In this document: piece after piece, positions 1 to 64,000 of the stretch | Layout: every line of letters starts with the position of its first letter | How positions within the stretch are numbered: position 1 is the first letter of the stretch | From: Rheinheimera sp. 4Y26 | Lineage (GTDB): Bacteria; Pseudomonadota; Gammaproteobacteria; Enterobacterales; Alteromonadaceae | DNA: 64,000 nt | Direction of reading: 5' to 3' | Assembly (NCBI RefSeq): GCF_025245835.1 | Contig: NZ_JAOBWS010000004.1 | Span: forward strand, 186,001 to 250,000 | Translations under genes and position numbers: made by a program | Notes under the pieces: generated by a model | Database searches by the model: none | Seen by the model: the letters and a program-made list of their open reading frames with translations, nothing else | Told to the model about the DNA's origin: nothing

Positions 1-1524
1 GCCGTTACCGGCTGCTGCCAACACCATCCTTGCCAGTTTAGGGTCGACCGGCAGGCGGCTGAGCTGCTGACCAAGCGGCGATAATGTCAGTTTACCCTGC
101 TGTGCAGTTTTAAGAGCTCCCAGCTCTTCGAGTAAACGAATACCGTCGTTAATAAAACGACTGTCCGGCTTTTGTAAAAACGGAAACTGCTGAATATCAC
201 CAAGCCCAAGCGCCAGCATTTGCAAAATAACGGACGCCAGGTTGGTGCGCAGAATTTCCGGATCGGTAAACTCAGGCCGGCCTAAAAAGTCTTCTTCACT
301 GTAAAGGCGGATACAAATACCGGCCGCCACCCGGCCACAACGGCCTTTACGCTGATTGGCGCTGGCCTGACTGATAGCTTCAATAGGCAACTGCTGCACT
401 TTGGAGCGGTAGCTGTAGCGCGATAACCGTGCTGTGCCCGGGTCTATCACATAACGAATGCCAGGCACTGTCAGCGAGGTTTCAGCCACGTTGGTGGCCA
501 GCACAATACGCCGGCCGGCGTGACTTTGGAAAATACGGTTTTGCTCAGTGGCGCTTAACCTGGCGTACAACGGCAACACTTCGGTGTGCGGTAGTTTCAG
601 CTTTTCCAGCGCGTCGGCAGTGTCGCGGATTTCACGTTCACCGTTTAAAAAAATCAGAATATCGCCTGGCGGTTCGCGGTACAGCTCTTCTACGGCATCA
701 AAAATGGCCTGCAGCTGATCGGCATCTTTGTCATCGTTATCCACCGGCGCTCTGTATCTGACTTCCACCGGATAAGTCCGGCCCGATACTTCAATCACAG
801 GGGCGTTGTTAAAGTGTTTGGAGAAACGCTGTGGGTCAATAGTGGCCGAGGTAATGATCAGTTTTAAATCGGGGCGGCGCGGCAACAGCTGCTTTAAATA
901 CCCCAGCAGAAAGTCGATATTCAGGCTACGTTCGTGCGCTTCGTCGATGATGATGGTGTCGTATTGATTTAAAAATCTGTCCTGCTGAATTTCTGCCAGC
1001 AAAATACCGTCTGTCATCAGCTTGATATGTGAAAGTGGCGAGCTGTGATCGCCAAACCGCACTTTATAACCAACCTGATCACCTAGCTGGCAGTTAAGCT
1101 CGTCGGCAAGGCGTTGTGCCACACTGCGCGCCGCTAAGCGTCTTGGCTGGGTATGACCAATAAAGCCTTCCACACCACGGCCAAGCTCCAGGCAAATTTT
1201 CGGCAGCTGCGTGGTTTTGCCCGAGCCTGTTTCGCCGGCGATAATCACCACCTGATGGGCTGCTATCGCAGCTTTAATATCGTCCCTCTTACCAACCACC
1301 GGCAGCTCGGCCGGATAACTGATATTAGGCACAGTGGCAAGGCGTCTTAATTTAAGCGCAGCAGAGCGGTCTATGTCTGCGGCAATTTTTTCCAGCACTT
1401 TTGGCAACGCATCGGCGGCGAGTTTTTCAGCGCCATGCAAACGCTTTTTCAGACCAAAACGGTCTTTTGGCATACAAGCGGCTAATTGGGAAAATAAAGC
1501 AGATACAGTTACAGCAGCAGTCAA
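1..1524 (-). CDS. hrpA: ATP-dependent RNA helicase HrpA (partial, N-terminal part)
   Basis: This is the first ~508 residues of HrpA, a DEAH-box RNA helicase; the rest lies beyond the left edge (E. coli HrpA is about 1300 residues). Motifs seen in order are Walker [10 protein letters not shown] (about 97-105), DEAH (194-197), SAT, and motif [11 protein letters not shown]. The KKRLHG segment near the N-terminus matches the family start. I chose TTG at 1524 because GAGGG (1532-1536) stands 7 nt upstream and because residues ahead of the internal ATG (1473) still align with E. coli HrpA. ATG 1473 is the alternative. It is read in the same direction as the CBS-domain gene upstream. The family is linked to mRNA processing and stalled-ribosome rescue in E. 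coli. Identity is very secure; the start is moderately so. Confidence 0.95.
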
Positions 1525-1527
1525 AAC

Positions 1528-1553
1528 AACGCCCTCACGACAAAGAGGGCGTT
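1528..1553 (-). promoter_or_regulatory. Hairpin enclosing the hrpA ribosome binding site; terminator-like
   Basis: On the minus strand AACGCCCTC and GAGGGCGTT form a perfect 9-bp stem around an 8-nt loop. The stem is followed by GTTTT, which runs into the proposed TTG start. The 3' arm is the Shine-Dalgarno of hrpA. It can act as the terminator of the upstream CBS-domain gene and, in read-through RNA, would hide the hrpA SD. A weak promoter-like pair (TTGCCT 1573-1578, CATAAC 1551-1556, 16-nt spacer) would start RNA inside the hairpin and free the SD. Confidence 0.55.
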
Positions 1554-1655
1554 ATGCTAACAAGTTTTATCAAGGCAAATCCAGCAAACTCAGCCCCAGG
1601 CTGCAAGATAAGCGTTCAGCCAAAGCCGAAGTGCCGAAAAAGCAAACAACAGAGC

Positions 1656-2075
1656 TTAACTAACGGCACGATAATGCGAATGTAATTCTTGATCGATGGC
1701 CCTTAGTACGTCGGTGCGGCTAATGACGCCAAGCAATACACCATTATCATCCACCACAGGATAAATTTTTGGTTTAGCCCCCAGCATCTGCTGCGCTAAA
1801 TCAATAATGCCGGTATAAGGTTTAACCGTCAGCACTTCAGTACGCATCACGTCGCTGACATGGGCGCTGACCTGATCGTGATAAGACGACAACAACATCC
1901 GCGCCAGACAATCCTGCTCAGATAAAAAACCAACCACTTTATGATTTTTGTCAATTACAGGGCCACCTAACTGGCCGGATGCGGCCAGCCGGTCTACTGC
2001 AGTTTCTAGCGTCATGTCGGCAGCGAAAGTGACGGGATGGTGATTCATCTGGTCTGCCACTTTTAATAAGTTCAT
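1656..2075 (-). CDS. Tandem CBS-domain protein
   Basis: A 139-residue protein made almost entirely of two CBS domains (about residues 7-62 and 73-132), the Bateman module that binds adenine nucleotides and usually regulates a partner. The repeated pattern of a VxxxM-like opening, a GxxxVVDxxGxxxGxxSxxD core and a following helix is seen in both halves (VVGFLSEQD, LLGVISRTD). No enzyme domain is attached, so the partner is unknown. A strong SD (GAGGGGG) stands just before the ATG. The gene lies between the isoaspartyl peptidase and hrpA on the same strand. The call as a CBS protein is secure; its role cannot be told from sequence. Confidence 0.85.
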   Translation of the reverse strand: MNLLKVADQMNHHPVTFAADMTLETAVDRLAASGQLGGPVIDKNHKVVGFLSEQDCLARMLLSSYHDQVSAHVSDVMRTEVLTVKPYTGIIDLAQQMLGAKPKIYPVVDDNGVLLGVISRTDVLRAIDQELHSHYRAVS

Positions 2076-2102
2076 GCTTCCCCCTCAATTACAACACCAC
2101 TG

Positions 2103-2143
2103 GCTTTTTAACAGCAGCAATGATTGTGCTGCTGTTAAAAAGC
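2103..2143. repeat. Perfect 17-bp inverted repeat, 7-nt loop
   Basis: Arms 2103-2119 and 2127-2143 are exact reverse complements, with T5 in the left arm and A5 in the right arm. It lies after the isoaspartyl peptidase gene and before the CBS-domain gene. No T-tract follows the stem on either strand, so it is not a standard intrinsic terminator. It could be a transcript-end stabiliser, an RNase III site or an operator. Confidence 0.6.
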
Positions 2144-2171
2144 GTAGTGCATAATCGAAAGTTCAGCCTTG

Positions 2172-3218
2172 CTATTGTGACTTTTTCGCAAGGTCCTGAA
2201 AAATAGCTACTTCTGCCGGCTGACCTGCAGTTCGTTTTGCCCGGTACATACCTTCAGTATTAAATGGCCAACTGATATTACCTTTGTTATCCATCACTAT
2301 GACACCACCCGTGCCACCGGCTTTAACCAGCTCCTGATGGATCACCTGATGAGCTGCCTCTGCTGCACTGACTCCGCTATATTTCACCCTGGCACAAATA
2401 TCTGCAGCAACACGGTAACGGATAAAAAACTCACCATGGCCGGTGGCAGAGACGGCACAGCTTTGGTTATCGGCAAAATTACCGGCGCCAATAATAGGCG
2501 CATCCCCAATACGGCCATATCTTTTGGCGGTCATACCGCCTGTTGAAGTTGCAGCGGCCAGGTTACCGCTTTTATCAAGCGCCACAGCGCCCACTGTGCC
2601 CATATTCCAGGCTGGGTTCCAGCCCGGCAACAGACGAATTGAGGCCTGATGCGGGGTTTTGGGCTGCGCTTTTTCCATTGCTGCTTTGGCTTTGAGCAGT
2701 GCTTCATATCTGAATTGGGTATCAAAATGACGGTTATCCACCAGGGTTAAGCCCTGCAGTTTGGCAAACTCTTCAGCGCCTTTGCCGGATAACATCACAT
2801 GATCCGACTTTTCCATCACAGCCCGTGCCAATAACACCGGATTTTTCACTGTGGTGACACCGGCCACAGCCCCTGCCGCAAGATTGTCGCCACGCATAAT
2901 AGATGCATCCAGGTCATGGCCACCTTCATAGGTATACACTGCCCCTTTGCCTGCATTAAACAGTGGCGAGTCTTCCATCACCAACACCGCTTTTGTGACC
3001 GCATCAAGGCTGCTACCACCCTGTTCCAGCACCTGATAACCGGCATTCACCGCTTCGGTGAGCGCAGCTTCATAAGCTTGTTGCTGGGAAGCTGTCAGCG
3101 CTGCTTTGTTAATAGTGCCGGCACCGCCGTGGATCACAATGGCGTAAGGAGCTTTCGCCATTACACAGCTACTGACAGCTAGAGCAGTCAACGACAACAT
3201 CAAAGTACAAAAACGCAT
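2172..3218 (-). CDS. Periplasmic isoaspartyl peptidase / L-asparaginase (Ntn-hydrolase)
   Basis: A 348-residue plant-type asparaginase/isoaspartyl peptidase (Ntn-hydrolase, IaaA-like). It hydrolyses beta-aspartyl dipeptides and often asparagine after self-cleavage into two subunits. The core begins at YAIVIHGGAGT (about 25-35), and the autocleavage/nucleophile threonine is in NMGTVGAVALD, T208 by my count. TSTGGMTAKRYGRIGDAPIIGAG continues the conserved substrate pocket. The first ~22 residues are a typical Sec signal peptide ending in VMA, so the enzyme should be periplasmic; the Cys at 18 makes a lipoprotein less likely but possible. The substrate preference cannot be read from sequence. 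Confidence 0.92.
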   Translation of the reverse strand: MRFCTLMLSLTALAVSSCVMAKAPYAIVIHGGAGTINKAALTASQQQAYEAALTEAVNAGYQVLEQGGSSLDAVTKAVLVMEDSPLFNAGKGAVYTYEGGHDLDASIMRGDNLAAGAVAGVTTVKNPVLLARAVMEKSDHVMLSGKGAEEFAKLQGLTLVDNRHFDTQFRYEALLKAKAAMEKAQPKTPHQASIRLLPGWNPAWNMGTVGAVALDKSGNLAAATSTGGMTAKRYGRIGDAPIIGAGNFADNQSCAVSATGHGEFFIRYRVAADICARVKYSGVSAAEAAHQVIHQELVKAGGTGGVIVMDNKGNISWPFNTEGMYRAKRTAGQPAEVAIFQDLAKKSQ

Positions 3219-3409
3219 ATTTTCACCCGGGAATTGGTTATCAATAGCGCAGTGATACCCTGAACCCGTTCACAATTGCAATCGACGCACAAGCTGTTGC
3301 GGTCAATCAGCAAAAGCTTGCGTTAAATCAAAACAGTGCCTAACCAGGTTGTTAGCATGATGTCAGTACAACATCAACAGGCAGCCAGCCTGAATTAAGG
3401 GGTAAACAC

Positions 3410-3646
3410 ATGACATTAGAAAAACATAGTCTGGTGCAGGAGTTTCCGGAATATCGTGAACGTATTCATCAGTTAAAAACCACAGACCATCATTTTGCGC
3501 GATTATTTGCTGAGTACCACGATGTTGATCACGAAGTATTTCGAATTGAGCAAGGCACTGAAGTGAGCTCAGATGATTATCTGGAAGAGCGTAAAAAGCT
3601 GCGACTGAAATTAAAAGATGATTTATTTAGCGCGATTCAGAGCTAA
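3410..3646 (+). CDS. YdcH family protein (DUF465)
   Basis: A 78-residue, highly charged, helical protein of the YdcH/DUF465 family. The pattern HxLxxEFPEYxxxIxxLKxxDxxFxxLxxEYxxxDxxVxRIE at residues 5-48 is the family signature. Its function is not established. A good SD (AAGGGG) precedes the ATG, and a strong intrinsic terminator follows 50 bp after the stop, so it is probably a single-gene transcript. It is divergent from the isoaspartyl peptidase gene. Confidence 0.9.
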   Translation: MTLEKHSLVQEFPEYRERIHQLKTTDHHFARLFAEYHDVDHEVFRIEQGTEVSSDDYLEERKKLRLKLKDDLFSAIQS

Positions 3647-3696
3647 AGACCGGCGTTCGCAGTGGGAGCATCCTCCGCACTCTGGCCAGAAAAAGC

Positions 3697-3728
3697 AAAA
3701 GGCGTATAAAAACGCCTTTTACTTTTTT
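3697..3728 (+). terminator. Intrinsic terminator after the ydcH-like gene
   Basis: AAAAGGCGT and ACGCCTTTT form a 9-bp stem around a 6-nt loop, followed by a further T-rich tract (ACTTTTTT). It serves the plus-strand gene. The facing endA gene ends 52 bp beyond it. Confidence 0.85.
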
Positions 3729-3780
3729 GTGTTATGTCCGATGAAAGACTAATCCATACGTTTTTGCCAACAGACTTTTG

Positions 3781-4761
3781 CTAGTCACAATTTTTTGCTT
3801 TACGAAATCCAGCAGCAAGCGCTTGTTGTTCGTCACTAAACCACCGCTGATTTTTGGCGCTGACCTGGCTAAAACCGGGGCAAGTGGACAAGTGGTAAAT
3901 TTTGCTGTTCTGATTCCCAAGTACCTGACGCTGAATATCCAGATTGCCCTGCAAGCTATCCTCTGCAACCTGCTGTGTTAGCGCTGAACCTGTCGTGTTT
4001 GCTTGGTGCTGAGTCGAGAACTCAGGCGGCAAACCATAGCCTGTTGGCTGATAACCCGGCAGCCAGTTGCGGGCGCCGGTCACAAAATAATTCGGATGCC
4101 CCATGTGCTGGGCAATCCGGCGGTTGATAAGTAGCTCTCTATCATCCACAGGGTCTTCTTGATGCCAGCTGATCAATAACTGCTGCTGCGCTTTTGACAG
4201 ATTGAGCTTGTATTTATCCGCCATATAAAAATAAATCCGCGCTATATCACCGCGCACTTCCGAACGTGGCTCTGCCAGCTGGCGTTTAAAATCGACTTTA
4301 AATGGACAATCGCCGTACTGTGACGCTTGCGAAGGCAATAGCGCAAAAGCGAAATTGGCCCTGTCGCCATTTACTTCGCCAATAGCCGGTTTTAAGTTAA
4401 ATAAATCCGCTTCCATCAGACGGAACTGCTGATCTGACTGTTGGCACTGATCGCGTCCGCCTTGCTGCCAGCAGCTCAGGCTTTTACCAAAATGATGGGC
4501 AGGCACCACATGCTCCCATTCAATCCGGCTGGCCCTTGGGCCGTTTTTTCTGACCTCGTAACCACAGGCTTTTAAATCCGGTATACCTTTGCCACCTTGC
4601 CAGCGCAGCGGACAAGCACAATAAAAGGTTTCAGTTTCATCGGCATAAATGCGCTGGGCTATTTTTTTTGCTTCGCTAAAATCATCAGGGGCGGCCATTA
4701 AGGGTGCACAGAGCATCAAACCAAATACAACAAAGCATAACCGCAACAACATAATACCCAC
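3781..4761 (-). CDS. endA: Endonuclease I family secreted nuclease with C-terminal Cys-motif extension
   Basis: A 326-residue relative of E. coli endonuclease I (EndA, 235 residues), a periplasmic or secreted DNase of the beta-beta-alpha-metal type. The first ~23 residues are a signal peptide. The catalytic motif IEWEHVVPAHHFG lies at 80-92, with the supporting Asn/Arg region NLKPAIGEVNGDRAN near 122-136. Beyond the nuclease domain an extra ~85 residues end in a small module, KIYHLSTCPGF to KAKNC (about 288-325). It resembles the short Cys/His modules (Ada-like or sunset type) found at the ends of other secreted nucleases. It is divergent from sbcB. An alternative start is Met4 (4752). Confidence 0.9.
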   Translation of the reverse strand: MGIMLLRLCFVVFGLMLCAPLMAAPDDFSEAKKIAQRIYADETETFYCACPLRWQGGKGIPDLKACGYEVRKNGPRASRIEWEHVVPAHHFGKSLSCWQQGGRDQCQQSDQQFRLMEADLFNLKPAIGEVNGDRANFAFALLPSQASQYGDCPFKVDFKRQLAEPRSEVRGDIARIYFYMADKYKLNLSKAQQQLLISWHQEDPVDDRELLINRRIAQHMGHPNYFVTGARNWLPGYQPTGYGLPPEFSTQHQANTTGSALTQQVAEDSLQGNLDIQRQVLGNQNSKIYHLSTCPGFSQVSAKNQRWFSDEQQALAAGFRKAKNCD

Positions 4762-4850
4762 TCTTGTTCAATCACAGACGACAGTGTCTTGCTAAAAAGC
4801 CCCGTATTATGCCACAGCAGCACCGGGTCAACAAAATCAAGGCATTGCAT

Positions 4851-4878
4851 TTGCGACTGCGGCACTTTGCCTTATACT
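4851..4878 (+). promoter_or_regulatory. Candidate sigma-70 promoter of sbcB
   Basis: TTGCGA (4851-4856) and TATACT (4873-4878) are separated by 16 nt. Transcription would begin near 4885, inside the longer ATG-started open frame. This supports the TTG at 4911 as the true sbcB start. Confidence 0.55.
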
Positions 4879-4910
4879 GCCGCCAGTTTTGCCTGTTACC
4901 GGGGTGTATT

Positions 4911-6338
4911 TTGCCAGCTACTTTTTATTTTCACGATTATGAAACCTGGGGCGCGGATCCAAAAAAAGACCGGCCGGCGCAGTTTGCCGGTATTCGTACC
5001 GATCTTGAGCTAACCCCCTGTGCAGAACCACAAATGTGGTATTGCCAGCTGGCACCAGACTATTTACCCCATCCGGTAGCCGCGCTCATTACCGGTATCA
5101 GCCCGCAGCTCTGTCAGAAAAAAGGCCTGCCGGAAGTCCGCTTTATGCAGCACATTCTCACTGAATTCAGCACTGCCGAAACCTGTGTGGTGGGTTATAA
5201 CAACCTGCGGTTTGATGACGAAGTCACGCGTTACAGTTTATGGCGTAACTTTTATGATCCCTACGGCCGTGAATGGCAACAGGGAAACAGCCGCTGGGAT
5301 CTGATTGATGTGGTGCGCGCCTGTTACGCATTGCGACCAGACGGCATCAACTGGCCAATGCATGACAACGGCAGTCCGAGTTTCCGGCTCGAGGATTTAA
5401 CCAAAGCCAATGGTCTGGCGCACGAGCAGGCACACGATGCGTTAAGTGACGTTTACGCCACTATTGCCATAGCGCGGCTTATAAAAGAAAAACAGCCAAA
5501 ACTGTTCCAGTATTTGTATGAACTTCGCAAAAAAACACAGGTACAGGCGCTGATTGATGTGGCGGCCATCATGCCGCTGGTGCATGTTTCGTCCAAATTT
5601 CCGGCCTTGCAGGGGTGTTGCAGCTGGATAGTGCCGTTGGCTTATCATCCAAATAATAAAAATGCGGTGATTTGTTTTAATCTGCAGGCAGACCCAAGAC
5701 CGCTGTTGGAATTGCCTGTAGCCGAGTTGCATCAACTGCTGTATCGCAAAACAGCAGATCTGGCACCAGATGAGCAGCGCCTTGGGTTAAAACTGGTACA
5801 TCTGAATAAATGCCCTGTGCTTGCCAACGCCAAAACCTTATCTGAGCAAAGAGCGGCTGAACTTGGTATCGACCGGGCTGCTTGTCTTGCGCATCTGGAA
5901 TGGTTGCGCCAGCACCGGCAACTTCAACAAAAAGTTGTGGAAATTTATCAGCTCGAAAGCGACTTTAAAGCAGAAACCAACCCTGATTACGCCCTCTATC
6001 AGGGTTTTTGCAGCGATCAGGACAAACAACTGATGCTATACCTGCATCAGCTGAGCCCGGAGCAGCTGGCGGTCACCCCACTGTTGTTTCAGGACGACAG
6101 GCTTAATCAGTTATTGTTCAGATTCCGGGCAAGGAATTATCCACACAGTCTGAACTATGACGAACTGCAAAAATGGCAGCGTTATTGTCACGACAAGTTA
6201 ACTTTGGGTCTGGATAATCCGCCGTTAACGCTGGAAGAATTTACCATAGCGCTGGAAAATGCGGTTGAGCAGCATCAGGGCAACGAGAAAAAACTGCAAC
6301 TGCTGCAGGCGCTGTATCGTTTTGTTGCTGCTGGTTAG
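4911..6338 (+). CDS. sbcB: Exodeoxyribonuclease I (SbcB)
   Basis: A 475-residue exonuclease I, the same length as the E. coli enzyme, which degrades single-stranded DNA 3' to 5' in recombination and mismatch repair. DEDDh residues are seen in FHDYETWG (near the N-terminus), YNNLRFDDE, NSRWDL and HDALSDVYAT. The exonuclease domain is followed by the SH3-like and C-terminal helical parts (KLVHLNKCPVLA and the RARNYPHSLNYDE region). I chose TTG at 4911: GGGG (4901-4904) sits 6 nt upstream and the protein then starts where E. coli SbcB aligns. The open frame extends back to 4764, but that extension has no family resemblance and overlaps the likely promoter. Confidence 0.95.
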   Translation: MPATFYFHDYETWGADPKKDRPAQFAGIRTDLELTPCAEPQMWYCQLAPDYLPHPVAALITGISPQLCQKKGLPEVRFMQHILTEFSTAETCVVGYNNLRFDDEVTRYSLWRNFYDPYGREWQQGNSRWDLIDVVRACYALRPDGINWPMHDNGSPSFRLEDLTKANGLAHEQAHDALSDVYATIAIARLIKEKQPKLFQYLYELRKKTQVQALIDVAAIMPLVHVSSKFPALQGCCSWIVPLAYHPNNKNAVICFNLQADPRPLLELPVAELHQLLYRKTADLAPDEQRLGLKLVHLNKCPVLANAKTLSEQRAAELGIDRAACLAHLEWLRQHRQLQQKVVEIYQLESDFKAETNPDYALYQGFCSDQDKQLMLYLHQLSPEQLAVTPLLFQDDRLNQLLFRFRARNYPHSLNYDELQKWQRYCHDKLTLGLDNPPLTLEEFTIALENAVEQHQGNEKKLQLLQALYRFVAAG

Positions 6339-6418
6339 GGAATCTAACAGCGTTCAACTGGACTCAGACGCAGATCAGGCGTACGATAACTGTCAATTCA
6401 GTTTACAAAGATAATGTT

Positions 6419-6442
6419 TTTTTTGCCGGAGTTGGCAAAAAA
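6419..6442. repeat. Inverted repeat with T-rich and A-rich arms
   Basis: TTTTTTGCC and GGCAAAAAA form a perfect 9-bp stem around GGAGTT, between sbcB and the next cassette. The T-tract is in the 5' arm, the reverse of an intrinsic terminator, so an operator or upstream promoter element is as likely. It lies 22 bp upstream of the TATAAT at 6465. Confidence 0.45.
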
Positions 6443-6464
6443 CCTATATGCGACAACAGCATAA

Positions 6465-6470
6465 TATAAT
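6465..6470 (+). promoter_or_regulatory. Candidate -10 element for the kinase/PqqD-like cassette
   Basis: A perfect TATAAT stands 47 bp upstream of the ATG at 6517. No good -35 is found at 16-18 bp. A TTGGCA (6432-6437) is 27 bp away, too far. The promoter may therefore need an activator or a non-standard sigma factor. Confidence 0.4.
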
Positions 6471-6516
6471 GGCATGAATTATGCTTGATTCAGTGCTGTT
6501 GTATCAGGAGGAAGTT

Positions 6517-7113
6517 ATGCAAGAGCAACCCGAAAACAAGTCAATCGAATCAACCGTTTCTCCGGTCTCTGCGCATGCCACAGGATCTGGCAAGTCGCGT
6601 CGCCAGTTTTTGACTAAAGCAACTGCAGGTTTAGTGATTGCAAGTCTGCCGGCGCGCTCAGTCTGGGCCAGTGGTGGCGGTGTTGCTCAGTCTATTGTTG
6701 CATCAGGTCATGGTTCCGACTTTGCAGGTGGTGATCCTATTGAGTTGTTATCACCAGGCTATTGGTCAAACCACGAGTTGCATCAGCATAAATACAATTT
6801 TTATAATATTTTCGGTGGTCGCGCCTTCACCAAGAGCGGTTTTCCATCTCTTAAAACCGGCCTGACTTTTGGTGATATTCTGGTTGGCGATCCTAAATTT
6901 AAAGGTTGTGGTAACTGTAACTTCCATATGGTCGGCATCTATCTGAACGCAATTAACCATGGTAAGTTTGGTATTAACTACCCTATCATTGGTTTTGGTC
7001 AGCCATTTGCGACCGCCAGTGACTTTGCCAAATATCTTTACAACAAAGCTTTGCTTGATCCAAATGGTGTTGGCAGCGAACTGAGTTCAATTATTGACAA
7101 TTACCACGCTTAA
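6517..7113 (+). CDS. Tat-signal secreted protein with GYWSNH motif; probable substrate of the adjacent modification genes
   Basis: A 198-residue protein of unknown function. Residues 1-26 are polar. SRRQFLTKATAG (27-38) is a twin-arginine motif followed by a hydrophobic stretch and a possible cleavage site at VWA (49-51). The mature part is Gly/Asn/aromatic-rich and contains LLSPGYWSNHE (77-87), resembling the SPGYWKNH motif of some secreted proteins, a CGNC pair (131-134) and a C-terminus of ELSSIIDNYHA. I chose ATG 6517 because AGGAGG stands 6-8 nt upstream; an in-frame ATG at 6481 lacks an SD. It is first in a tight four-gene run with a PqqD-like protein, an HprK-like kinase and a nucleotidyltransferase, which suggests that it is their substrate. 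That role is inference. Confidence 0.75.
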   Translation: MQEQPENKSIESTVSPVSAHATGSGKSRRQFLTKATAGLVIASLPARSVWASGGGVAQSIVASGHGSDFAGGDPIELLSPGYWSNHELHQHKYNFYNIFGGRAFTKSGFPSLKTGLTFGDILVGDPKFKGCGNCNFHMVGIYLNAINHGKFGINYPIIGFGQPFATASDFAKYLYNKALLDPNGVGSELSSIIDNYHA

Positions 7114-7129
7114 TCCTTAGTTGTCTGTA

Positions 7130-7369
7130 ATGACAGAGTGGTTGGGGTCAGCAGTCGTTGTTCATCATTTTGCCGATAATTCCGGCACTGTTTTTTTCCA
7201 TTTATACAGCGGCGAAACTTTAGCTTTAAGTTTGCCGCTTGTTGTTATTGCCCGGCAACTGCCAGATGCCAACTCCGAATTAAGACAAAATCCACTGGTT
7301 ATGCAGCGCCTGAAGCTGTTTCTGTCAGAAACGGCGTTGAATTCCCTGAGTACTGCCGATGACATTTGA
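7130..7369 (+). CDS. PqqD-like peptide chaperone (HPr-rel-A system type)
   Basis: A 79-residue protein resembling the PqqD family, whose winged-helix fold (RiPP recognition element) binds the leader of a peptide substrate and presents it to a modifying enzyme. Seen here are a beta-rich N-terminal half (AVVVHHFADNSGTVFFHLYSGETLAL) and a helical C-terminal half, as in PqqD. I recall this size and context as the PqqD-type member of the HPr-rel-A gene set. ATG 7130 is favoured over TTG 7121, which lies only 8 nt after the upstream stop. Its end overlaps the kinase gene by 11 nt. Similarity is weak enough that a profile search is needed for a firm call. Confidence 0.65.
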   Translation: MTEWLGSAVVVHHFADNSGTVFFHLYSGETLALSLPLVVIARQLPDANSELRQNPLVMQRLKLFLSETALNSLSTADDI

Positions 7370-8234
7370 CGTCAGATATCTGCATTTAGCGCCTTTTTGC
7401 TTTGAAATCCGCACCGATATCAATAAAGTTGCCAATAATTTGCAGCAAATTTATGGTGATTTGTTTTCCACAACCCCAGGGGTCCCCGATTATTATCTGA
7501 CCTTGCGTTCAGGCAGCGGGCTGCGTAAATACCTGCGGCCACAAGCGCGATTTCTCGCCGATCAGCAGGAACCCTTTAAGCCAATTGACATCAATAATGG
7601 TTTTGCCTTGCTGGAATGGGGCATGAACTGGTGTATTGCCACCTCGGAAATGCGTTTTGTGATAGTGCATGCAGCCGTGCTGGCCAAAGATGGCAAAGCG
7701 GTGTTGTTCCCGGCGCCGCCAGGTTCAGGTAAAAGTACCCTCACCGCCTGGCTGGCGTTTAACGGCTGGCGTTTATTGTCGGATGAAATGGCGCTGCTTA
7801 TTCCTGGCACCAATCAGGTGATCCCTTTTGTACGCCCTATTTGCCTGAAAAACCAATCGATTGATCTTGCCCGAAATTGGTTTCCACAAGCGCGGTTCTC
7901 GACAGTGGCTAAAAACACCCATAAAGGTGATGTGGTGCATTTATCTCCGCCGGCCCAAAGTTGGCAGCAAAATACTGAGCCTGCACAAGTGGTTGCCATT
8001 GTTTTCCCAAAATATCAAAAAGTGCAGCCACTTGAAGTAACAGCCTTAAACCAGGCCCAGGCCTTTATGGCGCTGGCGGAAAATGCCTTTAATTTTAGTC
8101 TTGCCGGTAGCGAAGGATTTCACACCATAGTACAGCTGGTAGAAAATTGTCAGAATTACGAAGTTACTTACGCTGATGTGGCAGAACTGGCGGATTTTTT
8201 AGAGCAGGATGTATTGCCTTATGCACATCCATAA
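7359..8234 (+). CDS. HprK-related kinase (HprK-rel-A type)
   Basis: A 291-residue protein like the catalytic domain of HPr kinase. It carries a P-loop FPAPPGSGKST (117-127), the preceding VHAAVL strand with His104, and WRLLSDEMALL (137-147), where SDE supplies the acidic metal ligand. The N-terminal ~90 residues are not HPr-kinase-like. No HPr gene is near, so the target is probably not HPr. Related kinases in lasso-peptide clusters phosphorylate a C-terminal serine of the peptide. Overlap with the PqqD-like gene (11 nt) and with the nucleotidyltransferase gene (at least 14 nt) implies translational coupling. The fold is secure; the substrate is inferred. Confidence 0.85.
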   Translation: MTFDVRYLHLAPFCFEIRTDINKVANNLQQIYGDLFSTTPGVPDYYLTLRSGSGLRKYLRPQARFLADQQEPFKPIDINNGFALLEWGMNWCIATSEMRFVIVHAAVLAKDGKAVLFPAPPGSGKSTLTAWLAFNGWRLLSDEMALLIPGTNQVIPFVRPICLKNQSIDLARNWFPQARFSTVAKNTHKGDVVHLSPPAQSWQQNTEPAQVVAIVFPKYQKVQPLEVTALNQAQAFMALAENAFNFSLAGSEGFHTIVQLVENCQNYEVTYADVAELADFLEQDVLPYAHP

Positions 8235-9339
8235 TCTGATTATTCAGCTGTTTTTGGGCAAAGTCTCTGGCCCAATCCCACTTGAGGATTGGGCGGACAT
8301 TGTACGCATCCTGCGTGACCAACAATGTCTGGCCCGTGTCGGCTGGCGTCTGCAACGATATGGGCTTGGCTCAACACTGCCCCCTTTTGTACAAAATCAT
8401 CTGAAAAATGCTGAGCTGATTGCACAAAAACAATACCATCAGGTGCAATACGAAGCCAAATTGCTGCAATCTTTGCTGCAACCTCTCACACAACACCTGC
8501 TGTTTTTAAAGGGCGCCGCCTATTCATTACAGGACAACGCAGATGTCGGCCGTGGCCGCACCTACAGTGACATTGACCTGTTGGTGGACAAACAAAGTTT
8601 GCCCCAGATCGAACGCGAACTGTGTTTGTATGGCTTTTTCGCCGAAGATCTCGATGAATATGACCAGAAATACTACCGTGAATGGTCACATGAAATTCCG
8701 CCACTGCGTCATGGCAGCCGCGGCACTTTGCTGGATGTGCACCATAATTTATTGCCACCTATGACAGGCAGAGCGCCGGATATTCAGCTGTTTTTCAGCC
8801 ATACCCAACAAAACAGTGCTGGTTATACCGTATTCAGCCCGGCGGCGATGTTGTTACACAGCGCTATTCACTTAATGCTCAGTGAAGAAATTAAACATGG
8901 TTTTCGCGATCTGACCGACTTGTATTTAATTATTGAGCAATATCAAAGCTCTGAGTTCTGGCAAGAGTTGCTTGAGCTTGCAATCCAGACTGGTTTTGCC
9001 GGCGAGCTATTCCTTGCACTGCGCTATAACCAAATAATTCTGTTGTTGCCAGTGCCTGAGCATGTGCTAACGAGTCTGCAGCCTTATAAGCCAGGCCGGT
9101 TGCGCATGCGTCTGCTCGATTTTATTTTTATGCACAAGTTAGTGCCGCAACATCCGGCTTTTGCCAGTAGCGGCGATACCCTGGCTGATTTTTTGTTATT
9201 GCTGCGCGGCCATTACCTGAAAATGCCGTTGTGGTTGTTGTTAAAGCATCTTGGCCGTAAAGCTTACAGACAAACACTCAGCGCCTTTTTTGGCAGTAGT
9301 GTCCTTGACAAGAACACCGACCAGCATAACAAAAAGTAA
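8221..9339 (+). CDS. Nucleotidyltransferase family protein (NTP_transf_5-like)
   Basis: A 372-residue protein with the signature of the uncharacterised nucleotidyltransferase family PF14907: LLFLKGAAY (about 93-101), then GRGRTYSDIDLLVD, where SDIDLLV carries the two metal-binding aspartates, and LLDVHHNLLPP further on. The C-terminal half is helical (HSAIHLMLSEEIKHGFRDLTDLYLII). In lasso-peptide clusters a relative is reported to attach sugars to a phosphorylated peptide. ATG 8221 is 10 nt after an AGGA; ATG 8209 is the alternative. Either start overlaps the kinase gene. It is the last gene before the thi promoter. Confidence 0.8.
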   Translation: MHIHNLIIQLFLGKVSGPIPLEDWADIVRILRDQQCLARVGWRLQRYGLGSTLPPFVQNHLKNAELIAQKQYHQVQYEAKLLQSLLQPLTQHLLFLKGAAYSLQDNADVGRGRTYSDIDLLVDKQSLPQIERELCLYGFFAEDLDEYDQKYYREWSHEIPPLRHGSRGTLLDVHHNLLPPMTGRAPDIQLFFSHTQQNSAGYTVFSPAAMLLHSAIHLMLSEEIKHGFRDLTDLYLIIEQYQSSEFWQELLELAIQTGFAGELFLALRYNQIILLLPVPEHVLTSLQPYKPGRLRMRLLDFIFMHKLVPQHPAFASSGDTLADFLLLLRGHYLKMPLWLLLKHLGRKAYRQTLSAFFGSSVLDKNTDQHNKK

Positions 9340-9346
9340 ATGTAGC

Positions 9347-9376
9347 TTGAATTTAACGTAACCAAATCATTATACT
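9347..9376 (+). promoter_or_regulatory. Promoter of the thi operon
   Basis: TTGAAT (9347-9352) and TATACT (9371-9376) are separated by 18 nt. Transcription would start near 9383, right at the first pairing strand of the TPP riboswitch. Confidence 0.65.
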
Positions 9377-9384
9377 CAGCGCCA

Positions 9385-9470
9385 CTTGTCGGAGTGCCCA
9401 TTTGGGCTGAGACCGCGTAATGCGGGATCCGTTGAACCTGATCAGGCTAGAACCTGCGAAGGGAAACAAG
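9385..9470 (+). promoter_or_regulatory. TPP riboswitch (THI element)
   Basis: The thiamine pyrophosphate aptamer is clear. P1 strands CTTGT (9385-9389) and ACAAG (9466-9470) close it. Inside are CGGAGTGCC, GGGCTGAGA (pyrimidine pocket) and the pyrophosphate side AACCTGATCAGGCTAGAACC followed by GCGAAGGGA. It controls thiC and the downstream thi genes, lowering expression when TPP is plentiful. The 154-nt expression platform (9471-9624) shows no convincing intrinsic terminator. A CCTTG at 9497-9501 could compete for the 3' strand of P1. Translational or Rho-dependent control is therefore likely; this is inference. Confidence 0.95.
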
Positions 9471-9594
9471 GGTAATGTGCATTCATTTCAGAGTTGCCTT
9501 GGCTTTAAATAAAGTTTTTGGCACAGCTTTGTGCAGCGGCAGAGTTTTATCCACAGCCGTCATTACTCCAACTCACTCCAGATAAGCAATTTAA

Positions 9595-13075
<3,481 letters not shown>

Positions 13076-13085
<10 letters not shown>

Positions 13086-14086
13086 ATAACAATACTGCCG
13101 GTATGCAGCAAAAAGCTGCAGGTACGCTCAAAGACGAAGAGTTTTTATATTACAGCCGCCAGCTGCTGTTGCCGGATTGGAGTGAAACGCAGCAGCTGTT
13201 ATTAAAACAAAAAAAGCTGCTGGTGATTGGTTTGGGTGGCTTAGGCTGCCCTGCCGCTACTTATCTTTCTGGCGCTGGCGTTGGTGAGTTATGGCTTTGT
13301 GACGGCGATAAAGTGGAGCTGAGTAACCTGCCGCGCCAACCTTTGTATCGCCCCGCTGACGTTGGCCAGAATAAAGCAGAAGCCGCCAAAGCAGCCCTTC
13401 AGGCTTATAACCCCTATATACGGCTGACGGCGTTTGCTCAGTATGCTGACGAAGCCTTATTGCATCTGCTGTTACCCAAAGTGGACTTTGTGCTGGATTG
13501 CTCCGACAGTCAGGCAACAAAATTACTGCTTAACCTGTTGTGCCGGCAATATCAGAAAGCCTGGGCCGGCGCCTCTGTGGTCGCTTATCAGGGATATAGT
13601 TGGTTGATGCCACCAACGACAACAGGGGGAGCACAGAATACAGATCACAACATTCAACACAGCATTGCCCCCCCCACTGAAAACAAAGGCGCGGATCGTG
13701 CTGAAAATCAGCAGATTGCGCCTGTGATGGGTTGTCTGCTGTGTCTGGGCCAGGATCTACCTTTGACGCCTGGCGGCTGCGCCAGTCAGGGTGTTTTTGC
13801 GCCCCTGGTGGCAACGCTGGCAATGCAGCTCAGCAGTGGCGCTCTGCATTATTTGCGCGGTGCACAACAAAAAGGCTGGTTTTTACTGTATCAGCATCAG
13901 CAACAAAACTTTGTGCCTTTAACCATAACCGCAGATGAAAACTGTGCTGTTTGTCAGGGCGGCGCCCTACCAGCTTTGCCCGCTTACAGTTCTGCTGCTC
14001 AATCAAAAACACCTCAATCATCGCTGCCACCCCAAGCTTTTATCGCAGTGTGTCAACACACTGCTCAGATCACCAGGAGCTTCTGA
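13076..14086 (+). CDS. thiF: Sulfur carrier protein ThiS adenylyltransferase ThiF
   Basis: A 336-residue E1-like enzyme that adenylates the C-terminal glycine of ThiS. The dinucleotide-type loop is VIGLGGLGCPAATYLSGAGVG (about 45-64), followed by the GDKVELSNLPRQ substrate and metal region. Zinc ligands are two CXXC pairs, CLLC and CAVC. It is longer than E. coli ThiF (251) because of an inserted low-complexity segment around residues 180-215 and a C-terminal tail. The gene overlaps thiDE, and its stop overlaps the thiS start by one base. MoeB/HesA relatives are excluded by the thi context rather than by sequence. Confidence 0.92.
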
Positions 14087-14313
14087 TGCACGGACATCAA
14101 ATAATAGAACTCACCGTGAACCAACAACCTTTTGTGATTGATGCAAAGGCCACAGTGTCAGAGCTGTTAACAGCCTGGAGCGGCGAGCCTGACGGGCAGC
14201 TTCAAGTTGCGGTAGCGCTGAACCAGCAGGTAGTACCACGTAAAAAGTGGCCAACACAACAACTTCAGCATCAGGACGAGTTGCTGATATTTAATCTGGT
14301 GGCAGGAGGTTAA
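14086..14313 (+). CDS. thiS: Sulfur carrier protein ThiS
   Basis: A 75-residue ubiquitin-like sulfur carrier ending in the required Gly-Gly (LVAGG). It is adenylated by ThiF, converted to a thiocarboxylate, and donates sulfur to the thiazole. The beta-grasp pattern (IIELTVNQQPFVI, ELLTAW, VAVALNQQVVPRKKW) is clear. ATG 14086 overlaps the thiF stop by one base and has AGGAG (14075-14079) 6 nt upstream. An upstream in-frame extension to 13951 runs through thiF and is rejected. It sits directly before thiG. Confidence 0.95.
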   Translation: MHGHQIIELTVNQQPFVIDAKATVSELLTAWSGEPDGQLQVAVALNQQVVPRKKWPTQQLQHQDELLIFNLVAGG

Positions 14314-14314
14314 G

Positions 14315-15085
14315 ATGTTTGAAATCGCACAACAACAATTTTCCAGCCGATTATTGCTGGGTAGTGGCAAGTTTGCCAGTGCACAACAGATGCTGGATGC
14401 AGTTCAGGCCAGTGGTACAGAGATGGTCACGCTGGCACTAAAACGGCTAAAGCCAGGCCAGGCTTCTGCTGATTTAGTGACGCCACTGCAGCAGGCAGGA
14501 GTGCGGTTATTACCCAATACTTCAGGCGCAGTAAATGCAAAAGAGGCGATTTTTGCTGCCGAACTTGCCCGTGAATTGCTGCAAACCAACTGGCTGAAAC
14601 TGGAAATTCACCCTGATCCCCGTTATCTGTTGCCGGATCCCCACCAAACTTTGTTAGCGGCACAAGAGCTATGCAAAAGAGGTTTTATTGTCTTGCCTTA
14701 TTGCAGCGCGGATCCGGTGCATTGTCAGGCATTACAGGATGCCGGTTGCGCCGCGGTAATGCCACTGGCATCCCCTATCGGCTCTAATCAGGGCCTGCAA
14801 AACCGCCTGATGCTGGACATTATTATCAGTCAGGCCAGGGTGCCGGTAATTATCGACGCCGGCATTGGTAAAGCCTCAGATGCCTGCGCCGCCATAGAAA
14901 TGGGCGCAACCGCAGTGCTGGTCAATACCGCCATTGCTACAGCACAAAATCCGCTGCAGGCCGCCAGCGCCTTTAAACTGGCGGTTGAAGCCGGCGCCGC
15001 AGGGTTAACAGCGCGTTTTGCTCCGGCGCAGCATGGTGCCAGCGCCACCAGCCCGGTAGAAGCATTACTGGATTATTTAACATGA
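14315..15085 (+). CDS. thiG: Thiazole synthase ThiG
   Basis: A 256-residue TIM-barrel enzyme that builds the thiazole phosphate from deoxyxylulose phosphate, ThiS-thiocarboxylate and dehydroglycine. Seen are RLLLGSGKF at the start, LKLEIHPDPRYLLPD with the Schiff-base lysine region, DAGIGKASDACAAIEMGATAVLVNTAIA, and the C-terminal phosphate-binding end. The length is standard. It begins 1 nt after thiS with GGAGG just upstream, and overlaps thiH by 4 nt. Confidence 0.97.
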   Translation: MFEIAQQQFSSRLLLGSGKFASAQQMLDAVQASGTEMVTLALKRLKPGQASADLVTPLQQAGVRLLPNTSGAVNAKEAIFAAELARELLQTNWLKLEIHPDPRYLLPDPHQTLLAAQELCKRGFIVLPYCSADPVHCQALQDAGCAAVMPLASPIGSNQGLQNRLMLDIIISQARVPVIIDAGIGKASDACAAIEMGATAVLVNTAIATAQNPLQAASAFKLAVEAGAAGLTARFAPAQHGASATSPVEALLDYLT

Positions 15086-16251
15086 GTCATCATCAGGCTG
15101 AAACCGCAACTAACGGCACTGCAAGCACAACTTTTCATCATCCGCCATTTAGTGAAGTGCTGGCACACACTGATTTTGCCGCGCTGCAGTTAGTGACAGC
15201 CGATAAAACCAGAGTGTTGCAGGCGCTTTATGCCAAAACACCGGATCTGACCGATTTGGCCGTGCTGTTAAGCCCACAAGCCAAATTAATGTTGCCAGAG
15301 TTGATAGCACGCGCTGCAGAACTCACCCGGCAGCACTTTGGCGCTGCCCGGCAGTTATTTGCACCACTTTATATGTCGAACCTGTGCGCCAACGAATGCA
15401 CTTATTGTGGTTTTTCGCTAAGCCAGGCGGTAAAGCGGCGGGTGTTAAACAGCGATGAGCTTATGCAGGAAGCCATGGCCGTCAAATCTCTTGGCCATGA
15501 TCAGCTGCTATTGGTCACCGGCGAACATGAACGCAAAGTTGGCATGGCCTATTTTCGCCGGCAAATTCCGCTACTGCGACCCTTATTCAGCCGTCTGATG
15601 TTAGAAGTACAGCCGCTTTCAAGCATTGATTATCAGGAACTAAAACAGCTCGGCGTCGACACTGTGCTGGTTTATCAGGAAACGTATCAACCGCAGGCTT
15701 ATCAGCTTTATCATTTAAAGGGCACTAAAACTGATATGCGTTGGCGGCTTGATTGCCCGGACCGGTTGGGTGCAGCCGGATTGGACAAGATTGGCCTCGG
15801 CATTTTATTAGGCCTTGCCGACTGGCGGCTAGATGCTTTAGCGCTTGGTTTACATTTGCGCCATTTACAGCAGCACTACTGGCGCAGTCAGTATAGTGTC
15901 GCCTTTCCAAGGTTAAGACCCTGCAACGGTGGCGTTGAGCCTGCGGTACTGGTGGGTGATGCCGAACTGGTGCAGCTGTATTGTGCTTTTCGTCTTTTTG
16001 CGCCTGAGCTTGAACTAATTTTATCCACCCGGGAAAACGCCAGACTGCGTGATTTGTTATTGCCGCTGGTGATCACCAGCCTGAGTGCCGGCTCCAAAAC
16101 CCAGCCCGGCGGTTATCAGGTGGCACCAGAAGCACTGCAACAATTTAGTATTGATGATGAGCGAAGCCCGGCTGAGATGGCAAAGGTATTGACCAGCCTT
16201 GGTTTACAGCCAGTCTGGACCAACTGGCTGCCGGCTTTTGGCAGAAGTTGA
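15082..16251 (+). CDS. thiH: 2-iminoacetate synthase ThiH
   Basis: A 389-residue radical SAM tyrosine lyase that makes dehydroglycine (2-iminoacetate) for ThiG. The cluster motif is CANECTYCG, C102, C106 and C109 (CX3CX2C). Other seen parts are GHDQLLLVTGEHE, QETYQPQAY, SVAFPRLRPCNG and SAGSKTQPGGY. Use of ThiH rather than the oxygen-dependent ThiO fits an enterobacterial-type route. It is the last gene of the operon. The next gene starts 150 bp later and is not thiamine-related. Confidence 0.97.
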   Translation: MSHHQAETATNGTASTTFHHPPFSEVLAHTDFAALQLVTADKTRVLQALYAKTPDLTDLAVLLSPQAKLMLPELIARAAELTRQHFGAARQLFAPLYMSNLCANECTYCGFSLSQAVKRRVLNSDELMQEAMAVKSLGHDQLLLVTGEHERKVGMAYFRRQIPLLRPLFSRLMLEVQPLSSIDYQELKQLGVDTVLVYQETYQPQAYQLYHLKGTKTDMRWRLDCPDRLGAAGLDKIGLGILLGLADWRLDALALGLHLRHLQQHYWRSQYSVAFPRLRPCNGGVEPAVLVGDAELVQLYCAFRLFAPELELILSTRENARLRDLLLPLVITSLSAGSKTQPGGYQVAPEALQQFSIDDERSPAEMAKVLTSLGLQPVWTNWLPAFGRS

Positions 16252-16401
16252 ATAAAAGCAAAGCTGCTGATGGAAAAACCTTTGGCTTGCCGCTTTGCCC
16301 GGCCACCGCAGTAATGGTAAGAACGCCCCACTCTGGCCGTTTAAGCCTTGCTGTGGTAGCCTGTCGGCCATATTTTATTCAATCAGATCAGGACTATTCG
16401 C

Positions 16402-17781
16402 GTGTTTGCATTCATTCGCCGATCACGGCAGCGTTCATGGATTTTTGCCATCAGCATATTATTGGCCGGTTGTGTTGCACCAGCACTGTTGTTGTCTCCT
16501 CAGGGACAGCTGATGTGGGCCTTGCTCAAGCCGCTGGTTGGGCTTGATCCCAATGAAATGAACCTGCTGGAGCAACCGCTGATCAAAAACCGGATGCAAC
16601 CTTTGTTAGGCGAACATTATGACACCGCCGTCACCCTGTTAAAAACAGCCGATAAGTTACAGCAGGAAGGACCGTTATTTTATCTGGTGTCCAACCATAC
16701 TCCGATACCACAACTGGCTGAAAAAGCTGGTTTTGTCTGGAACTCAGAAACCAACCAAATGGCGGTGATGCTGGTTTCCGGTGGCGCCCCGCAGATTTTT
16801 GCTGAGCAGCTGAATAATCAGGCCGCCAAGGTGGTGCCGAGCTGGCCGGCAGATTTAGCCGACTATGCGGATCCGGTGAAGCTAAAACAAAAAGCACTGC
16901 AAAAAGCCAGCAGCGAGGCTTCAGCCCAACTTGGCCTGAGCGTACAGCAACAACAGCTTGCAGGTGCCGTACTGGGCGGTGCCAGGGTGGAAGATGTTGC
17001 CAAAGCCCAGCTCGAACAGCAAAAACAACAGCTGATCAATACCGCAACAGAGCCTGTTGCTGCCAAAGTGAATGCAGTAAAACAGCAGGTGAACGTGGTA
17101 AAAACGCAGGTAAAAGCGGCAACTGATGTGCAGGCCGCCGTAAAAACCTCTCTGGAAACAAATGTAAAAACCCAACTGCAACAGGCAGTGCAACCTGCCT
17201 TAGAGGTGGAAACACAAGTAAAAGAACAGGCACAAAGCCAGCTCGAAACTTTGGCTGAGCCTGTGACTACCCTCAAAACAGAAGCTAAAGCTGCGGTAAA
17301 TGCCCCAGTACAAACCGCGGCGCAACAAGGCCAGCAACTCAAAACTCAGGTTCAGGCCCAGCTGAAAGATGAGGCCCAAGCACAAACCAAAACGTTGACT
17401 GAACCTGTAACAGACATGAATACCCAGCTAAACACTGCTGTTGATACCAATGTAAAAACTGCTGTGCAAAGCGTGAATTCTCTCGAAGCCGCGCCTGCAA
17501 CGGGGAATGCCGACGATAATGATTTGGCAGCAGAAATGGCGGCTGAACAGGCAAGTCTGTTACAGAGCACACAACAAACCGCAGTTGCAGATAAAGCCGC
17601 CCGGTTAGATGCAGTAAATGCAGCAGTCGCCAAAGCACAGGCCGAAGTACAGACCGCCGCTACACTGCTCTCACAAGCCAATAGCCCAGCCGAAGTTGCA
17701 GCAGCCAAAGCAAAACTGGATGCCGCCAGCAAAACACTGGCTCAAGCCAAAGCTTTGCAACAACAGCTCAGCCAACCTTAA
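16402..17781 (+). CDS. Predicted lipoprotein with long repetitive helical tail
   Basis: A 459-residue protein I do not recognise. The N-terminus (RRSRQRSW, then a hydrophobic run to LLAGC) is a lipoprotein signal with Cys24; Val at +2 suggests the outer membrane. Residues ~30-155 look globular. From ~160 to the end it is almost only Ala, Gln, Lys, Thr, Val and Glu, with no Pro-breaks except three EPV marks at residues 217, 286 and 334 (TATEPVAAK, TLAEPVTTL, TLTEPVTDM). This gives long amphipathic helices or coiled coil resembling apolipoprotein-like repeats. GTG start at 16402, AGGA upstream. The function is unknown. Confidence 0.75.
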   Translation: MFAFIRRSRQRSWIFAISILLAGCVAPALLLSPQGQLMWALLKPLVGLDPNEMNLLEQPLIKNRMQPLLGEHYDTAVTLLKTADKLQQEGPLFYLVSNHTPIPQLAEKAGFVWNSETNQMAVMLVSGGAPQIFAEQLNNQAAKVVPSWPADLADYADPVKLKQKALQKASSEASAQLGLSVQQQQLAGAVLGGARVEDVAKAQLEQQKQQLINTATEPVAAKVNAVKQQVNVVKTQVKAATDVQAAVKTSLETNVKTQLQQAVQPALEVETQVKEQAQSQLETLAEPVTTLKTEAKAAVNAPVQTAAQQGQQLKTQVQAQLKDEAQAQTKTLTEPVTDMNTQLNTAVDTNVKTAVQSVNSLEAAPATGNADDNDLAAEMAAEQASLLQSTQQTAVADKAARLDAVNAAVAKAQAEVQTAATLLSQANSPAEVAAAKAKLDAASKTLAQAKALQQQLSQP

Positions 17782-17798
17782 CCAAGGCCACCATCAGC

Positions 17799-17824
17799 AA
17801 AAAGCCCGCTATTGCGGGCTTTTT
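17799..17824. terminator. Bidirectional intrinsic terminator
   Basis: AAAAAGCCCGC and GCGGGCTTTTT form an 11-bp stem around TATT. The A and T tracts let it work for the lipoprotein gene on plus and for yebG on minus. Confidence 0.9.
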
Positions 17825-17879
17825 ACCGATTTAAAGTAACTTTAACCAAAGCGTTTTTTTACTGCAATAAGCTTTAGCT

Positions 17880-18224
17880 TCAGGCTGCAACCAGGTTTAA
17901 CGCTGCAGTCGCCACGTCCTGCGGTGCTTCTGCGTCAGTTTTTACATCAGTCTGTGTTTCATTTTGCTCAGTGATTTTATCTTTTTTAACTGTTTTTGCT
18001 TTGGCACCAAGAGCCTGTAACACTTCGTCTTTATGCTGCGCTAAATACAAGGCCAGTGTTTCCTGCATCTGTTCATCCTGCAGCAGCTGACTGGCGCCAA
18101 GTAATACAAACAAGTCATCGGCCATATCCAGCATTTTGTCATAAGCATCGGCTTCGTTTTTTGCAGCAAAAGTCATTTTTTCTACTCCGTTGCGTTCAAC
18201 CACATATTTTACGATCACGGCCAT
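17880..18224 (-). CDS. yebG: YebG family SOS-induced protein
   Basis: A 114-residue protein with the YebG signature MAVIVKYVVERNGVEKMTFAAKNEADAYDKMLD in its first 33 residues, aligned along its length to E. coli YebG (96 residues). The C-terminal ~30 residues are a charged, low-complexity extension. YebG is a DNA-damage-inducible protein whose role is not settled. A near-perfect LexA box overlaps its likely promoter, so SOS control is supported by sequence. It shares a bidirectional terminator with the lipoprotein gene and is divergent from dgt. Confidence 0.92.
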   Translation of the reverse strand: MAVIVKYVVERNGVEKMTFAAKNEADAYDKMLDMADDLFVLLGASQLLQDEQMQETLALYLAQHKDEVLQALGAKAKTVKKDKITEQNETQTDVKTDAEAPQDVATAALNLVAA

Positions 18225-18286
18225 GTTGTGTTGCCTCTTGTTGTAAGAACAGGGATATTTATCCGAACTATATCCGAATTAAACGG

Positions 18287-18306
18287 TACTGGTTATTTAT
18301 ACAGTA
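18287..18306. promoter_or_regulatory. LexA box upstream of yebG
   Basis: TACTGGTTATTTATACAGTA matches the gammaproteobacterial LexA consensus at 17 of 20 positions, with both conserved ends (CTG, ACAG) present. It covers the -10 (minus TATAAA, 18296-18301) of the yebG promoter, whose -35 is TGGACA (18320-18325) at 18 nt. Confidence 0.88.
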
Positions 18307-18479
18307 TTTATAAAATCTTTGTCCAGCATTTTTTAAAAGACCTGAAACAACCCTTTGCCATGCACTGCAAACTTTCATTTAATCACTCAGTGTACTGCGC
18401 CATCCGGCTTCACTTGCAGCAGTCGCAAGCTGCTGAAAAATGACGTAGCATAAGGCACCTTTGCAGTACAGGAACTGAT

Positions 18480-19733
18480 ATGTCGGCATGGAATGAAAGA
18501 CGCGAACCCAGTGCAACCCAAAGGCCACTGGATCATCGCAGTGCCTGGCAACGTGACAAAGCCAGAATTTTACACAGTGCGGCTTTTCGCAGGCTGCAAG
18601 CCAAAACTCAAATTATGGGGGTTGGTTTAAACGACTTTTATCGCACCCGTTTAACCCATTCACTGGAAGCTGCCCAAATTGGCACCGCTTTGGTTGCTCA
18701 GCTGAAATTAAACGCGCCCAACCAAATGCTGCAAGCCTTATTGCCGGAAGACAGTCTGATGGAAGCATTGTGTCTGGCACACGATATCGGCCACCCGCCT
18801 TTTGGTCATGGCGGTGAAACTGCATTAAATGCCGTAATGGCGGATTTTGGCGGTTTTGAAGGCAATGGCCAGACGCTGAGGATTGTCGGCAAACTCGAAC
18901 CTTATACTGCAACTGGCGGCATGGATTTAGCGCGCCGTACTTTGTTGGGGTTATTAAAATACCCGCTGTTGCAGCCGGTGCGCATTGATAAACACAAACC
19001 CTGTAAAGCCATTTATCGCGAAGACGAAGATGTACTGAACTGGATCCTGGCTCCACTGACGGCATCTGACAGAGATTTATTTTGTCAGACTGAACAACTC
19101 AGTCAGGCGCCTTTTATCCGTTCGCGCTTTAAATCACTGGACGCTTCAACCATGGAGCTGGCTGACGATATTGCCTACGGTGTACATGATTTGGAAGATG
19201 CTGTAGTAACAGGCACAGTGCAACAGCATATCTGGCAACAGGAGCTGCCTGAGCTCTGTCGTGACTGGCCACCAGAAGCAGCGCAATTTTTACGGCAAGT
19301 CGGCGACAAGCTGTTTCATCAGGCGCATCACATTCGTAAAGATGCCATAGGTGCGCTTGTAAACCGGCTGATTACCCATGTGCAATGGGCAGAGGTGTTG
19401 CCTGACGCTCAAGAGCCATTAATTCGTTATAACGCCGTGCTGCCCAAAGTGGAACAGCAGATGCTCACCTTGTTAAAGTCATTTGTGTACCGCCATGTGA
19501 TCCTGCACCCAAGCTTACAGCAGCTGGAATTTCGTGGTCAGCGTATCGTACAACAACTCTTTAGTGCTTTTCACAGCGATCCACTGCGGTTATTGCCCTT
19601 TAATACCCAGCAGCGCTGGCAACTGCAACAACAAAAAGGCTCAGGTGAGCGCGTGATTGCCGATTATATTGCCGGTATGACCGACGAATATGCCGAGCGG
19701 ATGCATCAGCGATTATACGGCCGGATTTTATAG
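18480..19733 (+). CDS. dgt: dGTP triphosphohydrolase-like protein (Dgt family)
   Basis: A 417-residue HD-domain dNTPase that splits dNTPs into deoxynucleoside and triphosphate. Metal ligands are in RLTHSLEAAQIG (H) and LAHDIGHPPFGHGGE (HD), with a later Asp in MELADDIAYGVHDLEDA. The N-terminus RSAWQRDKARILHSAAFRRLQAKTQ is typical of the family. AGGAAC precedes the ATG at 9 nt. Its exact substrate, dGTP or other dNTPs, cannot be read. Family members affect dNTP pools and phage defence in some bacteria; nothing here shows that role. Confidence 0.93.
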   Translation: MSAWNERREPSATQRPLDHRSAWQRDKARILHSAAFRRLQAKTQIMGVGLNDFYRTRLTHSLEAAQIGTALVAQLKLNAPNQMLQALLPEDSLMEALCLAHDIGHPPFGHGGETALNAVMADFGGFEGNGQTLRIVGKLEPYTATGGMDLARRTLLGLLKYPLLQPVRIDKHKPCKAIYREDEDVLNWILAPLTASDRDLFCQTEQLSQAPFIRSRFKSLDASTMELADDIAYGVHDLEDAVVTGTVQQHIWQQELPELCRDWPPEAAQFLRQVGDKLFHQAHHIRKDAIGALVNRLITHVQWAEVLPDAQEPLIRYNAVLPKVEQQMLTLLKSFVYRHVILHPSLQQLEFRGQRIVQQLFSAFHSDPLRLLPFNTQQRWQLQQQKGSGERVIADYIAGMTDEYAERMHQRLYGRIL

Positions 19734-19789
19734 TCCGGTTTCATTTTTTGTTTTAGGCACAGTCATTTATACAACAGCAAGGAGTAGCT

Positions 19790-20833
19790 TTGGCTTCACC
19801 CCTTATTATAAAAGCAGGCCCGACCGCCCTTTTACACCTGCAGCAGCATGGTTTAACCAGCGACGCCGTTGAAGTATTGGTTGGCGCCAGCGGCGGCCCC
19901 AAATGGTTTAGCTTATTCGGACTTGATCAGTACCTTTGCAGCGAATTTTTTAAAGGCCGGCAAAAGCCATTACAGCTTTTAGGCAGCTCCGCCGGAGCCT
20001 GGCGTTTTGCCTGTTATGGTCAACAAGATCCGGCAGCCGCCTCCAGACGTTTTTGCGACGCTTACCGCAACCTGTGCTACCCGCCCAAAGCTGATATCCG
20101 CGAAGTCACGGCAATTTCTGCCACAGTGATGGATGCGGTATTTCCAACAGCCGGGCATGTGCGCCAGGTGGTGGAAAACCCGGTATTTCAGCTGAATTTT
20201 GTGGTGGCGCGCGCCAAAGGCATCAGCAAATTGCAGCCCAAAGCGGCCCAGCTTGGCGCTTTATCGCTGGTGGCAGCGGCTAACCTTGTGCACAGACGCA
20301 GCCTGGGGTTGTTTTATCAAAGATATTTGTTTCAGCACCCACACTCAGCTTCTGCTTTTGCCAGCCTCAACGATCTGCCCACCCAAAGGGTGCTGCTTGG
20401 CGAAGACAATCTAAAAACCGCATTGCTGGCTACGGGCGCCATACCGCTGGTGATAGCCCCGGTAACGCAGATAGCCAAAGCAGGCAGTGGTGTTTTTGTT
20501 GATGGTGGCATTCTGGATTATCACTTTGACTGGCCTTTTAGCGAGCAAGGCCTAGTGTTGTATCCGCATTTTTACCCGCATTTAAGCCCGGGCTGGTTTG
20601 ATAAAAGCCTAAAGTGGCGCCGTGGTAACAAGCGTAATTTTCATAATCTGGTGTTGTTATGCCCAAGCGACAGCTGGGTGAAAAGTTTGCCTTATGGCAA
20701 AATTCCGGACAGAACCGACTTTAGCAAATTAACAGACGCTAATCGTATTGCTTATTGGCAAGAAGTCACAGAACGTTCTTTTGAATTGGCGCAGGCGCTG
20801 AAAACAGGCAACTATCAGCTGGAACCTTTATAA
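19790..20833 (+). CDS. Patatin-like phospholipase family protein
   Basis: A 347-residue patatin-fold acyl hydrolase. The oxyanion loop is VGASGGPKW (near residue 31), the nucleophile elbow is GSSAGAW (near 65), and the catalytic Asp motif is FVDGGILD (near 238). There is no signal peptide, so it should be cytoplasmic or membrane-associated. The start is TTG at 19790 with AAGGAG 6 nt upstream. There is no better ATG, since the protein begins directly in the family core. It follows dgt by 56 bp and could be co-transcribed. The substrate is unknown. Confidence 0.88.
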   Translation: MASPLIIKAGPTALLHLQQHGLTSDAVEVLVGASGGPKWFSLFGLDQYLCSEFFKGRQKPLQLLGSSAGAWRFACYGQQDPAAASRRFCDAYRNLCYPPKADIREVTAISATVMDAVFPTAGHVRQVVENPVFQLNFVVARAKGISKLQPKAAQLGALSLVAAANLVHRRSLGLFYQRYLFQHPHSASAFASLNDLPTQRVLLGEDNLKTALLATGAIPLVIAPVTQIAKAGSGVFVDGGILDYHFDWPFSEQGLVLYPHFYPHLSPGWFDKSLKWRRGNKRNFHNLVLLCPSDSWVKSLPYGKIPDRTDFSKLTDANRIAYWQEVTERSFELAQALKTGNYQLEPL

Positions 20834-20952
20834 AAACGGGCTTTAGAGGGCGCTGCGCGCTCTTGTTTACGGCATTCGATTGTAAACGACCAATGCGCAG
20901 CTGATTTGTGAAGCGCCGTTCAACAGCAAAAAATCCAACCTGGTCTGAACAA

Positions 20953-20982
20953 AAAAAGGACAAGCCTTGGCTTGTCCTTTTT
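20953..20982. terminator. Bidirectional intrinsic terminator
   Basis: AAAAAGGACAAGC and GCTTGTCCTTTTT form a 13-bp stem with a CTTG loop. It lies between the convergent patatin-like gene and the TonB receptor gene and can serve both. Confidence 0.9.
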
Positions 20983-21006
20983 CCGATGCAGTCTATTTAA
21001 CTTTGC

Positions 21007-23364
21007 TTAAAAACCTAAACTCAGCGTCAGACTGGCGGAACGTTCAGCCCCTAATAAATAGGCGCCTTCCTGGCCACCGGCAATATATCTTTTATCCGTC
21101 AGGTTATTGATGACAAAAGATAAATCCAGAGTTTGCGCAAAACCTGCCTGCGCCATTTCCGCATGATAGCCTGCATACAGGTTCAGCAAAGTGTGGGATG
21201 GAATATCGTCACGGTTCCAAAACGCAACTTTGTTAATTTCAGTGCGTTTTGCCGCGCCATAATATTCAGCTGTGTACTTGGCACCTAAACCTGCACGGTA
21301 GTTATCATGCTGGTATTTTAAAGTTGCGCTCAGCATTTGCTCCGGAATTGCAGCCACTTTATCACCCGCGCGATAACCGTTGACGTTCTGAGTGTACTCG
21401 GAATTATTCAGGGTTAACGACGAATTGAGGCTCAGACTGTCAGCAAAACGCCAGTCGATATTGGCTTCCAGACCTTTGGATTTCACACCACCGACGTTAA
21501 CAAAGGTACCGTCCAGTTCTGTCAGATAATCCGGCGCGCCATCCACTTCCTGATACGCCAATAAGGTAATACGGTTATCAAAGTTGATTTGATATAAGGT
21601 GGCCGACGCATTGATGCTGTCGCCCTGATAACGCAGACCAAAGTCCATATTATCCGCAGTTTCCGGTTCTAACTTAGTAAAGTCCTGACCGACGGTGTTT
21701 AATAAAGTGTCTGGAATGGCTTTAAAATTCTTAGAAAAACCAGCAAAAACTTCAAGATTTTCGGTTAACGGATAAACAATACCCACACTTGGCAATAAAT
21801 CAGAATCTGAATTGAGCTTGCCACTGTTGCTGCTGTTAAAGTTGTCAGTTCGCTCCACATCCACCAGGTATTGTTGTACACCCAGTGTCAGCTCCAAATC
21901 CCCCAGGCTGATTTTGTCCTGCAGATATAACTTCATTACATCGTTCTGGTAGTCGTCGTTAAACTGCACCCAGTAAGGTCTTTCATCAAAATAGTGATAG
22001 ACCTTAGCGTCTAACACCTGATGCCAGTCGCGGCTTTGATTACGCTGTTGCTGTTCCAGCCAGATACCGGCGCGGATCAGCTGGCTGTCCAACTGCCAGT
22101 TCAGATTGGCCGTTACGCCAAAACGGTCTTTGTCATAGTGGGTATGACGATAAGACGACACTCTTTTTGCTTTACTGACATCGGCTTTTGGATCCAGAAT
22201 TGGACGGCCCTGAGCATCGACGTAGTTAAAAGTGGTACGTTTAGCGCCATTGCCCTGACTAATTTGCTGGCCATTGGCATCTGTGGCATACACCTGATAA
22301 GGCGGTAACCAATCACCACGGCCTTCCTGCAAATGCAAATAGGGGCTGACATCCAGCTGCATACTGTCAGATAAAGTGAACTCAGCTTTGACATAAGCCA
22401 GAGTGTTTTCACGTAAGGTTGACCAGGCTTCAGCAAAGTTCTGATCAATATCCGGGTTGCCGGTCCAGACGTTGGTTAAACCATCAAATTTCGGGTTCTG
22501 TTTAAATTGTTCAAGGCTACGGTAGTCGTAGTTATCTTCATGGGCGTCATCGTATGAAAAACGCGCGGTAATGCGGGTATTTTCAAGCTCAGTCACAGAC
22601 TTGGCTTCAGCGTGCAGACGATTGGAAAAACCGTTGCTGCCGCTGCCAATCCAGCGATTATTGTAGCTGTCTGACAAACTGAAATATGAAGTGGTGTTAC
22701 CAAGTACTTCACCTGAGTCAAAACGGGCAAAATAACGGCGGGCATTAAAACTGCCGGTGCTGTAATCGAGTCTTGCCTGTTGTTCCGCCATTGGGTTGGC
22801 CGACACAAAGTTGATGGTACCGCCCAGCGCATCTAAAGATGCAGAGCTGATATCACCCGAGCCCTGACCGACTTCCACAAAAGCAGTGTTTTCACTGTCC
22901 AGATAACGGTTCGCTTTACTGCCGCCGGCATAAGCCGAACCGCCATTTGGCAGGCCGTCAATGGTAATGCCCAGTTGCTGATCTGCTCTGTCAATGACAA
23001 AACCACGCATACTGACTGTTGTTGTGTAGTCATCACTACCAAAAGCGTCACCCTGCGCTACATTCACCCCAGGTAATTTGTTGATTAAATCCAGCACATT
23101 GCTGATGGCAGCCTGCTGTAATTTCGCACTTTCGTCCGTGGCGTTATTGGCATAAGCCACTTTTTTGCCAGTGACCGAAATTTTTTCAATCGCGGCTTCA
23201 GCAGCAACATTGCTCGCCATTTCTTCAACCGGTACTGCAGCAGCTGCCGGTAACGCCAGTAATAAAGCCAGTGACAAAGGATGTAAAGGGGTTGATAACA
23301 CGTCAAATCTCCCAAAGATTGCGCCTGAACATAAGATGCGCCTGAAATAGTTGTTTGTTTTCAT
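21007..23364 (-). CDS. TonB-dependent outer-membrane receptor
   Basis: A 785-residue receptor with an N-terminal signal region (hydrophobic LALLLALPAAAA, 32-43), a TonB-box-like EKISVTGKKV (60-69), a plug domain (VLDLINKLPGVNVAQGD, SMRGFVIDRADQQLGITIDGLPNG) and a 22-strand-type barrel ending in SLTLSLGF with the terminal Phe needed for BAM insertion. The ligand is not evident: no siderophore synthesis, heme or vitamin genes are adjacent, and no Fur box was recognised. It lies downstream of the RND operon on the same strand but is separated from it by a terminator. Confidence 0.93.
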   Translation of the reverse strand: MKTNNYFRRILCSGAIFGRFDVLSTPLHPLSLALLLALPAAAAVPVEEMASNVAAEAAIEKISVTGKKVAYANNATDESAKLQQAAISNVLDLINKLPGVNVAQGDAFGSDDYTTTVSMRGFVIDRADQQLGITIDGLPNGGSAYAGGSKANRYLDSENTAFVEVGQGSGDISSASLDALGGTINFVSANPMAEQQARLDYSTGSFNARRYFARFDSGEVLGNTTSYFSLSDSYNNRWIGSGSNGFSNRLHAEAKSVTELENTRITARFSYDDAHEDNYDYRSLEQFKQNPKFDGLTNVWTGNPDIDQNFAEAWSTLRENTLAYVKAEFTLSDSMQLDVSPYLHLQEGRGDWLPPYQVYATDANGQQISQGNGAKRTTFNYVDAQGRPILDPKADVSKAKRVSSYRHTHYDKDRFGVTANLNWQLDSQLIRAGIWLEQQQRNQSRDWHQVLDAKVYHYFDERPYWVQFNDDYQNDVMKLYLQDKISLGDLELTLGVQQYLVDVERTDNFNSSNSGKLNSDSDLLPSVGIVYPLTENLEVFAGFSKNFKAIPDTLLNTVGQDFTKLEPETADNMDFGLRYQGDSINASATLYQINFDNRITLLAYQEVDGAPDYLTELDGTFVNVGGVKSKGLEANIDWRFADSLSLNSSLTLNNSEYTQNVNGYRAGDKVAAIPEQMLSATLKYQHDNYRAGLGAKYTAEYYGAAKRTEINKVAFWNRDDIPSHTLLNLYAGYHAEMAQAGFAQTLDLSFVINNLTDKRYIAGGQEGAYLLGAERSASLTLSLGF

Positions 23365-23540
23365 CGTTGTAGTGGGTCGGAGCAGTGGCCGACGGCGGCT
23401 AATACTGAGGCTCAGAAATGACGGTGTTGTGAAAATAAAGTGACAAATTGAATATTTGTTATTACATCAAACGAGGGTGTTTTTGGTGTAGTGAAAACAA
23501 CTGCTGGCAATAAAATAAATAAATTTTTACCGGTAAAACA

Positions 23541-23566
23541 ACAACGCCTGCAATTGCAGGCGTTGT
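23541..23566 (-). terminator. Intrinsic terminator after the RND operon
   Basis: A perfect 26-bp palindrome (ACAACGCCTGCAA and its complement) is followed on the minus strand by TGTTTT. It separates the pump genes from the TonB receptor gene. Confidence 0.8.
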
Positions 23567-23589
23567 ATTCAGTGTGATCTGATGACACT

Positions 23590-26500
23590 TTAAGGCGTAG
23601 TTAACAGCGGTTTTTCAGGTTCAGCCTGAGCCACCTTACTGCCAAAACGACGGCGCCAGCGGGCTTTGAGCTTACGCTTAAAGGTTTCCAGACTGTCATA
23701 GAAAGTCGGCACCACTAACAAGGTTAAAATGGTTGAAGTGATGGTACCGCCAATGACGGCAATACCCAGCGGCCGGTAGAAACCAGAACCTTCGCCGATA
23801 CCGATAGCAACAGGCAACATACCGGCTACCAGTGCAAAAGTGGTCATCAGAATAGGACGCAAGCGTTCACGGCCTGCCGCGATTAACGACTCATCCAGCG
23901 ATAAACCCTCTTCCAGTTCTTTTTTACGGGCGCAGTCAATCAGCAGGATAGCGTTTTTCACGACTATGCCCATCAGCATCACAACGCCAATCAGACTCAT
24001 CAGGTTCAATGTTGAGTCAAATGCCAGGAGCGCCAGTACCACACCAATCAACGACAGCGGCAATGACATCATAATAGACACTGGTGCCATAAAACTATGG
24101 AACTGCAGTACCAGGATCAGATACATCAGCACGACGGCCAGACCCAGGGCACCAAAGATGCTGCCAAATACTTCGTTCTGATCGCGGCCTTCACCACCCA
24201 CCACTAAGTCGTATCCCGGCGGGAAGTTAATTTGTTTCGCCAAATCCATAGCATCTTTAAAGACTTCACCAAAACTACGACCTTCGATATTGGCGCTGAC
24301 CGCCATCATGGTTTCGCGATCCAGGTGTTCAATCAGCGCCGGGCCTTTGCCCAAGGTCACTGTGGCCACTTGCTCCAACGGGATCATGGCGCCGGTTTTA
24401 CTGGATAACAGCGGTAATTGCTCTAAATCCTGCACTGTGGCGCGCTCTTCCGGACGGATCCGCACAAACACATTACGGGTTTCGCCCGTTGGGTCGACCC
24501 AGTCACCAATTTCTGCACCAGCAAAGGCAAGTCGCAGCGCACTGGCAGCGTCACTCATTGATAAGCCCAGGCTGGAGGCCAATCCCCGGTCAAATTCAAC
24601 CTGCAATTCAGGTTTTGGATCCTGCGCCGACAAACCCACATCCACCGCACCAGGTACTTGTTTTAACTTAGCCAAATAGTCCATGACGATGCCTTCAAGC
24701 ACGCGGGTTTCAGGGCCACGGAACTGAATTTGCAGTTTTTTACCGTCACCACCACCGCCGCCGCTTAAATCGGCTGACACAGTAAATTCAGCACCAATCA
24801 ATGATTTGATCTTGGCCCGAACTTCAGTAGCAACTTCCTCGGCCGAGCGGCTGCGATCTTTTTCCGGCACCAGACGCACAAATACCTGGGCTCTGGTGAT
24901 ATTGCCCTGAGTACCTACTGTGGTTTGAGTGTAACGATGCTCTGGCAATTTTTGTGTAATTTCAGCCACCTGCGCCGCTTTTATCCGGGTGTACTCCAGA
25001 CTGGATTCAGACGGCGTGCGGATACTGACGATAAAACCACCATTGTCTGTTTCCGGCATAAAACCAGAACCACCAAAAGCGCCCTGTAGGTAAATGGCAC
25101 CAAAAAAGCTGCCAAAAGCAAGTGCCCACATAGACTTACGGTGCTTCAGTGCCCAGCCAATCAGTTTGGAATAACGTTCAGCCTGATGATCAAACCAGTT
25201 ATTAAACTTCTGGAATACCAAACCTAAACCACGGCGTTTAGCGGTTTTGTCGTGATCCGGATCGTGCCAGTAGGCTGACATCATAGGGTCAATAGTAAAT
25301 GAGATAAAAAGTGACACTAAAACAGAGCAGGCTACTGTTAAACCAAAAGGTTTAAACCACTGACCTGTCATACCGTCCAGGAAAGCAATAGGAATAAACA
25401 CCGCCATAATCGACATGGTGGTGGCTGTGACCGCCATACCAATTTCTTTGGTACCGTCACGGGCCGCTGTCATATTGTCTTTACCCATTTCCATATGGCG
25501 CACGATGTTTTCCCGCACCACAATGGCATCATCAATCAATACGCCTATCGCCAGCGACAGGCCTAGTAACGACATAAAGTTCAGGGTAAAACCACAGGCC
25601 CAAACCGCAATAAACGAAGCCAGTACTGAGGTGGGTAATGCCAGTGAGGTAATTAAAGTCGAGCGCCAGGAGTTCAGGAAGACAAACACCACCACTATGG
25701 TGAGCAACGCGCCAAGACCAAGGGCTTCAGTCACATTGCGCATACTGGCGGCGACGTCTTCACCCTGATCCTGCACTATCACCAGCTCCACTTCTTTGGG
25801 CAGCTGTTTTCTGATCTCTTCGATTTCGGCTTTGATGGCGTCTGTCACACTGATGGTTGACGCTTCGCGGGCTTTGACGATATCGATACCCAGCGCTTTT
25901 TTGCCGTTAAAAAACGACAACCGGCGCTGCTCTGCACCTCCATCGACAATATCGGCAATCTGGCCTAACCGAATGGCCTGATCGCCATTCTGTTTTACCA
26001 CCATCTGTTCAAATTCACTGATGTCTTTGAGCCTGCCTTGCAAACGAATACTTTGCTCCTGCAAACCATCCATCACCCGGCCAACAGGCGCCGCCAGGTT
26101 CTGACTGCGAAGGGCATTGGTTACATCCACCGCCGATACCTTGGCTTCACGCATGGCGTTGCTGTTGAGGAATATCGTCATTTCCCGTTCCAGCTCACCT
26201 TCAAGCGTGACTAAAGCAACACCAGGAATCGACCTTAATTTGCGACCAATATCCACATCAGCCAGACGCGAAATTTCCAGCGGGCTTAAGGTGTCTGAGG
26301 ATAACGCCAGCGACATCACCGGCTGAGCATTAGGGTCTGCCCTGTTGATAAAAGGCTCTTTCATTTCGCTCGGCAGCTTGTCGCGCACCGTTGAAATACT
26401 GTCGCGCAGCTCTTGCGCCGCTGCAGTTAAATCTTTATCAAAATCAAAAATAACCACTATAGTTGCGCTGGAATCGCGTGCATAAGAGCGGATATCCCGA

Positions 26501-26730
26501 ATACCCTGAATGGTCGACATCGAGTCTTCCACCCGGTTTAAAATTTCGCGCTCTACAGTTTCAGGGGAAGCGCCCGGATAAGGCACATTCACCACCAGCA
26601 CTGGGGGCTGCACATCCGGAAACTGGTTGGTTTTGAGCTTGGTTAAGGCAAAATAGCCAAACAGCATCAGGGCAATGGTAACGACCACCACCACCATCGG
26701 TCTTTTAATACTGAAATCTGACAAAAACAT
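23590..26730 (-). CDS. RND family (HAE1) efflux permease
   Basis: A 1046-residue inner-membrane proton antiporter of the AcrB/MexF type. It begins MFLSDFSIKRPMVVVVV (TM1), has the NQFPDVQPPVLVVNVPYPGASPETVE porter segment, and in TM4 GVLIDDAIVVREN with the two proton-relay aspartates. The second half repeats the fold. AMLPVAIGIGEGS-like and GIVVKNAILLID sequences are at the family positions. The adaptor gene lies 2 bp upstream. No outer-membrane channel gene is nearby, so it probably uses a TolC-like partner elsewhere. Substrates cannot be told from sequence. Confidence 0.95.
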   Translation of the reverse strand: MFLSDFSIKRPMVVVVVTIALMLFGYFALTKLKTNQFPDVQPPVLVVNVPYPGASPETVEREILNRVEDSMSTIQGIRDIRSYARDSSATIVVIFDFDKDLTAAAQELRDSISTVRDKLPSEMKEPFINRADPNAQPVMSLALSSDTLSPLEISRLADVDIGRKLRSIPGVALVTLEGELEREMTIFLNSNAMREAKVSAVDVTNALRSQNLAAPVGRVMDGLQEQSIRLQGRLKDISEFEQMVVKQNGDQAIRLGQIADIVDGGAEQRRLSFFNGKKALGIDIVKAREASTISVTDAIKAEIEEIRKQLPKEVELVIVQDQGEDVAASMRNVTEALGLGALLTIVVVFVFLNSWRSTLITSLALPTSVLASFIAVWACGFTLNFMSLLGLSLAIGVLIDDAIVVRENIVRHMEMGKDNMTAARDGTKEIGMAVTATTMSIMAVFIPIAFLDGMTGQWFKPFGLTVACSVLVSLFISFTIDPMMSAYWHDPDHDKTAKRRGLGLVFQKFNNWFDHQAERYSKLIGWALKHRKSMWALAFGSFFGAIYLQGAFGGSGFMPETDNGGFIVSIRTPSESSLEYTRIKAAQVAEITQKLPEHRYTQTTVGTQGNITRAQVFVRLVPEKDRSRSAEEVATEVRAKIKSLIGAEFTVSADLSGGGGGDGKKLQIQFRGPETRVLEGIVMDYLAKLKQVPGAVDVGLSAQDPKPELQVEFDRGLASSLGLSMSDAASALRLAFAGAEIGDWVDPTGETRNVFVRIRPEERATVQDLEQLPLLSSKTGAMIPLEQVATVTLGKGPALIEHLDRETMMAVSANIEGRSFGEVFKDAMDLAKQINFPPGYDLVVGGEGRDQNEVFGSIFGALGLAVVLMYLILVLQFHSFMAPVSIMMSLPLSLIGVVLALLAFDSTLNLMSLIGVVMLMGIVVKNAILLIDCARKKELEEGLSLDESLIAAGRERLRPILMTTFALVAGMLPVAIGIGEGSGFYRPLGIAVIGGTITSTILTLLVVPTFYDSLETFKRKLKARWRRRFGSKVAQAEPEKPLLTTP

Positions 26731-26732
26731 AG

Positions 26733-27884
26733 TTAGTTCCCCACTACAGCTGTCTGAGCAGTCGCAGTTGCATCAGGTTTTTTGTCGATATCAGCGGTTC
26801 TGTTTAAAGTGACAGTGGCACCTTCTTTAATAGCGCCCAATGGCTGCAATAACAGCTCATCACCAATGTTTACACCCGACAGCAGCTGTACTGTGCCCCA
26901 ACGTGGATCTTTGGCACCCACCTGCACTTTCACTTTATGCAGCGTATTGTTGGTCAGCTGCCAGACAAAATGGTTGTCACCTTCCTGTACCAGCACCGAA
27001 GGTGGCACCATCAGGCTCTGCTGATTGGCAACGGCAATATGGCCTTCGGCATACAAACCGGCCACCAGCGGTTCTTCACTGTTAATAGCCACAAACACCT
27101 GAACCTGACGGGTGGTTTCTGCGGCCTGCGGGTTGATACGTTCAATCACCCCATCAAAACGCTGGTTGCTGTAACCATTCACTTTAAAATTCACCGCCTG
27201 ACCGACTTTGACCTGTCCAACCTGATCAGCCGCAATAAAACCTTCGAATCTCATGCTGGATGGGTCAATCACCACCATCAGCGCTTTACCGATTTGCGCT
27301 GTATCACCGGCAGAGGTTTTGCGAAGTGCCACCACACCATCAAAAGGTGCCCGTACTTCTGTGCGCTCGAGCTGCTGTCTTGCTTCTACCAGACGGGCTT
27401 TAGCTGATGCCAGTTCAGAATGCGCCTGATTGGCTTTAATTTCGGCAGACTCCAGCACCTCGGCAGTCACCAGATTCTGTTTATGCAAAGACTGCATGCG
27501 GCGTAATTGTTTTTGCGCCTGATCGGCTGTGACCAAAGCTGAACGTTCAGCTTCCTGCGCCGACATGAGCTTATCTCGAAAAGTGGTTTGATCAAGCTGC
27601 ACTAAAAGCTCACCGGCTTTAACCAAATCGCCGTTGTCTTTTAAAACCTTAGTGACGATACCGGCGACTTCGGCATTTATTTCGGCTTTTATCACAGGTT
27701 GCAGTGAACCCGACACCATAGGGCCGCGCGCTAACTCACTGGCTTTTAGCTGCAGAATATCTGCACTGACCAGCGATAAGGGTTTTGTTTCGGGTTTTGT
27801 GTCTTCAGTGGATTCAGGTTTACCGCAGGCCGTTAAAAATGTTGCGAAAAGAGCAACATAAAACAAGTTTTTCTGGAATTTCAT
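26733..27884 (-). CDS. RND efflux periplasmic adaptor (lipoprotein)
   Basis: A 383-residue membrane-fusion protein linking the RND permease to an outer-membrane channel. The signal ends in FLTACGKPE, a lipobox with the modified Cys near residue 20. The order lipoyl half (VSGSLQPVIKAEINAEVAGIVTKVLKDNGDLVKAGELLVQLD), alpha-hairpin, second lipoyl half (RAPFDGVVALRKTSAGDTAQIG) and beta-barrel is clear. I chose ATG 27884; the open frame upstream begins with a TTG at 27899 that adds only five residues. It is the first gene of the pump operon. Confidence 0.93.
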   Translation of the reverse strand: MKFQKNLFYVALFATFLTACGKPESTEDTKPETKPLSLVSADILQLKASELARGPMVSGSLQPVIKAEINAEVAGIVTKVLKDNGDLVKAGELLVQLDQTTFRDKLMSAQEAERSALVTADQAQKQLRRMQSLHKQNLVTAEVLESAEIKANQAHSELASAKARLVEARQQLERTEVRAPFDGVVALRKTSAGDTAQIGKALMVVIDPSSMRFEGFIAADQVGQVKVGQAVNFKVNGYSNQRFDGVIERINPQAAETTRQVQVFVAINSEEPLVAGLYAEGHIAVANQQSLMVPPSVLVQEGDNHFVWQLTNNTLHKVKVQVGAKDPRWGTVQLLSGVNIGDELLLQPLGAIKEGATVTLNRTADIDKKPDATATAQTAVVGN

Positions 27885-28015
27885 AAGCAGGTCCGTCAAC
27901 TTTATACAATAAGGTTTTTTATATTGTTCTTAGTGTACTGTATTTGTTAACGGAGCTTCTGTGCAAAACAGTAACAAGTTATGACAGGTTTCAGAACTTG
28001 ATACTTTTCAGATAA

Positions 28016-29200
28016 TTAACGTCCATTTTTACATACCTCAGCACGGATTTTTACGGCGATATCAGGAAAATCAGTAAAAACACCCTGAATCCCCTGACGA
28101 TAGATCCAGCTCAGTTCATCTTGCATCGACGTCTGTTGGCCTGATCCATCCCGCAGCAGATAGTCTGCTTCCGCCCGATAGGTATAAGGATGCACCACCA
28201 GAGCGGCTTTTGCGGCTTCTGCTAACAAAGGCAGAACACCGCCAATTTGTGGGTACAAGTCTTGCCGCCAGGGGCCTATGCCGTCGGCATAGCTTGCCAC
28301 TGCACTCAGTCCCTCTGTTGTCTGCAGCAAGCCATAATGCGCCCTGCTGCCGGCAAGGGCTTTTAACCCGGATGGTAGTTCAGACAACTGAAGCTGACCC
28401 TGACTTGCTGCATAAAAATCATAAGGTTCGGAAAAACTGTCTTTTGGCTGCATAAACTGCTGGCGGCTGTCGCCAAGTAGCTGCACCAGCTTAACCCGTG
28501 TTAAGCCGACGTGAGGCAGCAACTGATGTTTCAGCCGCACCAGGTTACTGACTTCAAAGGACTGAATATACATCTGGCCCGGTAAAGCAGAGGTTTTGCC
28601 TAACTGCTGTACCAGTAAAGCGGTAATATCTGTCGCTATCGGCTTACCATCATGCCTTTTACCAATATGGGCAAAATAACTGGGGTGTTTGGTTTCAATA
28701 TAAATGCCAACGTCACGACCGGTTTGTTGCTGATGCCGGCTCAGCAGCTCCAGAACCTCTGCCAGGGTAACAATGCTATAAACACCATCCTGCACTGCAC
28801 TTTGCGGCCTGAGCCTGGGCATACTTTCTTTGAGTTTCAGCGTGCGAAGTTCGGCCAGAGTAAAATCTTCGCTAAACCAGCCTTGCTGCCAAATACCGTC
28901 AACCTGCTTTTTAGTATAAAGGTGGGCAAATTCGGCTCTTTTGGCCACGTCTGTACTATGACTTAACTCGTTTTCATGGCGTATTATCAGGACACCGTCA
29001 CGGCTTGGCACCAAATCTACTTCAATAAAATCAGCGCCTTGCTCTAAAGCCAGTTGATAAGCGGCTAAGCTGTGTTCAGGCAAATAACCGCTGGCCCCAC
29101 GATGAGCTATCACCAGAGGCCAATAGGGGCAAACTTCTGTGGCATGCGCCCGGGCGGTAAAACCCAGCACAATAGTCAAAATACCCAAGAGCACACGCAT
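28016..29200 (-). CDS. glpQ: Periplasmic glycerophosphodiester phosphodiesterase (GlpQ family)
   Basis: A 394-residue TIM-barrel phosphodiesterase that splits glycerophosphodiesters into glycerol 3-phosphate and an alcohol. The signal peptide covers ~20 residues (to ARAHA). Catalytic features are VIAHRGASGYLPEHS (His and Glu), FIEVDLVPSRDGVLIIRHE (Glu, Asp, His) and the late GVFTDFPD. The length fits the GlpQ rather than the shorter UgpQ group. The SD is GGAG (29207-29210) set in the 3' arm of a terminator hairpin, with the U-tract as spacer to the ATG. Activity is secure; substrate range is not. Confidence 0.92.
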   Translation of the reverse strand: MRVLLGILTIVLGFTARAHATEVCPYWPLVIAHRGASGYLPEHSLAAYQLALEQGADFIEVDLVPSRDGVLIIRHENELSHSTDVAKRAEFAHLYTKKQVDGIWQQGWFSEDFTLAELRTLKLKESMPRLRPQSAVQDGVYSIVTLAEVLELLSRHQQQTGRDVGIYIETKHPSYFAHIGKRHDGKPIATDITALLVQQLGKTSALPGQMYIQSFEVSNLVRLKHQLLPHVGLTRVKLVQLLGDSRQQFMQPKDSFSEPYDFYAASQGQLQLSELPSGLKALAGSRAHYGLLQTTEGLSAVASYADGIGPWRQDLYPQIGGVLPLLAEAAKAALVVHPYTYRAEADYLLRDGSGQQTSMQDELSWIYRQGIQGVFTDFPDIAVKIRAEVCKNGR

Positions 29201-29229
29201 AAAAAACTCCGGCTGTTAAAAAGCCAGAG
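29201..29229 (-). terminator. Intrinsic terminator of the GNAT gene, containing the glpQ SD
   Basis: On the minus strand CTCTGGCT and AGCCGGAG (one U-G pair) enclose a 7-nt loop and are followed by six T directly before the glpQ ATG at 29200. It lies 42 bp after the acetyltransferase stop. GGAG in the 3' arm is the only SD for glpQ. Confidence 0.7.
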
Positions 29230-29270
29230 TGTAAAAAGCATCAATGATATTTTGATGACAGTGCAGCGGC

Positions 29271-29771
29271 TTACAGTGTTTTTGTCAGATACAAAGCTTG
29301 TTCACCATTATAACTGGCCAGGTTCTGCTGCTGTGTTGCAGTTAAAGAAGACAAAATTTCAAAACCACGCTGTTGCCAATAAGAAGCAGAATTTTGCACA
29401 GCCACTAACGCAAGCGTATTTAAACCTTGAGCCACGGCATATTGCTCTGCCGTTGTGAGCAGATGTTGTGCTACACCCTGCCCGCGCGCATCTGTGCTTA
29501 CAGCCATATCGTGTAAGTACAAGCAATCAGGTGTTGTCACCTTGGCAAAATCAGCGGCCAACGCATTGATTTTGCCGAGCTGCCCGGGGTAACTAAACAG
29601 ATAACCCCAGAGTTTATCCTGATAACAGGCGACCCAGCAGCTTTGTGGAAAGGCGGAAAAACGGCGTTTTAACAGTTCAGCAGGTTCAAATAACTCAGCG
29701 GAGTAACAGCGGTCTTGCAGTTTTACGACAGCAGGCAAATCAAAAGCCTGCATCTGGCGGATCATCAACAT
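29271..29771 (-). CDS. GNAT family N-acetyltransferase
   Basis: A 166-residue GNAT acetyltransferase. The acetyl-CoA loop is DARGQGVAQHLLTTAEQYA (about 102-120, Q/RxxGxG/A), preceded by the beta-strand CLYLHDMAVS and followed by LNTLALVAVQNSASYWQQRGFE, the usual beta-bulge and C-terminal end. The substrate is unknown. It may acetylate a small amine or a protein N-terminus. The start ATG 29771 has GGTGGG 9 nt upstream, inside a hairpin. It lies between the small secreted protein gene and glpQ on one strand. Confidence 0.88.
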   Translation of the reverse strand: MLMIRQMQAFDLPAVVKLQDRCYSAELFEPAELLKRRFSAFPQSCWVACYQDKLWGYLFSYPGQLGKINALAADFAKVTTPDCLYLHDMAVSTDARGQGVAQHLLTTAEQYAVAQGLNTLALVAVQNSASYWQQRGFEILSSLTATQQQNLASYNGEQALYLTKTL

Positions 29772-29778
29772 AAATAAC

Positions 29779-29798
29779 AGCCCACCTGCTGGTGGGCT
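29779..29798 (-). terminator. Terminator-like hairpin containing the GNAT gene SD
   Basis: AGCCCACC and GGTGGGCT form a perfect 8-bp stem with a 4-nt loop. On the minus strand it follows the small secreted protein gene and is followed by GTTATTT and the GNAT ATG. The T-tract is weak. The 3' arm GGTGGG is the only SD-like sequence. Confidence 0.5.
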
Positions 29799-29818
29799 TT
29801 CCTTTTTGCGGTCGGAAT

Positions 29819-30205
29819 TTATTCCAGATTTTTTAACAGGGTTTTGTCTAAACCATCGCCGGCCAACAACTTAATCACGGCCTGGCAATGCTCCAGCGTA
29901 AAATCACCTTCATTAATTTGTGCATTAAGCGCATTACGGCGTTTTTTCACCACGTCGCTGATCACGCTGGCATCAATACTGTTTTTGGTGCGGGCGTCTA
30001 ATTTTTCCAGCCAGGGATATAACGACTGCTCTGCATCAAAAGCAGCTTTGCGTACCTGTGGGTGGAAATCTTCGCAGGCATTGAGGTTCAGCAGATAAAA
30101 ATTCAGGTAACCGGCAACTGTAACTAACTTGTAATCCTGATCTGCAGCCTGCACTGAGCAACTCAGGCTGGCGGCAATCAGGCTGGTAAGCAACCATTTT
30201 TTCAT
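29819..30205 (-). CDS. Small secreted protein of unknown function
   Basis: A 128-residue protein I do not recognise. Residues 1-20 (MKKWLLTSLIAASLSCSVQA) are a typical Sec signal with cleavage after VQA. The mature part is helical with two cysteines (in LNACEDFH and LEHCQAVI) that could pair in the periplasm. I chose ATG 30205 rather than an upstream open extension to 30325 because the signal peptide starts there. The ATG sits between prpF and the GNAT gene, with a hairpin 20 bp after its stop. Confidence 0.75.
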   Translation of the reverse strand: MKKWLLTSLIAASLSCSVQAADQDYKLVTVAGYLNFYLLNLNACEDFHPQVRKAAFDAEQSLYPWLEKLDARTKNSIDASVISDVVKKRRNALNAQINEGDFTLEHCQAVIKLLAGDGLDKTLLKNLE

Positions 30206-30431
30206 TGTGTGATCCCGCTGTTTTGACCTTCGACTGTACCAATCTAAACAGAAATATTTTAATTTGCAATCAATGCAAAAAAAAAGGAAGCGCTGTACAA
30301 GCAATAAGTTAAGCCGATAGCACAAGCCCTATGACGGCTGCGGTGCCAGAAAAAAACAGTCCGTACAGCAATGACGACAACCTTGTACTTCTTGTACTTT
30401 TTTACTGACACCTCATTGAGAAGCACTGCAG

Positions 30432-31613
30432 TTAAGCTGGCACCCGAACCCACCCTTCCATAAGCACCCTGGCGCTTCGGCTCATAATGGCTTTTTTGAC
30501 TTGCCATTGGCCATCCACCAAAGCAGCTTCTGCGCCCACTCTTAAAGTACCGGACGGATGGCCAAACCGCACTGCTGTGCGCTCTCCGCCGCCAGCGGCC
30601 TGATTGACTAAAGTACCGGGAATTGCCGCTGCTGTGCCGATAGCCACTGCAGCCGTGCCCATCATAGCGTGGTGTAACTTGCCCATCGACAGCGCCCGCA
30701 CAGATAAATCAATGTCGCTCGCTGCAATAGATTTGCCACTGGATGATAAATAAGCAGCAGGTGGTGCCACAAACGCAATTTTGGGTGTGTGCTGACGGCT
30801 TTTGGCTTCATTCAGCTCACTAATTAACCCCATTTTAAGCGCGCCATAAGCACGGATAGTTTCAAATTTTTTCAGCGCTTTGGCATCGCCATTAATGGCG
30901 TCCTGCAGCTCGGTACCGCTATAACCAATATCGGCCGCATTCACAAATATGGTTGGGATACCGGCATTGATCATAGTGACAGCAAAAGTACCAATGCCTG
31001 GCACTTCTAAACTGTCCACCAGATTGCCGGTTGGGAACATAGCACCACCACCGCCGTCTTCGTCAGCGGCCGGGTCTAAAAATTCAATCACCACTTCAGC
31101 GGCGGGGAAAGTCACCCCATCCAGTTCAAAGTCGCCGGTTTCCTGAACTTCACCCTGAGTGATTGGCACATGGGCAATAATGGTTTTACCAATATTGGCC
31201 TGCCAAATCCGCACAGTGCAGATGCCGTTTTGTGGAACACGCGAAGCGTCCACTAAACCATTGCTGATGGCAAAAGAGCCCACTGCCGCTGTTAAGTTGC
31301 CGCAGTTGCCACTCCAGTCGATAAAGGCTTTATCGATGGCCACCTGACCAAACAGATAGTCCACATCGTGGTCTGCTTTTTGGCTTTTACTTAAGATCAC
31401 CGTTTTACTGGTGCTTGAAGTAGCGCCGCCCATACCGTCTGTGTGTTTACCATATGGATCCGGGCTGCCAATCACCCTAAGCAGCAGCTTGTCGCGCGCG
31501 TCCCCAGGCTGCTGCGCAGCCAAAGGTAAATCGGTTAAATTAAAAAACACACCTTTACTGGTGCCACCACGCATATAAGTGGCGGCAATTTTGAGTTGTG
31601 GTGCAAAAGTCAT
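30432..31613 (-). CDS. prpF: 2-methylaconitate cis-trans isomerase PrpF
   Basis: A 393-residue protein of the PrpF family (diaminopimelate-epimerase-like fold). It isomerises the 2-methylaconitate product of AcnD so that aconitase can hydrate it. The start MTFAPQLKIAATYMRGGTSKGVFFN carries the MRGGTSKG motif, and WSGNCGNLTAAVG is a typical catalytic region with Cys. It is the last gene of the propionate cluster and follows acnD on the same strand after a strong terminator-like hairpin. AAGGTG stands before the ATG. Confidence 0.95.
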   Translation of the reverse strand: MTFAPQLKIAATYMRGGTSKGVFFNLTDLPLAAQQPGDARDKLLLRVIGSPDPYGKHTDGMGGATSSTSKTVILSKSQKADHDVDYLFGQVAIDKAFIDWSGNCGNLTAAVGSFAISNGLVDASRVPQNGICTVRIWQANIGKTIIAHVPITQGEVQETGDFELDGVTFPAAEVVIEFLDPAADEDGGGGAMFPTGNLVDSLEVPGIGTFAVTMINAGIPTIFVNAADIGYSGTELQDAINGDAKALKKFETIRAYGALKMGLISELNEAKSRQHTPKIAFVAPPAAYLSSSGKSIAASDIDLSVRALSMGKLHHAMMGTAAVAIGTAAAIPGTLVNQAAGGGERTAVRFGHPSGTLRVGAEAALVDGQWQVKKAIMSRSARVLMEGWVRVPA

Positions 31614-31627
31614 GATTTCACCTTGTT

Positions 31628-31660
31628 AAAAAAGCCGGTTCTGCAATGCAGACACCGGCT
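31628..31660 (-). terminator. Intrinsic terminator between acnD and prpF
   Basis: On minus, AAGCCGGT and ACCGGCTT enclose a CTGCATTGCAG inner hairpin and are followed by six T. It lies 22 bp after the acnD stop and 15 bp before the prpF start, so prpF transcription must read through it or start separately. Confidence 0.7.
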
Positions 31661-31681
31661 TGTATTTAATTATTGCAGCTG

Positions 31682-34267
31682 TTAAACAGCACCACCCAAA
31701 AAGTCTTTGGCAAAACGCTGCAGTACACCGCCCGCGTCATAAATAGACACTTCTTCTGCGGTATCTAAGCGGCAAGTTACCGGCACCTGCAATGTTTCAC
31801 CACTGCGGCGGTGGATCACCAAAGTTAAATCCGCTCTTGGTAAACGCTCACCAATGACGTCGTAACTTTCTGTGCCATCAAGCGCTAAGGTCTGGCGGTT
31901 GGTGCCGGCTTTAAATTCCAGCGGCAATACCCCCATACCCACTAAGTTTGTACGGTGAATACGCTCAAAACCTTCGGCAACAATGGCTTCCACACCGGCT
32001 AAACGCACGCCTTTTGCTGCCCAGTCACGCGATGAACCCTGACCATAATCAGCACCGGCAATAATAATCAGCGGCTGTTTACGTTCCATATAGGTTTCAA
32101 TGGCTTCCCACATCCGGGTGACTTTACCTTCTGGCTCAATCCGGGTTAACGAGCCTTGTTTCACCTTGCCATCTACCACTGCCATCTCGTTAATCAGTTT
32201 AGGGTTGGCAAAAGTAGCGCGCTGCGCCGTTAAATGGTCGCCCCGGTGGGTGGCATATGAGTTAAAGTCTTCTTCCGGCAAGCCCATTTTATGCAGATAT
32301 TCACCCGCGGCACTGTCCATCATAATGGCGTTGGACGGCGATAAATGGTCTGTGGTGATGTTGTCACCCAGCACAGCCAGCGGCAGCATGCCTTTGAGTG
32401 TACGCTCGCCGGCTAAAGCACCTTCCCAATAAGGCGGACGGCGGATATAGGTGCTCTGTGGCCGCCAGTCGTACAGTGGGCTGATTTTTTCGCCAAAATC
32501 AACCGACACCGCAAACATCGGCTCGTACACTTTGCGGTATTGCTCAGGTTTTACGCTCTGTGCAACAACAGCGTCAATTTCCGCGTCCGTTGGCCAAATG
32601 TCTTTTAACCGTATCTCTTTGCCATCGACCACACCCAGCACATCTTTTTCGATATCAAAACGGATGGTACCGGCAATGGCATAAGCCACGACTAAAGCAG
32701 GTGATGCTAAAAAGGCTTGTTTGGCATAAGGATGAATACGGCCGTCGAAGTTACGGTTACCGGACAGTACCGCAGTGGCGTATAAATCACGCTCTATCAC
32801 TTCCTGCTGAATGATTGGATCTAAAGCGCCGCTCATACCATTACAGGTGGTACAGGCAAAACCGACAATACCAAAACCTAAAGCTTCTAAATCGGCCAGT
32901 AAATTAGCTTCTTTTAAATACAGTTCTACCGCTTTGGAACCAGGCGCCAATGAGCTTTTTACCCAGGGTTTGCGGCTTAAACCAAGTTTATGGGCGTTCC
33001 GGGCCAATAAACCGGCAGCAATCACATTACGCGGGTTGCTGGTATTGGTGCAGCTGGTGATGGCAGCAATAATCACAGCACCGTCCGGCATTAAACCAGG
33101 GGTATTTTCCACCACACCACTGATGCCTTTGGCCGCTAAGTCGGTGGTAGCAACACGGGCATGTGGGTTGGAAGGTCCGGCGATATTCCGAACAACTGTC
33201 GATAAATCAAACTTCAGCACCCGAGGGTACACTGCTGTGGTTAAACTGTCGGCCCAAAGCCCGGCGGTTTTAGCATAGGTTTCCACCAGTTTAACCTGCG
33301 CTGCATCACGTCCGGTTAAGGTTAAATAATCCAAAGTTTGCTGGTCGATATAAAACATCGCCGCAGTTGCGCCGTATTCCGGCGTCATATTGGAGATAGT
33401 TGCTCTGTCGCCAAGGCTTAAGCTGCTGGCGCCTTCACCAAAAAACTCTAAATAGCTCGACACCACTTTTTGTTTGCGTAAAAATTCCGTCAGCGCCAGG
33501 ACGATGTCGGTGGCCTGAATACCAGGCTGGGCTTTACCTGTCAGCTCCACACCAATAATGTCTGGCAGACGCATCCAGGACGCACGGCCAAGCATCACAC
33601 TTTCAGCCTCTAAACCACCCACACCTATGGCAATGACACCCAAAGCATCCACGTGCGGGGTATGGCTGTCGGTACCGACTAAAGTGTCAGGGAAAGCCAC
33701 GCCGTCTATGGCATGAATAACAGGTGACATCCGCTCTAAATTGATTTGATGCATAATGCCGTTGCCAGGCGGTATCACATCAACGTTTTTAAAGGCTTTT
33801 TTAGTCCAGTTAATAAAGTGGAATCTGTCGTCGTTGCGCCTGTCTTCAATAGCACGGTTTTTATCAAAGGCGTCTTTTTCAAAACCGCCATGCTCAACCG
33901 CCAGTGAATGGTCAACAATCAGCTGGGTTGGCACCACAGGGTTTACTTTGGCAGGGTCGCCGCCCATTTGGGCGATGGCATCCCGCAGGCCGGCTAAATC
34001 AACCAGCGCAGTTTGGCCAAGAATGTCATGACAAACCACACGGGCCGGAAACCAGGGGAAATCAAGCTCTTGCTTGCGTTCAATCAGCTGGCTTAAGTAA
34101 GCATTTAACTGTGCAGGTTCAGCGCGGCGCACCAGGTTTTCCGCATGGACACGGCTGGTATAAGGTAAGGTATCCCAGGCGCCCGGGCTGATGTTATTCA
34201 CCGCCTCACGGGCATCAAAATAATCTAACTGCGTGCCGGCAAGCGGCTTGCGATATTGAGTGTTCAT
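31682..34267 (-). CDS. acnD: 2-methylcitrate dehydratase, Fe-S type (AcnD)
   Basis: An 861-residue aconitase-family enzyme that dehydrates 2-methylcitrate in propionyl-CoA breakdown and requires PrpF as partner. Iron-sulfur cysteines lie in ITSCTNTSNPRN and in FACTTCNGMSGA. Substrate and swivelling-domain features are GADYGQGSSRDWAAKG and RIHRTNLVGMGVLPLEF. I chose ATG 34267; the open frame starts with an upstream TTG (34288). It replaces the PrpD route, as in Shewanella-type clusters. Confidence 0.95.
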   Translation of the reverse strand: MNTQYRKPLAGTQLDYFDAREAVNNISPGAWDTLPYTSRVHAENLVRRAEPAQLNAYLSQLIERKQELDFPWFPARVVCHDILGQTALVDLAGLRDAIAQMGGDPAKVNPVVPTQLIVDHSLAVEHGGFEKDAFDKNRAIEDRRNDDRFHFINWTKKAFKNVDVIPPGNGIMHQINLERMSPVIHAIDGVAFPDTLVGTDSHTPHVDALGVIAIGVGGLEAESVMLGRASWMRLPDIIGVELTGKAQPGIQATDIVLALTEFLRKQKVVSSYLEFFGEGASSLSLGDRATISNMTPEYGATAAMFYIDQQTLDYLTLTGRDAAQVKLVETYAKTAGLWADSLTTAVYPRVLKFDLSTVVRNIAGPSNPHARVATTDLAAKGISGVVENTPGLMPDGAVIIAAITSCTNTSNPRNVIAAGLLARNAHKLGLSRKPWVKSSLAPGSKAVELYLKEANLLADLEALGFGIVGFACTTCNGMSGALDPIIQQEVIERDLYATAVLSGNRNFDGRIHPYAKQAFLASPALVVAYAIAGTIRFDIEKDVLGVVDGKEIRLKDIWPTDAEIDAVVAQSVKPEQYRKVYEPMFAVSVDFGEKISPLYDWRPQSTYIRRPPYWEGALAGERTLKGMLPLAVLGDNITTDHLSPSNAIMMDSAAGEYLHKMGLPEEDFNSYATHRGDHLTAQRATFANPKLINEMAVVDGKVKQGSLTRIEPEGKVTRMWEAIETYMERKQPLIIIAGADYGQGSSRDWAAKGVRLAGVEAIVAEGFERIHRTNLVGMGVLPLEFKAGTNRQTLALDGTESYDVIGERLPRADLTLVIHRRSGETLQVPVTCRLDTAEEVSIYDAGGVLQRFAKDFLGGAV

Positions 34268-34329
34268 TTTTAGCTTCCAGAGCAGCAACTGTTGCTACCC
34301 AAAAAATTGAGCGATAAGCAGCATCAAGC

Positions 34330-34350
34330 AAAAAGGACGCTTTGCGTCCC
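34330..34350 (-). terminator. Terminator-like hairpin between prpC and acnD
   Basis: On minus, GGGACGC with GCGTCC and a 3-nt loop is followed by TTTTTGC. It is 12 bp after the prpC stop. The stem is short (6-7 bp), so it may only partly stop transcription. Confidence 0.6.
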
Positions 34351-34361
34351 TTTATGGTTGA

Positions 34362-35492
34362 TTAGCCGCGCTGTGCAATAGGCGTAACTTCACGCGGCTC
34401 CACACCGGTATATTCAGCACTCGGCCGGATAATACGGTTGTCAGCGCGCTGTTCCATCACGTGAGCGGCCCAGCCGGTTAAACGTGAGCAAACAAAAATC
34501 GGCGTAAACAACTTGGTTGGAATGCCCATGTAGTTGTAAGCCGAAGCGTGGAAAAAGTCGGCATTACAGAACAGCTTTTTCTCGCGCCACATCACCGCTT
34601 CACAACGCACTGACACGTCATACAGTTTGGTGTCGCCGTTGGCTGCTGCCAGTTTTTCTGACCAGGCTTTAATCACAGCATTGCGTGGGTCTGATTCTGC
34701 GTAAATCGCATGGCCAAAACCCATAATTTTATCTTTACGCGCCAGCATACCCATTAAGGTTTCTTCGGCATGATCCGGGTTGTGCATCTTTTCAATCAGT
34801 TCCATCGCGGCTTCATTGGCGCCGCCATGCAGCGGGCCGCGTAATGAACCAATAGCGCCAGTGATGCAGGAATGCATATCAGAAAGCGTTGATGCACAAA
34901 CACGGGCGGTAAAAGTTGAGGCGTTAAATTCATGCTCTGCGTATAAAATCAGCGAAGCCTGCATCACCTGGGTATGCAGCGCCTGCGGTTTTTCACCATG
35001 TAAAGTCCAGAGGAACTGCTCAGCGATAGAATCAGCTGCAGTTTCCACTTCAATACGTTTGCCGTGGTGGCTGTAGTTGTACCAGTAGTTAATCAGGCCA
35101 GGGAAAATCGCCAGCATGCGATCTGTCGCGTCCTGCTGCTGTGCAAATGATTGTTCTGTTTCCAGGTTACCCAGCATTGAACAGCCGGTACGCATCACAT
35201 CCATCGGATGGGCAGAAGCAGGAATACGTTCCAGCACTTCTTTGAGTGCCTGTGGCAGGCTGCGCATATCTTTCAGTTTGCTTTTATAAGCAGCAAGCTC
35301 TGCTTCTGTTGGTAACTCACCTTTTAAAATCAGATACGCCACTTCTTCAAATTCACAATGCGCCGCTAAATCTTTGACGTCATAACCGCGGTACGTCAGG
35401 CCTGAACCAGTTTTACCCACTGTGGATAAAGCGGTTTTCCCTGCGATTTGACCACGCAGACCTGCGCCTGTTAACTCTTTTGCATTTGCCAT
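34362..35492 (-). CDS. prpC: 2-methylcitrate synthase PrpC
   Basis: A 376-residue short citrate-synthase-type enzyme that joins propionyl-CoA and oxaloacetate. Features seen are SGLTYRGYDVKDLAAHCEFEEVAYLIL at the N-terminus, EHEFNASTFTARV and GPLHGGANEAAMELI with the catalytic histidines, and MGFGHAIYAESDPR. The length is right for PrpC rather than GltA (~430). It follows prpB by 130 bp and precedes acnD. The ATG has GGGGAG upstream. Confidence 0.95.
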   Translation of the reverse strand: MANAKELTGAGLRGQIAGKTALSTVGKTGSGLTYRGYDVKDLAAHCEFEEVAYLILKGELPTEAELAAYKSKLKDMRSLPQALKEVLERIPASAHPMDVMRTGCSMLGNLETEQSFAQQQDATDRMLAIFPGLINYWYNYSHHGKRIEVETAADSIAEQFLWTLHGEKPQALHTQVMQASLILYAEHEFNASTFTARVCASTLSDMHSCITGAIGSLRGPLHGGANEAAMELIEKMHNPDHAEETLMGMLARKDKIMGFGHAIYAESDPRNAVIKAWSEKLAAANGDTKLYDVSVRCEAVMWREKKLFCNADFFHASAYNYMGIPTKLFTPIFVCSRLTGWAAHVMEQRADNRIIRPSAEYTGVEPREVTPIAQRG

Positions 35493-35622
35493 GGGTAACT
35501 CCCCTTTGAATGTTGATGCTTAAAATTTTTGAACTTGCACCGGCTGGTACAGAGATAAATTTATAACCTGCCGTCAATCTGGTTAATTGCTGCGAATAAA
35601 CGCAACTTGCAGATATTTGCTG

Positions 35623-36510
35623 TTATTTGTTTTTATTTTCAGCAAACAGCGCATCAAGTTTTTGCTCGTAGCTGTGGTAGTTCAGAAAATCGTACAGCTC
35701 CATCCGCGTTTGCATGCTGTCGATCACCGCTTTTTGGTCGCCATCAGCCAGAATATGCTGATACACATTGAGTGCTGCTTTGTTCATCGCACGGAAGGCA
35801 CTGAGCGGATATAACACCATCTTCACGCCCACATCGGCCAGCTCTTGTTTATTAAACAGCGGCGTCTGACCAAACTCAGTGATATTGGCAAGCACCGGCA
35901 CTTTAATCACATCGGTAAAAGCCTTGTATTGCTCCAGCGTGTACACAGCTTCGGCAAAAATGGCATCAGCGCCTGCTTCAACACAAGCCTGGGCCCGTTC
36001 AATGGCCGCCTGTAAACCTTGCTGCTGCAGCGCATCAGTGCGCGCCATAATAAAGAAGTTTTCGTCGGTTCTGGCATCCACCGAAGCTTTCACCCGGTCA
36101 ACCATTTCTTCTAACGACACAATTTCTTTGTTGGGTCTGTGGCCACAACGTTTTTGCATCACCTGATCTTCAATATGAAAACCGGCCGCGCCGGCACGGG
36201 TCATCTCTTTAACGGTACGGGCAATATTAAAAGCGCCCCCCCAACCTGTGTCGGCATCGACCAACAGGGGTAAAGATGTGGCGCCTGTGATGCGGCGAAT
36301 GTCTTCGCAGACGTCGTTCAGCGATGTCATGCCTAAATCCGGCAAGCCAAAAGAGGCGTTTGCTACGCCGGCACCAGATAAATACAGGGCCTGGTGACCA
36401 ACACGTTCGGCCATCATGGCGGTGTAAGCGTTAATAGTACCCACCAGTTGCAGTGGGTGATGTGCGGTAATGGCCTGACGAAGTTTCAGACCAGCGCTTG
36501 CTGTTGCCAT
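35623..36510 (-). CDS. prpB: 2-methylisocitrate lyase PrpB
   Basis: A 295-residue isocitrate-lyase-superfamily enzyme that splits 2-methylisocitrate into pyruvate and succinate. The active-site motif KRCGH is in [12 protein letters not shown], and [19 protein letters not shown] and ADAIFAEAV carry metal and substrate residues. I chose ATG 36510, with AGGGGAA 6-12 nt upstream, giving the normal length; the open frame runs back to 36561 over the regulator end. The start follows the GntR stop by one base, so the two genes are a unit. Confidence 0.96.
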
Positions 36511-36511
36511 G

Positions 36512-37189
36512 TTAATTCCCCTGTTGCTTAAAGTGATTTTCAATATTACGTCTGGATGCACCTATATGACGGCGCATCAATAAATCGGCCAATTCACCAT
36601 CGCGGTTGGCAATGGCATTGATAATAGCCTTATGTTCATCAAATGCCCGCGACACACGCGGACCATTCATGCCCAGCTGCACCCGGTACATCCGCACCAG
36701 AAAATACAGCTCGTCACATAACAAATTGATTAAATACGGGTTTTTACTACCCAGAATAATCCGGTAGTGAAAGTCGACATCGCCGGCTTCCTGATAATAA
36801 CTTTCGCCTTCACGTACCCTCTGTGTCGACAAATGCTGGTCGAGCAGCTCCTGCACCTGAGCAATTTCGTCATCCGACATATGTTCGGCCGCAAGACGGC
36901 AAGCCAGTCCTTCCAGCGTTTCGCGAAGCTGGTATAACGAAACCAAGCCCGCCACCGACAACTTCACCACTCTGGCACCAGCATTTGGTGTGCGTTCAAT
37001 TAAATGGCAACGCTCCAGCCTGGCTAAGGCTTCGCGCAGCGGCGCCCGGCTCAAATCGTACCTTTTGGCGAGTTCAGGTTCGGAAATTTTGCTGCCCGGC
37101 GCTATCTGGCCTTCAACTATTGCTTTTTGAATTTCCAGCAGCACACGGTCTGCTGCGGTTACAGGATCACGCCATATCGGACTCTGCAT
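36512..37189 (-). CDS. GntR/FCD family transcriptional regulator of the propionate operon
   Basis: A 225-residue FadR-subfamily regulator. The winged helix-turn-helix covers residues ~12-78 ([26 protein letters not shown] is the recognition region) and the FCD ligand-binding domain covers ~85-215, with metal-type His/Asp in DVDFHYRII and [10 protein letters not shown]. It is the first gene of the prp operon, ending one base before prpB, and ATTGTCGACAAT stands at 37193-37204. The regulator probably binds that site and represses its own operon until methylcitrate-pathway intermediates appear. The ligand is inference. Confidence 0.9.
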
Positions 37190-37192
37190 GAT

Positions 37193-37204
37193 ATTGTCGA
37201 CAAT
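37193..37204. promoter_or_regulatory. Putative GntR operator, proximal copy
   Basis: ATTGTCGACAAT is a perfect 12-bp palindrome 3 bp upstream of the regulator ATG. It fits the TNGT-N3-ACNA type of FadR-family sites. The second copy is centred 62 bp further upstream. Confidence 0.65.
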
Positions 37205-37221
37205 TTGTAATGAATGCTGCC

Positions 37222-37250
37222 TTTTTACCTGTGCAATAGATGCTAGTCAA
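37222..37250 (-). promoter_or_regulatory. Candidate promoter of the prp operon
   Basis: On the minus strand TTGACT (37245-37250) and TAAAAA (37222-37227) are separated by 17 nt. Transcription would start between the -10 and the proximal operator, 25-35 bp before the GntR start codon. Confidence 0.55.
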
Positions 37251-37254
37251 CATA

Positions 37255-37265
37255 ATTGTCGACAT
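37255..37265. promoter_or_regulatory. Putative GntR operator, distal copy
   Basis: ATTGTCGACAT repeats the proximal box with the last base pair changed. It lies just upstream of the -35 element, so a repressor bound to both sites could close the promoter. Confidence 0.6.
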
Positions 37266-37593
37266 AAAATGCAAAATACTGTTTGTTTGTGTAGTGAATA
37301 GCGGGAAGGATATGTAAAAAAATACTGCCGTTTTATCTGAGACCTAACTTTAAGAAAGTTTTTTTAGATTATTTTAGGCTAATAGTTAAGTAATCAATAA
37401 CTATGCAATATAAATAATAAGACTTTGATTTGAGCCTTAAACAGGGACTATCGCGCCGTTATTGGCTTAGATTGAATAAGCTGGGGATAACCCTTGCATA
37501 AGTTGGTAGCAACTTTGGGGAAACTTACAAATTGTTCACCTTTTCAACGCTCTGTCGACGAATTCACCACTGAGCATTTTTTGCGCGCTTGGC
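37266..37593. other. AT-rich intergenic stretch without a recognised gene
   Basis: Between the distal GntR operator and the proposed small-RNA promoter I see no open frame with a start and SD, and no tRNA-like fold. The first half is clearly AT-rich (from about 37310 to 37430). Binding sites for the prp operon may extend into it. Confidence 0.5.
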
Positions 37594-37716
37594 TACACTG
37601 AAGCCTATGTCACACTGCAACATTGGCAGTGTTCCTCCGGTAGCGCACGGCTCAGTTAATGAGCCATTCCCCTAGGCCCAGAACAATGCGGATTGGTTCT
37701 GGGCTTCTTTTCTTTC
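37594..37716 (+). ncRNA. Candidate small RNA with three hairpins and a terminator
   Basis: On the plus strand an extended -10-like TACACT (37594-37599) is followed by ACACTGC/GCAGTGT (stem 37612-37632), then TTCCTCCGG, then GGCTCA/TGAGCC (37649-37665), then TTCCCC, and a terminator (37676-37716). No gene precedes this terminator on the plus strand, and the next gene, tatD, faces it. The RNA would be about 100 nt, with two unpaired C-rich stretches (CCTCC and CCCC) between hairpins, the form of antisense small RNAs that pair with SD sequences. The -35 is weak. Not matched to a known family. Confidence 0.45.
37676..37716 (+). terminator. Orphan plus-strand intrinsic terminator
   Basis: GCCCAGAAC (37676-37684) and GTTCTGGGC (37696-37704) form a 9-bp stem, followed by TTCTTTTCTTTC. 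On the minus strand the stem is followed by CTAGGGG, so it cannot be the tatD terminator. Confidence 0.8.
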
Positions 37717-37733
37717 AGAGCTAACTTATTCAG

Positions 37734-38516
37734 TTAATTAGGTTTTTTTGCCAGAGGAAACAAACGGTAGAAGTTTTCCGTCGTTTGATGGGCAAGCTGT
37801 TCCACACTCACGCCTTTCAGCTCTGCCACAGCAGCGCCTACGGCTGTCACATAAGCCGGCTGATTGGTTTTGCCGCGATAAGGCACAGGGGACAGGTAAG
37901 GAGAGTCAGTTTCAATCAATAGCCGGTCGAGCGGCACCTGCTTCACAACCTCACGCAGTGGATCGGCATTTTTAAAGGTCATAATGCCGGAGAACGAAAT
38001 ATAAAAACCAAGATCAAGCGCCGCTTTAGCCATCGCCCAGTCTTCAGTAAAACAATGCAACACCCCACCACAACGTTCAGCCTGATATTGCCGTAAGATG
38101 GCCAAAGTGTCAGCTTTGGCATCCCTGGTGTGCACAATCAGCGGTTTGTTGACCCTGTTGGCCACCTCAATGTGCCGGATAAAAGCATCCTGCTGCAGTT
38201 GTTTGGTATCCGGGCTGTAAAAATAATCAAGCCCCGTCTCGCCCACAGCCACAACCCGGGGATCTGCCGCCAATTGCGCCAAAAGCTCAGCGTCCAGCAC
38301 GTCCGTTTGATGTAGCGGATGTTCACCACAAGAAATCGACACCTGGGGATAGTCCTGCACCAACGCCGCCATGGCCGAAAACTCCGCAAGGCTCACCGAC
38401 ACACAGAGCATATGTTCAACCCGCTGCGCCTTAGCTGTGGCAAGCACTGCAGGTAAGTCCATGCCTAACTTTTCCAGTTCCAGGCGATCCAGATGACAAT
38501 GGGAATCAACAAACAA
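37734..38516 (-). CDS. TatD family metal-dependent hydrolase (YcfH-like)
   Basis: A 260-residue TIM-barrel deoxyribonuclease-type hydrolase. Metal ligands are FVDSHCHLD at the N-terminus, GETGLDYFY, VHTRDA and HCFTE, and LIETDSPYLSP. I chose TTG at 38516: GGAG (38525-38528) is 8 nt upstream and the protein then begins at FVDSHCHL as in the family. An ATG nine codons earlier is less well placed. It is the last gene of the pabC-mltG-tmk-holB-pilZ block. Family members act on DNA ends and possibly on D-aminoacyl-tRNA. Confidence 0.92.
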   Translation of the reverse strand: MFVDSHCHLDRLELEKLGMDLPAVLATAKAQRVEHMLCVSVSLAEFSAMAALVQDYPQVSISCGEHPLHQTDVLDAELLAQLAADPRVVAVGETGLDYFYSPDTKQLQQDAFIRHIEVANRVNKPLIVHTRDAKADTLAILRQYQAERCGGVLHCFTEDWAMAKAALDLGFYISFSGIMTFKNADPLREVVKQVPLDRLLIETDSPYLSPVPYRGKTNQPAYVTAVGAAVAELKGVSVEQLAHQTTENFYRLFPLAKKPN

Positions 38517-38657
38517 AACAATATCTCCGTGCGCTATGGGCAAAATAAAACAGACTGCAGATGTTATTCAAAAGAAACCAATATTCCGGCAGGTTTGATG
38601 ATTTTAGGATGGCGGAACGGGCGCAATCTTAGCTGAAGAGGCGCCACGCTGTCACTG

Positions 38658-38984
38658 TTACAATGTGTAGGTAGGATCGGTTGATTCCTGCAAACCGCTG
38701 ATCAGTTTTTCGATTTTGTCGCGAAGACCAAGTTTGTCGTCAATAAAAGCCACACCTATACCGGCCGGGCTGTTATTTTGCGCACCATGTGGTGTGAGCC
38801 AGGCTACTTTACCAGACACAGGCGTGGCTTCCAGCGCATCGGGTAAAGTGACCAACAGCGCCAGCGACTGACCAATTTTATATTGGCGTGCGGTACGGAC
38901 AAACAACCCACCTTGTTTCAGAAACGGCATATAAGCACGATTCAGTTCTTTGATGTCTAAAAAGTCCAGTGGGATTTCTTCCAT
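38658..38984 (-). CDS. pilZ: PilZ domain protein (type IV pilus assembly PilZ)
   Basis: A 108-residue PilZ fold. The sequence keeps GGLFVRTARQYKIGQSLALLVTLPD and VSGKVAWLTPHGAQNNSPAGIGVAFID but lacks the RxxxR motif needed for c-di-GMP binding, as in Pseudomonas PilZ, which acts in type IV pilus assembly without binding the nucleotide. The location between holB and tatD is the same as in Pseudomonas aeruginosa, which supports the orthology. No pilus genes are in this window. Confidence 0.88.
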   Translation of the reverse strand: MEEIPLDFLDIKELNRAYMPFLKQGGLFVRTARQYKIGQSLALLVTLPDALEATPVSGKVAWLTPHGAQNNSPAGIGVAFIDDKLGLRDKIEKLISGLQESTDPTYTL

Positions 38985-38995
38985 TTATTCCTCTC

Positions 38996-39895
38996 TCAGC
39001 GCAGTAATACGGGCAAGTCCAATAACAAGGCAGTGAGTGCTAAGTTCTTATTCTGCCCCAAAATTTGCTGTTCGTCACGGCACCATTGTGCCAGGCGTTC
39101 AAACAGTGCCTGCGGTTTTGCCAGTTGTGGCGCGGATAACAGCTGCTGGCGCACAAAGTAGCTGAATAACGCCGCGGTATCGCCAAACTGTTCCAGCCTT
39201 TTAACGAGCTCCGGCAATGGCTGTTCAGCACGAAGATAAGCGCTAAGCTGTTGGAGCAAGGCGGAAATTTCTGCTGCGCTACCCGACTCTAACAATTCAA
39301 GCGCTTTTAGCGGTGCTCCTTCACAAAAACTCAGTAAAAAATCAGGAACAGCTAAGTTAGTTTGCGCCGAAAGCCATTGCATGGCAACCGGCGCCGCCAC
39401 TGGCGCTATCAGCCATTTTTGACAGCGACTTAAAATAGTGGGCAATAACTGCTGCTCATAAGCCGTTTGTAATAATAAAAAACTATTGGCGCCCGGCTCT
39501 TCCAACGTTTTTAATAATGCATTGGCCGCTGCTTCGGTCATTTTGTGTGCCTGTGGCAATAATACAACCCGTGCTCCACCTTGTTGCGGCGAACCCTGCA
39601 TAAAATGGCTGAGTTCGCGCACCGCATCTACACCCAGACTGGTTTCACTTTGTAACTGCAGTAAATCCGGATGATGCCCGGCTTTCACCAGCAAACAGCT
39701 TTTACATTGGCCACAACCTCCTGCAGCCAATGGCTGATTGCAAAGCAGCTGCTGCGCCAGATGTGAAGCCAGCAGATGTTTTCCGACACCAGCAGCTCCG
39801 GTCAGCAACAGCGCATGATGTAATTGCCCTGCTAAAGCCAATGTGCCCAGCTGTAACTGTGTTGTTTCAAGCCAGGGCGGAAGCTGCCGGTTCAC
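38996..39895 (-). CDS. holB: DNA polymerase III delta' subunit HolB
   Basis: A 299-residue clamp-loader subunit of the AAA+ type. It has the modified P-loop [19 protein letters not shown] and the zinc-module cysteines in [18 protein letters not shown]. The expected [15 protein letters not shown] and LPTILSRCQ (SRC motif) are at their places. Delta' opens or stabilises the loader with DnaX and HolA. The gene starts inside the tmk stop by 4 nt and ends 11 bp before pilZ. Confidence 0.95.
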
Positions 39896-40515
39896 GCAAA
39901 ATGCTCCGTGAGTGCCTGACGGATGGCTTGTTGTACCTGCTCCAGTGGTTGACTGGCATCAATCACACAAATATTGGCTTCAGTGCCGGCTATTTGCAGA
40001 TATTTGGCTCTGGTGCGCTGAAAAAAAGCCAGTTGCTCAAGCTCAATCCGGTCAAGTTCACCCCGTGCTTTGGCTCTTGCAAGACCAAGTGCCGGGTCAA
40101 TATCCAGATAAAGGGTAAAATCAGGCCTGGTGTTACCCAGCACCGCAGTACGGATTTGATTGATTAACTGTTCATCCAGCTGACGTCCGCCGCCCTGATA
40201 AGCACGGGAAGATAAATCATGTCTGTCCCCCAGTACCCAGTCGCCGCGCGCCAGTGCTGGCTTGATGACCTGACTGAGTAACTGCACTCTGGCGGCGTAC
40301 ATCAGCAGCAATTCGGTTTCCGGCGCCATGGGTTCCTGCTGCACCGATTTGACCAAAGTTCTGATCTGCTCGGCAAGCGGTGTGCCGCCGGGCTCACGGG
40401 TTTGTACCACTTTATGCCCTTGTGCGGTTAGCCACTGATACACCGTATTGACTGCTGTGGTTTTGCCAGCGCCTTCCAGACCTTCAATCACAACAAACTG
40501 GCCTCTGCTCATCAT
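39892..40515 (-). CDS. tmk: Thymidylate kinase Tmk
   Basis: A 207-residue kinase that phosphorylates dTMP to dTDP. The P-loop is [13 protein letters not shown] (about 8-20), the dTMP-binding DR(x) is in [14 protein letters not shown], and [17 protein letters not shown] carries the lid/catalytic arginines. The length is standard. It overlaps mltG and holB by 4 nt each, so the three are translationally coupled. Confidence 0.97.
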
Positions 40516-41519
40516 TTTTTCCCGAAAATATACTGCTGAACCGCCTTGTTATGGGCATCAAGACTGGCTGAAAACTGATGTGAACCATCACCTTTTGCCA
40601 CAAAGTACAACATCTTGCTGACTTCTGGTTTGGCAGCTGCCTGCAACGAAGTTGCGCTGACCAGCGCTATAGGGCCAGGTGGCAAGCCAAAATGGACATA
40701 AGTGTTATAAGGATGTGGATCTTTTAAATGCGCTCTGGTGATGTCACCCTGATAACGCTCCTTTAAGCCATAAATAACGGTTGGATCCGTCTGCAACTTC
40801 ATGTTAAGCCTGAGCCTGTTCACAAAAACCGAAGCAATTAATGGTTTTTCTGCCAAAACTCCGGTTTCTTTTTCAATAATAGACGCCAGGGTTAACAGCT
40901 CATAAGGCGTTTTCAGCGGTAATGACGGGTCACGCTGCACCCAGGCTTTTTCCAGCTGAGCTAATAACGCCTGATGTGCGCGCTGATAAATCGATGATGC
41001 TTTGCTGTGGGCATGGTAATAATAAGTTTCAGGGAAAAATAAAGCTTCCGCGTCCGAAGGTGCCGGGCCCCATTCCGCTGGCCAGCGCACCAGCGCCTGC
41101 AGCTCAGCCACTGACTGAATATCGTTTTGTATAAATTCTGCCTGACTTAACGCCTGCAAACTTTGTTGTAAAGTTTCGCCCTCGCGCAACATAAAACTAA
41201 ACTGCGCCACTTTGCCACTTCGAAACAAAGCCAGTTGTGACAACAGCAAATCTGGGTCAACCCGGTAGACGCCGGCTTTAATATCACGCAGCTCTGAATG
41301 AAATACACTGAGCATTCTCAGCTGAGTACACTGAAAACGGCTTAATAAACCCTGCTGCTGCCAACTTTGGCATAACGCCGACAAAGAACTTCCGGCTTTC
41401 ACTTCAAAATAAGGACCCGCGAGCGCCAGCCTGGTCTGACTAAACTGCTGCACCTGATTACGCAGGCCAAAAGCAACTACAGCGCCTAATAGCAGCAGTA
41501 CCACAATTTTTTTAAACAT
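40512..41519 (-). CDS. mltG: Endolytic murein transglycosylase MltG (YceG)
   Basis: A 335-residue inner-membrane endolytic transglycosylase that cuts nascent glycan strands. It has a single N-terminal membrane segment ([14 protein letters not shown]), a LysM-like region, and the catalytic Glu in [32 protein letters not shown] and [14 protein letters not shown] are conserved MltG blocks. It lies between pabC and tmk in the standard order. Confidence 0.96.
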
Positions 41520-41525
41520 CCTGCG

Positions 41526-42305
41526 TTAACAACCTTCTTCAGAATAATTAGCCAGCAACTGCTGCACCGGCCGCACCGGCGCAAGCGACAGTGGCCGCTG
41601 TAAATAATGATGAACCGGTACCACCCCCATCAGGGCGTTACAGGCAAACATAGCCTCACAATCAGCAATATCCCGGGCCATAAAACGACCCTCTGTCACT
41701 GCCAGTTGTTTCATTAAAAATGCCCGCATGACGCCGGCAACACCGGCTTGACTAAGTTCAGGCGTAAACCATTGGTCGTTTTGATAAAAAAACATATTGG
41801 CGGCACTAAATTCAATGGCAAAACCTTCACTGTCAAATGCCAGCAACTCGTCATAGCCGCTTTGTTCTACTTCGTTTTTATGCAGCACAGTCTCAAGCCT
41901 GCTGGTATGTTTAATACCGGCCAGCAGCGGCTGAATACCTAATCGCAAACTGGCATTGGCCACAATGATGCCCTGTTGTTGTTGCACACCGTAGTCTGGT
42001 AAAGGGCTGGCCGTACAATAAATATCAGGTGCGGCCAGTGTTTTGGTGCTGTAACCACGACCACCATGGCCACGGCTGACCAACACTTTCACCACCTGCT
42101 CTGGCGCGCTGATCTGCGCCTGTGCCTGTGCTTTTACCTCTGCTTCGGGCATCAAACCAAAGCCGAGGCGTTGCATCGACTGCTGCAATCTGAGCCAGTG
42201 CAAGGGCCAGAATTGCAAAGCGCCATTTTTCACTCTGATAGTGCTGAAAATGCCGTCGCCATACTGAAAACTCCGGTCAGAAACAGAGGGTTGCTGCACA
42301 CGCAT
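41526..42305 (-). CDS. pabC: Aminodeoxychorismate lyase PabC
   Basis: A 259-residue fold-type IV PLP enzyme that releases pyruvate from aminodeoxychorismate to give p-aminobenzoate for folate. The start SVSDRSFQYGDGIFSTIRV is the family opening. The PLP lysine is in GIKHTSRLETVLHKNE, and DSEGFAIEFSAANMF follows. I chose ATG 42305 because the 34 codons upstream (to 42407) span the fabF terminator and do not resemble the family. It is followed by mltG at 6 bp. Confidence 0.93.
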   Translation of the reverse strand: MRVQQPSVSDRSFQYGDGIFSTIRVKNGALQFWPLHWLRLQQSMQRLGFGLMPEAEVKAQAQAQISAPEQVVKVLVSRGHGGRGYSTKTLAAPDIYCTASPLPDYGVQQQQGIIVANASLRLGIQPLLAGIKHTSRLETVLHKNEVEQSGYDELLAFDSEGFAIEFSAANMFFYQNDQWFTPELSQAGVAGVMRAFLMKQLAVTEGRFMARDIADCEAMFACNALMGVVPVHHYLQRPLSLAPVRPVQQLLANYSEEGC

Positions 42306-42373
42306 GGCTTCAAGATGCCTAAAAGCGGTTAAAACGGCAGTATGCCTGAAATTTTCCGGCCTGAAAATGACAA

Positions 42374-42392
42374 GACCGCCAAAGCGGCGGTC
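42374..42392 (-). terminator. Intrinsic terminator after fabF
   Basis: On the minus strand GACCGCC and GGCGGTC around GCTTT are followed by TTGTCATTTT. It lies 52 bp after the fabF stop and before the proposed pabC start. Confidence 0.75.
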
Positions 42393-42443
42393 CTGAATTA
42401 CATGCAAAGGGTCAGTTTGCAGTTTTTCTGTACTTTAGCGAAA

Positions 42444-43682
42444 TCAGACCTTACGGAACAAAATAGAGCCGTTAGTACCGCCAAAACCAAAAGAGTTACA
42501 CAGTGCATACTCCATGGAAACCTGACGTGCTTCGTGTGGTACATAATCCAGGTCGCAACCCTCACCCGGGTTATCCAGGTTGATGGTTGGCGTCACCAGT
42601 TGATCCTGCAATGACAGAATAGTGATAATGGATTCAACCGAACCTGCAGCACCCAATAAATGGCCAATCATCGACTTACTGGAGCTCACCATCAGTTTAT
42701 CGAGCGAGCCGGCAAATACTTTTTTAATCGCCATAGTTTCGGCAATGTCGCCGGCAGGTGTTGAAGTGCCGTGGGCATTAATATAAGCCACCTGATCAGC
42801 TGAAACACCGGCATCACGCAGCGCGTTGGCCATGGCATTAGCACCACCCCGACCATCTTCCGGAGGTGATGTCATATGATAAGCATCACCACTCATGCCA
42901 AAACCAACCAGTTCAGCATAAATTTTTGCGCCACGGGCTTTAGCGTGTTCGTATTCTTCCAGCATCACCACACCGGCACCGTCACCCAGCACAAAACCGT
43001 CGCGGTCTTTGTCCCATGGCCGGCTGGCTTGTTGTGGAGCGTCATTGCGGGTAGACAATGCGCGGGCGGCACCAAAGCCACCCATACCCAAATGGGTTGA
43101 GGCTTTTTCAGCGCCACCGGCTAACATGGCATCGGCATCACCATAGGCAATCATCCGCGCTGCATGGCCGATATTGTGCACGCCGGTAGTACAGGCTGTG
43201 ACAATACTGATATTCGGTCCTTGCAAACCCAACATAATTGACAGATGACCGGCAATCATATTGATGATGGTTGAAGGCACAAAAAACGGAGACAGTTTGC
43301 GGGGACCACTGGCCAGCAGCTTTTCGTGATTTTCTTCAATCAGACCCAAACCGCCGATGCCTGAACCAATAGCGGCGCCGATGCGGCCGGCATTTTGCTC
43401 TGTTACTTCAATACCGGAATCACGGAAGGCCTGAATGCCCGCTGCCACGCCATATTGAATAAATAAGTCCATTTTCCGCGCCTCTTTGGCCGGGAAAAAC
43501 GACTCGACATCAAAATCTTTAATTAAACCAGCAAACTTGGTGCTGTAGGCTTCGGTATCAAAATGGGTAATATAACCAATGCCACTTTTGCCTTGTTGCA
43601 GGCCCTGCCAGGTAGAAGCGACATCATTGCCAAGTGGCGTCAGCATCCCCAATCCAGTTACAACGACTCGACGTTTAGTCAC
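42444..43682 (-). CDS. fabF: 3-oxoacyl-[ACP] synthase II FabF
   Basis: A 412-residue condensing enzyme that elongates fatty acids, including the cis-vaccenate step. The thiolase-fold Cys is in [14 protein letters not shown], with the two active histidines in [11 protein letters not shown] and [12 protein letters not shown]. The length is standard. It is read after acpP, from which it is separated by a hairpin, and is followed by a terminator and pabC. Confidence 0.97.
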
Positions 43683-43763
43683 TATGTCCTCCGCAAGGAA
43701 ATTATCTTTCTCTGCTTTACTGCTACAAACCGGTTTCAGATCATCGGTTTGCCTGTGCCAGAA

Positions 43764-43790
43764 ATGAAAACGGGTAGCTTAGCTACCCGT
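43764..43790 (-). terminator. Intrinsic terminator between acpP and fabF
   Basis: ACGGGTAGC and GCTACCCGT form a perfect 9-bp stem with a 3-nt loop, followed on minus by TTTTCATTTC. It lies 16 bp after the acpP stop. It probably separates abundant acpP transcript from fabF. Confidence 0.8.
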
Positions 43791-43806
43791 CTGCATCGCG
43801 CTTTGC

Positions 43807-44043
43807 TTATTCAGCGTGCGCCTTGATGTAGTCGATAGCAGATTGTACCGTCGTGATTTTTTCTGCTTCTTCATCAGGAATTTCTGTATCGAATTCTTCT
43901 TCCAGCGCCATGACCAGTTCAACTGTGTCTAAAGAATCGGCACCCAGGTCATCAACAAAAGAAGCTTCGTGTTTTACGTCTTCTTCTTTAACGCCTAACT
44001 GCTCAATGATAATTTTCTTAACGCGTTCTTCGATGTTGCTCAT
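43807..44043 (-). CDS. acpP: Acyl carrier protein AcpP
   Basis: A 78-residue acidic carrier protein. The phosphopantetheine serine is in [15 protein letters not shown] (Ser37 by my count). It carries all fatty-acyl intermediates. ATG 44043, GGAAG upstream, matches the E. coli length; the open frame runs back to 44130 but the extension is unrelated. It lies between fabG and fabF. Confidence 0.98.
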
Positions 44044-44171
44044 CTTTTCTTCCTTTTTCTCATATAAATCGCAACAATTCGTGCAATTTTGGATGGCGGC
44101 TAGTTTAGTGGCAAGCGCGGTCTGATGCAAGCAATGAGCGTTTCATTTCCTGCTGGTCAAACCTGATTCGC

Positions 44172-44915
44172 TTACACCATGTACATGCCACCGTTTACGT
44201 GAATCGTTTCACCGGTGATATAAGCCGCCTGGCGGGATGCCAAAAACGCGACCGTTGCCGCAATTTCTTCAGGCTGACCGAGACGATTCGCCGGTACCTG
44301 ACTAAAGATTGCTTGCTTTTGCTCATCTGACAGATCTTTGGTCATATCGGTGTCGATAAAACCAGGTGCAATAGCGTTGACAGTTATACCACGAGACGCC
44401 ACTTCTTTCGCAAGAGATTTTGTAAAACCAAGTACACCGGCTTTAGCAGCTGAGTAGTTGGTCTGACCGGCGTTACCCATTGATCCTACTACAGATCCAA
44501 TAGTGATAATACGGCCTTGACGTTTTTTCATCATGCTGCGAAGCACGGCTTTGCTCATGCGAAATACCGAAGTTAAGTTGGTTTGCATAATGTCAAACCA
44601 CTCTTCATCTTTCATCCGCATTAATAGGTTGTCGCGGGTAATACCGGCGTTATTCACCAGAATATCAATGTCACCAAAGTTGGTTTTAATGCTTTCGAGG
44701 CATTGGTCGATAGATTCTGCGTTAGCTACATCCAATACCAAACCCTGACCTGCGCCTAAATAATCGGCAATGGCCTGAGCGCCTTTTTCAGTGGTGGCGG
44801 TGCCAATCACTTTGGCGCCCAGTGCAGCAAGCTGCTCAGCAATAGCACGGCCGATACCACGGCTGGCACCTGTCACCAACGCGACCTGGCCTTCTAATGA
44901 AATAAAAGCTGTCAT
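44172..44915 (-). CDS. fabG: 3-oxoacyl-[ACP] reductase FabG
   Basis: A 247-residue short-chain dehydrogenase that reduces 3-oxoacyl-ACP with NADPH. The cofactor loop is VTGASRGIGRAIAEQLA, the catalytic Ser is in IGSVVGSMGN and the YxxxK motif is in NYSAAKAGVLGF. The C-terminus AYITGETIHVNGGMYMV is typical. It lies between fabD and acpP. Confidence 0.97.
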   Translation of the reverse strand: MTAFISLEGQVALVTGASRGIGRAIAEQLAALGAKVIGTATTEKGAQAIADYLGAGQGLVLDVANAESIDQCLESIKTNFGDIDILVNNAGITRDNLLMRMKDEEWFDIMQTNLTSVFRMSKAVLRSMMKKRQGRIITIGSVVGSMGNAGQTNYSAAKAGVLGFTKSLAKEVASRGITVNAIAPGFIDTDMTKDLSDEQKQAIFSQVPANRLGQPEEIAATVAFLASRQAAYITGETIHVNGGMYMV

Positions 44916-44928
44916 TTATGAAAATTCC

Positions 44929-45870
44929 TTATTCTGCAGCCGGAGTTAAGGCCGCTTTTAAACTGGCAACATCGTTCACCGAAGTTGTCAGCAGATTTTT
45001 ATCAATACGTTTAATCAAACCGGCCAGTACTTTGCCTGCCCCAAGTTCAATCACTTCGGTGACGCCCTGAGCGGCCAGCCATTCGATACTTTCTGTCCAG
45101 CGTACCGGGCTGAATAACTGACGCACCAGCGCATCTTTAATTGCTGCTGCGTCGTTGGTAACGGCAACATCAACATTATTCAGCACCGGGATGACAGGGC
45201 TGTGAAATGACAGCGCTGCTAAGTCAGCGGCCAGTTTATCCGCGGCCGGCTTCATCAGGGCACAATGTGACGGCACGCTGACCGGCAGTGGTAATGCTCT
45301 TTTTGCACCATAACTTTTGCAAAGTTCGCCAGCCCGTTCAACAGCGGCTTTATTGCCGGCAATCACCACCTGGCCTGGTGAATTAAAATTGACCGGTGAC
45401 ACTACTTCGCCCTGCGCTGCTTCTTCACAGGCTTTGGCAATCAGCGCATCATCCAGACCAATAATGGCTTGCATAGCGCCAGTGCCGGCAGGCACTGCTG
45501 TCTGCATATAATGGCCGCGGTTTTCTACCAGCTTTACCGCATCTTTCAGGCTTAACACTCCGGCACAAACCAAAGCTGAATATTCACCTAAAGAGTGACC
45601 CGCCAGATAAGCCGGCGTCTTACCGCCCTGCTGTTGCCATAAACGCCATACCGCCACCGATGCGGTAAGCAGTGCAGGTTGAGTGCGGAAAGTTTCATTT
45701 AATGCTTCTTCCGGGCCATTGGCGACCAGCGCCCATAAGTCGTAGCCCAAAGCTTCGGAAGCTTCGGTAAAAGTGTCACGAACCAGAGGAAATTCGGCAT
45801 AAAGTTCAGCTAACATGCCAAGGCTTTGTGAACCCTGACCCGGGAATACCAATGCAAGTTTGTTGGTCAT
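44929..45870 (-). CDS. fabD: Malonyl-CoA:ACP transacylase FabD
   Basis: A 313-residue acyltransferase that moves malonyl from CoA to ACP. The nucleophile is in LAGHSLGEYSALVCAG, the catalytic His in VPSHCALMKPA, and the opening LALVFPGQGSQSLGML is standard. ATG 45870 is chosen over an open-frame start at 45936 because homology begins there. It lies between fabH and fabG in the usual order. Confidence 0.96.
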   Translation of the reverse strand: MTNKLALVFPGQGSQSLGMLAELYAEFPLVRDTFTEASEALGYDLWALVANGPEEALNETFRTQPALLTASVAVWRLWQQQGGKTPAYLAGHSLGEYSALVCAGVLSLKDAVKLVENRGHYMQTAVPAGTGAMQAIIGLDDALIAKACEEAAQGEVVSPVNFNSPGQVVIAGNKAAVERAGELCKSYGAKRALPLPVSVPSHCALMKPAADKLAADLAALSFHSPVIPVLNNVDVAVTNDAAAIKDALVRQLFSPVRWTESIEWLAAQGVTEVIELGAGKVLAGLIKRIDKNLLTTSVNDVASLKAALTPAAE

Positions 45871-45978
45871 TATTTTGCTCGCTTTGTATTTGTATTGTTT
45901 GGATAGCACAGCGCACTGCGCAACAACGGCCAGCAAACGACTGTTGTGCAGCAGTACTTCTCAGGCTTTATGCCGCTG

Positions 45979-46938
45979 TTAATATTTCACCAGCGCCGAA
46001 GCCCAGGCAAAACCACCACCAAAAGCTTCCAGCAGCAGGGTTTGTCCACGTTTGATACGGCCATCGCGGACTGCTTCATCCAGCGCTGTTGGCACTGTTG
46101 CCGCTGAGGTATTGCCATAACGGTCCAGGTTGATTACCACCTGGTCCATCGACATCTCCAGTTTGCGGGCAACTGCGGAGATAATGCGTAAATTCGCTTG
46201 ATGCGGCACCAGCCAGTCAATCTGAGATTTATCCAGATTATTGGCAGCCAGCGTTTGTTCTACTACTTCAGACAATTTAGTGACGGCCACTTTAAACACG
46301 TCATTGCCTTTCATAACACCCCAGCTGTTGTGGATAGAAGCTTCATCACCACGGCGCGGGTTGTTGACGTATAAAAGCTCTGAATATTTACCGTCAGAGT
46401 GAATATGAGTTGATAAAATGCCCGGCTCTTCGGAGGCTTCCAGTACCACAGCACCGGCAGCATCCCCAAATAAAATCACCATAGAGCGATCTTCCGGACT
46501 GACTAACTGCGATAAACAGTCAGCACCAATCACCAGCACCCTCTTTGCCATGCCACCTTTAATATATTGATCAGCAATACTTAAGGCATAACAAAAACCG
46601 GCACAGGCCGCAGAAATATCAAAGGCGGGAATATTCGGAATATCCAGTTCACGCTGTACTTCACAGGCTGAACTGGGTAAAGCGCGTGAACCACTGGTGG
46701 TGGCCAGCACTATCATATCAATAGAATTTTTATCAATACCTGCAGCTTCAATGGCTTTTAATGAAGCTTGTGTACTCATGGTGGCCACAGTTTCGTGTTC
46801 ACCAATAATACGGCGTTCACGGATGCCGGTACGTTCAATAATCCACTCGTCGGTGGTTTCTACCATGCTTTCTAAATCGGCATTGGTACGGATTTGCGCC
46901 GGGAAATAACTGCCGGTGCCTATAATGCGTGAATACAT
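45979..46938 (-). CDS. fabH: 3-oxoacyl-[ACP] synthase III FabH
   Basis: A 319-residue enzyme that starts fatty-acid synthesis by condensing acetyl-CoA with malonyl-ACP. The catalytic Cys is in [14 protein letters not shown], with His in [12 protein letters not shown] and Asn in [14 protein letters not shown]. It follows plsX by 6 bp. The primer chain length it accepts is not evident. Confidence 0.97.
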
Positions 46939-46944
46939 GAGGAC

Positions 46945-47985
46945 CTACGCTTTATCGATTAATACGTGTTCCAACCGGTCTTTTATTTTTGCGGGCACCT
47001 GGCGTTCAACCTCGCGCACCGCCTGCCGGATGGCACTGAGAAATGCTTCTTTTGTCGCATTTCCATGACTTTTCACTACAATTCCGCGCAATCCTATCAG
47101 ACTTGCACCGTTATAGTGGTCGGGGTTCACGCCGGTTCCGATACTTTTTAACAAAGGTTTGATCATCCAGCCGAATAAATGCGCAGACATACTGTTTTTC
47201 AGCGCCTGTTCAAACCTTTTAATAATGAGTTTGGCCACACCTTCACAGGTTTTTAGTGCCACGTTGCCAACAAAACCATCACAGACAATGACGTCGGCTT
47301 TGCCGGAGAAGATATCATTGCCTTCGATATAACCTATGTAGTTAATATCAGCGCATTCAGACAATAATAAAGAAGTGCGTTTGATTTGATCCGAACCTTT
47401 TATTTCTTCTTCGCCCATATTCAACAGCGCTACTTTGGGCCGGTGAATACCTTCAACTTCTTCGGCCATCACAGCGCCCATCACGGCAAACTGAAACAAG
47501 GTGTCGGAATCACAGTTCACCGTAGCGCCTAAGTCCAGCATAAAGACCGGGCTGCCAACTGTGGTGGGTAAAGCACTAATCAAGGCAGGTCGTTCTACGC
47601 CACCCAGCATTTTTAAGACAAAATGCGCCATCGCAATTAAAGCACCGGTATTACCGGCACTGACACAGGCATGCACCTGTTGTTTTTCTGCTAAATCCAG
47701 GGCAACACGCATTGAAGAGTCGCGTTTATTTCGCAGCGCTACCGAGGGTTTATCGGTCATTAGCACCTGTTGGGATGCATGTTTTACAGAAAGTTGCGGA
47801 TGGTTAGAGATGCCAGCTTCAAGCAATTGCTGCTCAAGCGTCGTGGCGTCACCACAAAGAATTAAATCAAGATTGGGAAATTCTTCTACAGCAGCTATGG
47901 CTGCAGGAATAGTAGACAGGGGGCCATGATCGCCCCCCATCATATCTAAAGCTATTTTAAGCCGTTCTGGTTGCAACGAGTGCAC
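46945..47985 (-). CDS. plsX: Phosphate acyltransferase PlsX
   Basis: A 346-residue enzyme that converts acyl-ACP to acyl-phosphate for phospholipid synthesis. Conserved blocks are IALDMMGGDHGP, CVSAGNTGALIAMAHF, ALPTTVGSPVFMLDLGATVNCD and GFVGNVALKTCEG. The start is GTG at 47985, 6 bp after rpmF; a TTG three codons later is possible. It sits between rpmF and fabH, as in E. coli. Confidence 0.95.
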   Translation of the reverse strand: MHSLQPERLKIALDMMGGDHGPLSTIPAAIAAVEEFPNLDLILCGDATTLEQQLLEAGISNHPQLSVKHASQQVLMTDKPSVALRNKRDSSMRVALDLAEKQQVHACVSAGNTGALIAMAHFVLKMLGGVERPALISALPTTVGSPVFMLDLGATVNCDSDTLFQFAVMGAVMAEEVEGIHRPKVALLNMGEEEIKGSDQIKRTSLLLSECADINYIGYIEGNDIFSGKADVIVCDGFVGNVALKTCEGVAKLIIKRFEQALKNSMSAHLFGWMIKPLLKSIGTGVNPDHYNGASLIGLRGIVVKSHGNATKEAFLSAIRQAVREVERQVPAKIKDRLEHVLIDKA

Positions 47986-47991
47986 CGCGAC

Positions 47992-48156
47992 TTATTTAAC
48001 TTTACGGCCTTTGTAGAAACCGTCAGCAGTGATGTGGTGACGACGGTGCGTTTCACCAGTTGTTGCGTCTACAGACAGCGTTGGGCCTGTCAACGCATCA
48101 TGAGAACGACGCATATCACGTCTTGCACGAGATTTTTTGTTCTGTTGTACAGCCAT
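47992..48156 (-). CDS. rpmF: 50S ribosomal protein L32
   Basis: A 54-residue ribosomal protein. The N-terminus [19 protein letters not shown] and the segment [17 protein letters not shown] with the following DGFYKGRKV end identify L32 clearly. It lacks the paired CXXC cysteines, so it is a zinc-free form. AGGAG precedes the ATG. It lies between yceD and plsX, the usual gammaproteobacterial order. Confidence 0.97.
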
Positions 48157-48172
48157 TGCTATTCTCCTAAAT

Positions 48173-48697
48173 TCACTTTTTCTTCAATTCTTGCAATATT
48201 GCAAATGGGTTCGGTTTTTCTGGTTCCGGCTCTATATGCCCGAAGCTCGTTTGCAACTTCGCTGGATCACATTGATCAGCATCATGCATCGGGAACAACG
48301 GTAAAGCCAGAATTAATTCGTCCTCAACCAATTGCCTCAAGTTAACTTCGCCGTGTTCGTCTTTTTCGATCACGTCGTAGCGTTCCGGAATTTCATCGTG
48401 AGCCGAATCATCCCCTTTTACAGGGGTATATGCAAAACTGCTGTCAATCGTCAGCGACATTTCGTCACCACACCTTTCACAGGTCAGACTGACAGTACAC
48501 TGGGCTTCACCTTTAATAAAGACCAAGCCTTGTTCGTCGGTTCCGCAATCGATGATTACAGCAACATCACCTTCCGTGCTCAGCAATGACTCAGTAAAAC
48601 GCGTCAGCGTGTTCAGCGGAATGATCCCTTCGTAACTCAGCCTTTTTTGTGCAGTACGGGACGGATCTATAGTGATTGGGATTTTTACCTTTTGCAT
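48173..48697 (-). CDS. yceD: YceD family protein (DUF177)
   Basis: A 174-residue protein of the YceD family, linked to accumulation of the large ribosomal subunit rRNA. The central segment [14 protein letters not shown] carries a CXXC pair. The acidic tail ([21 protein letters not shown]) is typical. It directly precedes rpmF, as in most relatives, and its expression is probably tied to ribosome supply. The 23S link is from the family, not from this sequence. Confidence 0.93.
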
Positions 48698-48836
48698 AAG
48701 GCGCGCATCATATAGATCAAGGCCTGCACTGTCAAAGGGTTGATCACACTTTTGTCAATTTTTCACGCGCAAATCGGTGAAAAAATAAGTATAGTGCCGC
48801 CATTCATTTGCTTCAGAGAGAAAACGGAGCTGTTTT

Positions 48837-49427
48837 ATGCCACAAAACCTTTGGCTCGCCTCAACTTCAGTCTATCGTAAAGCCTTATTAGAAAAACTCA
48901 CCCCCAATTTTCAAACCGCTAAACCAGAAGTAGACGAAACAGCCCTGCCCGGCGAAACAGCAGAGGCGCTGGTAGAGCGGCTCGCTATTGCCAAAGCACG
49001 CGCAATTGCAGATAAGCTTAATGCGGGTCTGGTGATAGGTTCAGATCAGGTTGCTTTATTTAATGGTGCCATTCTTGGCAAACCTCATACTGTGGAAAAC
49101 GCCTATAAGCAGTTAAAAGCTTTTAGCGGTCATAAAGTTACTTTTTTGACCGGTCTTGCCGTAGTTAATGCCGCAACGGGTAACGTCAGTCACTGTGTTG
49201 AGCCTTTTTATGTGCATTTTCGCGAGCTGAGCGATGATGACATCCACACTTATATCAAACGCGAACAACCGCTGAACTGTGCCGGTAGTTTTAAAAGTGA
49301 AGGATTAGGCATTACGCTGTTTTCCAGACTGGAAGGTGATGATCCGAACAGCCTGATTGGTTTACCACTGATTAAACTGCATCAGTTGTTAAAACAACAG
49401 GGCCGCGATTTACTGCTGCAGCCCTAA
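48837..49427 (+). CDS. yceF: Maf-like nucleotide pyrophosphatase (YceF type)
   Basis: A 196-residue Maf/HAM1-fold pyrophosphatase; the YceF group prefers 7-methyl-GTP. The opening LWLASTSVYRKALLEKL, the VIGSDQVALFNG motif with the catalytic Asp, and EGLGITLFSRLEGDDPNSLIGLPL are conserved. It is divergent from yceD and faces the HAD phosphatase gene. The substrate is assigned by group and location. Confidence 0.93.
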   Translation: MPQNLWLASTSVYRKALLEKLTPNFQTAKPEVDETALPGETAEALVERLAIAKARAIADKLNAGLVIGSDQVALFNGAILGKPHTVENAYKQLKAFSGHKVTFLTGLAVVNAATGNVSHCVEPFYVHFRELSDDDIHTYIKREQPLNCAGSFKSEGLGITLFSRLEGDDPNSLIGLPLIKLHQLLKQQGRDLLLQP

Positions 49428-49439
49428 CCCACATCAGAC

Positions 49440-50087
49440 TCAGGCACAATGCGCCAACAGCTCCGGCAGCGAGTGGATCACCGCTTTTGGGGCAAATGGC
49501 GCAAAATCCAAAGCACTATGCACACCATGAGTAATGCCAACTCTTGGCATATCAATAGCGTGCGCCATTGCCAAATCATGAGTGGTATCCCCCACCATCA
49601 ACGCCTGGTCTGCCGGGCAAGCAAGCTCAGCGAGAATAAGTTGCAGCATTTGTGGATCTGGTTTGGACTTTGCTTCGTCAGCACAGCGACTGGTGGCAAA
49701 AAAATGTGCGGTATTGGTTTCTTCCAACATCCGGTTGAGACCAATTCTGGTTTTACCTGTTGCCACGGCCAATAAATAGTCCTGTTGCCTGAGCCTTTCA
49801 AAAAGCTCGACAGCACCGGTAAAAAGTGGCGTCGCTGTTTTATCCTGATGCAGATATATATCTTTATAAGCTTCACATAACAATAAAACTGTTGGCTTAT
49901 CAACATTGGGAAACAGAGTGGCAAAAGCGGTTTCCAGGCTCAGACCAATAATCTGTTTGGCCTGATGATGGTCTGGCACCGGAATATTCAGCGCTTTGGC
50001 TGCGCCTTGCACACAATTGACAATCTTGCCAATAGAGTCCATCACTGTGCCATCCCAATCAAAAATCACGACTTTTTGTGACGACAT
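49440..50087 (-). CDS. HAD-superfamily phosphatase
   Basis: A 215-residue phosphoglycolate-phosphatase-like HAD hydrolase. Motif I is VIFDWDGTVMDS, motif II TGKTRIGLNRML-like, motif III CADEAKSKPDPQML and motif IV MVGDTTHDLAMA. The cap is the small helical type. It is paired with rluC on the same strand, as in Vibrio and Shewanella. The substrate is unknown. Confidence 0.9.
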   Translation of the reverse strand: MSSQKVVIFDWDGTVMDSIGKIVNCVQGAAKALNIPVPDHHQAKQIIGLSLETAFATLFPNVDKPTVLLLCEAYKDIYLHQDKTATPLFTGAVELFERLRQQDYLLAVATGKTRIGLNRMLEETNTAHFFATSRCADEAKSKPDPQMLQLILAELACPADQALMVGDTTHDLAMAHAIDMPRVGITHGVHSALDFAPFAPKAVIHSLPELLAHCA

Positions 50088-50112
50088 TTATTGCTACTAC
50101 CTTTTATGCGAA

Positions 50113-50139
50113 TAAAAAGCCGGCCGAGGCCGGCTTTTT
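50113..50139 (-). terminator. Intrinsic terminator between rluC and the HAD gene
   Basis: On minus, AAAAAGCCGGCC and its complement around a short CTCG loop are followed by TTTTTATT. It lies 40 bp after the rluC stop. The same stem is T-rich on plus, so either direction is possible. Confidence 0.8.
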
Positions 50140-50179
50140 AATCATCTGAACAAATGAAGGGGCTTTATGCTGTGTCTGG

Positions 50180-51133
50180 TTATTTTTTGGTGAGTTTCTG
50201 CAGAATTCGCTCAAGCTCAGCATCAAGCGGCGCTTCACACTTCATCACCGCCCCGGTATTGGGGTGGGTAAAAGCCAAAGTTTTGGCATGCAGATACAGC
50301 CGTTTTAACCCCAGCGCATTCATCTGCGCGGTAAATTCGTTGTCACCATATTTATCATCACAGGCTATAGGATGGCCAACACAGGCTGTGTGAACCCTAA
50401 TTTGGTGCGTACGGCCTGTGACCGGAAAAGCTTCCACCAGGGTGCCTTCCACATAACGCTGCAGAATTTTAAAACGGGTTTCTGAGGGCTTACCGTCTTT
50501 TTCATCCACCCTTACCACCCGCTCACCGGACTGCAGGGTATTTTTCTTTAAAGGCTCTGTGACTTTTTTATTGCGGGCATCCCACTGGCCAGCCACTAAA
50601 GCCCAGTATTTTTTCTCGACAGTTTTTAACCGCAGCTGCTCATGCAAATGCGTCAGCACCGAGCGTTTTTTGGCAATTAATAAACAGCCTGAGGTATCGC
50701 GGTCAAGCCGGTGCACCAGCTCTAAAAACTTGGCGGTTGGACGCAAAGCACGTAAGGCTTCAATCACACCAAACTGCAAACCACTGCCGCCATGAACTGC
50801 CATGCCGGTAGGTTTGTTAATCACAATTAAATCGTTGTCTTCAAACAAAATATGGCTTTCAAGATTCTTTACCAGTGACAACTTGGTTGAGACCTGATCT
50901 TTTTCAGCCGACACCACCAGAGGCGGCACCCGCACCTGGTCACCGGCCTGTAATTTGTATTCAGGTTTGATCCGGCCTTTGTTCACCCGAACCTCACCTT
51001 TACGCACCACCCGATAGATCACACTTTTAGGCACACCTTTGAGCCTGGCCAGCAAAAAATTATCCAGGCGCTGTCCTGCATATTCTTCATCCACATCAAT
51101 AAATTGGATCGGGGTTTTTATTTCATCAGTCAT
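50180..51133 (-). CDS. rluC: 23S rRNA pseudouridine synthase RluC
   Basis: A 317-residue pseudouridine synthase that modifies 23S rRNA positions 955, 2504 and 2580. The S4 RNA-binding domain (GQRLDNFLLARLKGVPKSVIYRVVRKGEVRVNKGR) is followed by the catalytic HRLDRDTSG motif. The rest aligns to E. coli RluC along its length. ATG 51133 is chosen; an upstream open start at 51169 adds only 12 residues. It is divergent from rne, as in E. coli. Confidence 0.95.
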   Translation of the reverse strand: MTDEIKTPIQFIDVDEEYAGQRLDNFLLARLKGVPKSVIYRVVRKGEVRVNKGRIKPEYKLQAGDQVRVPPLVVSAEKDQVSTKLSLVKNLESHILFEDNDLIVINKPTGMAVHGGSGLQFGVIEALRALRPTAKFLELVHRLDRDTSGCLLIAKKRSVLTHLHEQLRLKTVEKKYWALVAGQWDARNKKVTEPLKKNTLQSGERVVRVDEKDGKPSETRFKILQRYVEGTLVEAFPVTGRTHQIRVHTACVGHPIACDDKYGDNEFTAQMNALGLKRLYLHAKTLAFTHPNTGAVMKCEAPLDAELERILQKLTKK

Positions 51134-51178
51134 GCGTATTTGCTGCTCTGCTACTTCGGGTTTTAACAATATTTTCGG

Positions 51179-51208
51179 TTGCTATTATTTACTGATTGAT
51201 GGGATAAT
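51179..51208 (+). promoter_or_regulatory. Candidate promoter of rne
   Basis: TTGCTA (51179-51184) and GATAAT (51203-51208) are separated by 18 nt. The start near 51215 would give a leader of about 455 nt, in line with the long self-regulating rne leaders of relatives. Confidence 0.5.
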
Positions 51209-51670
51209 CAGCCCGCTAATTGTGCCAGTGGTTTGAACCACTTACGGCCATTAGGGCGCTCATCAAGACGTAAGAGAAGATGTGAGGCACCGGTCGGGAG
51301 ACAGATCATACCTAATTCGTGGTGAAAACCAACGACTTTATCTATCCCGAACGACAATAACGCCAGATGCTTGAGGTAATGCTGCGTAATTTGTTACCAA
51401 CACCAGCACAACACCGCTTCCGGTCAATGAGCAAAAAAATAAAAGTAAAACGCTATAACGCAGCGCTCAAAAGCGATGTGGATCAGAGCAAATTTGTAAT
51501 ACGGCGGGGGTTTCAATCCGGCCGGATAAACAAGATTGACAATAACAATTGATAAATAATTGATTATTCAAGCATTCCAGTCGGGAGACTGCACCAGAAT
51601 ATGTTTGACAACATCTGACACGCAAACGCATGTTCGCTGTCGTTGTGGCTGAATGGACGAGTCAGACACA
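51209..51670 (+). promoter_or_regulatory. Long structured rne 5' leader
   Basis: About 460 bp upstream of rne lacks a gene. Its RNA would carry AGTGGT/ACCACT (about 51218-51233), two short stems of the form GTC-GGGA-GAC at about 51295 and 51584 whose loops are GGGA, and a CGGCGGGGGTTTCAATCCGGCCG hairpin near 51503-51525. In E. coli the rne leader lets RNase E control its own mRNA; the same role is inferred here. Confidence 0.6.
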
Positions 51671-54600
51671 ATGAAAAGAATGCTCATTAACGCCACGCAG
51701 GAAGAAGAAATCCGCGTAGCACTGGTCGATGGCCAGAAATTATACGACCTGGATATTGAAAGCCCGGGCCATGAACAAAAAAAGGCCAATATTTATAAAG
51801 GCCGTATCACCCGCGTAGAGCCAAGCCTCGAAGCTGCTTTTGTTGATTATGGTGCTGAGCGCCATGGTTTCCTGCCACTCAAAGAAATCTCCCGTGAATA
51901 TTTCCCGCAAGGTTATTCTTTTGACGGTCGCCCGAATATCAAAGAAGTGGTGCGTGAAGGTCAGGAAGTGATTATCCAGATTGATAAAGAAGAACGTGGC
52001 CAGAAAGGCGCTGCGCTGACGACTTTTATCAGTCTGGCAGGCTCTTACCTGGTACTGATGCCAAACAACCCACGTGCCGGCGGTATTTCACGCCGTATCG
52101 AAGGTGATGAACGTCAGGAACTCAAAGACTCTTTAGGTCAGCTGGAAATGCCGGATGGCATGGGTTTGATTGTGCGCACCGCTGGTGTTGGCAAATCATA
52201 CGAAGAGCTGGATTACGACTTAAAAGCGCTGATGAAACACTGGTCAGCCATTACCACTGAAGCACAGAACCGCCCTGCGCCTTTCCTTATTCACCAGGAA
52301 AGCAACGTGGTGTTCCGTGCCATCCGTGATTACCTGCGCCGCGATGTGGGTGAAATCCTCATCGACAACACCCGTATTTTTGAAGAAGCAAAACTGTATA
52401 TTCAGCAGTTCCGCCCGGATTTTGCCCATCGCGTCAAAATGTACCAGGGTGAAGTACCGCTGTTTATGCATTTCCAGATTGAAACCCAGATTGAAACGGC
52501 CTTCCGCCGTGAAGTGCGGTTACCATCAGGCGGTTCAATCGTTATCGACTCTACCGAAGCTTTAACGGCTATTGATATCAACTCATCAAAAGCCACCAAG
52601 GGCGGCGATATTGAAGAGACAGCCTTTAACACCAACTTAGAAGCAGCGGATGAAATTGCCCGCCAATTACGACTGCGCGACTTAGGTGGTTTGATTGTCA
52701 TCGACTTTATTGATATGACGCCGGTACGGCATCAGCGTGAAGTGGAAAACCGCTTAAAAGAAGCAGTGAAACAAGACCGCGCCCGGGTACAGATTGGCCG
52801 CATTTCCCGTTTTGGTTTATTGGAAATGTCACGTCAGCGTCTGCGTCCATCTTTAGGTGAGTCCGCCACTCATGTGTGCCCACGTTGTCATGGCCGCGGC
52901 ACTATCCGCAGTACAGAGTCATCAGCTTTATCGATTTTACGGTTAATCGAAGAAGAAGCCATTAAAGACAACACCAGCCAAATCCATGCTCAGGTGCCGG
53001 TATCAGTTGCTACCTACCTGATGAATGAAAAACGCGAATCTATCCGCCGTATCGAAAGCCGGTTAGGCGTGCGCGTTTACATCATTCCAAACGAGCATAT
53101 GGAAACACCCCACTATGAAGTAACGCGCATTCGCTTTGATGAAGAAATCGAAGAATCCAGTTACAACATGGTCAAAGCACCGGCAGTACAAAATACGTTG
53201 TATCAACCAGTGTCTGATGCTGTGAAAGAAAAACCGGCCATTGCCGCTATTTCTTTGCAGGAAACAGCTCCTGCACCGGCACCTGTTGCAAAAGCACAAC
53301 CACAGGTTCAGGTGGCCGCAGCGGTCGAAACTGGACTGGTTGCTAAAGTCACTGGTTTCTTTAAATCGCTGTTTGGCGCTGCCCCGGCCAAGGTTGAAGA
53401 GAAACCTGAGCAGCCACAACGCCGTGTTAACAACCGCGACAACAAAAACCGTCGTAACGGCCGTAACCAAAACCGTCGTAATGAAGGTCAGGAAGAACGT
53501 GCACCGCAGCAACAACGTGAAGACGGCAAACCAGCGCGTCCGCAGCAGGATCGCCAGTCTCGTAACGAACGCAACGAACGCGCTGAGCGCCCTGCCCGTG
53601 GCGATCGTAATGAACGCACTGAGCGCGCTGAGCGTCCGGAACGTGCTGAGCGTACCGAACGTTTAGATCGCAACGAAAGCAAAAAACCAGTGGCGGAAAA
53701 ACCAGCCAAGGTTGTTGCCGTTGACAGCGACGATGAAGTACCAAGTTCAAGCAAAGTGGCTGAACGCCGTCAGCGTCGTAACATGCGTAAATCAGTACGT
53801 CTGGAAAAAGCAGTTGCGGCAGACCAGGTAATTACCGCTTTAGAAGCTGCACCACAAAACCAGCCAGTAGCGGATACTGAAAGTGCCGGAGTTGCCCATG
53901 TTGCTGCAGCTGTTATGGCAGAAACCGTCACTTTGGCTACCACGCCTGAGCCAGAAACTGAGGTGGTCATTGATTCTGTTGCCACAGCAGAATCGGCAGC
54001 GGCAGAGATTGCTGTTGACGCTCAGACAGAAGCAGCTGAAGCCCAGACAGGCGAAAGTGCGGAGAAAGACAACAGCGAAAATCGCAGCCGTTCACGTCGT
54101 TCACCACGTCATTTACGTGCTGCTGGCCAAAAACGCAAAAAAGAGCAACAAAACGGCGAAGCGGACGAATCTGTTGAAGCCCGTTATCCGGCCGATGATG
54201 TTCAGCTGTCAACAGAGCAGCAGCTGGATCTGCCAATTCTGCCGGAGACTGTGGCTGAACCTGTAGCAGAAACTCAGCTTGAAGCTGTGACAGTGGCAAC
54301 TGACGCTGAACAAGCGCCGGAAGCTGCCGCTAAACCACGTAGCCGCAGCCGTGCCAAAGCCGCTGTCCAGGCTGACGTCACAGCAGAAACTCAGGCGACG
54401 CCAGAACCAGCTGCAGTTAACGTCGCAGTAGCGACTGAGCCAGCCACTGCTGAAGTGGTTGCGCAGGCTGAGGTTGTGGTCGCAGTCCCTGCGGTTGAAG
54501 TTGCACCAGCTCCTGTTGCCGCTCCAGCTTCAGCAGCTGCGGTTGCACAAGCTGAAGCCCCGGCGACTAAACCAGCCCCTGTTGAGTCTGCTGAGCCTGT

Positions 54601-54850
54601 TGTGGCAGTTGCACAAGCTGTTATTACGCCTGCACCTGTTGCAGCGCCGGCAGCAGCCAAAGGCAACCGCTACGGCAATATGGTGACCTCCACCATGACT
54701 AAACCAGTTGTGGTCGATGCTGAACCTGCATCTGAAGTGCCAACCGGCATGCCGGCAGCTGAACGTCCGGTAGTGGTATCCACACCACGCACCGCAGCAC
54801 GTCAGGTCACAGCAGCGCCTATGACCAAACCAAAAGCTGTGGATGAATAA
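51671..54850 (+). CDS. rne: Ribonuclease E
   Basis: A 1059-residue RNase E, the main endonuclease of mRNA decay and rRNA/tRNA processing. The N-terminal catalytic half is strongly conserved: S1 domain (~35-120), 5' sensor, DNase-I-like domain with [10 protein letters not shown] and [11 protein letters not shown], zinc-link VCPRCHGRG with C403 and C406, and small domain. The C-terminal half is disordered: Arg-rich RNA-binding stretch (about 590-670), then long Ala/Val/Glu-rich tracts and two MTKP motifs (1009 and 1051). ATG 51671 is the family start; the open frame begins six codons earlier. No helicase or enolase site is certain. Confidence 0.97.
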
Positions 54851-54894
54851 GCTGCAGCACAAAGCCGGGGTGAACCCCAGCTTGTAATCGATAC

Positions 54895-54923
54895 AAAAAG
54901 CCAGACTTGAGTCTGGCTTTTTT
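54895..54923. terminator. Bidirectional intrinsic terminator after rne
   Basis: AAAAAGCCAGAC and GTCTGGCTTTTTT form a 12-bp stem with a TTGA loop. It suits rne on plus and the facing hydrolase gene on minus. Confidence 0.9.
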
Positions 54924-54972
54924 ATGCTTTGCAATAAAGTTGCGACAGCGGATATCAACTAAACCCGGCAGC

Positions 54973-56076
54973 TTAAAGCGCCAGTTGTTGCTGATAAAAA
55001 CGCAAAATTTCGGTGAGAGCTGGCATACGATATCGATCGGCTTCAAATAAAATCTCGTGCCTTGCCCCCGCAATTTTCATCACAGCACCACCGTCACAAT
55101 ACCTTCCCAGTGTGTCGCAAAATAATTGCTGCGCCTCTGCGGTAACAGCTAAATCTTCACCTGCCTGCAGAATTTTGACCGGCACGCGAATTTGACTGGC
55201 AATGTCTGGCATTTGATCGGCAATAGCACAAGCCTCCCTCAGCCACTGCCAGCTGGGACCGCCCAGCTGCAAACCGGGTTGTTGCTTAAATAGTTGCCTA
55301 AAACGCCGATACCGCACTTCAGAGTGACTGTAGATATTATTGGCAAAAGCACTGTTCTGATAAGGACTGCTGGCAAAACCGGCGTAACAATCCGGGCAAG
55401 TCCAGCCAAGCAACTGTTGTAAATAACACCCATCTTTCGCGCCAAAAACCAGCTCGGTATTAGGCGCATGCATTGGCGCCGACAAAGCCGCAGCTTTAAA
55501 AACACCAGGATAGGTTGCCAGATAACTGCTGGCGACAGCGCCGCCCATCGAATGGGCTAATAACACTTTGTCTTTGGGTAATAATGGGCTCAGCTCTTTT
55601 TGCAGCAAATGCAAATCCTGCACATAGTCGGCAAAAGATGTTACGTGGCCAATTTGGGCATCCGCCAGCAAACGGCCGGATTGCCCTTGGCCACGATGAT
55701 CATAACCAAGTACGGCATAACCTAAACGACCCAGTTCAAAAAACAGCTCCTGGTATTTAGCAATGGCTTCAGTTCGCCCTGTCACTATCAGGATGGTGGC
55801 TTTGGCCTCTGCAGGTTTGTGATAAGCATAAAAAAGTGGCGTGCCATCAGCCGCCTTCAAAAAACCTGTGACGACCTGCTGCTGCCAGAATTGCGCTAAT
55901 TCAACGTCTTTTTGTGCAAGCTCCTGTTCAGTCAGCAACATAAATGGATTATCGGGGCCCGTATTCTGCTCTGTATTTGTATCGGCAGCTGCAAAACCAG
56001 CACCACTGAGCAGCATGGCAGACAGCAGCTTACTCAGTACTTTTGTCGTTTTTATCTTAGATAACTTCTGCAGCAC
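54973..56076 (-). CDS. Secreted alpha/beta hydrolase (lysophospholipase/monoacylglycerol lipase type)
   Basis: A 367-residue serine hydrolase of the hydrolase_4 group (PldB/monoacylglycerol-lipase-like). A signal region (about 1-32) precedes the fold. The nucleophile elbow is LAHSMGGAVAS, the oxyanion region is ILIVTGRTEAIAKYQELFFELGRLGYAVLGYDHRGQGQSGR, the acid is in ILQAGEDLAVT and the His in GARHEILFE. Cysteines in CPDC and CDTLGRYC are extra to the core. GTG start at 56076. The substrate is probably a lipid ester; this is inferred. Confidence 0.88.
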   Translation of the reverse strand: MLQKLSKIKTTKVLSKLLSAMLLSGAGFAAADTNTEQNTGPDNPFMLLTEQELAQKDVELAQFWQQQVVTGFLKAADGTPLFYAYHKPAEAKATILIVTGRTEAIAKYQELFFELGRLGYAVLGYDHRGQGQSGRLLADAQIGHVTSFADYVQDLHLLQKELSPLLPKDKVLLAHSMGGAVASSYLATYPGVFKAAALSAPMHAPNTELVFGAKDGCYLQQLLGWTCPDCYAGFASSPYQNSAFANNIYSHSEVRYRRFRQLFKQQPGLQLGGPSWQWLREACAIADQMPDIASQIRVPVKILQAGEDLAVTAEAQQLFCDTLGRYCDGGAVMKIAGARHEILFEADRYRMPALTEILRFYQQQLAL

Positions 56077-56080
56077 CGGC

Positions 56081-56632
56081 TTACCCTTTCATTTTCTGAC
56101 TGAGCAAGACCAATGCCTGCAGTTGCTGCACTATCAGTTTTTGTAAACGCTCGTCGGTTAATTCACCGGTCGCAGCATCAAAGCTACCGGAAAATGCATT
56201 GGCAAATACTTCTGGTTTATTGACAAAATGCAGATCTAAAAACACCCCTACCTGACGCAAATGATACTGCGCCCTTGAAGTGCCCATGCCGCCGCCGGCC
56301 CCCATTATGGCAGCGGCTTTGCCGGCAATCAGCCGGTTATCGGGTTCACGGGACGCCCAATCCAGCGCATTTTTTAACGCTGGCGCCAGCGAATAGTTAT
56401 ATTCAGGGCAACCAAACAAAAAGCCATCAGCTGCTTCACATTGCGCCAGCAGCTGCTTTACTGCGTCTGGTTTATCAGTGATATCGGCGTTGTAAAAAGG
56501 CACCTGGGATAAATCGGCAATGGTAATATTCATCCCGGCCGGCGCATGCGCCTTTGCATACTTAAGTAAGGTCAGATTATGGGATTTGGCCCTTAAACTA
56601 CCGCAAATCGCCAGAATATTTAACTCAGACAT
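56081..56632 (-). CDS. NADPH-dependent FMN reductase (flavodoxin-like)
   Basis: A 183-residue flavoprotein of the YieF/ChrR group. ICGSLRAKSHNLTLL binds the FMN phosphate and LFGCPEYNYSLAPALKNALDWASR is the characteristic FMN-ring motif. GKAAAIMGAGGGMGTSRAQYHLRQV follows. Relatives reduce quinones, chromate or azo dyes; the true substrate is not evident. The ATG 56632 has AAGGAG 6 nt upstream. The next gene, an alpha/beta hydrolase, starts 4 bp after its stop. Confidence 0.93.
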   Translation of the reverse strand: MSELNILAICGSLRAKSHNLTLLKYAKAHAPAGMNITIADLSQVPFYNADITDKPDAVKQLLAQCEAADGFLFGCPEYNYSLAPALKNALDWASREPDNRLIAGKAAAIMGAGGGMGTSRAQYHLRQVGVFLDLHFVNKPEVFANAFSGSFDAATGELTDERLQKLIVQQLQALVLLSQKMKG

Positions 56633-56689
56633 CACAGCTCCTTATGATTTAAAACTCAGGGTTATTGAAAGCTCGGGGAGCATCAAAGG

Positions 56690-57136
56690 CTATTCATCAA
56701 TAATTTCAGTTTCAGCATGGTGCGGATAACAACGGTTAAGCAGATAACCGGTCAAAAGCCCCAGCAGTGGCAAACATACCAGCGCAGTGACAGACACCCA
56801 AAGCGGATGCGGAATAAGATACACATTGGCAAGTGTCGCTAGCCACACCATGGCGGTGATCACGACCACAAAAAGCCGGCTTACTCTTTTCACCAGAAAA
56901 GTGGCGGCCGTTATACCCACCACAACACCACTAAACCAAGCCAGCAACACCAATAAATAAGCACCCACCGGCAGTGAGTGCATATAAGAGGCAACAGCAG
57001 AGGGGTCTTGCCAGTCAGGTTGTGAACCCAGTGGATACAACCAATGGCTGAATTGTTCCAACAACGCAATAGTGCCGATACTGACCATCAGACCGACTAA
57101 CAACGCCAGAATTTTTTTCAGCGCGAGTGGCATCAT
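56690..57136 (-). CDS. Small membrane protein of unknown function
   Basis: A 148-residue protein I do not recognise, with four predicted membrane segments (about residues 8-28, 58-80, 85-103 and 110-130). The N-terminal half has a charged loop (WLYPLGSQPDWQDPSAVASYMHS) that faces one side. The C-terminus ends with HHAETEIIDE. Homologs with unknown function are common in Proteobacteria. It is followed by the FMN reductase gene and preceded by a CPBP protease gene. Confidence 0.75.
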   Translation of the reverse strand: MMPLALKKILALLVGLMVSIGTIALLEQFSHWLYPLGSQPDWQDPSAVASYMHSLPVGAYLLVLLAWFSGVVVGITAATFLVKRVSRLFVVVITAMVWLATLANVYLIPHPLWVSVTALVCLPLLGLLTGYLLNRCYPHHAETEIIDE

Positions 57137-57251
57137 GGCTCCTTGGCTGGTGAAGTGTAATTTTTGTACTGGCAGTATGGCCTGCCCGCGAAAAAAAAGG
57201 CAAGTGCAACAACCACTTTGCAGCTATTGCTTAGTGGCGTGACGCGCAGCG

Positions 57252-58226
57252 TTAACCTAGCGCCGGATAAGTTAAAGCCAGAAAATGCACCAGATTCACC
57301 GCAAAATGCCCGGCAACGGCAACGACAAGGCTGCCACTTCGCCAATACAGGTAACCGTAAAACAGACCTGCCAGACCCGCCAACATCGCGTACCATACAC
57401 CACCCGCCAGATGTGCCAGCCCAAATAACAAAGCTACTAAAAATATCGCAACCAGAGGGCCGGTTTTTTGCCTGCATAAACGCTGCAGATACCCCCGGAA
57501 GAACGCTTCTTCCACCACAGAAGTAAACAGCAGGTTATTCAGCGCAAACAACCACCACCAATGCGGTAACTTCCATTCCAGTGCAACAAAACCCAAAGCT
57601 ATCGCCAGGAGCGACAGTGCAACAATAGCAAGCAGACTTATCGATAAGAGTTGTGCGCTTGCGTTGAAGTTCAACTGATAACGCCCGGGTAAATCAGGCA
57701 GCAGCAATAACAGCAAAAAAAATACAATGGGTTTATCCAGATTCAGATACAAAGAAAAAGGCCGGCTTTGTTCACTGAGCTGAATGTGGTCAAGCTGTAA
57801 CCAGTTTTCAAAACCTGGCAGCAGATGCAGGCTCAGTAAAAGCGACAACACTATCACCAGGCTATGGCGTGCCACCTGCTGCCAGCGCTGCCCACCATTT
57901 TTCAGCCAATAGAGCAGCGCAAAAGCAAACAGCAGCGTAGCAAAAGTCAAAGGCGCCAGCCGCTCAAACAATAAAGCTGCCACTAAAGCAGCCGCAAAAC
58001 TGAACCAGGCCAGCTGACGAGTCCTCTGCTGGCTGATAAAGGCCGCAAACCAGTGGCAATAAAAAGCTTGTTGTGCCTGATGCCAAGGCTCTGGTTGTGG
58101 TTCTTGTTGTTGCAAAGGCCCCCTATCTGATGCCAAAGCCTGGCTCTGAACGCCAGTTATAAATACCAGCAGGATGGCAACAGCCAACAACAACCAAATC
58201 AGCAGCTGAGGTTGTAACAAATCCAT
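57252..58226 (-). CDS. CPBP family intramembrane metalloprotease
   Basis: A 324-residue multi-pass protein with the CPBP/Abi (Rce1-like) signature: VVEEAFFRGYLQRL (motif 1, two glutamates), FGLAHLAGG (motif 2, His) and AVAGHFAVNLVHF (motif 3, His/Asn). About eight membrane segments are seen. The family includes CaaX-type proteases and bacteriocin-related proteins. It lies between a methyltransferase gene and a small membrane-protein gene. The target is unknown. Confidence 0.85.
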   Translation of the reverse strand: MDLLQPQLLIWLLLAVAILLVFITGVQSQALASDRGPLQQQEPQPEPWHQAQQAFYCHWFAAFISQQRTRQLAWFSFAAALVAALLFERLAPLTFATLLFAFALLYWLKNGGQRWQQVARHSLVIVLSLLLSLHLLPGFENWLQLDHIQLSEQSRPFSLYLNLDKPIVFFLLLLLLPDLPGRYQLNFNASAQLLSISLLAIVALSLLAIALGFVALEWKLPHWWWLFALNNLLFTSVVEEAFFRGYLQRLCRQKTGPLVAIFLVALLFGLAHLAGGVWYAMLAGLAGLFYGYLYWRSGSLVVAVAGHFAVNLVHFLALTYPALG

Positions 58227-58244
58227 TTGACCGGACTCCTTAAT

Positions 58245-58904
58245 TTAAAGTTTTTTATGCAGTAAAATCACATCGTTGCCAATAAACTCAACGGCAAATC
58301 CATCCCGCTTGGCCAGAAATAAAAATGTCTCGCGGCTAAAAAAACACACATGTGTCGGGTCATTTTTATAATGCCAGCGGGCAAATTCATCCTGAGATGG
58401 CGCTAATTTGGTCATCAGCCCAAGCCAACCGCCAGCTTTGAGTAACTTCAGCCACAAGGTCCACTCTTTGGCTGGTTGATAAAAGTGTTCTATGGCTTCA
58501 GTACAACAAATAAAATCGTATTGTTGCTGCAGTACCTCGGGCTGATTGGCAAAATAAGGGTCGAACAGGGCCATTTGCTGCCCTGCTTCCTGCAGCATCA
58601 AAGATAAAGTTGGCCCGGGGCCACAACCAAAATCCAGCCCTGTTAATCCTTTGGTTTTAAGTCGCTCTAACAAAGGTGCTGCCAGTTTATTTAAAAAAGC
58701 ACGGTAGCGTAGATCCTGCGGGTTGTTTTCATGCTGGCGGTAAATGGCCACTTCCGCATCGGCGGCTAAATGACTGCCGGGATCGGCAAATACCAGTGCA
58801 CAGTGTGCGCACTGCCAATAGCTACGTTGTTTATCCTGCTGATAAAATCTGTTGTCACCGCCCACACATAAAGGGCAAGACGCCGGTGCAAGAACCTCAG
58901 CCAT
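58245..58904 (-). CDS. Class I SAM-dependent methyltransferase with N-terminal zinc ribbon
   Basis: A 219-residue methyltransferase. Residues ~8-32 hold CPLC and CAHC, a small zinc ribbon. GLDFGCGPGPTLSLML (about 87-102) is motif I, and the acidic, CTEAIEHF and LKAGGWLGLMTKL segments follow. ATG 58904 begins just ahead of the zinc ribbon with AAGGA 11 nt upstream; the open frame goes back to 59027 but the extension is unrelated to the family. The substrate is unknown. It is divergent from purC. Confidence 0.87.
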   Translation of the reverse strand: MAEVLAPASCPLCVGGDNRFYQQDKQRSYWQCAHCALVFADPGSHLAADAEVAIYRQHENNPQDLRYRAFLNKLAAPLLERLKTKGLTGLDFGCGPGPTLSLMLQEAGQQMALFDPYFANQPEVLQQQYDFICCTEAIEHFYQPAKEWTLWLKLLKAGGWLGLMTKLAPSQDEFARWHYKNDPTHVCFFSRETFLFLAKRDGFAVEFIGNDVILLHKKL

Positions 58905-59041
58905 CACAGAATAAATCCTTATTTTGAATACAAAAAACGAACATGATACCAGAGCCATTTTATCTGTACCGCCAGATTCTGTTGTGGCCTGCTTTCTGTT
59001 AGACTGAGCCCCGCCTTTTTTCAGCAACAGAAGATGTGATT

Positions 59042-60145
59042 ATGACTCTTGCAACCCAGGTTCTGGCGGTGAACGACGATCTGCCAATTCGTACCCATTT
59101 ACCTGTACACTCCGGCAAAGTCCGCAGTGTGTACTGGCTGACCGAAGCGGACAGCGCGCGCCTTATCAAAGAGAAACACTATCCGGTTGCCGCCGACACC
59201 CCGCTGGCCATTATGGTGATCAGCGACCGTATTTCTGCATTTGATTGCATCTGGCAAGGTGAAAACGGCTTAAACGGCGTGCCTGGCAAGGGCGCGGCGC
59301 TTAATGCTATTTCTAATCACTGGTTCTCGTTGTTTAAACAACATGGCCTGGCCGACAGTCATATTCTGGATATTCCGCATCCGCTGGTATGGATAGTACA
59401 AAAAGCGCGGCCGGTAAAAATTGAAGCTATTGCCCGCCAGTACATCACAGGCTCTATGTGGCGTGCCTACAGCAAAGGTGAACGTGAGTTTTGTGGTATC
59501 ACTTTACCGGAAGGCCTGAAAAAAGATCAAAAACTGCCGGAAATTCTCATTACCCCATCGACCAAAGGCATTCTGACCGGCCTTGCCGGTGTACCTGAAG
59601 CGGACGATGTCAATATTTCCCGCGCAGATATTGAACGTCATTACCAGGCTTTTGGTTTTGAACAGACATCAGACATTGATCTCTATGAAAAACTGTTAAA
59701 ACAGGGCTTTGGTGTGATCAGTGACGCCTTAGCAGCCCTTGACCAGATGTTTGTTGATACCAAATTCGAGTTTGGTTATGTCAAAGGCGCTGACGGTGCC
59801 AGCAAGCTGATTTATATGGACGAAGTAGGCACACCAGACAGCTCACGGATTTGGGATGGTGCCGCCTGGCGTGAAGGTCAGATTGTGGAGCAGTCCAAAG
59901 AAGGTTTCCGTCAATGGTTATTAAACAACTTCCCTGATCCGGATATTCTGCTGAATAAAGACCGCATGCCGGAGCGCGAAGCACTGGCACGTGACAACAA
60001 ACTGCCAACCGCTGTGATGATGGACATTTCCCGCACTTATTTAGGCATTGCCGAAAAAGTGATTGGCAAAGCCATTCAATTATCCGCCAATCCGAAAGCA
60101 GAAATTATTGAAGTCCTGAAACAACAATATGGCTTGATTGATTAA
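59042..60145 (+). CDS. purC: Phosphoribosylaminoimidazole-succinocarboxamide synthase PurC (long form)
   Basis: A 367-residue SAICAR synthase, longer than E. coli PurC (237), resembling the long type seen in Alteromonadales and some other groups. [14 protein letters not shown] is the ATP-binding start, [29 protein letters not shown] and [13 protein letters not shown] are substrate and metal motifs, and [13 protein letters not shown] follows. ATG 59042 has GAAG upstream; a GTG at 59036 is possible. It forms aminoimidazole succinocarboxamide in purine synthesis. Confidence 0.96.
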
Positions 60146-60164
60146 TATTGTTCTTTGAGTGACT

Positions 60165-60193
60165 AAAAAGCCCGCTTTTAACGCGGGCTTTTT
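60165..60193. terminator. Bidirectional intrinsic terminator after purC
   Basis: AAAAAGCCCGC and GCGGGCTTTTT form an 11-bp stem with a 7-nt loop. It lies between purC and the facing SDR gene, and can serve both. Confidence 0.9.
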
Positions 60194-60256
60194 CTTATTC
60201 ATTTTCACGCAACTTTGCTGGAACTGATTTAAATAACAAGCCGCAAACGCTTGTTA

Positions 60257-61015
60257 TTACATCGAAATACCACCATCAATTTCCACCACACGGCCGGTGA
60301 AAAAGTCGTTTTCGAAAATATAACGGGCGGTATGAGCGATTTCACTGGCTTCACCCAACCGCCCTACCGGCTTCATTTTTTCCAGACGGTCGCGCGCTTC
60401 CGGTTTCATGGCGTCTGTCATGGCAGTACGAATCACACCAGGCGCAATAGCACCAACCCGAATGCCATAACGACCCAGCTCACGGGCCCAGGTCACTGTC
60501 ATCGCAACTACACCGGCTTTGGACGCTGCGTAGTTGGTCTGGCCCATATTACCGGCACGCGCCACGCTGGACATATTAATAATCACACCTTTGCGGCCAC
60601 GTTTGACCATGCTGGCAGCAGCTTCACGGCCACACAAAAATACACCGGTCAGGTTTACATCAATCACCGACTGAAATTGTTGTAATGACATTTTGCTTTG
60701 CAGCTCACCGTCTTTAAATTTCAGCAATAAACCGTCACGCAAAATGCCGGCGTTGTTGATCAGGCCATCAATACCATCAAAATCTGTATCAATAACAGCA
60801 AAAGTGGCTTCCACTTCAGTTTCATTGGCAACGTTTGCCAGATATGTACGCACTGTCACAGCAGAGCCCAGTTCAGCTTTTGCACTTTGCAGCTGCTGTT
60901 CATTCATATCAATCAGCGCAAGATTAGCGCCTTGTGAAGCACACATTTTGGCCATCTCCAGACCCAGGCCCTGAGCACCGCCTGTGATCACTATGGTTTT
61001 ACCTTGTAAATTCAT
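60257..61015 (-). CDS. SDR family oxidoreductase
   Basis: A 252-residue short-chain dehydrogenase close to FabG and 3-hydroxyacyl-CoA dehydrogenases. ITGGAQGLGLEMAKM is the cofactor loop, NNAGILRDG is the stabilising Asn-Asn, SSVARAGNMGQTNYAASKAG has the Ser-Tyr-Lys triad and TGRVVEIDGGISM is the end. It lies last in a cluster with mmsB, 3-hydroxyisobutyryl-CoA hydrolase and enoyl-CoA hydratase, so an acyl-CoA or branched-chain substrate is likely. The exact one is inferred. Confidence 0.88.
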   Translation of the reverse strand: MNLQGKTIVITGGAQGLGLEMAKMCASQGANLALIDMNEQQLQSAKAELGSAVTVRTYLANVANETEVEATFAVIDTDFDGIDGLINNAGILRDGLLLKFKDGELQSKMSLQQFQSVIDVNLTGVFLCGREAAASMVKRGRKGVIINMSSVARAGNMGQTNYAASKAGVVAMTVTWARELGRYGIRVGAIAPGVIRTAMTDAMKPEARDRLEKMKPVGRLGEASEIAHTARYIFENDFFTGRVVEIDGGISM

Positions 61016-61086
61016 AACTAACCTTTCTTAAAACGCTTTGCAATACAAAGCCTTGCCGTCAAAATTTATGCTTCGAAGAGCCTGTA

Positions 61087-61974
61087 TTATTTTTTTCCAA
61101 AGAGGCGGAAAATACTGGAGAAATCCAGTTTGCCATTGCCCTGACGCTGATGGGTCACATATAAATTACGCGCCAGCGAACCCATAGGCGTGGCGGATTG
61201 ACTGAGCTGCGCACATTCAGCGGCCAGACCCAAATCTTTCGCCATTAAATCCACCATAAAACCACCCTGGTAATTGTTGCTCGATGGCACATTCGGCTGC
61301 ACATCAGGGCAAGGGTTATACAACTCCAGCGTCCAGTTGCGGCCAGAGCTTTTCAGCATAATGTCTGACAATACTTTTGGATCCAGCCCGTTGTCGATGC
61401 CCAGCTGCAGGGCTTCGCTGGTGCCGGCCATTAAAATGGACAGCAGCATATTGTTACAGATTTTTGCCACCTGACCTGCGCCCACATCACCGGCGTGGAA
61501 CAGGTTTTTACCCATGGCTTCCAGCACTGTTTTGGCACGTTCAAAATTCTGCGCCGATCCTCCGACAATAAAAGTCAGAGTACCGGCTTTGGCCCCGCCG
61601 ACACCACCAGACACCGGCGCGTCGATAAAAGCAATGCCCTGTGCTGCCAAACCAGCCCCCACATTACGCGCCGTGGCTGCATCTATTGTGGAACAATCCA
61701 GCACCAGCGCATTTTTCTCAAGATGAGCAGCAACCCCCTGCTCGCCCAGATATAAACCAGCCACATGTTTACCGGCCGGCAGCATAGAGATAATAAATTC
61801 AGCGCCTTTAACGGCGTCCACAGCAGAAGCGGCCACTACTGCACCTTCAGCCTGCACCTGCGCCAGCGCGTCTTTTGATAAATCAAAAGCCTGCACCTGA
61901 TGGCCGGCTTTAAGTAAATTGATGGCCATAGGGCCACCCATATTTCCTAAACCAATAAAAGCAACTAACGCCAT
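61087..61974 (-). CDS. mmsB: 3-hydroxyisobutyrate dehydrogenase
   Basis: A 295-residue beta-hydroxyacid dehydrogenase that oxidises 3-hydroxyisobutyrate to methylmalonate semialdehyde in valine breakdown. FIGLGNMGGPMAINLLKAGH binds NAD, FIDAPVSGGVGGAKAGTLTFIVGG is the substrate motif, and the catalytic Lys is in GAGQVAKICNN. The length and C-terminal GMAK-type end agree with the family. It is read after the hydrolase gene with a 214-bp gap. Confidence 0.95.
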   Translation of the reverse strand: MALVAFIGLGNMGGPMAINLLKAGHQVQAFDLSKDALAQVQAEGAVVAASAVDAVKGAEFIISMLPAGKHVAGLYLGEQGVAAHLEKNALVLDCSTIDAATARNVGAGLAAQGIAFIDAPVSGGVGGAKAGTLTFIVGGSAQNFERAKTVLEAMGKNLFHAGDVGAGQVAKICNNMLLSILMAGTSEALQLGIDNGLDPKVLSDIMLKSSGRNWTLELYNPCPDVQPNVPSSNNYQGGFMVDLMAKDLGLAAECAQLSQSATPMGSLARNLYVTHQRQGNGKLDFSSIFRLFGKK

Positions 61975-62188
61975 GATATTTCCCCGTTTTCTCTGAACCG
62001 GCGGACTGCTTTAGCAGCTTCTGCAAACCGGTATTGTCTGGTTTTGGCAAAAACACTGCCAATGCTGATGTCTTGCTCAAAAGCGCCATCATTGACAGTG
62101 TGGGTATTACATACTGCGACTAAAAGTTGATGCTGCCTTGTAATGCTACAAGGCTGTATAAAACAACCTTTATCACTGATATTTATCT

Positions 62189-63340
62189 CTAATGTACTTT
62201 TCCAAGCTCACGCAGCGGATGTTCATTGTCTGGCCATGGGGAGCGGAATAATTCATCAATCACCGTCTGCGGCACTGCGGCCACATCCGGATACAACCAC
62301 TGTGGTTTCTGATCTTTATCAATCAACAGCGCCCGCACCCCTTCGGTAAATTCACCCAATTTGCCACATTGCACACTTAAACCAAGTTCCAGCCGGAAAC
62401 TGTCCGCCAGAATTTTGGACTGACCCAGCTGCAATAATCGGTACACAATATGGGCAGTAATAGGGCTGCCGTACTGTAATGACGCTTTTGCTTTACTCAG
62501 CCAATTGTCATCACCTTTGATGTCCAGAATGGCCTGCATGGCACTGGCTAAATCCGGCTGAGCATCCAACTCTGCAATGGCCGTCTGATGTAAGCGGATT
62601 TGACTCGCTGGCTGCTGGTTGCGGTACAGCTCTTCGATATTGTGCAGCACGTCGGATAATTTTTGATGATTCAGCGCTACTGTATTGCCCCAGCGAATCG
62701 CTTTAAGCTGCTCAATCACCTGCGTTTTTTGCTCATGTGGAATAAAATGGTCTGCTAAATCAATCAGCTTGGCGTCTGCTGCATTAATAGAAGCGCCGGT
62801 TAAACCTAAAAATAAACCACAACCTTTGGGCATCCGGTTTAAAAACCAGCTGCCGCCTACATCAGGATATAAACCAATTGCCATTTCCGGCATGGCAATA
62901 CGGGAGGTGGCGGTCACAATACGGTGCGACGCGCCAGCCATTAAGCCAAGGCCACCACCCATCACTATGCCGTTGCCCCACACCAACACGGGTTTATCAA
63001 AGGTATGAATTAAATAATCCAGACTGTATTCTTTGGTGAAAAAATCCTGCACATAGTGCTGGTAAGTGCCTGGTTCACTTTTCATGCTGTGGTACAAGTC
63101 ACGGATATCACCACCGGCGCAAAAGGCTTTATCGCCTGTGCCCTGCAGCAGGACCATGGCGATATTGTTATCCTCTTTCCAGGCCTGCATTTGTGGCAGC
63201 AACAGTTCTACCATTGGTAAACTCAGCGCATTCAGTGATTTTTCACTGTTGAGCGTCGCCACCGCAATCAGCTTGCCGTTGTCGGCGGCAATAGTGCTAA
63301 ACAGCACCACTGCATCTGCAGTTGTTGTCATCTCTGTCAT
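62189..63340 (-). CDS. 3-hydroxyisobutyryl-CoA hydrolase (enoyl-CoA hydratase/isomerase family)
   Basis: A 383-residue crotonase-fold protein of the hydrolase subgroup. GDKAFCAGGDIRDLYH and FDKPVLVWGNGIVMGGGLGLMAGAS form the oxyanion holes. The long C-terminal part (EELYRNQQPASQIRLHQTAIAELD to the end) is typical of 3-hydroxyisobutyryl-CoA hydrolase rather than of hydratases. It splits CoA from 3-hydroxyisobutyryl-CoA in valine catabolism. The gene start overlaps the enoyl-CoA hydratase stop by one base. An alternative start is Met4. Confidence 0.92.
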   Translation of the reverse strand: MTEMTTTADAVVLFSTIAADNGKLIAVATLNSEKSLNALSLPMVELLLPQMQAWKEDNNIAMVLLQGTGDKAFCAGGDIRDLYHSMKSEPGTYQHYVQDFFTKEYSLDYLIHTFDKPVLVWGNGIVMGGGLGLMAGASHRIVTATSRIAMPEMAIGLYPDVGGSWFLNRMPKGCGLFLGLTGASINAADAKLIDLADHFIPHEQKTQVIEQLKAIRWGNTVALNHQKLSDVLHNIEELYRNQQPASQIRLHQTAIAELDAQPDLASAMQAILDIKGDDNWLSKAKASLQYGSPITAHIVYRLLQLGQSKILADSFRLELGLSVQCGKLGEFTEGVRALLIDKDQKPQWLYPDVAAVPQTVIDELFRSPWPDNEHPLRELGKVH

Positions 63341-64000
63341 CAGCCGTTCACCCAGTTTGCTTTACGTTTTTGTAAAAATGCCGACACCCCTTCCACTTGA
63401 TCTTTGGTGTCAAACAAACCGACAAATAACTCACGCTCAAGCGGCAGTGCCGCTGTAATGCTGCCGCTACGGCCTTGCTGAATAAGCTTTTTACAGGCAG
63501 TCACAGCTGGCGGGCTTTGTTCTGCAACTTTATCGGCCAGTAACAAAGCTGTTTCCAGCGCAAGACCGGTGGCAACCACTTCTTCTACCAAACCAATTTG
63601 CAAAGCTTTGGCAGCGCCGATGCGCTCACCACATAAAATCATCCGTTTTGCCCAACCTTCACCCACCAGCCAGGCCAGATTTTGGGTGCCACCGGCGCAA
63701 GGCAATAAACCTACTTTGGCTTCCGGCAACGCCATTTGCGCCTGCTCTTCGGCAATACGTAAGTCACAGGCCAAGGCCACTTCCAGACCGCCGCCCATGG
63801 CATAACCATTAATGGCAGCGATAGACACACCACGAAAGGCCGATAAAGTTTCAAAGGCTTCACCAAAAATACGCGACATCTCACTGGCCACCGCTTTATC
63901 ACCTGAAGCAAACAGATTTAAATCGGCACCCGCTGAGAAAAACTTCTGACCTTCACCTGTGATCACCAGCGCATAAATATTTTTATCCTGCTCAAGCGAC
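63340..64000 (-). CDS. Enoyl-CoA hydratase (partial, N-terminus beyond right edge)
   Basis: About 220 residues of a crotonase-family hydratase, cut by the right edge; the first visible residues are SLEQDKNIYALVITGEGQKFFSAGADL. GQKFFSAGADLNLF and AAINGYAMGGGLEVALACD are the oxyanion holes, with the catalytic glutamates expected in LGLLPCAGGTQ-like and neighbouring positions (seen as AKVGLLPCAGGTQNLAWLVG). The C-terminus FLQKRKANWVNG is typical. It would hydrate methacrylyl-CoA before the neighbouring hydrolase. The Met at 63966 is internal, not the start. Confidence 0.92.
   Translation of the reverse strand, partial: SLEQDKNIYALVITGEGQKFFSAGADLNLFASGDKAVASEMSRIFGEAFETLSAFRGVSIAAINGYAMGGGLEVALACDLRIAEEQAQMALPEAKVGLLPCAGGTQNLAWLVGEGWAKRMILCGERIGAAKALQIGLVEEVVATGLALETALLLADKVAEQSPPAVTACKKLIQQGRSGSITAALPLERELFVGLFDTKDQVEGVSAFLQKRKANWVNG

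Follow-up and report, generated by a model that had tools for sequence, protein, structure and literature searches.

The window analyzed here, a 64,000-nt stretch of the Rheinheimera sp. 4Y26 genome, carries between sbcB and thiC a cassette of four open reading frames, which encode a Tat-signal protein, a PqqD/RRE-like protein, an HprK-related kinase A and a PF14907 nucleotidyltransferase (Table 1). ORF analysis of the window confirmed all four genes on the + strand, in the layout between sbcB and the thi operon and at the positions given by an earlier note made from the sequence alone. The flanking genes encode endonuclease I, SbcB (PF08411), ThiC and a ThiD-ThiE fusion, with a TPP riboswitch (9380-9482) preceding thiC. 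The stop codon of the Tat gene and the PqqD-like gene are 16 nt apart, the kinase gene overlaps the PqqD-like gene by 11 nt, and the nucleotidyltransferase gene overlaps the kinase gene by 26 nt if its first ATG is taken. Alternative open starts lie at 6481 for the Tat gene and at TTG 7121 for the PqqD-like gene (ATG 7130 is used here); for the former, 6517 is favored because of its better ribosome-binding site, an AGGAGG sitting just 5' of the ATG. Comparison of two congeneric copies of the Tat gene gives a dN/dS of ~0.08, which argues that the cassette genes are real.

Table 1. Features of the cassette and its upstream region, in window coordinates
Feature	Position	Strand	Details
PrsR-type enhancer motif (motif 1 of the PEP-CTERM regulon, PMC1569441), TGTCAATTCAGTTTACA	6391..6407	+	17 nt; one mismatch to TGTAAAN5TTTACA
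Sigma-54 promoter-like site, TGGCATGAATTATGC	6470..6484	+	Begins 47 nt before ATG 6517; same position in congener L040 (TGGCACAAAATATGC)
Tat-signal protein, proposed substrate	6517..7113	+	198 aa; ATG 6517, stop 7113; RR at residues 28-29; cleavage predicted at about residue 51; GYWSNH at residues 81-86; no Pfam/NCBIfam model
Serine triad S59, S63, S67 (S-x3-S-x3-S), proposed phospho-acceptors	6691..6717	+	Conservation in 60 relatives and shuffle control; retained in divergent same-locus proteins
PqqD/RRE-like protein (HPr-rel-A PqqD), proposed leader-binding adaptor	7130..7369	+	79 aa; TIGR04353 matches of relatives, AlphaFold2 model, weak structural match
HprK-related kinase A	7359..8234	+	TIGR04352; H104, P-loop GSGKST, SDE (D142, E143)
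PF14907 (NTP_transf_5) nucleotidyltransferase	8209..9339	+	KG 101-102; D121-x-D123

The kinase is an unambiguous HprK_rel_A protein, scoring 328.8 bits against TIGR04352 (cut-off 200), and the nucleotidyltransferase scores 136.7 bits against PF14907 (cut-off 31.2). The kinase alignment retains H104, the P-loop lysine K125 and D142-E143, and the best solved relatives are HPr kinases, with which the histidine, P-loop and aspartate positions align; enzymatic activity is predicted from these sequence features. In the nucleotidyltransferase, K101-G102 and D121-x-D123 are kept in 67/67 sequences. The window's PqqD-like protein, on the other hand, matches no curated family (Pfam, NCBIfam) and no RRE model; the profile check proposed in the earlier note held for the kinase and the nucleotidyltransferase. 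Among 43 aligned PqqD-like proteins from the corresponding position in the loci, the window's protein included, 24 match TIGR04353 (HPr-rel-A system PqqD family peptide chaperone), which argues that the window's protein is of the expected kind. With TIGR04352 and PF14907 matched in the window and TIGR04353 in relatives, the HPr-rel-A gene set named in the earlier note is recovered.

The AlphaFold2 model of the PqqD-like protein comprises three strands followed by helices. Its best neighbor among solved structures is the lasso-peptide RRE TbiB1 bound to its leader, a weak match (E 0.08) whose high-probability part spans 33 columns, and the resemblance is suggestive only. On the leader side, a P-x-[ILVM] stretch in the h-region, potentially resembling the known RRE motif, occurs in 33/60 Tat leaders. 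The window leader does not carry it, so the recognition motif must differ in the window and in the 27/60 relatives where the YxxPx[ILV]-type proline is absent. In five genomes whose HprK-like kinases score under the TIGR04352 cut-off there are short Tat-like peptides of 56-87 residues (SRRxFLKKTAYVAPAILTLxAxPALA...GS), whose YVAPAI fits the YxxPx[ILV] consensus of the RREs of lasso and linear polyphosphorylated peptides (LPP; consensus from PMC13381572), and recognition of a leader within a Tat-like signal thereby gains support.

The leader of the window's Tat-signal protein reads SRRQFLTKA...ARSVWA, and its twin arginine is conserved among 60 relatives (R28 in 59/60, R29 in 60/60). TatC is encoded in the genome (227.6 bits); a twin-arginine leader together with TatC is what a Tat substrate calls for, and export by this route is predicted. 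Mean column identity across the same 60 proteins is only 15%, and the invariant or near-invariant positions besides the start are R28, R29, S59 (60/60), S63 (60/60), S67 (58/60) and N144 (55/60). Apart from the twin arginine, the serine triad is the most conserved feature of the family as aligned. The S-x3-S-x3-S pattern is found in 57/60 proteins, against 4.2 expected when the same 40 residues examined are shuffled; S59 falls 5-9 residues past the predicted W/L-A/G cleavage point, and the triad is retained in four divergent same-locus Tat proteins without the GYW and LNA motifs. The C-terminal region is predicted with confidence (pLDDT ~90 over much of residues 80-198). Pfam and NCBIfam scans returned no significant family for this protein, a profile search of PDB sequences using the Tat alignment found nothing, and Foldseek of the model against the PDB and viral models gave no match, so that the C-terminal domain yields no functional clue. 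Large proteins that seem to be secreted but have no Tat leader also contain a related GYW domain, and the motif is missing in some cassettes; GYWxNH was accordingly dropped as a diagnostic motif.

To examine gene association, loci were gathered from other species by kinase sequence alone, and all ORFs in 80 loci were clustered with BLAST. The kinase (80/80) and the nucleotidyltransferase (79/80) are followed by the Tat-signal protein as the third family (73/80). The earlier note had asked whether a Tat GYWxNH protein is always adjacent: a Tat-family protein shares the cluster with the kinase in those 73 loci, but GYW is absent from some partners, and the serine triad is the universal mark. On the kinase strand lie 78 of the 79 Tat ORFs, and 59 are upstream (57 within 600 nt) and 20 downstream. 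Among the seven loci where no Tat protein clustered, two (L090, L111) encode divergent Tat-like proteins and some others are cut by contig ends. In Beta- and Gammaproteobacteria, most of the kinase loci also encode a homologous Tat protein.

The same association was found when 369 gammaproteobacterial genomes, sampled evenly and independently, were examined; 41 of them carry a kinase over the TIGR04352 cut-off. A search profile built from 60 Tat proteins gave hits above 80 bits in 30/41 kinase genomes vs 0/328 others (Fisher p ~3e-35, a value that overstates independence because the sampled genomes are related, the pattern nonetheless extending across many families and genera). At E<0.001, matches occur in 37/41 kinase genomes vs 13/328 others. 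The four kinase genomes without a match include one in which the kinase lies at a contig edge (G317) and one in which it stands beside a divergent Tat-signal protein (G151). The association of Tat protein and kinase is far above chance, and the earlier proposal of the Tat protein as the likely substrate passes this co-occurrence check.

Within the genus, the sbcB locus of the inspected genomes holds either the whole four-gene cassette or none. A window-type cassette follows sbcB in G000, G018, G012 and G010, and a divergent one (kinase ~36-38% and nucleotidyltransferase 27-30% identical) in G005, G014, G007 and G003; the divergent cassettes encode a Tat protein without GYW, and their PqqD-like ORF is less clear. 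Where the cassette is absent, the gene after sbcB is in most cases a lipoprotein-like one, which elsewhere comes after the cassette. Since one site holds a window-type cassette, a divergent cassette or none, the cassette is apparently gained and lost as a whole.

Upstream of the Tat gene lies a pair of sites that recalls the two-part element described by Haft et al. 2006 before PEP-CTERM genes, in which a 17-nt motif 1 ending in TTTACA is followed by a sigma-54 site at a spacing of 62.8 +/- 10.6 nt, with PrsR as the proposed activator (PMC1569441). The spacer in the window is 62 nt. The consensus TGTAAAN5TTTACA is our own rendering of motif 1, picked after the window had been seen, so the window is no independent test of it, a role that falls to the remaining loci and the control. 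Of 73 regions upstream of Tat genes, 38 contain the pair, where random stretches drawn from these loci would give 0.95, and the spacer in the 38 measures 64.5 +/- 12.2 nt. The genome encodes PrsR (TIGR02915, 702 bits, cut-off 502.6) as well as an exosortase, and exosortase is present in 38/41 kinase genomes vs 89/328 others (p ~2e-16, subject to the same relatedness of the genomes). PrsK-/PrsR-like genes, recognized from sequence without a profile, adjoin the cassette in about one quarter of the 80 loci. Scanning the region for ordinary sigma-70 promoters yielded nothing informative. The motif pair, its spacing and the PrsR of the genome place the cassette, to judge from sequence, in the PEP-CTERM/exosortase sigma-54 regulon.

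These observations are probably best explained by an HPr-rel-A protein-modification cassette that acts on the adjacent Tat-signal protein through phosphorylation of the triad, elaboration by the nucleotidyltransferase and Tat export. In the cytoplasm, the PqqD/RRE-like protein would bind the N-terminal Tat leader of the substrate and present the segment directly past it to the HprK-like kinase, which would phosphorylate at least one serine of S59/S63/S67. Such phosphorylation is plausible because the triad occupies the place where the LPP kinase acts; in Paenibacillus, LppK phosphorylates core Ser3, adjoining the leader (PMC13381572). The PF14907 enzyme might then move a sugar or nucleotidyl group onto the phosphoserine, as PsmN adds hexose. 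An order of phosphorylation followed by decoration had been suggested earlier by analogy with lasso peptides, and it agrees with the literature (PMC9266682), LPP being the closer analogue (PMC13381572). This second step is uncertain, since LppN had no detectable activity in a heterologous host (PMC13381572). The folded, modified protein would be exported by Tat, and removal of the leader would leave the modified serines near the new N-terminus. PrsK/PrsR-sigma-54 would govern expression alongside the exosortase/PEP-CTERM exopolysaccharide programme, and because of this co-expression the product is probably a cell-surface or matrix component. Against this reading, the conserved serines of the Tat protein could serve another role.

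It is unlikely, though it deserves weighing, that the target of the enzymes lies elsewhere (for instance an unlinked peptide, a carbohydrate or a lipid carrier) and that the Tat protein is only a neighbor under shared regulation, perhaps one that binds the product once it is finished. Control by PrsR and linkage to exosortase could each gather unrelated exopolysaccharide genes, and loci of the Hydrogenophilales/Burkholderiales type have the Tat gene downstream, under a promoter of its own. Yet strong Tat-family hits are not found without the kinase (0/328 genomes), the adjacent Tat protein diverges in step with the cassette enzymes at one chromosomal site, and the presence of an RRE-like adaptor implies that the substrate is a peptide with a leader; moreover, conservation within the Tat protein peaks at the triad, positioned where LPP kinases act (PMC13381572).

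Two further readings keep the Tat protein in the pathway and assign it a different fate, and both are improbable. Classical Tat leaders can have dedicated chaperones, and the adaptor gene adjoins the Tat substrate gene in most loci, as would suit a PqqD-like protein that works as a REMP-like Tat proofreading chaperone, holding the leader until the protein is folded, with the kinase and nucleotidyltransferase directed at the chaperone itself or at Tat targeting, so that the substrate keeps no stable modification. The invariant post-cleavage serine triad and the PF14907 enzyme would then go unexplained, and the lasso and LPP precedents phosphorylate the precursor; this is the least probable of the readings. 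Marginally easier to entertain is a RiPP-like pathway in which the Tat protein serves as precursor and undergoes further cleavage, the modified N-terminal segment alone being the active product. Its conserved N-terminus and variable C-terminus resemble LPP precursors, and a related system does exist in the 56-87-residue Tat-like peptides beside HprK-like kinases; but purifying selection acts on the Tat protein, a folded domain is predicted with confidence for its C-terminal region, a related domain occurs in large secreted proteins, and the cassette has no extra peptidase.

Under the preferred reading, in which the Tat-signal protein is modified on its serine triad, HPr-rel-A gains candidates for its substrate family and for the modified residues, along with a regulator and a physiological setting, and the question of this gene set narrows to a few direct experiments. 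If correct, it would extend RRE-guided modification from small peptides to exported proteins, and would tie such modification to the Tat pathway within the exosortase/exopolysaccharide programme of environmental bacteria. More tentatively, and with doubt outweighing confidence, the cassette may exemplify a system general to Proteobacteria: an RRE adaptor would read the Tat signal as a leader, and whole folded proteins would be phosphorylated on a serine triad near the N-terminus and also glycosylated or nucleotidylated there, all ahead of Tat export. The exported protein might in this way become joined to exopolysaccharide through a phosphodiester.

Comparison with known systems begins with HPr-rel-A itself (TIGR04352 HprK_rel_A, TIGR04353 PqqD_rel_X), with which the cassette shares a kinase that is a clear member, the PqqD partner family and a PF14907 neighbor. 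The NCBIfam names span the kinase and its PqqD partner, and no model was found there for the Tat family, the triad or the PrsR element. A search of openly accessible journal papers returned no description of the HPr-rel-A gene set, its substrate or Tat RiPP leaders. HPr-rel-A is known as a named gene set; the substrate family, the triad and the regulon link turned up in none of the libraries and papers searched. With the PEP-CTERM/exosortase regulon (PrsK/PrsR; PMC1569441) the cassette has in common the two-part sigma-54 element, its spacing and the co-occurrence with exosortase, but its product carries a Tat signal and no visible PEP-CTERM sorting tail. The tailoring of the lasso peptides paeninodin and pseudomycoidin (PadeK, ThcoK, PsmK, PsmN) likewise combines an HprK-like serine kinase with a nucleotidyltransferase homologue: PadeK and PsmK phosphorylate serine, and PsmN adds hexose to the phosphoserine of pseudomycoidin (PMC9266682). 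The lasso kinases, however, target a C-terminal serine, and neither the B2 leader peptidase nor the macrolactam cyclase of lasso clusters occurs in the cassette or its immediate flanks, in agreement with the earlier remark that cyclase and leader protease are missing.

The closest working analogue of the cassette is the LPP system of Bacillota (May 2026), which combines an RRE, an HprK-like kinase and an NTP transferase with no cyclase, and whose description makes no mention of Proteobacteria or Tat (PMC13381572). Here too a discrete RRE-like protein, an HprK-like kinase and an NTP transferase stand together without a cyclase, although the RRE identity is weaker. LPP precursors are conserved at the N-terminus and variable at the C-terminus (PMC13381572), as is the Tat family, and both have serine near the cleavage site, phosphorylated in LPP and present here as the conserved triad. 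The cassette differs in having no SipW-like peptidase (the flanking SbcB and ThiC are not peptidases), no MsbA-like transporter between SbcB and ThiC, and no YxxPxVLxHQxIxFETxxS motif in the window leader, and in these points it falls outside LPP proper, so that an LPP-like mode of working is proposed by analogy. It differs also in its Tat-signal leader, its folded substrate of ~200 aa, its proteobacterial host and its three conserved serines in place of one. The best reading of the cassette, by this comparison, is that it represents a proteobacterial, whole-protein counterpart of the Bacillota LPP system.

The C-terminal GYW domain of the cassette's Tat protein, for which no Pfam model gave a match in the cassette proteins, is also found in larger, apparently secreted proteins that lack a Tat leader (loci L187, L188 and L190). 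At some kinase loci (L061, L063, L066, L072, L081 and L095) two Tat-family proteins are encoded, and such pairs suggest two substrates for a single enzyme set.

Among the 80 loci gathered by kinase sequence alone, three kinds of gene, identified by eye, repeatedly flank the cassette (13-23 loci; L078, L084, L100 and L109, among others, are examples): members of a trypsin-like protease family, genes resembling PrsK/PrsR, and an acyltransferase-like gene of the exosortase-associated type. The protease might process the cassette product. Scanning the genome for the PrsR/sigma-54-like pattern TTTACA-N50..75-TGGCA-N7-TGC yielded seven sites, including the cassette's own, and the reversed control pattern yielded none; the six others could mark additional PrsR-regulated genes, and some may fall within coding sequence.

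Coordinates of features within and beyond the window
Feature	Location	Strand	Remark
TPP riboswitch	window 9380-9482		5' of thiC, immediately past cassette
Larger GYW-domain protein	L187:235-4290		no Tat leader
Larger GYW-domain protein	L188:1446-2315		no Tat leader
Larger GYW-domain protein	L190:1214-2650		no Tat leader
PrsR/sigma-54-like site	G000:C11:464117-464188		in a cassette-bearing genome; one of six non-cassette sites
Sister system	L173:3275-5678	-	HprK-like kinase, PF05402 PqqD, short Tat-like peptide(s)

The sister system, also present at L174, L175, L176, L177 and L178, has an HprK-like kinase scoring 69-85 bits against TIGR04352 (two kinases scanned), under the 200-bit cut-off, and at L173 its PqqD matches PF05402. 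It encodes one to three short Tat-like peptides of ~56-91 aa with the pattern SRRxFLKxTAYVAPAILTLxAxPALA...GS, which look like small-peptide RiPP precursors combining Tat and RRE leader in one.
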